Shown here piece after piece: positions 1 through 32,200 of a DNA stretch of 32,200 nucleotides. The stretch is from positions 1 through 32,200 of the forward strand of contig SYFR01000272.1 in assembly GCA_005800325.1 (NCBI GenBank), written 5' to 3'. Under the pieces are notes generated by a model. That model searched no databases. It was given only the letters and a program-made list of their open reading frames with translations, and was not told where the DNA came from. The position numbers and the translations under genes are program-made. Numbering within the stretch: position 1 is the first letter of the stretch; each line of letters opens with the position of its first letter. The DNA comes from Myxococcales bacterium (GTDB lineage: Bacteria > Myxococcota_A > Polyangia > Polyangiales > Polyangiaceae).

Positions 1-142
1 CCGCGACGGCGCCGTCGCCACCGAGCTCGGTGCTCAAGCGGCCACCCATCGTGCCGCTAGCACACGCTGCCGCCGTGAGACCCAGCGGAACGAGCGCGAC
101 GAGCAGGCGCGCGCGCCGCGAGCGGGCGGCTTGGGAATGCAC
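1..142 (-). CDS. Putative lipoprotein, N-terminal fragment truncated by the left window edge
   Basis: Minus-strand reading from GTG at 142: VHSQAARSRRARLLVALVPLGLTAAACASGTMGGRLSTELGGDGAVA; Arg-rich n-region, hydrophobic core and lipobox-like LTAAAC; open to the window edge. Confidence 0.45.
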   Translation of the reverse strand, partial: MHSQAARSRRARLLVALVPLGLTAAACASGTMGGRLSTELGGDGAVA

Positions 143-351
143 GTATGCGCCGAGGGCGTAGGCCTTGCGAAGAGAGTCGCCGAAGATCACGCGCGCATTA
201 CACCATGGCGAAGAACCCGCGGGCCACTTTGAGTGCCGAGCGAAGGCACACTTCGGGGCGCACTTCGGGGCAAACTTCGGGGCGGCGCCTCGAGTACGCC
301 TCGAGTCGCGGGCTTGCCAGGCCGATGCTTCGGCGATATTCGGGGCGAACG

Positions 352-762
352 ATGGATCCCGAGGCACAGCGCGCGGCAAAGACCGCCGCACGCGACGTTC
401 TGGCGCTCGAGCTCCACGCCCTCTTGGGCCGCGGGACGCGCTACGAGGGCAAGCTGTGGTTTCAAGGGCAGGTGCGACTCGAGGGCGTCTTCTCCGGTGA
501 AATCCGGGGCGACGATGTGCTCGTCATCAGCACCGGCGCGGAGGTCGAGGGCGACGTCGAGGTCGGCACCTGCATCGTCACCGGCGGGACCGTGCGCGCC
601 AACATTCGCGCGCGCGAGTCGATCGAGCTTCACGCGTCGGCCATCGTGAAGGGCGATCTTCACGCGCCCAACGTCTTCATCGATCGCGGCGCGCAGTTCC
701 AGGGCAGCTGCCGCATGGCGCCGCTCGACCTCCCGCCGCGCGACGCGGACGAGGTCCCATGA
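352..762 (+). CDS. Bactofilin / polymer-forming cytoskeletal protein
   Basis: Repetitive beta-helix pattern YEGKLWFQGQVRLEGVFSGEIRGDDVLVISTGAEVEGDVEVGTCIVTGGTVRANIRARESIELHASAIVKGDLHAPNVFIDRGAQFQGSCRM; start placed at MDPEAQ (ORF is open back to 145). Confidence 0.85.
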   Translation: MDPEAQRAAKTAARDVLALELHALLGRGTRYEGKLWFQGQVRLEGVFSGEIRGDDVLVISTGAEVEGDVEVGTCIVTGGTVRANIRARESIELHASAIVKGDLHAPNVFIDRGAQFQGSCRMAPLDLPPRDADEVP

Positions 763-1541
763 CCGCTCCCTTCGCTCGACGACGCGTGTTGTCGCTCGCT
801 GCCGCGCTCGCCGGCGCGAGCCTCACCGGGCTCGCCACCCTCCCCGCGCACGCCGCGGGCGACGGCGACGCCGAGGCCGACGACGACGGCGATGCCGCGC
901 GAGACGACGACGAAGGGCAGAGCCCGGGCGAGCCAGGCGGCGGCACGAAAGAGAGCTCGCCCCCCGCCGCTACGGGCGGCGACGACGACGCTCCGGCAGG
1001 TTCCATCGCGACGCGCGATCGCTCCGTCGCCGAGACCTACTCGCGCCCGACGCCCGGCAGCGATTTCGTGACGGGCGGAGCGATCATCGGCATCAACACC
1101 GCCCTCGAAGACGTGCGCGCCGTCCTCTTCGCGTTCGGGGGCTACCGCACGATCCTGCCGCGCCTCGATCAGAGCCGGATCGTGGCGCGCAGCAAGGGCA
1201 CGACCGACGTGTACCTTCGCGCGCCGATCCTTCGCGGACTCGCGCACGTCTCGGGCACCGTGCGCTTTCCGCCGCCCAAGCCCTACCACGAGCTCGGCAT
1301 CCAGATCGACGGCAAGCTCGTGAAGGGCAACGTCGAGGCGTGGCGCGGCAGCTGGAAGGCGTTTCCCTGCGGGCGGCGGCGCACGGTGCTGAGGCTCGAG
1401 CTCTTCATCGACGTGACCGTGCCGGTGCCGACCTCGATCGTGAACCGCGAGGTGATCTGGGCCTGCGCTCAAGGCGTGACCGCCGTGCGCAACGTCGCCG
1501 AGTGCAACGCGAGCCGCAGGGCCGCGGGCTCGCACGTCTAG
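759..1541 (+). CDS. Hypothetical secreted protein with Asp/Glu-rich linker
   Basis: Signal-peptide-like N-terminus (RRRVLSLAAALAGASLTGLATLPAHAA); ATGA overlap with the bactofilin stop indicates coupling. Confidence 0.7.
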   Translation: MTAPFARRRVLSLAAALAGASLTGLATLPAHAAGDGDAEADDDGDAARDDDEGQSPGEPGGGTKESSPPAATGGDDDAPAGSIATRDRSVAETYSRPTPGSDFVTGGAIIGINTALEDVRAVLFAFGGYRTILPRLDQSRIVARSKGTTDVYLRAPILRGLAHVSGTVRFPPPKPYHELGIQIDGKLVKGNVEAWRGSWKAFPCGRRRTVLRLELFIDVTVPVPTSIVNREVIWACAQGVTAVRNVAECNASRRAAGSHV

Positions 1542-1586
1542 TTCCGCGCGCGCTAGCCTTCCCGCGCGACGCCGAAGCTGCTCTCC

Positions 1587-2345
1587 ATGGCCCTCGCCTC
1601 CCTCGTCACTGGCTCGCTCATCACGGGTTCGCTCCTCTCGCTGCTCGCGATTCCGAAGGCGCCTGCGAGCTCGCCCTGCCCGAGCGACATGGCGCACGTC
1701 GCGGGCGACCACGTCGAAGACCTCCAGCGCGTCTGCACGGAGAAGCGCTTTGGCAACAAGTGCTTCGCGTTCGCGCCGGGGCTCCTCTTCGGCGAGGGGG
1801 CGCGCACGGCGCTCGACGTGTGCGTCGACCGCTTCGAGTGGCCGAACCGCGCGGGCGCGCTCGCCGAGGTGATGGTGAGCTATCTCGAGGCCGAGGCCGC
1901 GTGCGCCTCGGTCGACAAACGCCTCTGCACCGAATACGAATGGGAGCTCGCGTGCGAAGGAGCGGTGCCGTCGCCGTGGCCTTACGGCTGGTCGCGAGAG
2001 CGCGGCGCGTGCAACAACGATAAAACGTTTCGCGCCTACGACGAACAGAAGCTCGCGTCGCCCGACGCCGAGGTCAAGACGCGCGAGGTCCTGCGGCTCA
2101 TGCAGGCCGAGCCGAGCGGCAGCTTCGCGCGCTGCGAGAGCGCGTTCGGCGTCAAGGACCAGATCGGCAACGTCGAAGAGTGGGTGCGGACCTCGCGCGC
2201 GGCGTGGCCCTACCGCTCGTCGCTCAAGGGCGGTTACTGGTCAAAACCGTGGAGCGGATGCCGCGGCACGAACGAGAGCCACTCGCCCGGTTTTCGCTAC
2301 TACCAGACCGGTTTTCGGTGCTGCCGCGACGCGGACCGGACGTAG
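1587..2345 (+). CDS. SUMF1/formylglycine-generating-enzyme-like domain protein
   Basis: CVDRFEWPNRAG...KRLCTEYEWELACEG...GNVEEWV...LKGGYWSKPWSGCRGTNESHSPGFRYYQTGFRCCRD; same architecture as the 10690-11673 gene. Confidence 0.8.
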   Translation: MALASLVTGSLITGSLLSLLAIPKAPASSPCPSDMAHVAGDHVEDLQRVCTEKRFGNKCFAFAPGLLFGEGARTALDVCVDRFEWPNRAGALAEVMVSYLEAEAACASVDKRLCTEYEWELACEGAVPSPWPYGWSRERGACNNDKTFRAYDEQKLASPDAEVKTREVLRLMQAEPSGSFARCESAFGVKDQIGNVEEWVRTSRAAWPYRSSLKGGYWSKPWSGCRGTNESHSPGFRYYQTGFRCCRDADRT

Positions 2346-2402
2346 CGTCGACGACCGAGCCCCACGCGGTGGGCCCCACGGCAGCCCCGCCTCCGCGCCG
2401 CA

Positions 2403-3854
2403 TCAACCCGGCTCGCCGCTGGGCTCGCCCGCGCTCAGCTCGCCCTCGACGCCGCGGCTGTGCTCGGGCAAGGGCGGCAACTCCGCGCGGTCGCTGCCCG
2501 GCGCGATCCAAAAGATCTCGGGCGTCGCTCGGTAGCCGCTATAGAACTGCCGCGTGTCGGAGTGCCCGTCAGCGTAATTGACGAGCACCGTCGAGTGGAC
2601 GTCCATGCCGCGCGTCCCCTTCTGCTTACGGAACGAGCGCCCCGCGGTCAGGAACGGCTTCTCGACGATGCGGCGTAGGAACGGCTCGATGTTCGAGATC
2701 CCGAAGCCGTACTTCACGCTCTTCACGCGCTCGCCGCCGAGCAGCTCGATCTTGAGCGTGCCCTTCGCCGGAGTGAACGCGTGCACGACGATGGTGAACG
2801 GGTGCGGGTTCGCGAGCTTCAGATCGACGGCGCCGTAGGACACCGTCGCGTCGAGGCCGAGCAGCGTGTAGTCCGACGGGCGCGTGTGGCTCTTGCGCTC
2901 GATGACGGCGAGCCCACCGTAGACGGCCGCGCCGAACAGCGTGCTCGACACCTGGCACGTGCCTCCGCCGATCCCGACCGTGAGCTCGTCGCCCTGAATC
3001 TCCGGGGCTTCGTGAAACCCTGCGGCGCGCGTACGCGGCCCGATCCGCTCGTTGAAGCTCACCACCTGGCCGGACCGCAACACCGTGCCATCGAGCTTCT
3101 GCGCCGCGAGCTCGACGTTGGCGGAGCGACCGACCTTGAACGGCTGGTACTTCGTCTCGAAGGTCGAGAGGATCTTGTCGACCTCGATGTCCTCGAGATC
3201 GTGGAGCGTCACCTTGGCGCGGAGGACGCTGGTGGCGAGCTCGACGTCGAGGCGCGGAACGCCCGCGTCCGCTCCGTCGTGAGCCGCGCTCGGACCGCGC
3301 GCGACCACATCGAGCATGACGCGCAAGAGCGCGACCGAAGCCGGCACCTCGAGCGAAATTCCCGAGACGTCGGCGACGCGAGCGTGCCGCGCGAGATCGA
3401 GCACGGCGTCGGTCGGCGCGGTGTCGACGACCTGCGCGAACCGCTCGAGAACGCGCGCTGCCGCTGCCTCGTCGAGCGCGAGGACGAGCGGCACGTCGAG
3501 CTGTCCCGTGCGCGCGCGGCGAGCCTCGCGCATGCGCCGCGGGAGCGACCCGACATGGCCGATCGCGAGCGCCGCCTCGCGCGTCTTATCGACATCGAGC
3601 GCTGCGCCGAGCTCGCCGAGCGTGGTCTCGAGGCGCTTGCCGCCGCCGAGCAGCGCGACGGGTCGCGCCCGAAGCTCGCGGTCACGCGCGGCGAGCCACG
3701 GATCGAGCGGCGAGCGCGGCACCTCGCGTCCTCCGACGCGCAGCCCGTGCGCGTGCGGCCGCGTTGGCACAAAGGGGGCGAGCGGAACGAGCGCGGCCGC
3801 GCCGACGACGACGCCGAGGCCGATCGGCAGCGCGAGAGACAGCCAGCGCTTCAT
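2403..3854 (-). CDS. VanW family protein
   Basis: FNERIGPRTRAAGFHEAPEIQGDELTVGIGGGTCQVSSTLFGAAVYGGLAVIERKSHTRPSDYTLLGLDATV core typical of VanW; N-terminal TM (MKRWLSLALPIGLGVVVGAAAL); start at 3854 preferred over 3896. Confidence 0.85.
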   Translation of the reverse strand: MKRWLSLALPIGLGVVVGAAALVPLAPFVPTRPHAHGLRVGGREVPRSPLDPWLAARDRELRARPVALLGGGKRLETTLGELGAALDVDKTREAALAIGHVGSLPRRMREARRARTGQLDVPLVLALDEAAAARVLERFAQVVDTAPTDAVLDLARHARVADVSGISLEVPASVALLRVMLDVVARGPSAAHDGADAGVPRLDVELATSVLRAKVTLHDLEDIEVDKILSTFETKYQPFKVGRSANVELAAQKLDGTVLRSGQVVSFNERIGPRTRAAGFHEAPEIQGDELTVGIGGGTCQVSSTLFGAAVYGGLAVIERKSHTRPSDYTLLGLDATVSYGAVDLKLANPHPFTIVVHAFTPAKGTLKIELLGGERVKSVKYGFGISNIEPFLRRIVEKPFLTAGRSFRKQKGTRGMDVHSTVLVNYADGHSDTRQFYSGYRATPEIFWIAPGSDRAELPPLPEHSRGVEGELSAGEPSGEPG

Positions 3855-4147
3855 GAGGGACTCGAGGCGACGAGCGAGCGACGACGGCAGGGGCACGACA
3901 GGGTAACGCCGGAAGCCTCACGCGCGCGACTAATTGGGCACGAAGCGAGCGCGCGTGGGGCGGCTGAGTCCGCTGCCTGAGCTCGAGCACGACGGCGCGC
4001 CCATCGACCTCTATGTGGACGTGCGTGCGCCGTGGCGGTCGACCCGCCCGCGGAGTCGACGCTCGGGAGCGGCTCGTTGACGAGCGCGCAGCCCGGCCAC
4101 GAGAGGAGGCCGATGGCGAGGGCGAGTACGAGTGCACTTCGAAGCAA
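3851..4147 (-). pseudogene. Possible frameshifted small lipoprotein gene upstream of the VanW gene
   Basis: MLRSALVLALAIGLLSWPGCALVNEPLPSVDSAGGS is a convincing lipoprotein signal; sequence becomes Arg-rich afterwards while the +1 frame reads THVHIEVDGRAVVLELRQ. Stop overlaps the VanW ATG as ATGA. Confidence 0.3.
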
Positions 4148-4354
4148 CGTGGGCAGGATCCCGGGAGGCTACTGCGCCCCTCCTCGAAACGCGTAGCGTC
4201 CTCAAATGACTGCGCTGCGATGGCGACGCTGTGGCGCAAGGCGACGAGTTCGCGCGCCCTCGTCCCGATCGGGACCGAGCGAATTCGTCAGCGCATTTCG
4301 GACTCAGCGCACGTTTCCCTCGAGCCAGGTCCGCCGCGCAATAAGGTGCCGCCC

Positions 4355-5827
4355 ATGGGGCTCGAGCGCGCGCTGTTGTTCTCGTTCGCGATGCATGGCC
4401 TCGGCATGCTCGCGATGGTGCTGCTGCTACTGCCCGGGATGCCCGGTGGTGGCACGGCGGACGATCTCGCCCGCGTTCACTACATCGCGGAGCATCCCTG
4501 GCTCTGGCGACTCGGCTGGCTGCCATGGCAGTTGACGGCGCTCTCGGACTTGCTGATCGGCATTGCCCTGGTCCGCTCCCCGTGCGTCCCGCGCCTCCCC
4601 GCGGTCCTCACGCTGCTCATCACCATCGCCGCGATCCTTCCCGATCAGCTCGGGCAGGCGCTGTGGATCACCCGCGGCATCACGCTCGCCCAGACCGACC
4701 CGATTGCGTATTTGCCCTACGAGAAGATGATCTTCTCCTGGACCGCGGCCTACGGGGCGATGTTGTACATCGTCGGCGCGCTCGGCTGGACCTGGTGCTT
4801 CGCGGCCGGCAAGCTCTGGTCACGCTCGCTGACGGTGCTGTCGATCGCGCTCTGGCCGATGTTCGCGCTGGTAGGCCTGGGTCCGCTCATCGGGATGAAT
4901 CCGCAGCTCGTCGCGGCAGGCAACGCGCTCGCGTTCGTCATGCTGCAAGCGTGGTTCTTGCTCGTGACCGAAGAGGTGGGCCGCCGCCTGCGACCGGAGA
5001 CTGCCCATGGACGCTGGGCGAAGTGGCGACATCCGCGGCAGGCGCTCTTCGACTTGATTGGCAATAGCCGCTTCCTGCGCGCGTGCGGCGAGCTCGTGCC
5101 GCTCGTCGCGTTTCGCGGCGATGTCACGGACGTCATCTACGTCAACTACCTATTACCCGCGGAGCGACTCGGGCCGCTCGTGCCCGCGGGCCTCGAGCTC
5201 GATCGCGTGGGTGCGAATGGCTCGCATGCGCTGTTCACGTTCCTCAGCTATCGCAACGCGAGCTTCGGCCCTCGCCTGCTCGGCCCGCTGCGGCGCTTGT
5301 TGCCAGGGGTGGTGCAGAGCAATTGGCGCATCCACGTCCGCTGTCCGCGGACGGGAGCCGCGGGGATCTACTTCGTGACGAACGCGATCGACTCCACGCC
5401 CCATGCCCTCGCAGCGCGCGTGCTCGCGGAGGGGATGCCGATGCACGTGCGCCACGAAGCCGACGTGAGCCCGACGCGCGTGCGTCTCGACCCCGGGAGC
5501 GGCACGGCCCCCGACTGCGAGGCCACCCTAGAGCCCACCGCGACGCCGACCGAAGGACCGTGGCGCGAGGCCTTCGCGAGTTGGCAAGAGTTCCTTGCCT
5601 ATTGCGTGCCGCAGGACCGCGCGATGTCGACCCAACCTTGGCAGCGCACGCTCACGCGCCAGGAGATCGACCTCGGGGTCCCGCTCGACGCCTGCGAGCC
5701 GCTCGCGGGGGAGGTGCGCTCACGCGCCGCCACGGCCATCGCCGGCGATGCTGTGCCCTTCTGTTTCCGCGTGCCCCGCGTGCGTTTCCTGTTCGCCCGC
5801 CAGCTCTCTGCGCCGCTCGCGGCATGA
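4355..5827 (+). CDS. Multi-pass membrane region fused to a DUF2071/YqjF-like domain
   Basis: Several hydrophobic helices in about the first 200 aa, then VIYVNYLLPAERLGPLVPAGLELDRVGANGSHALFTFLSYRN...HVRCPRTGAAGIYFVTNAIDS resembling DUF2071 proteins. Start set to ATG 4355. Confidence 0.55.
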   Translation: MGLERALLFSFAMHGLGMLAMVLLLLPGMPGGGTADDLARVHYIAEHPWLWRLGWLPWQLTALSDLLIGIALVRSPCVPRLPAVLTLLITIAAILPDQLGQALWITRGITLAQTDPIAYLPYEKMIFSWTAAYGAMLYIVGALGWTWCFAAGKLWSRSLTVLSIALWPMFALVGLGPLIGMNPQLVAAGNALAFVMLQAWFLLVTEEVGRRLRPETAHGRWAKWRHPRQALFDLIGNSRFLRACGELVPLVAFRGDVTDVIYVNYLLPAERLGPLVPAGLELDRVGANGSHALFTFLSYRNASFGPRLLGPLRRLLPGVVQSNWRIHVRCPRTGAAGIYFVTNAIDSTPHALAARVLAEGMPMHVRHEADVSPTRVRLDPGSGTAPDCEATLEPTATPTEGPWREAFASWQEFLAYCVPQDRAMSTQPWQRTLTRQEIDLGVPLDACEPLAGEVRSRAATAIAGDAVPFCFRVPRVRFLFARQLSAPLAA

Positions 5828-5950
5828 GCGCGTGGGCGCCGCGGGCCGCGGCTGCAGGTGGAGCTCCCCGTCGACGATCTCCGCCACATGGTGCGGCGCT
5901 GCGGCGAGCACGTCCTCGTAAGTCGCGCGTCGACGAGCGGGGTCGGACAT
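5828..5950 (-). pseudogene. Uma2-family (DUF820) N-terminal remnant
   Basis: MSDPARRRATYEDVLAAAPHHVAEIVDGELHLQPRPAA resembles the N-terminus of Uma2 family proteins; similarity stops where the neighbouring convergent CDS ends. Confidence 0.6.
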
Positions 5951-6088
5951 GGCACGAGGAGACTAGCACCCAGGTGAGGCTCCACGCTGCTCCTGCCAGC
6001 TACCGGCATTGATGGGTACGAGCGCGTCGGGACGCGACGGGCGAGTCCGCCATATCGTGCCGCCCTCCGAGGCCGTATCGTTCTTGCC

Positions 6089-7483
6089 ATGACGGGTAGA
6101 ATGCCGCTCGCGCGCGCGTGCTCGCTGGTCGCGCTGGCTCAGGGCCTATTGTTCGGCTCGAGCGCCGGGGCGACGGGCATGCAGGGGCACATCTACATGG
6201 CCGAGTGCGGCGCCGAACAGCTCGCGGCGGGGCCGCTGCGTACGGCGGTGTTCGACGAAGAGCTCCCGTGGCTCACGAACGGAGCCTTCTTCCCAGACTC
6301 TGGCTACACCGCCGACGACCACGACCAAGGCGAGATCCCGCACTGGGAGGGCTACGTCGACGCCTACGTCGCGTGGCTGCGCGCCCATTTCGACGAGCCG
6401 CTCTCGGCGCCCGAGGCGCGCGAGCACGTGGCGTTTCTGTTCGGTATCGCGGCGCATGGGATCACGGACTCGACCTTCGACTCGTTGCTCTGGCCCGCGT
6501 CCGCAGAGCGAGATCCGGGCAACGTCGAGTCGCTCGACACCGCGATGGACGTCTTTCTCGTCCACGACCTCGCTCGCCATCTCGTGCCGGACATCGTCCT
6601 CCACGAGGACGTGCTCTCGCAGCTCTTCTCGGACGTCGGCCACCCGATCTCGGAGGATGCCATCGTGGACGCCATGGCCGTCGCGCGGGTCGGGATCGCG
6701 GCGGTCACGAATTTTCTCGCAGCCCACCCCGAGGAGCGGCTCGCAGAGCATCCGTGGGCGCACACGGCGTACCTCGATCCGCGCACGCCTGGCGGCTATG
6801 CGTTCGGTGCGCGCGTGGTGAGGCGCTATTACGAGGAGCTCGAGAAGCGCCTGGCCGGCAGCGCCGACGTCGCTGGCCTCGTCATTGGCACGTATCCCGA
6901 CGCCACGACGCCGCTCGCCGCCCTCGATCGGAACGACGCGCACGCGCGCCTCGTCATCTTCTTCGGGCATGGCGTCGATCGCGCGAGCTTCAGCGCCGCG
7001 AGCGTCGTCGTTCGCGATGAGCTGGGCAATTCGGTTCCGGGTGCGGTGAACGGCTTTCGCGGCGACGAGTGGCTCAACGTCGTGACCTTCGATCCGGAGG
7101 GGGATTGGGCAGCCGATGCGAGCTACGAGCTCGTCGTCAAGAAGACGCTCGTCACGCAGGGCGGGCACTCGCCGTCGGCCGACATCGTGGTCCCGTTCAC
7201 CGCGCCGTGCGCCGGGTGCGAGCCGAGGCTTGGGAAGGCAGGTGTGCCGCCGTCGTCGTGCCCGCTCACCGACACCCGCCATCCGTTCCCCGCGGACGAG
7301 CCCACAGGCGTTGGCGGGGGCGACGCCGAGCCGGGAGCCGCGCAGGACGAGCCGTCGGGCTGCACGCTCGGAACAGCCGCGCGACACGAGGGCGCGCTCG
7401 CGGCGATGCTGGTCGGCGCCATCGCTCTCAGCATGCGGCGCGACCGAGACGCTCGCCGCGCGCGGGGGCGCTCGGCCTCGTAG
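6089..7483 (+). CDS. Secreted zinc-dependent phospholipase C-like protein with Ig-like segment and MYXO-CTERM-like tail
   Basis: TGMQGHIYMAECG..., FLFGIAAHGITDSTFDSLLWP, FLVHDLARH typical of Zn-dependent PLC-like proteins; C-terminus SGCTLGTAARHEGALAAMLVGAIALSMRRDRDARRARGRSAS fits Cys + TM + Arg tail. Confidence 0.65.
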   Translation: MTGRMPLARACSLVALAQGLLFGSSAGATGMQGHIYMAECGAEQLAAGPLRTAVFDEELPWLTNGAFFPDSGYTADDHDQGEIPHWEGYVDAYVAWLRAHFDEPLSAPEAREHVAFLFGIAAHGITDSTFDSLLWPASAERDPGNVESLDTAMDVFLVHDLARHLVPDIVLHEDVLSQLFSDVGHPISEDAIVDAMAVARVGIAAVTNFLAAHPEERLAEHPWAHTAYLDPRTPGGYAFGARVVRRYYEELEKRLAGSADVAGLVIGTYPDATTPLAALDRNDAHARLVIFFGHGVDRASFSAASVVVRDELGNSVPGAVNGFRGDEWLNVVTFDPEGDWAADASYELVVKKTLVTQGGHSPSADIVVPFTAPCAGCEPRLGKAGVPPSSCPLTDTRHPFPADEPTGVGGGDAEPGAAQDEPSGCTLGTAARHEGALAAMLVGAIALSMRRDRDARRARGRSAS

Positions 7484-7562
7484 CCGACGTCGTGCGACCG
7501 TGCGTGCGACCGTGCCTGCGATTGCGATTCCGCGGACGCGAGGCTAGGGTCGCGCCACGGTC

Positions 7563-8111
7563 ATGGCTCTCAAGGGGGACCCGCGGTATTTGTCGGACTA
7601 CGTCGAGGTGCTCGACGAGCTCGGTCCGGCCGCGTTCAAGGTCAAATATCGCGGCAATTTCCTGGTCGGCATGGGCCTCGTGGGGCGCGTGCTCGAGCGC
7701 AGCAGCACGCGGCGAACGCTCGGGACGAGCTCGTCGGAAGAGCTCGCCGCCGCCCAGGCGCTCATGGGCCGCGTGTATCCGATCCGAAAGGCTCCCGGGG
7801 CGCGCCCCGGCCCGATGATCACGCTCGGCCAGTCGGCGGAGAACGATCTGCAGATCGCCGAGTACACGCTCTCGACCCACCACGCGGCGTTCACCTACGA
7901 GGGCACGCGCCTCATGGTGATCGATCTCGGCAGCATGAACGGCACCAAAGTAAACGACCAAGCGGTGCTGAGCGTGAAGCCGGTGCACCTCACGGACAAG
8001 GCGAAGGTCGCGATGGGGCGGCTGCGGTTCGAGTTCATGAGCGGCGACACGTTCTTCGCGCGGGTCTTCATGCTGCTCAACGGCGCGAACGTCCCCGTGC
8101 CGAAGGTCTAG
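7563..8111 (+). CDS. FHA domain protein
   Basis: ITLGQSAENDLQIAEYTLSTHHAAFTYEGTRLMVIDLGSMNGTKVNDQAV is a classic FHA core. Confidence 0.85.
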   Translation: MALKGDPRYLSDYVEVLDELGPAAFKVKYRGNFLVGMGLVGRVLERSSTRRTLGTSSSEELAAAQALMGRVYPIRKAPGARPGPMITLGQSAENDLQIAEYTLSTHHAAFTYEGTRLMVIDLGSMNGTKVNDQAVLSVKPVHLTDKAKVAMGRLRFEFMSGDTFFARVFMLLNGANVPVPKV

Positions 8112-8136
8112 CCAGGACTCGGCCGAAACTTCCGTG

Positions 8137-8166
8137 CTCGGCCCGGGGGCCCTTTTTCGGGCCGAG
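8137..8166. terminator. Hairpin between convergent FHA and thiS genes
   Basis: Perfect 9-bp inverted repeat CTCGGCCCG (8137-8145) / CGGGCCGAG (8158-8166); an inner alternative hairpin GGCC-cggg-GGCC is followed by CTTTTT on the + strand. Confidence 0.5.
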
Positions 8167-8174
8167 AGTCGAGG

Positions 8175-8372
8175 TCAGCCGCCGCCGACGAAGTGGACGA
8201 TCTCGACGACGTCCCCGGCTTCGAGGACCGTCGCGTCGTGCGCCGCGCGCGGGACGACCTCGCCGTTGCGCTCGACCGCCACGGGGCCGGTGATGCCGAG
8301 GCCGAGGAGGAGCCCCGCTACCGTGACGTCTGGCTCGACCGTCGCCTCTTGCCCGTTGACGGTGAGCGTCAT
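8175..8372 (-). CDS. thiS: ThiS-like sulfur carrier protein
   Basis: [22 protein letters not shown]...[12 protein letters not shown]...[16 protein letters not shown]; beta-grasp pattern and terminal GG. Confidence 0.85.
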
Positions 8373-8893
8373 CGCGCCTCCATCGCCAGGTACTCCCGCG
8401 CGAGCTCGACGTAGTGCGCTGCGCCGTCTCGCCCCATGCGGCCCTCGTGGTCGCGCACCGGGCGCACGACCTTGGCCGGGCTGCCGAGCACGAGCGAGCG
8501 CGGCGGAATACGCATCCCGGGCGTCACGAGCGCGCCGGCACCGACGAGCGATCCCTCGCCGATGAGCGCGTCGTCGAGCACGATCGCTCCCATGCCGATG
8601 AGGCAGCCGTCCTCGATGGTGCAGCCATGCAGGATGGCGCGGTGCCCGACCGTGACCTCGGCGCCGATGGTCGTGTTCGCGCTGCCGCCGGTCACGTGAA
8701 TCACCGAAAGATCCTGGATGTTGGTCGCGCGCCCGATCCGCACGAAGCCGACGTCACCGCGGACGACGCTTCCGAACCACAGGCTCGAGTCGTCACCGAG
8801 GGTCACGTCGCCGGCGACGACCGCGGTGCTCGCCACGTAGACGCCGCTGCCGAGCTGTGGGGTCGCGCCGCGAAAACTTAGAACGTGTTTCAC
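8369..8893 (-). CDS. Gamma-carbonic anhydrase family protein
   Basis: Left-handed beta-helix hexapeptides with [17 protein letters not shown] and [24 protein letters not shown]; three His retained; GTG start at 8893; ATGA overlap with thiS. Confidence 0.85.
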
Positions 8894-8996
8894 GTCTTCG
8901 TCCCCTGCGCGTCGCTGCCGAGTGTCGGGGTCGCGTCGCGCATACCTAGAACGCGTTCCACGTGTTGGCCCACCGTTTGGTCCGCTCCACCCGCCA

Positions 8997-10601
8997 CTAC
9001 GTCGTCGCGTTGAAGAGCGGCAAGGACCGGCCGCGTGGCTCGGCACCGCGACGGGTCGACGCGCGCGAGCGGGCCGCGTCGGTGAGCGTGGCGCGCAGCG
9101 AGTGCTTGTAGGCCTCGACGACGACGACCTCGGCCACCTCGCCCACGAGCGCGAGCCCGGCGGCGCCTTCGACGTGGACGATCTCGTTCCGCTCGCTGCG
9201 GCCGGTCAGGTTCTCGGGCCGCGTCTTGCTCGGGCCCTCGACGAGCACCTTGAGCTCGTGACCGACGAGGCTCTCGAGGTGGCTCTTCTGTTGGCTCTCG
9301 CTCACGGCGAAGAGGCGCTCGAGTCGCGACGCCTTCTCGGCCTCGGGCACGTCGTCGGCGAGGCGCAGGGCCGGCGTGTTCGGTCGCCGCGAGTATTTGA
9401 AGCCGAAGATCCCGACGAAGCCGACGCTCTTCACGAGCGCGAGCGTGGCCTCGAAGTCCTCGGCGGTCTCGCCCGGAAAGCCGACGATGACGTCGGTCGA
9501 GAGGGTTATGCCCGGCACCGTGGCGCGGAGGCGGGCGACGCGGTCTTCGTACTCGGCGCGCGTGTGCCTGCGGATCATACGCTTGAGGACGCGGTCGCTG
9601 CCCGACTGCACCGGCAGGTGGACGTGCCGCGGCAAGAGCGCGAGCTCGCGGTGCGCGGCGATGAGCGAGGGCGTGAGGTGGCGCGGGTGCGGGCTCGTGT
9701 AGCGCAAGCGCACCAGTTCGGGGACCTCGGCGGCGATGAGGCGGAGCAGCGCGGCGAACGCGCTCTCGTCGGGATCGTTCAGGTCGGCCTCGGGCGCGAG
9801 CGACAAGCTCCCTGAGGGATCGCGGTAGCTGTTCACGGTCTGACCGAGCAGCGTGACCTCGCGCACGCCGCGCGACACGAGGCTCGCGATCTCGGCGACG
9901 ACCTCCGCGCTCGGGCGATAGCGCTCGGGTCCGCGCGTATATGGGACGACGCAGAACGAGCAGCGCTCGTTGCAACCCTTCATCGTGGTGACGAACGCCG
10001 TCGGACTCGGGCTCGCGCCGCGCTGCCCGGCGAGACCCTGCCCGGCGAGACCCTGGCCAGCGAGACCCTGCCCAGCGAGACCCTGGCCACCGAAACCCTG
10101 GCCACCGAAACCCTGGCCACCGAAACCCTGGCCAGCGAGACCCTGGCCAGCGAGACCCTGGCCACCGAAACCCTGGCCACCGAAACCCTGCGCGGACAAG
10201 AAGCGTGGCGCATCGACGTCGAACACGGTGCGCACGATCGGCGGCGCTCCGAGGCGGAGCTCGGCGAGCAGCTCGGGCAGCTCGGCGGCGTTGTCGGGAC
10301 CGAGCACGAGATCGAGCTGTGGAAACCGCTCGAGGAGCTTCCGGCCTTCTTGCTGCGCCATGCACCCCGCGACGACGATGAGGAGCTCCGGCCGCTCGCG
10401 CTTGAGCTTGCCGAGCCGGCCGACCTCGCTGCGCAGCTTCTGCTCGGCCTTCTCGCGGACGCTGCAGGTGTTCACGACGACCACGTCCGCATCGCTCTCC
10501 GCGGACGCGCTCGCGCCCGCGCCGACGAGCAGCTCCTCGATGCGCTCGGAGTCGTGGCTGTTCATCTGACAGCCGAAGGTCGTCACCGAGTAGCGGAGCA
10601 T
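8997..10601 (-). CDS. miaB: tRNA-2-methylthio-N6-dimethylallyladenosine synthase MiaB with a Gly-rich pentapeptide-repeat insert
   Basis: MLRYSVTTFGCQMNSHDSERIEELL, NTCSVREKAEQKL, GCMAQQ, KGCNERCSFCVVPYTRG (radical SAM CxxxCxxC), C-terminal TRAM-like region. Confidence 0.9.
   Translation of the reverse strand: MLRYSVTTFGCQMNSHDSERIEELLVGAGASASAESDADVVVVNTCSVREKAEQKLRSEVGRLGKLKRERPELLIVVAGCMAQQEGRKLLERFPQLDLVLGPDNAAELPELLAELRLGAPPIVRTVFDVDAPRFLSAQGFGGQGFGGQGLAGQGLAGQGFGGQGFGGQGFGGQGLAGQGLAGQGLAGQGLAGQRGASPSPTAFVTTMKGCNERCSFCVVPYTRGPERYRPSAEVVAEIASLVSRGVREVTLLGQTVNSYRDPSGSLSLAPEADLNDPDESAFAALLRLIAAEVPELVRLRYTSPHPRHLTPSLIAAHRELALLPRHVHLPVQSGSDRVLKRMIRRHTRAEYEDRVARLRATVPGITLSTDVIVGFPGETAEDFEATLALVKSVGFVGIFGFKYSRRPNTPALRLADDVPEAEKASRLERLFAVSESQQKSHLESLVGHELKVLVEGPSKTRPENLTGRSERNEIVHVEGAAGLALVGEVAEVVVVEAYKHSLRATLTDAARSRASTRRGAEPRGRSLPLFNATT
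10026..10190. repeat. 11 x 15-nt tandem repeat inside miaB
   Basis: Alternating GCCACCGAAACCCTG and GCCAGCGAGACCCTG (and close variants); encodes (QGFGG)/(QGLAG) units on the minus strand. Confidence 0.95.
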
Positions 10602-10689
10602 GGCGCGCGGCTCATAGCATAGGCGGAGCCCCCGCGGGTTCGAGGCGATTTCGGCCGGACCGCGGGGCTTCCATTGGCAGGCTGTTAGG

Positions 10690-11673
10690 ATGCGCGACGT
10701 GCGCGCGTTCGCGGTGCTGTTGTTGTCATGGGGCCTCGGTCCCAGCGCGTGCGACGAGCATCGCGACGACAAAGGTCCGGCTGCGTCGTCGGCGTCGCCT
10801 CCCGCCGCGAGTGGAGCCCCGGCCGGGAGCGCCAGCGAAAGCGAGAGCGAGAGCGCAGCAGCCCGAGCGGCGAGCCCAAGCGAGAGCGCCGCAGCCCGAG
10901 CGGCCAACGCAAGCGAGAGCGCAGCAGCCCCTTCCGCCAGCGGCAGCCCAAGCGAGAGCGCTCACGCGGGCGAGCCTCCCCTCGCCTGCCCTCCCGACAT
11001 GGCGCTCGTTCTTGGCGCGTTCTGCCCGGTGAGCTCGCAGCCGTGTCTCGAGAAGCCGAAGGTGCTCGGCGGCCCCGGGCACCTCCCCTGCCAGCGCTAC
11101 GCCGAGGCGCGCTGCCTCTCCAAGACGCGGACGGCGATGCGCTACTGCATGGATCGCTACGAGTGGCCGAATCAGAAGGGCGAGCTCCCTCGGACGCTGA
11201 CCTCGTGGCCCGAGGCCGCGCGCTTCTGTGTATCGGCCGGCAAGCGCCTCTGCACCGCAGACGAGTTCACCTTCGCGTGCGAGGGCGAGAGCATGAGAGC
11301 CCACGTCTATGGCAATGAGCGCAGCGCGGAGATCTGCAATGCCGATCGGCCGTACATCGCGCGCACTTACGACTACGAACCATGGGACGCGTGCCACAAG
11401 AAGCCCGCGTGCAAGGCCGAGCTCGCGCGACTCGATCAGCGCCTACCCGCCGGCGCCAAGCCCGAGTGCGTCTCGGAACACGGCGTCTTCGATCTCAACG
11501 GCAACGTGAACGAGTGGGTCGTTCGCACCGATCAGAAGAGCCCGCACCGCTCGGGGCTAAAGGGCGGCTGGTGGGGGCCGGTCCGCAATCGCTGCCGCCC
11601 GATGACCACCTTCCACCTCGAGGGCGATTACGGCTACGAGCAGGGCTTTCGCTGCTGCAAGGCGGCGGGCTGA
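10690..11673 (+). CDS. SUMF1/FGE-like lipoprotein with Ser/Ala/Glu repeat linker
   Basis: N-terminus RDVRAFAVLLLSWGLGPSAC; YCMDRYEWPNQKGELPRTLTSWPEAARFC...KRLCTADEFTFACEGE...NGNVNEWVVRT...LKGGWWGPVRNRCRPMTTFH...YEQGFRCC. Confidence 0.8.
   Translation: MRDVRAFAVLLLSWGLGPSACDEHRDDKGPAASSASPPAASGAPAGSASESESESAAARAASPSESAAARAANASESAAAPSASGSPSESAHAGEPPLACPPDMALVLGAFCPVSSQPCLEKPKVLGGPGHLPCQRYAEARCLSKTRTAMRYCMDRYEWPNQKGELPRTLTSWPEAARFCVSAGKRLCTADEFTFACEGESMRAHVYGNERSAEICNADRPYIARTYDYEPWDACHKKPACKAELARLDQRLPAGAKPECVSEHGVFDLNGNVNEWVVRTDQKSPHRSGLKGGWWGPVRNRCRPMTTFHLEGDYGYEQGFRCCKAAG
10838..10965 (+). repeat. In-frame ~33-nt repeats in the lipoprotein linker
   Basis: Encodes SESAAARAASP / SESAAARAANA / SESAAAPSASGSP / SESAHAGE; DNA repeats AGCGAGAGCGC(A/C)GCAGCCCGAGCGGC. 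Confidence 0.8.
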
Positions 11674-11689
11674 GGAGCTTCAGGCCGCC

Positions 11690-13015
11690 TCAACCGGCGG
11701 TGCCGATGCAGCCGAAGAGCACCGAGATCTTCGCGGCGGAGTCGGCCTGCACCGTCTTGCATGCGTCGGGGCACAGCTTGATGAGCTCGCCGTCGAGATA
11801 GAACTTCTCCGGGCCGCACTCGGCGAGGCTCGCTACTAGCGCAAAGTTCACCGGCGCCCCCATGCCGGGCATGTACTTCACGACGATGGTCTCGAGGTTG
11901 AGCTCTTCGCCAGGGGGCGGCGCAGGCAACGGGAACTCGCAGCTCACCGAGGCACCTTGGACCACGCCATTGGCGATCTCGTTGAACATGCTGTCGTAGT
12001 GAGCGAGCTGGCAAAGCGGAAAGCGCAGCGCCTCGGTCTTGACGCTGAGCGCCTGATAGCCAGTTCCGCCGTTGACCGCCGATGAACACTTTGCGGTCGT
12101 GATCATGTCCGCCGGCTGCCAGGGGACCTCGGGCATCTGGAGATCCTTCTCCTGGATCCCGTCGATGCTGTACCAGCGGTAGCGGCGTTCCATCGCCGTG
12201 CCGAACTGCTCGGGCGAGAGCGCCAAGAGCGCGGCATCGAACTTGTCCGCAGTCGCCTGCCCCCCGACGACGGTGTTCTTGTCGTCGTAAAGGACGCCGC
12301 CGAAGCTGCAGTTGGCGCGGTCGTCGGTGACGACGACGAAGAACTTGATCGCCTCGGGCCGGAGCCACTCTTGATAGCCCATCGGCGCGAGGTTGTGCTC
12401 GTCCGCCTTCGCGTAGCTCTCGAGCGTCTTGCACAGGGGGTTGGTGCTGCCGATCTCGGTCGAATAGTGGAAGAACTTGGGAGGGTTGTTGACAGGCTCA
12501 CTTGGCGGGGGCGTGCAATCGCCTTGGGGAATGCCGCTGAGCGGCGCCTCGAGGCACACCGACTGGTTCCCGCTCGCCGAGCCGTGGCGTGCGATCAGGA
12601 TGACCCGGTAGTCGATGCCGCTCGCCTCGATGATCTTGGCGAAGCTCTCGTTGATGTTCTTTTCAACGCCCTGGATCTCGTTCGTCATGCTGCCGGAGTT
12701 GTCGATGACGAAGAGGATGTCGACTGGCGCTTTCACGAGCGTCGCCTCGGCCTCCTGCTGCGCGCACGTGTCCATCCCGCCGGCGCCGACGCTGCCCGGG
12801 CCCGAGCTGCCCGCGCCCGAGCCGCCCGCGCCGACGAAGGTGCCAGTGCTTCCCCCGACGCCGGCCTGCGCGCCGCTGCCGGCCTGCTGTCCGCTCGTAG
12901 CCGGCCCGTCGGCGGTCGACGAACCGCACGCGACCATAGCCGCAAGCGAAGCGAGCTGCAGCGCGGTGGAGAAGGCCGTCTCGCCGACGCGGCGCCCCGG
13001 TGACTTGATACGCAT
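11690..13015 (-). CDS. von Willebrand factor A domain lipoprotein
   Basis: Lipoprotein signal (LQLASLAAMVACGSS), Gly/Ser linker, MIDAS motif DILFVIDNSGSMTNEIQGVEKNINESF. Confidence 0.75.
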   Translation of the reverse strand: MRIKSPGRRVGETAFSTALQLASLAAMVACGSSTADGPATSGQQAGSGAQAGVGGSTGTFVGAGGSGAGSSGPGSVGAGGMDTCAQQEAEATLVKAPVDILFVIDNSGSMTNEIQGVEKNINESFAKIIEASGIDYRVILIARHGSASGNQSVCLEAPLSGIPQGDCTPPPSEPVNNPPKFFHYSTEIGSTNPLCKTLESYAKADEHNLAPMGYQEWLRPEAIKFFVVVTDDRANCSFGGVLYDDKNTVVGGQATADKFDAALLALSPEQFGTAMERRYRWYSIDGIQEKDLQMPEVPWQPADMITTAKCSSAVNGGTGYQALSVKTEALRFPLCQLAHYDSMFNEIANGVVQGASVSCEFPLPAPPPGEELNLETIVVKYMPGMGAPVNFALVASLAECGPEKFYLDGELIKLCPDACKTVQADSAAKISVLFGCIGTAG

Positions 13016-13071
13016 GGCCGGATGGGAGCATGCGACAAGGCGCACCACAAGTGGGCCATGTGCTCAGCCGC

Positions 13072-13212
13072 CGGGGCTTCGGGCTTCGGGCTTCGGGCTT
13101 CGGGCTCCGGGCTTCGGGCTCCGGGCTTCGGGCTCCGGGCTCCGGGCTTCGGGCTCCGGCCTTCGGGCTCCGGGCTTCGGGCTCCGGGCTCCGGGCTTCG
13201 GGCTCCGGGCTT
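13072..13212. repeat. ~20 x 7-nt intergenic minisatellite (CGGGCTY)n
   Basis: Uninterrupted CGGGCTT / CGGGCTC units ending a few nt from the pepP-family stop codon (13216-13218). Confidence 0.95.
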
Positions 13213-13215
13213 CGG

Positions 13216-14616
13216 CTAGCCGCCGCCGACGAGCTGCTCGATGGCGCGGGCGTCCTTGGGCACGAGGGCGGAGAGCACTTCGTTGCCCGCTTCGGTGATG
13301 AGCACGTCATCCTCGATGCGAATGCCGCGCACGTCGGCGAAGCGCGCGAGGACATCGCGGCGCAGATCGTCGCCGAGCGGCTCGGTGCGCCGCGGATCGC
13401 CGAGGATCCCGGGGACCTGATAAAACCCTGGCTCGATCGTCACGCACATGCCCGGCGCGAGCTCGCGGTCGAGCCGCAGGTAGCCGTCGCCGAAGCGCGG
13501 GCTGCGCGTGCGGCCGGGGGCGTAGCCGGCGCGATCGCCGAGATCCTCGAGGTCGTGCACGTCGAGGCCGAGCAGGTGGCCAATGCCGTGCGGAAAGAAC
13601 AAGGCGGCGGCGCCCCGCTCGAGGAGGCCGTCGACCTCGCCGCGAAAGATCCCTAGACGTGCGAGCCCCTCGACGATGGCGCGCTTGGCCGCTTCGTGAA
13701 CGTCGCGGTAGCGCCGCCCGGGCTTCGCGACCGCGAGCGACGCGTGCTGCGCGGCGAGCACGACGTCGTAGATCGCGCGCTGCGTCGAAGTGAACGTGCC
13801 GCTCACCGGCCAGGTGCGGGTGATGTCCGCAGCCCACCCCTCGGGCGTCTCGCCGCCGACGTCCGCGAGCAGGAGATCGCCCGCGAGGGCCGCGTGGTCG
13901 TAGCGATCGGAGTGGAGCACCTCACCGTGCGTCGTGACGATCGGTCCGTAGGCGTCGTCGAGCCCGGACGCGCGGAGCACGGCGATCATCGCCGCGAGCG
14001 TCGCGAGCTCACTGCCACCGACGCGAGTCGCGCGCATCCCCGCGACGTGGGCCTCCGCGCTCACGCTCGCGGCGAACCGAAGCTGCGCGATCGCGGCCTC
14101 GTCGTGCACGAGACGCAGCGCGATCATGGCCTCGGCGAGCGCCGCGTCCACGGCCTCGGTGAGCCGGGCGCCGCTGCCGCGCTCGACCTCGCGCCCGAGC
14201 CGCAGGGAGAGCCAGGCCGCGCTCGCCGCGTCTTGCGGCGGCAGCGTAGCGACGCTGCCACGGTGCGGGGACAGCGCCAGGTCGAGCTCGTCGAGCGGCC
14301 GCACCGCGTCGAACTCGAGCTCATCGCGAAGCTGCGCGAGCGCGGGCCGCGGCCCATGCCAGAGCGCATCGTCGGGATCCGGCGGGTGCGTGAAGAGCTC
14401 GGCGCGACCGTCCACGAAGAGCAGCGCGGAGCCGGCGAGGTGGCGACCCGCGAAATACGCAAAGTGGCTCGTCGCACGGAACCGATAGCGATTCGCCGGG
14501 TAATTACGGCTCGGCGCCTCGCCCGCCGCGATGAGGGCCGGGCCCGACAGGCGCGCCGAGAGCGCGCGCCGCCGCGCGAGGAGCGCCGACGCCGGGGTCG
14601 AGGGAGCGATGGGCAT
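13216..14616 (-). CDS. Xaa-Pro aminopeptidase (M24B family)
   Basis: NYPANRYRFRATSHFAYFAGRHLAGSALLFVDGRAELF; DLLLADVGGETPEGWAADITRTWPVSG; FFPHGIGHLLGLDVHDLED; GMCVTIEPGFY; metal-ligand pattern present. Confidence 0.9.
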   Translation of the reverse strand: MPIAPSTPASALLARRRALSARLSGPALIAAGEAPSRNYPANRYRFRATSHFAYFAGRHLAGSALLFVDGRAELFTHPPDPDDALWHGPRPALAQLRDELEFDAVRPLDELDLALSPHRGSVATLPPQDAASAAWLSLRLGREVERGSGARLTEAVDAALAEAMIALRLVHDEAAIAQLRFAASVSAEAHVAGMRATRVGGSELATLAAMIAVLRASGLDDAYGPIVTTHGEVLHSDRYDHAALAGDLLLADVGGETPEGWAADITRTWPVSGTFTSTQRAIYDVVLAAQHASLAVAKPGRRYRDVHEAAKRAIVEGLARLGIFRGEVDGLLERGAAALFFPHGIGHLLGLDVHDLEDLGDRAGYAPGRTRSPRFGDGYLRLDRELAPGMCVTIEPGFYQVPGILGDPRRTEPLGDDLRRDVLARFADVRGIRIEDDVLITEAGNEVLSALVPKDARAIEQLVGGG

Positions 14617-14684
14617 GGCGCAAGGCTAGTCCCGTGAGTCCGATCTACGCTGACAAATTCACGGTCCAGCCCCTGTTCCCGCAA

Positions 14685-14791
14685 CCCTCACCGCTCACGC
14701 CTCGCCGCTCACCGCTCACGCCTCCGCCCGCTCACCGCTCACGCCTCGCCGCTCACCGCTCACCGCTCACCGCTCACGCCTCACCCCTCAC
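14685..14791. repeat. ~14 x 7-nt intergenic minisatellite (consensus CGCTCAC)
   Basis: CCCTCAC CGCTCAC GCCTCGC CGCTCAC CGCTCAC GCCTCCGCC CGCTCAC CGCTCAC GCCTCGC CGCTCACx4 GCCTCAC CCCTCAC. Confidence 0.9.
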
Positions 14792-14927
14792 CCGCTGCCA
14801 CTGCCTCGCCCCGCAACCGCGTTCGCCATGCCGGCGCGGAAGCTCGCGCCCGAATTCGAGAGCGAACGCTGGAAGTCAGCGTGCATCTTGGGCTAATTTC
14901 TCGAGGGATCGTCACGAAAGAGCTTCC

Positions 14928-15668
14928 ATGAACCTTCTCCGCTCCGGCACTTCGCTCGTAATTCTGCTCTCGGCCTTCGGCGGCGCGCTCGCGCTCGCGA
15001 CGTCGTGCAGCCCACCCATCGAGTGCGCGAGCGAGCGGGTCGGGCAGGTGCGCTGCGTCGGCAACCAGGTGGAGCGCTGCGGCGCGGACAATCAGCTCAC
15101 GTACGAGCCGTGCTCGCCGAAGGGCCTCGAGTGCAGCGTGCAGCACCAAGGCTGCGTGACCGCCGAGATCGCGATGTCGACGAGCAGCACCGCGTCCGGG
15201 GGCGGCGGCGGCGCGGGCGGCGACAGCACGACGATGACCGCCTCCTCCTCCAGCATGAGCTCGTCGTCGAGCGCCGGGGGCACGGGCGGCACCGGGGGCA
15301 CGGGCGGCACGCCCGTCGTGACGTCATTGAATGGCTGCGACCTCGCGACCGCACAAGACGAGACGAAGAAGCCCATCGCACAGATCGGCTTCACCGCCGG
15401 CGTGACGCAATACTCGCCGCCGTGCGTCATCGTGAGCCCGGGCACCAACGTGGTCTGGTACAGCGCCGACGGCACCTTCGCCCAGCACCCGCTCCGCGGC
15501 GGCACCGTCGATGATGGGGGCAACAAGATGCCCGATCCGTCGAGCCCGATCACGCCGCTCGATGCGGGCACGACGGCGCTCGTGCCGATGACGACGCCCG
15601 GCAGCTACGGCTTCTACTGCGACTTTCACCCGACCGCGATGCGCGGCGCGGTCTTCGTCGTGCCCTGA
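14928..15668 (+). CDS. Cupredoxin (blue-copper)-like lipoprotein with Ser/Gly/Thr linker
   Basis: Lipoprotein signal (LSAFGGALALATSC); C-terminal VIVSPGTNVVWYSADGTFAQHPLRGG...MTTPGSYGFYCDFHPTAMRGAVFVVP gives a His...Cys-x2-His-x3-Met type-1 copper pattern. Confidence 0.7.
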   Translation: MNLLRSGTSLVILLSAFGGALALATSCSPPIECASERVGQVRCVGNQVERCGADNQLTYEPCSPKGLECSVQHQGCVTAEIAMSTSSTASGGGGGAGGDSTTMTASSSSMSSSSSAGGTGGTGGTGGTPVVTSLNGCDLATAQDETKKPIAQIGFTAGVTQYSPPCVIVSPGTNVVWYSADGTFAQHPLRGGTVDDGGNKMPDPSSPITPLDAGTTALVPMTTPGSYGFYCDFHPTAMRGAVFVVP

Positions 15669-15671
15669 ACC

Positions 15672-15790
15672 CGAATCGCGCTTGCCGGCGATGCACGCTC
15701 ACCGGCGCATCACGCTCACGGGCGAGTCCCGCTCGCTGGCGCGTCACGCTTGCCGGCGATGCACGCTCGCTGGCGATTCACGTTCACGGG
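15672..15790. repeat. 7 x 17-nt tandem repeat
   Basis: CGAATCGCGCTTGCCGG CGATGCACGCTCACCGG CGCATCACGCTCACGGG CGAGTCCCGCTCGCTGG CGCGTCACGCTTGCCGG CGATGCACGCTCGCTGG CGATTCACGTTCACGGG. Confidence 0.93.
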
Positions 15791-17436
15791 CGAATGTAGA
15801 TGAGCGAGCTCTTCGCGTGCGGCGCGTAGGGCGAGACCGCGAACCACCCCTCGGGGACGATGGGGTCCATCCAGCGGAACAGGAAGCGCGCGTCCGCCGG
15901 CGCGAGGTTCACGCAGCCGTGGCTCTTGGGGCGGCCGAACTCGTCGTGCCACCACGCGCCGTGAGCCGCGAAATTGTCCTTGTAATACTGGACCCACGGC
16001 ACCTCTTGCACATACCAGTCGGCGCCCTTGTCGCGGCCCATCATGTCGCTCGCGTACATCTTCCAGTCGACGTAGTGCTTGCCGCGCGCCGTGGCGTACT
16101 TCGCGTTGGCGATGCCGTCTTGCCCCGGGGACATCGCGGTCGCGTACACGGGCGTGTCGCCCTCGTAGGCGATGAGGTAGCCCCAGGTGACGCGGATCTC
16201 GACCCACTTGTCGCTCGGGCCGGCGCCCGGTGCGCGGTACGGCGCCTTCTTCAGGATCGACACGGTGTTGTACGGGACGTAGGCGTCGTCGCCGACCTGC
16301 CAGTAGATCCCGCCCGGGCCCCGCGCCTGCTTGAGCGTCGTCTTCACAAAGGCGTGGCGCTCGAACTTCTCGTCAGATTTCGTGAGCTTGCCGTCGGCGC
16401 CCATCCGAAACTTCGGCTGGTCGTCGAGCCAGAAGAACGCGAGCGGCAGGGAGAGCTCCGGCTGCGCGCGAAGGTCGACCCCGTGCAGCGTGGGCAAGGG
16501 CTTCTGCCGCACCTTGTCCTTCGGTACGAGGGTCATGTCGGGCGTGAGCAGCCAGGTGCGACCGTTGGCGTCGAACTCCTGCGTCCACGCGACCTTCATG
16601 CCCGGGTACGCGGGGAGCTCGTCGGCGAGTGGAAGCTCGCTCGCGCGCTGGTATTCGAGGAACGCTTCGCTCGGCGGTCGGCCGGCCGGGGTGGCGTCGA
16701 CGGCCCCGCCCTTCTCGGGAATTGGCGCGGGCGGGCTCGCGAGATGCGCGTCGAGGCCGCTCTCGAGCGAGCGCTGCTCTTCGGGCGTCGGTAGCCGCTT
16801 GTACTGCGGCGCGCCGATCGACACGCCGAACTTGAACGGATAGTCGGAGTCGAGGTCGGGGAGCGCGGCGACCGAAGCGACGACGCGCGGATCGTGAGCA
16901 TCGCGTGTCGCGTGATCGCCACCGCCGACGCAGACGAAGCCGCGCGGCTCGACCGGGTACCAGCCCTCATCGCACTGGTAGAGGCGCTTCAGCTTGCGCT
17001 CGGGAGTCAGCGTGGTGTCGCGCATGGCGACGCTCTGCCCCGCGCGCATCGCGCCGATGACGGGCGCGTCGCGATCGGGCTTCTCGTGGATCTTCACGAG
17101 TCCGGCCGGCGCGTAGAGCCGCGGCCGCGTGTCCGCCGAGGCAACGCTCGCGTCGACCTCGTCCGGCGTGCGCTTCGCCTCGAGCGGAACGTCGCCCTGA
17201 TTTTTCGCCTTCTGCGCGTCGCCGTCGGTGTGCCGCGCCTCGAGCGGAGCGACCGAGCGGACGAAGTCTAGCCCGCGAGCGGTCGCTGCGCCCCTGCGCC
17301 CGGCATCGGCGTCGCGGTGCACGTGGGTCGCAGCACCGCAGCCGCTCGCGAGGAGCGCCAAGAGCCAGAGTCTCGACCAAGGAACAGGGCGCTCGGGTGC
17401 GCCGCCCGTTTCAAAGAAACACTTGAGCGCAAACAT
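15784..17436 (-). CDS. L,D-transpeptidase (YkuD domain) lipoprotein
   Basis: Lipoprotein-type signal (LWLLALLASGCGA); catalytic region HGAWWHDEFGRPKSHGCVNLAPADARFLF. Confidence 0.85.
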   Translation of the reverse strand: MFALKCFFETGGAPERPVPWSRLWLLALLASGCGAATHVHRDADAGRRGAATARGLDFVRSVAPLEARHTDGDAQKAKNQGDVPLEAKRTPDEVDASVASADTRPRLYAPAGLVKIHEKPDRDAPVIGAMRAGQSVAMRDTTLTPERKLKRLYQCDEGWYPVEPRGFVCVGGGDHATRDAHDPRVVASVAALPDLDSDYPFKFGVSIGAPQYKRLPTPEEQRSLESGLDAHLASPPAPIPEKGGAVDATPAGRPPSEAFLEYQRASELPLADELPAYPGMKVAWTQEFDANGRTWLLTPDMTLVPKDKVRQKPLPTLHGVDLRAQPELSLPLAFFWLDDQPKFRMGADGKLTKSDEKFERHAFVKTTLKQARGPGGIYWQVGDDAYVPYNTVSILKKAPYRAPGAGPSDKWVEIRVTWGYLIAYEGDTPVYATAMSPGQDGIANAKYATARGKHYVDWKMYASDMMGRDKGADWYVQEVPWVQYYKDNFAAHGAWWHDEFGRPKSHGCVNLAPADARFLFRWMDPIVPEGWFAVSPYAPHAKSSLIYIRP

Positions 17437-17486
17437 CGAAGTGGCCTCCGAATGATGAAAAACCGGCCTTCGTCAACCATACGGGC

Positions 17487-17627
17487 CTCCGCGACAATGC
17501 GCCACTATTCGCCATTTGTGGTCGACGGCTGAGGGTCACGCCGTCGCTCCGCGACGATGCGCCACTATTCGCCAATTGTGGTCGACGGCTGAGGGTCACG
17601 TCGTCTCTCCACGCCGATGCGACACGG
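17487..17627. repeat. 60-nt tandem repeat (two full copies plus a partial third) upstream of the che operon
   Basis: 17487-17546 and 17547-17606 near identical (CTCCGCGACrATGCGCCACTATTCGCCAwTTGTGGTCGACGGCTGAGGGTCACG...), partial third copy from 17607. Confidence 0.93.
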
Positions 17628-17834
17628 CCTCGCTCGAACCGGAATCCCCCGAGAGGGTCTGGGCCGGGTCTGGGCCCCAGCCCCGCTCGCCACCGGCACG
17701 GGCAACGGGCGCGAGGGCCGGAATCGAGCTCTTCCCGCGACCCCTTGACGACCCGGAGGGGGCGCCTACCTCGGGTGTCCGCGCCGCGAGCCGCTGAGCC
17801 GCGTCGCAGTCGTTCTTCATGGGGGCTGGTTGAA

Positions 17835-20243
17835 ATGCTCGGGTATTTTCGCCGCAGCGTGGCGCTCAAGCTGGGCGCGCCAATCGCGCTCATCGGGCTC
17901 GTTCTCGTGGCCGTGGCCGCCGTGCTCATCGTGCGGACGCAGCGAGCGGCCGTCGTCCAGATGCGCGTAGAGGAGGCCCGGCGCATCGTCGCGCAATACA
18001 AGGCGCTGCGCGGCTACTACACCGAGCGCGTCGTCGCCAAGGCCAAGGTGAATGGCCTCAAGGCGAGCTTCAACCACGCCGACGCGGACAATCCCGAGCG
18101 AGACAAGACGATCCCGTTGCCGGCGACGATGGTGCACGAGCTCGCGGCGCAGACCTCGACCAAGGACGGGTCGACCGTCGAGCTCTACAGCGAGTTTCCG
18201 TTCCCGAACCGCAAGGACGAGCACGACGCGCGGTGGAACGAGCGGAAGAAATCCGTGTGGGCGCGGCTCACCGCGAGTCCGCAGGGCGCGATCGTCGAGC
18301 AGGCGGACTCGGAAGTGGGGGCGGTCGTGCGCGTCGCCATCGCCGACACGATGTCGAAGGACGCCTGCGTCGACTGCCACAACTCGCACCCGCAGTCGCC
18401 CAAGACCGACTGGAAGAAAGACGACGTCCGCGGGGTGCTCGAGGTAACCCTGCCGATCTCCGCCGATCTCGCCGCTGGCGACGCGCTCGCGCGCAACGTC
18501 GTCATCGGCATCGTCGTCGCGCTCATGGCGATGCTCGGCGCTTGGCTCGCCCTCTATCGGCGCAGCGTCGCGCCGGCGCTCGCCACGGTCGACCTCGTGA
18601 GCCGAAACCTCGCCGCGGGCAAGCTCGATACACGCATCGTCGCGACCACCGACGACGAGATCGGCCGCGCCCTCGGCGCGCTCGCCGAGGCGCAGGCGTC
18701 GCTCAAGCTCGCGGTCGACGAGTCCGCCGACGCGGTCCAGGCGCTCGCTCGCGGCGACTTCAAGAAGCTCGTCTCCTCGGAGCTGAAGGGCGATCTCGCG
18801 CGCCTCAAGGAAGGCGTGAACGACACCGTCGCCTCGATGAAAGAGACGATGGGGACCCTCGCGGCGATGCTGAGCGCGCTGCAGCTCGGCAACTTCGAGT
18901 TTCGGATCGACACGAGCGGAATGAAGGGCGAGTTTCGCACCGCCGCGCTCAACGTGGTCCAGGCCATCGACACGATGAGGAGCGCCGTCGGAGTGGTCGC
19001 GCGCGTGATGGATGGCCTCGCACACGGGGATCTCACCCACCGCGTCGACATCGAGGCGCACGGCGACTTCGCGCGCCTGAAGAGCGACGTCGATCGCTCG
19101 GTCGAAGCGCTGACGACCCTCGTCGCCAACATCGCGGGCAACACGCGCCAGGTTGCGCGCGCCTCGACCGAGGCGGGGAGCGCGGTCGGCCACGTATCGG
19201 ACGGCGCCAAGACCCTGCGCCACGCGACCTCGCAGATCGCCGCCGCAGCGACCCAGGCGAGCCGAGCCATCACCGACGTCAGCGCCAACACCGCCGAGGC
19301 GCAGCGGCGGATGAAGGAGATGAGCACCGTGGTCGGCTCCGGGCGCGACAAGATGACGACCATGGTGGGCGTGGTCGACAAGATCGCGAGCTCTTCCGAG
19401 AAGGTCACGCGGATCACCGACCTCATCGCCTCGATCGCCAACAAGACCAACATCCTGTCGTTGAACGCCGCGATCGAAGCCGCGCGCGTGGGCGAAGCGG
19501 GGCGCGGGTTCGCGGTCGTCGCCGAAGAGGTGCGCAAGCTCGCCGAGAGCTCGGCCCAGTCGGCCGAGGAGATCGCGCGGCTCGTCACTGACGCTGGCCA
19601 GCTCGCCGTGCTCGCCCAGAGGTCGGCCGGCGAGGTCAGCCTGGGGATGGACCGGATCGATCAGCTCGCGACCGACAACGAGAACATGGTGCGGCACATC
19701 GCCGCCGCGATGGAAGAGCAGAGCGCGACGATGACGGAGGTGTCGGCCAACGTGCGTCAGCTCGACCGCATCGCCGAGAGCACCGCGGCCGCCGCCGAAG
19801 AAATCAACGCGACGATGATGGACCTCTCCCTGCTCACCGAGTCGAGCCGTGCGGAGGTGGAGCGCTTCCGGACCGACACGACCGCCAAACACAGGCAGTC
19901 GCCGCTCGCCGCCGCGCGTGGCGTCCACCGGGCCATCCCCGAGAAGGTGCTCGAGGTGCTGCGGGGCAAGAGGAACGGCCTGACGTCCTCGTCGGCGGAG
20001 GGCCACGAGGACTGCGAGCTCGGCCGCTACCTCGTCAACTCGGCAAGAGGCGCGCTCGGGGCGTCCCCCACGGCCCGTGACCTCAAGAGCCGGCACGCGG
20101 AGCTTCACCGGCTCCTCAAGGGCACGCTGACGCACCACGAGTCCGGCAACGCGCAGAAAGCCGCCGAGTCGTACCGCGACCTCACGCAGGCCACCCACGA
20201 GACCGTGGCGCTGCTCGATCAGCTCGAAGCGGAGGGCCGATGA
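17835..20243 (+). CDS. Methyl-accepting chemotaxis protein: DUF3365 (Tll0287-like) heme sensor, HAMP-like repeats, MCP signaling domain, CZB-like domain
   Basis: ARRIVAQYKALRGYYTERVV...FPFPNR...ADTMSKDACVDCHNSHPQSPKTDWKKDDVRGVLEVTLPI; signaling tip IASIANKTNILSLNAAIEAARVGEAGRGFAVVAEEVRKLAE; C-terminal EDCELGRYL...RHAELHRLL. Confidence 0.92.
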   Translation: MLGYFRRSVALKLGAPIALIGLVLVAVAAVLIVRTQRAAVVQMRVEEARRIVAQYKALRGYYTERVVAKAKVNGLKASFNHADADNPERDKTIPLPATMVHELAAQTSTKDGSTVELYSEFPFPNRKDEHDARWNERKKSVWARLTASPQGAIVEQADSEVGAVVRVAIADTMSKDACVDCHNSHPQSPKTDWKKDDVRGVLEVTLPISADLAAGDALARNVVIGIVVALMAMLGAWLALYRRSVAPALATVDLVSRNLAAGKLDTRIVATTDDEIGRALGALAEAQASLKLAVDESADAVQALARGDFKKLVSSELKGDLARLKEGVNDTVASMKETMGTLAAMLSALQLGNFEFRIDTSGMKGEFRTAALNVVQAIDTMRSAVGVVARVMDGLAHGDLTHRVDIEAHGDFARLKSDVDRSVEALTTLVANIAGNTRQVARASTEAGSAVGHVSDGAKTLRHATSQIAAAATQASRAITDVSANTAEAQRRMKEMSTVVGSGRDKMTTMVGVVDKIASSSEKVTRITDLIASIANKTNILSLNAAIEAARVGEAGRGFAVVAEEVRKLAESSAQSAEEIARLVTDAGQLAVLAQRSAGEVSLGMDRIDQLATDNENMVRHIAAAMEEQSATMTEVSANVRQLDRIAESTAAAAEEINATMMDLSLLTESSRAEVERFRTDTTAKHRQSPLAAARGVHRAIPEKVLEVLRGKRNGLTSSSAEGHEDCELGRYLVNSARGALGASPTARDLKSRHAELHRLLKGTLTHHESGNAQKAAESYRDLTQATHETVALLDQLEAEGR

Positions 20244-21331
20244 ATCCGGGCACTCTCCGGGGCCGCACGGGACAAGGCAGGACGCTGCGAGCCAGTGGCG
20301 CGCGAAATGGGACGGATCCATCCATGCCTCCGAAGCTCGTACATGGCCCGCTGGTTCGTTCCTCGCAGGTTCGTGGCCCGGCAGTTCGTAACTCACTAGT
20401 TGGTGAATCACTAGTTGACCCACTGGCCAACAGGAACCGGTCGGAGGCTCTCGCGAAGCTTGCGATCACGGTCCAAGAGCGCTTCGGCCTTCGGAGCGGC
20501 GGCGACCTCCACGACAAGCTCGAGCGGGCCTTCGAAGCCAGCGGCGCGACGAACGTCGAGGCGTGGGCCAGCGAGCTGCGCCTTCGCCGCCCAGGCGATC
20601 CGGCGTGGCTCGAGGTCGTCGAGCGCCTCACGGTGCACGAGACGTATTTCTTTCGCGACGAGGCCCAGCTCGAGTTTCTCGAGCGGGAGGTCATCGTGCC
20701 GCTGTTGCGCGAGCGCCGCGACCAAGGCCGCCTCTCGCTGCGGCTCTGGTCGGCGGGGTGCTCCACCGGCGAAGAGGCCTATTCGCTCGCGATGCTCGTG
20801 CTCGACGCGCTCCGCTACATCGGGCACGCCTGGTCGAGACCCGACGGAAGCATCGACGCCGACCCCCGCTGGCGGCTCGAGATCCTCGGCACGGACGTCT
20901 CGCGGGAGGCCCTCCGCAAAGCTCGCTCCGCTTGCTACGCGGCGAGCGGCCATGGATCGATCCGACAGCCGATCGGCTCGCGCTGGGATGCGTTGTTCGA
21001 GCCGGCGCCCTCGCCCTTCGGCGCGGAGGATGAGGGTGTGCTGTGGCATCGGCCGCGCGAGTGCGTGCGCCGCCTCGTCAGCTTTCGACAGCACAACTTG
21101 CTCGACGCCGATCCGCCGTTGGAGGGCGTCGACGTCGTCGCTTGCCGCAACGTCTTCATCTATTTCGAGGCCGCGCAACAGCGTCAGGCGCAGGCGATGC
21201 TCGCGCGCGCGCTCGGCCGCGGGGGTAGTTTGTTCCTCGGCACCACGGACCGGCTCGGATGCGACGAGCTCTTCGACACGCGCTACCAGGACGAGTTCGT
21301 CCTCTATTCGCGCCGCGAGGTGTCCCCCTAG
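20240..21331 (+). CDS. cheR: CheR-type protein-glutamate methyltransferase (CheR1)
   Basis: LTVHETYFFRDEAQLEFLE, LWSAGCSTGEEAYSLAM, ILGTDVSREALRKAR, VDVVACRNVFIYFE; ATGA overlap with the MCP stop. Confidence 0.93.
   Translation: MNPGTLRGRTGQGRTLRASGARNGTDPSMPPKLVHGPLVRSSQVRGPAVRNSLVGESLVDPLANRNRSEALAKLAITVQERFGLRSGGDLHDKLERAFEASGATNVEAWASELRLRRPGDPAWLEVVERLTVHETYFFRDEAQLEFLEREVIVPLLRERRDQGRLSLRLWSAGCSTGEEAYSLAMLVLDALRYIGHAWSRPDGSIDADPRWRLEILGTDVSREALRKARSACYAASGHGSIRQPIGSRWDALFEPAPSPFGAEDEGVLWHRPRECVRRLVSFRQHNLLDADPPLEGVDVVACRNVFIYFEAAQQRQAQAMLARALGRGGSLFLGTTDRLGCDELFDTRYQDEFVLYSRREVSP
20351..20425 (+). repeat. Degenerate 5 x 15-nt repeat in the CheR1 N-terminus
   Basis: CTGGTTCGTTCCTCG CAGGTTCGTGGCCCG GCAGTTCGTAACTCA CTAGTTGGTGAATCA CTAGTTGACCCACTG = LVRSS QVRGP AVRNS LVGES LVDPL. 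Confidence 0.7.
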
Positions 21332-22788
21332 TGGCAAGCTACACGCTCTTCGAGGTGAGCGAGCACGTCGTGGCCGTGGAGGCGTCGGCGCTCGGCGACG
21401 TGCTCGAGCCCGCCGCGGTCACGCCGCTTCCCTTCGCGACGGACGGGGTCGAGGGGCTCGTGAACGCCGCGGGGCGCGTCCTCGTTCAGCTCGACTTGGG
21501 CGCGCGCGCGCTGGGACTCGCTCCGCTCGGGCCAAACGACGGCAAGCTCGTCATCGCCGAGCTCGACGGCGTACGCCACGCGCTCCACGTCTCCGGCGTC
21601 CTCGCGACGATCGAACACGAAGCGGGCGACGGCGCGGAGGACGGTGCGCCCGACGCGAGCCCGAGCTCCGGCCCACGCCCGAGCGCACGCGCCCGGATCT
21701 CCGAGCAGTTCGAGTGGTGTGGTCTCACGGTGCACGTCGCGCGCCGCGACCGGCTCGCGTTCCGACGTGAAGACGCCGCGTTTCCGCCGCCGGCGCCGGG
21801 GCTCGTCGTCGCCAAGAGCGCCCACGCTAGGGAGCGCACGCGCGAAGCCGCAACGAGCGTCGAGGAGGCCGCGGACGAGTGGCTTCACGTCACGACGGGC
21901 GATCGGGACGTCGGCATCGCCGTCTCCGAGGTGCGCGAAGTCGCCGAGGCCGGGAGCATCGCACGCGTCTTCGGCGCCCCTCGTGAGGTCGCCGGCATCG
22001 TCGCGCTGAGAGGCGCTCCGCTCCTGGTGCTCTCGCTCGGCGCGTTGCTCGGCGACGCGCGTCCGCAGCGCGACGACGCGGGCACGCTCCTCGTGCTCGA
22101 GCGTGGCGAGGGGACCGTCAGCGTGCTCGTGGACCGGATCTACGGGTTCCGGCGCGTCCCGAGGCGCGACCTCTTCCCGGTGAGCGAAGCGAGCGGCTGG
22201 CCCATCGGCTACCTCATGCTCGAAGGCAAGCCCGTCCCCACCGTCTCGCTGCACGAGCGGCTCACAGCGGAGGCAGAAGAGGCGGTTCGCCGGTTCGTCC
22301 CGGCGACAGCGAGCGCAGGAGCGCGGTCGGTGCCTGCCGTCGTGTCGAAGCGCCTACTCGACGTGCGTGTCGGGGAGAGCCGGTACCTCCTTCCGATCGA
22401 GAGCGTCGAGCGACTCGTCGAGTATCGGGCCGCGAGCCCGCTTCCGCCGTGCGCAGCCGGCAGGATCGACGCGGTGCTCGACGTCGAGGGAGTGACCCTG
22501 CCGGTCGTCGATCTGCGCCGTCGGCTGGGACACGCCGCGGTGACGACGCCGTCGACCGCCGTCCTCGTGCTGCGTGCGCTGGGTGAGCGGTGGGCTGTCG
22601 TGATCGATCAGGTTCACCGCATCGTCTCCTTGCCCGAAGACCAGATCGAGCGTCTCGAGGCGGTGGCGACGCGCGGCATCGTGGGTGCCGTGGCGCGGCT
22701 CGGGGGCGAGCCCGTCGCGGTCTTGTCACCGGAGCTCATCGTTCGGGCGCGGCCCGGCCGAGCCAGCGACGAGGTGACCGCCGCATGA
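21331..22788 (+). CDS. Protein with three CheW-like domains
   Basis: GTG start overlapping the CheR1 stop (TAGTG). Three CheW-like units beginning near YTLFEVSEHVVAVEASALGDVLEP, EWLHVTTGDRDVGIAVSEVREVAE and LLDVRVGESRYLLPIESVERLVEY, each followed by a V/L-x-LRG/DL...VLVDxI-type core. Confidence 0.85.
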   Translation: MASYTLFEVSEHVVAVEASALGDVLEPAAVTPLPFATDGVEGLVNAAGRVLVQLDLGARALGLAPLGPNDGKLVIAELDGVRHALHVSGVLATIEHEAGDGAEDGAPDASPSSGPRPSARARISEQFEWCGLTVHVARRDRLAFRREDAAFPPPAPGLVVAKSAHARERTREAATSVEEAADEWLHVTTGDRDVGIAVSEVREVAEAGSIARVFGAPREVAGIVALRGAPLLVLSLGALLGDARPQRDDAGTLLVLERGEGTVSVLVDRIYGFRRVPRRDLFPVSEASGWPIGYLMLEGKPVPTVSLHERLTAEAEEAVRRFVPATASAGARSVPAVVSKRLLDVRVGESRYLLPIESVERLVEYRAASPLPPCAAGRIDAVLDVEGVTLPVVDLRRRLGHAAVTTPSTAVLVLRALGERWAVVIDQVHRIVSLPEDQIERLEAVATRGIVGAVARLGGEPVAVLSPELIVRARPGRASDEVTAA

Positions 22789-23834
22789 TCCGCGTGCTCG
22801 TCGCCGATGATTCCGCCTTCGTTCGCATGGCGCTGCGCCAGATCCTCGAGCGCACCGAGCAGATCGTGGTCGTCGCGGAGCTCGCCGATGCGACCGCGCT
22901 GGTTGCGGCCACGCTCGAGCTTGCACCCGACGTCGTGCTCCTCGACGCCGTGATGCCGGGCGCGGAGCTCGCGACGCACGAGCTCGGCCGGGCTGCCCTC
23001 TGCCCCGTGATCGGTATCGGGGCGGGAACGCCGGAGGACGCCAAGGCAGCCATACGCCTGCTGCAGCGCGGCGCCGCCGATCTCGTGACGCGCGACTCGG
23101 TGCTGGTGGCGCTCGACGTCGCGACCCTCGATCGCGAGCTCGTCGCCAAGGTCGAGTACTGGGCACAGCACGGCGCGATTCGTGCCGTCGGCTCGCGGCC
23201 GAGCTCGCTGCCGCCCCCGATGAGCGCCAACCGCGCCGAGCCGCCGAGGGCCGACCTCGTCGTCGTCGGGGCCTCGACCGGCGGTCCGCGCGTGCTGCTC
23301 GAGCTCTTGCGGAGCGCAGGGCCCATCGGCTGCCCCATGGTGATCGCCCAGCACATGCCGGCGTACTTCACCGCCGGGCTCGCCGAGCACCTCGCGCGGG
23401 AGACGGGACTCTCGGTGGTCGAGGGCTCGCCCGGACTCGAGCTCACGCCGGGGCTCGTCGTCGTGGCGCCGGGCGGACGCGACTCGGCGATCGGCGAGGC
23501 TCGCGGTGCGCTCGTGTTGCGCGTGACGCAGCCGACCGAGGTGCTCGTGCACCCGAGCGTCGATGTGCTCTTTCTCTCTGCCGCGCGCCATTCGCGGCGG
23601 CCGCTCGCCGCCGTGCTCACGGGCATGGGCGACGACGGCATGGCAGGAGCCCACCGCTTCGCCGAGCGCAAGCTCCCGGTGCTCGTGCAAGAGCCCGAGA
23701 GCTGCGCCGTGGACGGAATGCCGTGCTCGGTAATTGACGCGGGCCTCGCGACTGAGGTGCTCGGGATATCAAGGCTCGGCAAGCGCGTCGCCGAGTGGGC
23801 TGGGGGCATCGAGGCGAAGCCTCCCGGCCCCTAG
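22785..23834 (+). CDS. cheB: CheB-type protein-glutamate methylesterase (CheB1) with partly degenerate receiver
   Basis: Receiver VLVADDSAFVRMALRQIL...PDVVLLDAVMPG; methylesterase GASTGGPR, IAQHMPAYFTAGLAEHL, LTGMGDDGMAGA; ATGA overlap with the CheW gene. Confidence 0.9.
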   Translation: MIRVLVADDSAFVRMALRQILERTEQIVVVAELADATALVAATLELAPDVVLLDAVMPGAELATHELGRAALCPVIGIGAGTPEDAKAAIRLLQRGAADLVTRDSVLVALDVATLDRELVAKVEYWAQHGAIRAVGSRPSSLPPPMSANRAEPPRADLVVVGASTGGPRVLLELLRSAGPIGCPMVIAQHMPAYFTAGLAEHLARETGLSVVEGSPGLELTPGLVVVAPGGRDSAIGEARGALVLRVTQPTEVLVHPSVDVLFLSAARHSRRPLAAVLTGMGDDGMAGAHRFAERKLPVLVQEPESCAVDGMPCSVIDAGLATEVLGISRLGKRVAEWAGGIEAKPPGP

Positions 23835-23925
23835 TGTCGAGAGTCGCGCACCAAGCGCCAGAAGCTGCCCAAGCGCCAGGCGGCTCGCGTGGGACTTGGC
23901 ATCTAGGAACTGGACAGGAGTCTCT

Positions 23926-24336
23926 GTGGTGGATCGCAAAAAAGTGCTGGTCGTGGACGACTCGTTCGTCATGAGAACGGTAATCAAGAACCTGGTCGCG
24001 GCCGATCCGGAGCTCGAGGTCGTGGGCGAAGCGGCGAACGGGGAAGAGGCGCTGGCGCGCGCCAAGGTGCTGAAACCGGACGTCGTGCTGCTCGACATCG
24101 AGATGCCGGTCATGTCGGGCCTCGACTGCATGAAGCGCCTGCGCCTCGTGAGCCGAGCCAAGGTGGTCATCATCTCCTCGGTGGCGCAGATGGGCTCGCC
24201 CGAGTCCCTCCAGGCGCGAAGCCTCGGGGCCGCCGACATCATCGCCAAACCGTCGGGCGCCATGAGCCTCGACCTCGGCGAGAAGAAGGGACACGAGATC
24301 GTGAAGGCCGCACGGAAGGCGGCGGGGCTCTCCTGA
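23926..24336 (+). CDS. Standalone CheY-like receiver resembling a CheB receiver domain
   Basis: KKVLVVDDSFVMRTVIKNLVAADPELEVVGEAANGEEALARAKVLKPDVVLLDIEMPVMSGLDCM...VIISSVAQ...GAADIIAKPSGAMSLDL; AGGAG upstream of the GTG at 23926. Confidence 0.88.
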   Translation: MVDRKKVLVVDDSFVMRTVIKNLVAADPELEVVGEAANGEEALARAKVLKPDVVLLDIEMPVMSGLDCMKRLRLVSRAKVVIISSVAQMGSPESLQARSLGAADIIAKPSGAMSLDLGEKKGHEIVKAARKAAGLS

Positions 24337-24381
24337 CCGAGCTCCGCGACACCCACTGAAGCACCACTCGGGAGCGGCGCG

Positions 24382-27315
24382 ATGCAGGACGACCTGATCG
24401 AGACTGTCTGGGAGCAATTCGGGCTCGAGACCGAAGACCACCTCGAGCAGGTCGAGCCGTTGCTCATCAAGGCCGAGACCGAGGCGCTGTCGGAGCTCGA
24501 GATCGCCGAGCTTTTCCGCTCGTTTCACTCGATCAAGGGTGTCGCACGGCTGCTCGATCTCGGCGCGATGGAGGCCGTGACTCACGCCGCGGAGGACCTC
24601 CTCGGGCTCGTGCGCGACGGCACCCTGCCACTCGACGGGCGCACGATTGGCCCGCTCGTAGAGGCGTTCGACTGCATTCGCTCGCTGCGCACGTTGGCAG
24701 TCGCCGAGCGACGCGACGGTGAGCGCCCCGACGCCTTGGTCGAGCGACTCAGAGTCGTGGCGGCGAGCCCCGGAGGCCCGCCGACGACCAAGGCCGCAAG
24801 GTCGGGCTACGTCGCGGCGCTGCACGAGGATGCGGGCCTCCTCGCCTTCTACGTCGACCTCTTGCGTGCAGAGCTCCCAAGCCTCGCCGGCCTCTTCGAC
24901 AAGTCCGGGGTGACCCCGACCGAGACGCTCGAGGCGCTCGAGCTGCTGGGGAACGCGGCACTCGAGCTCGAGCTCGTCCGCGTGGCGGACCTGCTCGCCG
25001 ACGTCGCAGAGCTCGCGACTCCGAGCACGCCCAAGCCCGGGTCGCGCGCCTCCGCCGCGATGCTCGGCTTGCTCACCGACGTGACCGAGGCGGTGCGACT
25101 CATCGAGGACGAGGCCTCGTCCTCGGCCGGCTCGGAGGCGCTCGAGGCGCTGCTCTCGGAATCGATCGCCGCGCGCGTCCGCCGCTCGCTCGAACAGCTG
25201 CTCGCTGCGGTCGCGCTGCTCGAGCCCGCAAATGAGGGCGCCTGGGACGCGCCGCACGTCGCGTCGCTCGCAGCCGCGTGCCACCGCGACCTCGAGGTCC
25301 TGCGAGAGGAGCGAGGGCGGACCCTCGGGCTCTTGCTCGAAGAGTGCTTCGCACGCCTCGCCGCAGGGGAGCGCCAGGCCGGCCTCGGGCAGCTCGGGCA
25401 GCTCGTGAACCTCGCGCGCCGCGCGGCGGGCGTGATGTGGCGCCTGATCGACGATCCCGCGAACGAGGTTCCACGCCGCGATGCGCACGGCCTCATCGAG
25501 CAACTTCAGCGCTTGCTCAGGAGCGAGGGCGCCGGGCTCGACGACGGGATGCTCGAGAGCCTTCCAGAGACCTACGGCATCAGCGCGGGACTCGCCGAGC
25601 TCTTGCCCACCGACAAGGCGCGCGAGGTCGACGATGCGCTTCGCGGGGGACAGCTCGCCTACGAGGTCCTCGCCCACCTCGAGAGCTCACCCGAGCTCGG
25701 AATGCGCTTCATGCGGTGGCTCGGCGGCGGAGAGCTGAAGCCGATGACGAACCGCACCGTCATTCGCGACGAGCGAGCCTGGTTCGAGTTCCTCGTCATC
25801 TCGCCGCTCTCGCCCGAGGCGTTCCGCGAGAAGCTCGGTCATGTCGGCGGCACCGAGGAGCGATACCTGCACATGCGCGTGTGCGGCAGCGACGCCGCCC
25901 CCGATTCGGCCGGATCCCGGCGCCCGCCGTCATCGATCGCCCCCCCGTCGACGGCGAATGAGCGCCCGACGGAGGTGCACGCGCAGACGCTCCGCGTCCC
26001 GAGCGAGGTGCTCGACCGCTTCATGGTCCACATCGGTGAGATGGTGAGCGTGCGGGCGAGGCTGAACCACACCCTCTTCGACGGGCGTGCGAGCGCCGAA
26101 CGCACGGCGCGCCTCCGCGAGCTCGAGGCCGGGATCGCCCCCGCGCTTCGCGGCGCCCTGTCGCAGCTGGCGAAGGAGCTCGACGCCAAGGACGAGGTCC
26201 ATGGCAGGCTCGATTCCATCGACGAGCAGCTGCACGACGCGCTCGGGAGGCTTCAGCAAGGAGCGCTCGAGCTTCGGGTCGTGCCGATCGACACGGTCTT
26301 CAAGCGGCTGCCGCGCTCGGTGCGCGATCTCGCGCAGAGCCTCGGCAAGCGCGTGCGCTTCGAGATGAGCGGCCAGGACGTGCGCATCGACAAGGCGATG
26401 GTCGAGGTGCTGCTCGATCCGCTCGTTCACATGGTCCGCAACAGCCTCGACCACGGCATCGAGCTGCCCGAAGAGCGCGAGGCTGCCGGCAAGCCGCCGA
26501 CCGCGAGCCTGCACCTGCGCGCGCACCAGCGCGGCGGGCACGTCGTGGTCGAGGTGTCCGACGATGGGCGCGGGATCCCGACCGAGCTCGTCCGCAAGCG
26601 CGCCGTGGAGCGCGGGCTCGTGAGCGCGGCGGGCGCCGAGCGACTTGGCGACGAGGCCGTGCTCGACTTCATCTTCGCGGCCGGCTTCTCGACGGCGGCG
26701 CGCGTCACCGAGACCTCGGGACGGGGCGTCGGAATGGACGTCGTGAAGACCAACGTCTCGCGCGCGGGCGGCAGCGTGAAGGTGACCTCGCGCCCCGGGC
26801 GCGGCACGGTGTTCACGCTCACGGTGCCGCTCTCGGCGGCGATTCAGGAGACGCTGCTCGTCACCGCCTCGGGGCAGAGCTTCGCGCTGCCGAGTCGCTA
26901 CGTGGCCGAGGTCGTCGATGTGGCGGCGAGCGAGCTGAAGGAGATCGCCGGACAAGATGCCGTCCTCTTGCGAGACGAGTTTCTGCCGGTGGCGCCCCTC
27001 GCGCGCCTGCTCGGCATGGGCGAGCCGCGAGCGGCCGAGCGCCGCACCCTGCTCGTGCTCGCGAGCGATCGGCACAAGGTCGGCCTCATCATCGACGCGA
27101 TCGGTCGCACGCAGGAGCTGTTCGTGAAGGACGTGCACCCCGAGCTCGCTCGCCTGCCGGGGATCGGCGGCGCCTCGACCCTCGGCGACGGCAGCGTCGT
27201 CTTGATCCTCGACGCCGAGGAGCTCATCGGCCTCGTGCAGCGCCACGGGGCGAGGCCGACCCAAGCGGTGCCGCCGCCCCCGAGCCGAAGACTCGCGTCG
27301 CTGATGTCGCACTGA
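24382..27315 (+). CDS. cheA: Chemotaxis histidine kinase CheA with a long Hpt-to-kinase region
   Basis: Hpt LFRSFHSIKGVARLLDL; HATPase DPLVHMVRNSLDHGIE, VEVSDDGRGIP, SGRGVGMDVVKTNV, GRGTVFTLTVPLS; C-terminal CheW-like regulatory domain. Confidence 0.95.
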   Translation: MQDDLIETVWEQFGLETEDHLEQVEPLLIKAETEALSELEIAELFRSFHSIKGVARLLDLGAMEAVTHAAEDLLGLVRDGTLPLDGRTIGPLVEAFDCIRSLRTLAVAERRDGERPDALVERLRVVAASPGGPPTTKAARSGYVAALHEDAGLLAFYVDLLRAELPSLAGLFDKSGVTPTETLEALELLGNAALELELVRVADLLADVAELATPSTPKPGSRASAAMLGLLTDVTEAVRLIEDEASSSAGSEALEALLSESIAARVRRSLEQLLAAVALLEPANEGAWDAPHVASLAAACHRDLEVLREERGRTLGLLLEECFARLAAGERQAGLGQLGQLVNLARRAAGVMWRLIDDPANEVPRRDAHGLIEQLQRLLRSEGAGLDDGMLESLPETYGISAGLAELLPTDKAREVDDALRGGQLAYEVLAHLESSPELGMRFMRWLGGGELKPMTNRTVIRDERAWFEFLVISPLSPEAFREKLGHVGGTEERYLHMRVCGSDAAPDSAGSRRPPSSIAPPSTANERPTEVHAQTLRVPSEVLDRFMVHIGEMVSVRARLNHTLFDGRASAERTARLRELEAGIAPALRGALSQLAKELDAKDEVHGRLDSIDEQLHDALGRLQQGALELRVVPIDTVFKRLPRSVRDLAQSLGKRVRFEMSGQDVRIDKAMVEVLLDPLVHMVRNSLDHGIELPEEREAAGKPPTASLHLRAHQRGGHVVVEVSDDGRGIPTELVRKRAVERGLVSAAGAERLGDEAVLDFIFAAGFSTAARVTETSGRGVGMDVVKTNVSRAGGSVKVTSRPGRGTVFTLTVPLSAAIQETLLVTASGQSFALPSRYVAEVVDVAASELKEIAGQDAVLLRDEFLPVAPLARLLGMGEPRAAERRTLLVLASDRHKVGLIIDAIGRTQELFVKDVHPELARLPGIGGASTLGDGSVVLILDAEELIGLVQRHGARPTQAVPPPPSRRLASLMSH

Positions 27316-27334
27316 CGAGCCCCAAGATCGCGCC

Positions 27335-28348
27335 GTGAAAGCGCCCATTTCCCCGCACCAATCGCTGGGCACCGAGGCTTCGGCGGAGGAGACGCGCGCG
27401 CCCGAGTCAGGCCCTGCCCCGCGCGATCGTAGTGCACGAGACGTCCAGGAGCACCTCGAGGAGGTGGTCTCGCGGCTCATGTCCCTCTGCGAGGAGCGCT
27501 TCGGCCTACGCCCCGCGCGTGAGGTGCACGACAAGCTGGTCGCCGTCTTCGGCCAGACGCCGCGGCACACTCTCGATGCCTGGGTCGAGCGATTGGCGAG
27601 CCGCGACGCGGACGACGTCGAGTGGCTCGGCGTGGTCGAGGACCTCACGGTCCACGAGACGTACTTCTTCCGCGACGAAGAGCAGCTCGACTTTCTGCGC
27701 AACCGCATCCTCGTCCCGCTCATTCGCGAGCGCCGCGCGCGGGCGGACTTCACGCTGCGGATCTGGTCGGCGGCCTGCGCGACCGGCGAGGAGACCTACA
27801 CGATCGCCATGCTGCTCCTCGACGCGATGCGCGAGCTCGGCGAGGCGACCGAGGAGCTCGACGGCTCGATCGTGCTGCCGCTGCCCTGGTCCGTCGAGGT
27901 CGTCGGCACCGACGTAGCGCGCCCGGTGCTTCGCACGGCCGCGACAGGCACGTACGTCGTCACCGAGTACGGCTCGTTCCGGCAGCTCGACGCGTCACGA
28001 TGGGGCAGGCTGTTCGAGGACGCTGCACCTCCAGAGCACGCCGCATTCAAGAGCCTCACCTGGCGCCGACCGAAGGACTGCGTTCGACGGCTCGTGCGTT
28101 TTCGCCCGCACAATCTCTGCGACGCCACACCTCCAGGCGCGGCCTTCGACGTGGTGACGTGCCGCAACGTGTTCATCTACTTCGACGCGCCGAGCCAAGC
28201 GCGTGCAGAACGAACGATCGCGCGCGCGCTCGCTCCGGGCGGCGCCCTCGTCATGGGACCCACCGACCGGCTCATGCGGCGAGAACACTTTGCGGCCGCG
28301 TGGCACGAGAACTTTCTCTACTTCGTCCGGACGGAGATCCCCGCGTGA
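27335..28348 (+). CDS. cheR: CheR-type methyltransferase (CheR2)
   Basis: EERFGLRPAREVHDKL, LTVHETYFFRDEEQLDFLR, IWSAACATGEETYTIAM, VVGTDVARPVL, FDVVTCRNVFIYFD; paralog of CheR1. Confidence 0.93.
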   Translation: MKAPISPHQSLGTEASAEETRAPESGPAPRDRSARDVQEHLEEVVSRLMSLCEERFGLRPAREVHDKLVAVFGQTPRHTLDAWVERLASRDADDVEWLGVVEDLTVHETYFFRDEEQLDFLRNRILVPLIRERRARADFTLRIWSAACATGEETYTIAMLLLDAMRELGEATEELDGSIVLPLPWSVEVVGTDVARPVLRTAATGTYVVTEYGSFRQLDASRWGRLFEDAAPPEHAAFKSLTWRRPKDCVRRLVRFRPHNLCDATPPGAAFDVVTCRNVFIYFDAPSQARAERTIARALAPGGALVMGPTDRLMRREHFAAAWHENFLYFVRTEIPA

Positions 28349-29394
28349 CCGGCATGACCCGCGTCGTGGTCGCCTGCTCGTCGACGTTCGCGCGCGCGAT
28401 GCTCCGCCAGATCCTCGAGGATTCCGGGGCGATCCGCGTGGTCGGCGAGGTGACCGAGGCCGCCGATCTCGCGGGCATGACGGGGCGGCTGCAGCCTGAG
28501 CTCGTCCTTGTCGAGGCGTCGATGGTCGGCGCGGAGGCGTCGGTGACGGCGCTCGCCCACGCGGCGCAGGCTCCCGTCATCGTCGTGAGCGCGTACCAAG
28601 AGCTCAACGCCGCGGCCGCGGTCCGCCTGCTCCAATGCGGCGCGGCCGACGTCGTGACGGGCGATGCGCGCCGCACGGCCCTCGGCATCACGAGCCTCGG
28701 CAGCGAGCTCGTCGCCAAGATCGCCTTCTGGGCGCGACGTGGTCCGCTTCGCCCAGCACGCACGAGCGACGAGCCGCCCCCCTCGTCCGTCGCGCCGAGT
28801 CGGCGCACCGAGAGCGTCGACTTGATCGTCATCGGCGTGTCCACCGGAGGCCCGCGGGCCCTCGTCGAGCTCCTGCGTTCGCTAGGGAGGCTCGTCTGTC
28901 CCGTCGTGATCGCGCAGCATATGCCAGCGGCCTTCACCGGAAGCCTCGCCAAGCACCTCGCGCGTGAGACGGGCCACTCCGTCGTCGAGGGCAGCGCCGA
29001 CCTCGCGCTCGAGCCCGGACTCATCGTCGTCGCTCCCGGCGAGCGCGACAGCGCGGTCGTGCGGCGCGGCGGGGGCTTGTCGCTGCGGGTCACCGAGCCG
29101 TCCGCGGCGCTCGTTCATCCCTCGGTCGACGCGCTCTTCGTCTCGGCGGTCACGCACGCGCGGCGCCCCGCGGCGGTGGTGCTGACGGGCATGGGCACCG
29201 ACGGCAGCCTCGGCGCCGGCCAGTTCGCACAGCGAAAGCTCTCGGTCGTCGTTCAGGCGCCGCAGTCCTGCGCGGTCGACGGGATGCCGAACGCCGTCAT
29301 CGCCGCGGGTCACGCGACCGACGTGCTCGAGCTCGCGCAGATCGCGCGCCGGCTCATGCGCTGGGCCGGGCGCTTCGATGCCGCGATGGCCTGA
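28345..29394 (+). CDS. cheB: CheB-type methylesterase (CheB2) with pseudo-receiver
   Basis: Methylesterase GVSTGGPR, IAQHMPAAFTGSLAKHL, LTGMGTDGS intact; receiver reads VVVACSSTFARAMLRQIL...PELVLVEASMVG...GAADVVTGDA. GTG 28345 overlaps the CheR2 stop (GTGA); ATG 28354 is an alternative. Confidence 0.88.
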   Translation: MTGMTRVVVACSSTFARAMLRQILEDSGAIRVVGEVTEAADLAGMTGRLQPELVLVEASMVGAEASVTALAHAAQAPVIVVSAYQELNAAAAVRLLQCGAADVVTGDARRTALGITSLGSELVAKIAFWARRGPLRPARTSDEPPPSSVAPSRRTESVDLIVIGVSTGGPRALVELLRSLGRLVCPVVIAQHMPAAFTGSLAKHLARETGHSVVEGSADLALEPGLIVVAPGERDSAVVRRGGGLSLRVTEPSAALVHPSVDALFVSAVTHARRPAAVVLTGMGTDGSLGAGQFAQRKLSVVVQAPQSCAVDGMPNAVIAAGHATDVLELAQIARRLMRWAGRFDAAMA

Positions 29395-29466
29395 CTCCTC
29401 GGGCCGCCATTTTTTCGCCCGCGCGCGGACAAAAAAAGCCCCGCGCCGGGACCGCAAAGAAAAGCG

Positions 29467-29979
29467 TCAGACGACGTAAATGGCGATTTTTCCGGCACCG
29501 TAGCCGGTGATGGCCAGGTCGAGGTCGACGCGCCCGGGACACTTCTTCAGCATGGCGACGAGCGGTGGCGGCACCGCCGGTGGCACGGTGAGGAACTTGG
29601 TCAGCGACACCGTGAGGCCGGCCGCGCCGAGCTGCGCGTCGGTCTGATGGCCCACCCCGGTGAAGTTGAAGAGCCCCGAGGCGACGTTGAAGACCTCGCG
29701 CACGTTCTCGGCGAGCGTCGCGTCGAGCGCGCCTGCCCTCACCACCTCTTGCGCGCGCGAAGGCGGGATCATCGACAGCGCGGCGCCGAGGTTGGCAGCC
29801 GCCGCAAGATCGCAAGCCACGGCGGCTCCGAGGCTGCCGCTCTTGTCGCCGAAGAGCGCGAACACCGCGGCGCGCGACTCGGCGAGCGGCGCCGACGCCT
29901 TGGCGGTGACGGCGCGCCCGAGCAGGTCGGCGAGCACCTTGGCGATGTCGTCGGGGAGGGGTGGTTTTCGCTTCTGCAT
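29467..29979 (-). CDS. CheX/CheC-like protein, degenerate
   Basis: MQKRKPPLPDDIAKVLADLLG...LAENVREVFNVASGLFNF; ExxN-like motif, but no Pro near the expected downstream spacing; same operon as CheX and CheY. Confidence 0.55.
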   Translation of the reverse strand: MQKRKPPLPDDIAKVLADLLGRAVTAKASAPLAESRAAVFALFGDKSGSLGAAVACDLAAAANLGAALSMIPPSRAQEVVRAGALDATLAENVREVFNVASGLFNFTGVGHQTDAQLGAAGLTVSLTKFLTVPPAVPPPLVAMLKKCPGRVDLDLAITGYGAGKIAIYVV

Positions 29980-30027
29980 GGTGTCCCGTCGGGCGTTCGT
30001 AGCCAAGCTCGCGAGCGTGAGCTCCGG

Positions 30028-30513
30028 TCAGCCCTTGCCGCCCGGCAGCTCGACGGCACCGCGCAGCAGGATGAGCTTGGCCGGTACGTCGCCGATCATG
30101 ACGCCGCCGTCGAGGCGCTTGAGCCGCTCCGTCGGCGCGACCAGCCCCCAGATGAACACCGGCAGACCGAGATCCACGCGCTTGAGCTCGCCGTGCAACG
30201 CGCGCTGCATGACGCCGCCGAAGATGTTCACGATCTCGCCGACCGCGTCCGCGATGTCGCTATCGCTCAGCTCGTCTTCCGGGCCCATGCCGAGCAGCGA
30301 GCGGGTGAGGGCCGCCGCCCCGGCGCGCGTGGAAAACAGGCCGACGTGAATCGATTCGTGGTCCGAGAAGAGCGGCAGGAACGCGCCCGCCTCTTCGGGC
30401 ATGGAGCCTTCCGAGCGCTCGATGGGAGCGGTGCCGAGCGAGCTCGTGGCGACCTCGTTGAGCGCTCCAATGGCGGCCTCGAGCCAGGCTTCGAGCGTGA
30501 GGACAGACGTCAT
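30028..30513 (-). CDS. CheX-like CheY-phosphatase family protein
   Basis: DIADAVGEIVNIFGGVMQRALHGELKRVDLGLPVFIWG fits the D/S-x3-E-x2-N-(about 22)-P CheC/CheX motif; 4-nt overlap with cheY. Confidence 0.75.
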   Translation of the reverse strand: MTSVLTLEAWLEAAIGALNEVATSSLGTAPIERSEGSMPEEAGAFLPLFSDHESIHVGLFSTRAGAAALTRSLLGMGPEDELSDSDIADAVGEIVNIFGGVMQRALHGELKRVDLGLPVFIWGLVAPTERLKRLDGGVMIGDVPAKLILLRGAVELPGGKG

Positions 30514-30872
30514 TTCAGCACCGAGTCGAGGGTCGCCTTGAAGGTGTCGGCCGTGAAGGGCTTGGTCAGCACGAAGAGCGCCCCCGCGTTCTTTGCCTCT
30601 TCCTGCATCTCGGCCGTGCCTTGCGAGGTGACGAAGCCGAGCTTCACCGCGACGTTGCGCTCGCGCAGCGCCTTCGCCAGCTCGAGACCGTTCATCTCGG
30701 GCATCGCCCAGTCGGTGAGCACGAGATCGGGCGGGCTCGCGAGGATCGCCTCGAGCGCCTCTTTGCCATTGTTGGCTTCCACGATCTCGCAGTTGCCGAA
30801 CCCCGCCTGACGCAGGGTGCGATTGACGATCATTCGCATCGCCTTGCTGTCGTCGACGACCATTATTTTCAT
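30510..30872 (-). CDS. cheY: CheY response regulator
   Basis: MKIMVVDDSKAMRMIVNRTLRQAGF...DLVLTDWAMPEMNGLELAKALR...FVTSQG...GALFVLTKPFTADTF. Confidence 0.93.
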   Translation of the reverse strand: MKIMVVDDSKAMRMIVNRTLRQAGFGNCEIVEANNGKEALEAILASPPDLVLTDWAMPEMNGLELAKALRERNVAVKLGFVTSQGTAEMQEEAKNAGALFVLTKPFTADTFKATLDSVLK

Positions 30873-30957
30873 GGCGCGTAACCTACTCTCCCGCTAGCGC
30901 GGGTCAATTGACAATTGTCGCAAAACGCCCGCTCGCAGCGGCCCCGGAGGATAGGCC

Positions 30958-31069
30958 GCCGCGCGCTCGATTTCCACGCCAGCGCGCGCGCCTCGGAGGG
31001 CCGCCACGGGCCCCCGAAGTGGCGATGGCCAGCGGCGCGGTCGATTTCCACGCCAGCGCACGCGCCTCC
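30958..31069. repeat. Two copies of a ~28-nt GC-rich direct repeat, 74 nt apart
   Basis: TCGATTTCCACGCCAGCGCGCGCGCCTC (30967) and TCGATTTCCACGCCAGCGCACGCGCCTC (31041), one mismatch, each flanked by complementary GC arms. Confidence 0.85.
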
Positions 31070-31163
31070 GCGCCCTTGTGTTTGAGAGGGCGGTGCTGCA
31101 AGGTCGCCCGCAACCCCGGGCGCGCCCCAAGCGCGCGTGCTCGCCGCCGCCCCACCTCGGATC

Positions 31164-32200
31164 GTGACACGGCTCGTCCTCCAAGCAGCTCGCGCGCCGC
31201 TCGTTGGCGTGGTGCCCGGCACGCCCGACGAAGAGACCGCGACGCTCGCGGCCGTGGTCGCGGCGCTCGGTCCGCGCGGAGCTGTGAGCACGCTCCGCGG
31301 ACGCGGCCTCGGCGCGATCCCGGTCATCGCTGCCCTTCGCGACCTCGGCGTATCGGTCGAGCGTCGCGCCGGCGCGGCCGGCGGAGGCCTTTCGATCGTC
31401 GGGACCGGCGGTGCGCTCGCCGCACCTCGTCGCCCCATCGACTGCGGGGACTCGCCAGCGGCGCTCGCCGCGTTGACCGGTTGGCTCTCCGCGCTGCCCA
31501 TCGAGAGCACGGTCGACGCGGACGAGGCCGTCGCGCGACGCCACCTCTTCTCGATCGCGCGTGCGCTGCGACAACGTGGCGCGCTCATCGAAGGGCGCCT
31601 CGAGCCGAAGCGTCCGCGCGAGCTCGGAGCGCCGTGCGTCGTCGGCCCAGCCACGCAGGCGCCCTCGCCGCTCGAGCTCGCCCTCGCCGCCCACGAGCCG
31701 CTCGCCAAGACGGCGGCGCTCGTCTCGGGGCTCTTCGCGAACGGAGAGACGCGCATCGTCGAGCCGCTCGTCACGAGCGATTTCTGCGAGCGGATCCTCG
31801 TCGCGGCTGGCGCGAAGCTGCGCGCCGCGGGACCGCACCTCTTGCTCGAGCCGATCCCCGACGTGCCGATCCCGCGCTCGCTCGACGAGGAGCTTCCCGC
31901 CAGCCCGAGCTCGGCAGCGGGGCTCGTGCTCGCGGCGCTCGCGGTGCCGATGAGCCGAGTGGGCGTGCGCCGAGTCGTGGCGACGCCGCCTGCGCTCGGC
32001 TGGCTCGAGAGCCTGCGCGACGCCGGCGCCGCGCTGCACCTCGAGGCGAAGCCGGATGCCTGCGGCGTGCCTACGCTCGATGTAATCGCGGTCGGTCCGC
32101 CAGCCCGCGCGCTCGTGGTCGGCGGGGAGCGCGCCGCTCGCGCCGCTGTCGCGCTGCCGCTGCTCGCGGCGATGGCGGCCACTGCGCCGCGTGGGACCGC
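31164..32200 (+). CDS. AroA (EPSP synthase)-like fold protein, probable pseudoenzyme; truncated at the right window edge
   Basis: GTG-initiated frame (alternative GTG 31137), absent from the ORF track: ...RRPIDCGDSPAALAALTGWLSALPIESTVDADEAVARRHLF...EPLAKTAALVSGLFANGETRIVEPLVTSDFCERILVAAGAKL...ELPASPSSAAGLVLAALAVPMSRVGVRRVVATPPALGWLESLRDAGAAL aligns by eye to AroA block order. Confidence 0.7.
   Translation, partial: MTRLVLQAARAPLVGVVPGTPDEETATLAAVVAALGPRGAVSTLRGRGLGAIPVIAALRDLGVSVERRAGAAGGGLSIVGTGGALAAPRRPIDCGDSPAALAALTGWLSALPIESTVDADEAVARRHLFSIARALRQRGALIEGRLEPKRPRELGAPCVVGPATQAPSPLELALAAHEPLAKTAALVSGLFANGETRIVEPLVTSDFCERILVAAGAKLRAAGPHLLLEPIPDVPIPRSLDEELPASPSSAAGLVLAALAVPMSRVGVRRVVATPPALGWLESLRDAGAALHLEAKPDACGVPTLDVIAVGPPARALVVGGERAARAAVALPLLAAMAATAPRGT

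Follow-up and report, generated by a model that had tools for sequence, protein, structure and literature searches.

Class II AroA copies with damaged active sites are retained under purifying selection beside class I AroA in Polyangiales

Glyphosate targets EPSP synthase (AroA), an enzyme of central metabolism. Why would a bacterium keep a protein that has the fold of this enzyme but few of the residues that bind its substrates? The question is raised by a gene at the end of a 32,200-nt stretch of DNA (the window), which is the entire contig C218 of a 67.6% complete metagenome-assembled genome (MAG) from the family Polyangiaceae. The gene is an open reading frame (ORF) at 31164-32198 on the + strand, with a GTG start and 345 codons, stop-free up to base 32198. 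Because the contig end cuts the gene, the C-terminus of the protein is missing: full-length orthologs are about 450 aa, and about 100 C-terminal residues (the region of K340, E341, R344, H385, R386 and K411) lie beyond the window and are readable in orthologs only. The ORF is absent from the default ORF list because it runs past the contig end; the original prediction had wrongly blamed the GTG start, which the ORF tool does list. The same prediction had described an AroA-related ORF with five altered motifs, and all five quoted replacements are present in the + strand ORF, among the following features.

31164..32198, + strand: putative class II AroA-derived pseudoenzyme, from its motifs and its Pfam, TIGRFAM and phmmer matches; orthologs L229 (8001-9344), L231, L232 and L233
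31218..31241, + strand: GTPDEETA replacing GDKSxxHR; K22, S23 and R27 (E. coli AroA) lost
31443..31469, + strand: CGDSPAALA replacing CGNSGTTMR; N94, G96, T97 and R100 lost
31518..31547, + strand: ADEAVARRHL replacing GDxSLxxRPM
31695..31715, + strand: EPLAKTA replacing SAQVKSA; S169 and Q171 lost
31773..31793, + strand: TSDFCER replacing the class II signature SRDHTER; Arg lost
31983..32000, + strand: TPPALG replacing the class II signature NPTRTG; W280 comes next
32121..32141, + strand: GGERAAR replacing GGExxxR...DE, with a new Arg323

A chance or antisense reading of this frame is ruled out by homology and by codon-position GC, which at 0.82/0.59/0.86 favours the + strand frame over an antisense ORF. 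The Pfam model EPSP_synthase matches the protein above its curated cut-off (42.7 bits, E 4e-11), and phmmer aligns it with the solved EPSP synthase 3rmt (E 4e-22). The AroA equivalog model TIGR01356, whose cut-off is 287 bits, is failed both by the incomplete window protein (48.5 bits) and by the full-length ortholog L229 (80.8 bits), and the NCBIfam matches of the window protein include no MurA family model. AlphaFold, run on six sequences, gave pLDDT 84.5 and pTM 0.86 for the window protein and pLDDT 88.7 and pTM 0.88 for a full-length ortholog. The best Foldseek matches in the PDB are EPSP synthases, with TM 0.87-0.90 between the ortholog and the AroA of Acinetobacter and Coxiella. Sequence (phmmer and Pfam) and structure prediction (AlphaFold and Foldseek) thus agree on the enolpyruvyl transferase (EPT) fold that had been proposed, and the inside-out alpha/beta barrel is predicted to persist over the full length of the displaced protein.

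Could the window protein still be an EPSP synthase, working with unusual residues? It has the AroA fold and retains D93, K182 and other invariants; K182, which follows the lost SAQ, is kept in 15 of 15 aligned class II-derived sequences. Within the window genus (g1), however, just 1-2 of the 18 scored positions that bind shikimate-3-phosphate (S3P) or phosphoenolpyruvate (PEP) are retained, the C-terminal ones being read in orthologs. The window lacks K22, S23, R27, D49, N94, G96, T97, R100, S169, Q171 and D313, the last of these just downstream of GGERAAR, as well as the arginines of RDHTE and NPTR. RXHXE and NXTR, motifs of class II EPSP synthases (PMC4709569), are both absent. Ortholog G003 also lacks K340, E341, R344, H385 and R386, and the other members of the genus have lost nearly all of these. 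Together with the canonical AroA encoded elsewhere in the genome, these losses make continued EPSP synthesis by the window protein barely credible.

That canonical gene came from a Pfam search of the organism's own genome, which finds EPT domains in four places: a complete aroA on contig C313, parts of MurA on C449 and C459, and the window gene. It rules out the window gene as the sole aroA and supplies the second copy that the original prediction had suggested looking for. The C313 gene (L001 1420-2778) scores 310.9 bits with TIGR01356, above the cut-off of 287; its product carries KSMTQR, CGNAGTTMR, SSQ, KECDR and DDHRMAM, and it sits between an AroD-AroE fusion gene (L001 2866-4236) and a DAHP synthase gene. 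Judged by sequence, its product is a class I enzyme and presumably the active EPSP synthase of the organism. The proposal that the window encodes a non-catalytic or neofunctionalised EPT-fold paralog is therefore supported, and the data favour the non-catalytic over the neofunctionalised form without settling the choice.

Comparison with known families places the window protein more closely. It shares fold (TM 0.79-0.90), length and full-length homology with class II EPSP synthases (Agrobacterium CP4, Bacillus; TIGR01356 / PF00275), a class from which it would derive by sequence and partly shared synteny, but it lacks the S3P and PEP ligands, both class II motifs and the TIGR01356 score. Class I enzymes (E. 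coli AroA and the C313 protein) belong to the same fold family, whereas the window protein falls outside their class. MurA, the UDP-GlcNAc enolpyruvyl transferase, is a member of the EPT superfamily with a lower TM of about 0.7, and the genome has a MurA of its own, split over two contigs.

The closest relative of the window gene outside the genus, in a genome where class II is the sole aroA, encodes a canonical class II AroA. Such relatives carry GDKSIxHR, RDHTER, NPTRTG and GDHRIAM, while the ortholog is degenerate in all five genomes of the window genus. Canonical and degenerate copies have in common parts of a locus with the order hisC, a lipoprotein-like ORF, aroA, cmk, two uncharacterised ORFs and rpsA. 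Given the canonical relatives and the partly shared synteny, the most plausible reading makes the window gene the descendant of the order's ancestral class II aroA, and the C313 gene its replacement. The class I gene appears to have arrived later, as its patchy, lineage-specific distribution suggests, and the same distribution points to class I gain preceding class II damage. A contig scan with the single window sequence found no relatives; with the genus alignment it found five public MAG loci encoding relatives. Four apparently belong to the window genus, including Baikal-deep-G134 and two named Polyangiaceae bacterium, and the fifth is our genome G134 of genus g64. Uncharacterised ORFs of the kind seen at L062 4974-6005, 6135-7082 and 9301-10458, which have no Pfam match, recur around aroA, cmk and rpsA in the order; at least two have lipoprotein-like N-termini, and they share an N-terminal pattern of the type 'LLPG ... 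LD', so that they are possibly paralogs.

The pairing of a class I gene with a damaged class II gene is not confined to one genus. A survey of the order, covering 184 genomes (many of them MAGs) from 84 genera, located class II and class I aroA, and E. coli AroA served as the reference for scoring damage at 18 ligand positions. In this scoring the class II sequences are misaligned at S169, and SAQ was judged from separate alignments. Wherever a genome has both a class I gene and a class II copy, the class II ligand positions are damaged (32/32), from one position to nearly all. The positions left number 1-3 of 18 in g1, g3, g47, g56 and g64, 5-7 in g5 (2 species), g7, g31 and g60, and 11-14 in g22. 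The class I copies retain nearly all ligand residues. Among the 28 class II-only genomes scored, 25 have 18/18, G026 has 17, G021 has 16 and G118 has 3. The last, a 90% complete MAG, encodes a MurA and, as far as its assembly goes, no AroA other than the damaged copy (L105 / L129, contig C35); either an AroA gene is missing from the assembly or the shikimate step has been lost.

Genus g19 (L060 8774-10144, L091-L095; genomes of 7-15 Mb) mostly has a near-intact class II AroA beside class I AroA. Its class II copies keep 15 or 17 of the 18 positions, with 7 in one species; K340Q occurs in most, and G022, whose copy lies above the TIGR01356 cut-off, also has SAQ changed to CDQ. These copies look like an early stage of displacement, and their annotation as normal AroA is to be expected. 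With most of the active site kept, the proteins of g19 and g22 may still bind something or even work.

Shared ancestry keeps the survey counts from being independent, so an rpoB tree was built from 48 genomes. On this tree the presence of class I changes nine times or more; in every one of 9 independent pairs, the member with class I has either a damaged class II copy or none that was found (sign test p=0.0039). The class I sequences themselves fall in several separate lineages, those of g5 grouping with E. coli AroA.

A class II copy is undetectable in the class I genomes G012, G019, G027, G045, G046, G105, G106 and G169, in which cmk is usually present. In G169 cmk directly follows hisC and the lipoprotein-like ORF, the aroA copy being cleanly gone, and G045, G046, G105 and G106 have no aroA upstream of an intact cmk. 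Weak full-length EPT ORFs in G106, G045, G169 and G046, considered as diverged class II relics, were read as MurA or MurA-like. These genomes bear on the idea that the ORF is kept only for transcription or translation of the downstream cmk and rpsA. Several genomes with a damaged copy do have cmk immediately downstream of it, as that idea would have it. Operon polarity nevertheless fails to explain retention, because a clean loss of the gene next to an intact cmk has occurred in some lineages; moreover, the copy of G003 is intact although cmk does not directly follow it, and coupling of this kind would leave the amino acid sequence unprotected. The clean losses and the codon-model results below mainly rule this explanation out, and we regard it as very improbable.

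The complete absence of the class II copy from several lineages with class I, and the gradation of damage from g19 to g1, would also suit slow decay, in which the gene is a functionless relic caught before frameshifts accumulate. Yet not one of the 32 damaged copies has an internal stop, and all frames are intact. Pairwise codon models gave omega of about 0.03-0.15 for displaced copies in unsaturated pairs, and 2dlnL against omega=1 was at least 80 in all pairs, although dS is saturated in several, for which omega is not quantitative. Omega also lies well below 1 where two species descend from an ancestor whose copy was already damaged, as in G114-G115 (omega 0.125, dS 0.54, 2dlnL 146). The displaced copy has omega 0.134 in G000-G003 (2dlnL 119), 0.027 in G151-G156 and 0.030 in G153-G154; in g19 pairs it has 0.11-0.15 against 0.05-0.075 for class I. 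The displaced copy evolves faster than class I in g3, g5, g47 and g64; between G001 and G004 the dead copies are 70.6% identical and the class I enzymes 69.7%. Damaged copies also persist across the clade of g1, g56 and g64 despite large rpoB distances. The displaced copies are under purifying selection. They show neither the broken frame nor the omega near 1 of pseudogenes, and the window protein and its orthologs have instead the sequence traits of a pseudoenzyme: homology to an enzyme, loss of the catalytic residues, and an intact frame under purifying selection. Intact frames and omega thus largely rule out pseudogene decay, which we consider distinctly improbable.

In g1, g56 and g64, 43 canonical invariants are kept and 47 lost, the latter mainly in the ligand shell. 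Those kept are mostly Gly, Pro, Leu and Ala with a few charged residues, for example at E. coli positions 173 and 199. Within g1, former ligand sites have a pairwise identity of 0.37, against 0.61 for the remaining canonical invariants and 0.46 for all other positions, the pattern expected if only the active site had been released; the ligand sites of g64 and g3 show no clear difference in either direction. At the same time, R323, L317 and A287 are newly fixed in 9/9 sequences of g1, g56 and g64 (the canonical residue at 323 is L, T, V or I), and all g1 sequences, as well as G134, have W280. These residues leave room for a new function, and a new ligand or reaction in a cleft remodelled after displacement could also account for g22, eight species of which share K22R, Q171H and an acidic residue at K340 and keep R27, D49, R100, D313, R344, H385 and R386. 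Such neofunctionalisation is possible though unlikely: in g1, change at the former ligand positions outpaces change elsewhere in the protein, different lineages replaced these positions in different ways, and such fast, lineage-specific change points to relaxation more than to a newly conserved pocket.

A different role for a dead protein would be that of a regulatory partner that binds the class I AroA, or some other enzyme of the shikimate pathway, and tunes it, as some pseudoenzymes do with active paralogs. Damaged class II copies co-occur with class I AroA in all cases but one, and selection on the two is similar in g1. On the other hand, some class I genomes have no class II copy, and a specific interaction with class I would need repeated origin because the class I enzymes come from several separate lineages. 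We consider such a partnership improbable.

The reading towards which we lean slightly is that the displaced class II AroA is kept as a dead enzyme after class I takeover, for a second function that it already had. The freshwater Polyangiaceae lineage would have inherited class II AroA vertically and then gained a class I AroA, which now would make EPSP and free the class II copy of catalysis. The class II gene would have stayed at or near its ancestral site, losing the residues that bind S3P and PEP while its fold and frame were kept by purifying selection. If the class II AroA of the order already had a second, active-site-independent function, such as binding a partner or serving as a scaffold, each class I takeover would leave only that function under selection. 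The wider proposition, that class II AroA has such a function throughout the order, that class I displaced catalysis several times and that many lineages kept the protein for its second function alone, seems to us about evenly balanced.

Within this proposal, loss of activity in the displaced copies is probable from their sequences, and the data call for a function at the protein level with no need to bind S3P or PEP. We infer both that a second function exists and what its nature may be. A pre-existing function is simpler than a repeatedly evolved partnership or reaction, given that the class I enzymes come from several lineages; the class I lineages with no class II copy imply that it is dispensable or replaceable there. 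The conserved neighbourhood (cmk, rpsA and the lipoprotein-like ORFs) is only a lead to what it might be.

Pseudoenzymes as such are a known kind. Bacterial examples such as pseudo-orthocaspases (PMC6426788) are likewise homologs without catalytic residues conserved by selection; repeated origin by displacement is unusual among them. In the open-access literature searched, we found no report of an EPSP-synthase pseudoenzyme, an inactive AroA paralog or repeated displacement with retention, and nothing relevant on myxobacterial class I or class II EPSP synthases. The recurrence is the main point, as repeated displacement followed by preservation amounts to a comparative experiment and not an anecdote. 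If the proposal is true, there is a role still hidden in a housekeeping enzyme, and the displaced copies are natural separation-of-function variants that lack just catalysis, making that role directly searchable. For annotation, a match to the EPSP_synthase domain is not evidence of an EPSP synthase or of a glyphosate class.

The window also holds a chemosensory cluster (24382-30872), with CheA, CheR and CheB on the + strand, then a CheX-like ORF, CheX and CheY on the - strand, these three being divergent from the pseudo-aroA. The CheX-like and CheX ORFs adjoin the pseudo-aroA in G003 as well (L057 7817-8842) and not in other members of the genus.
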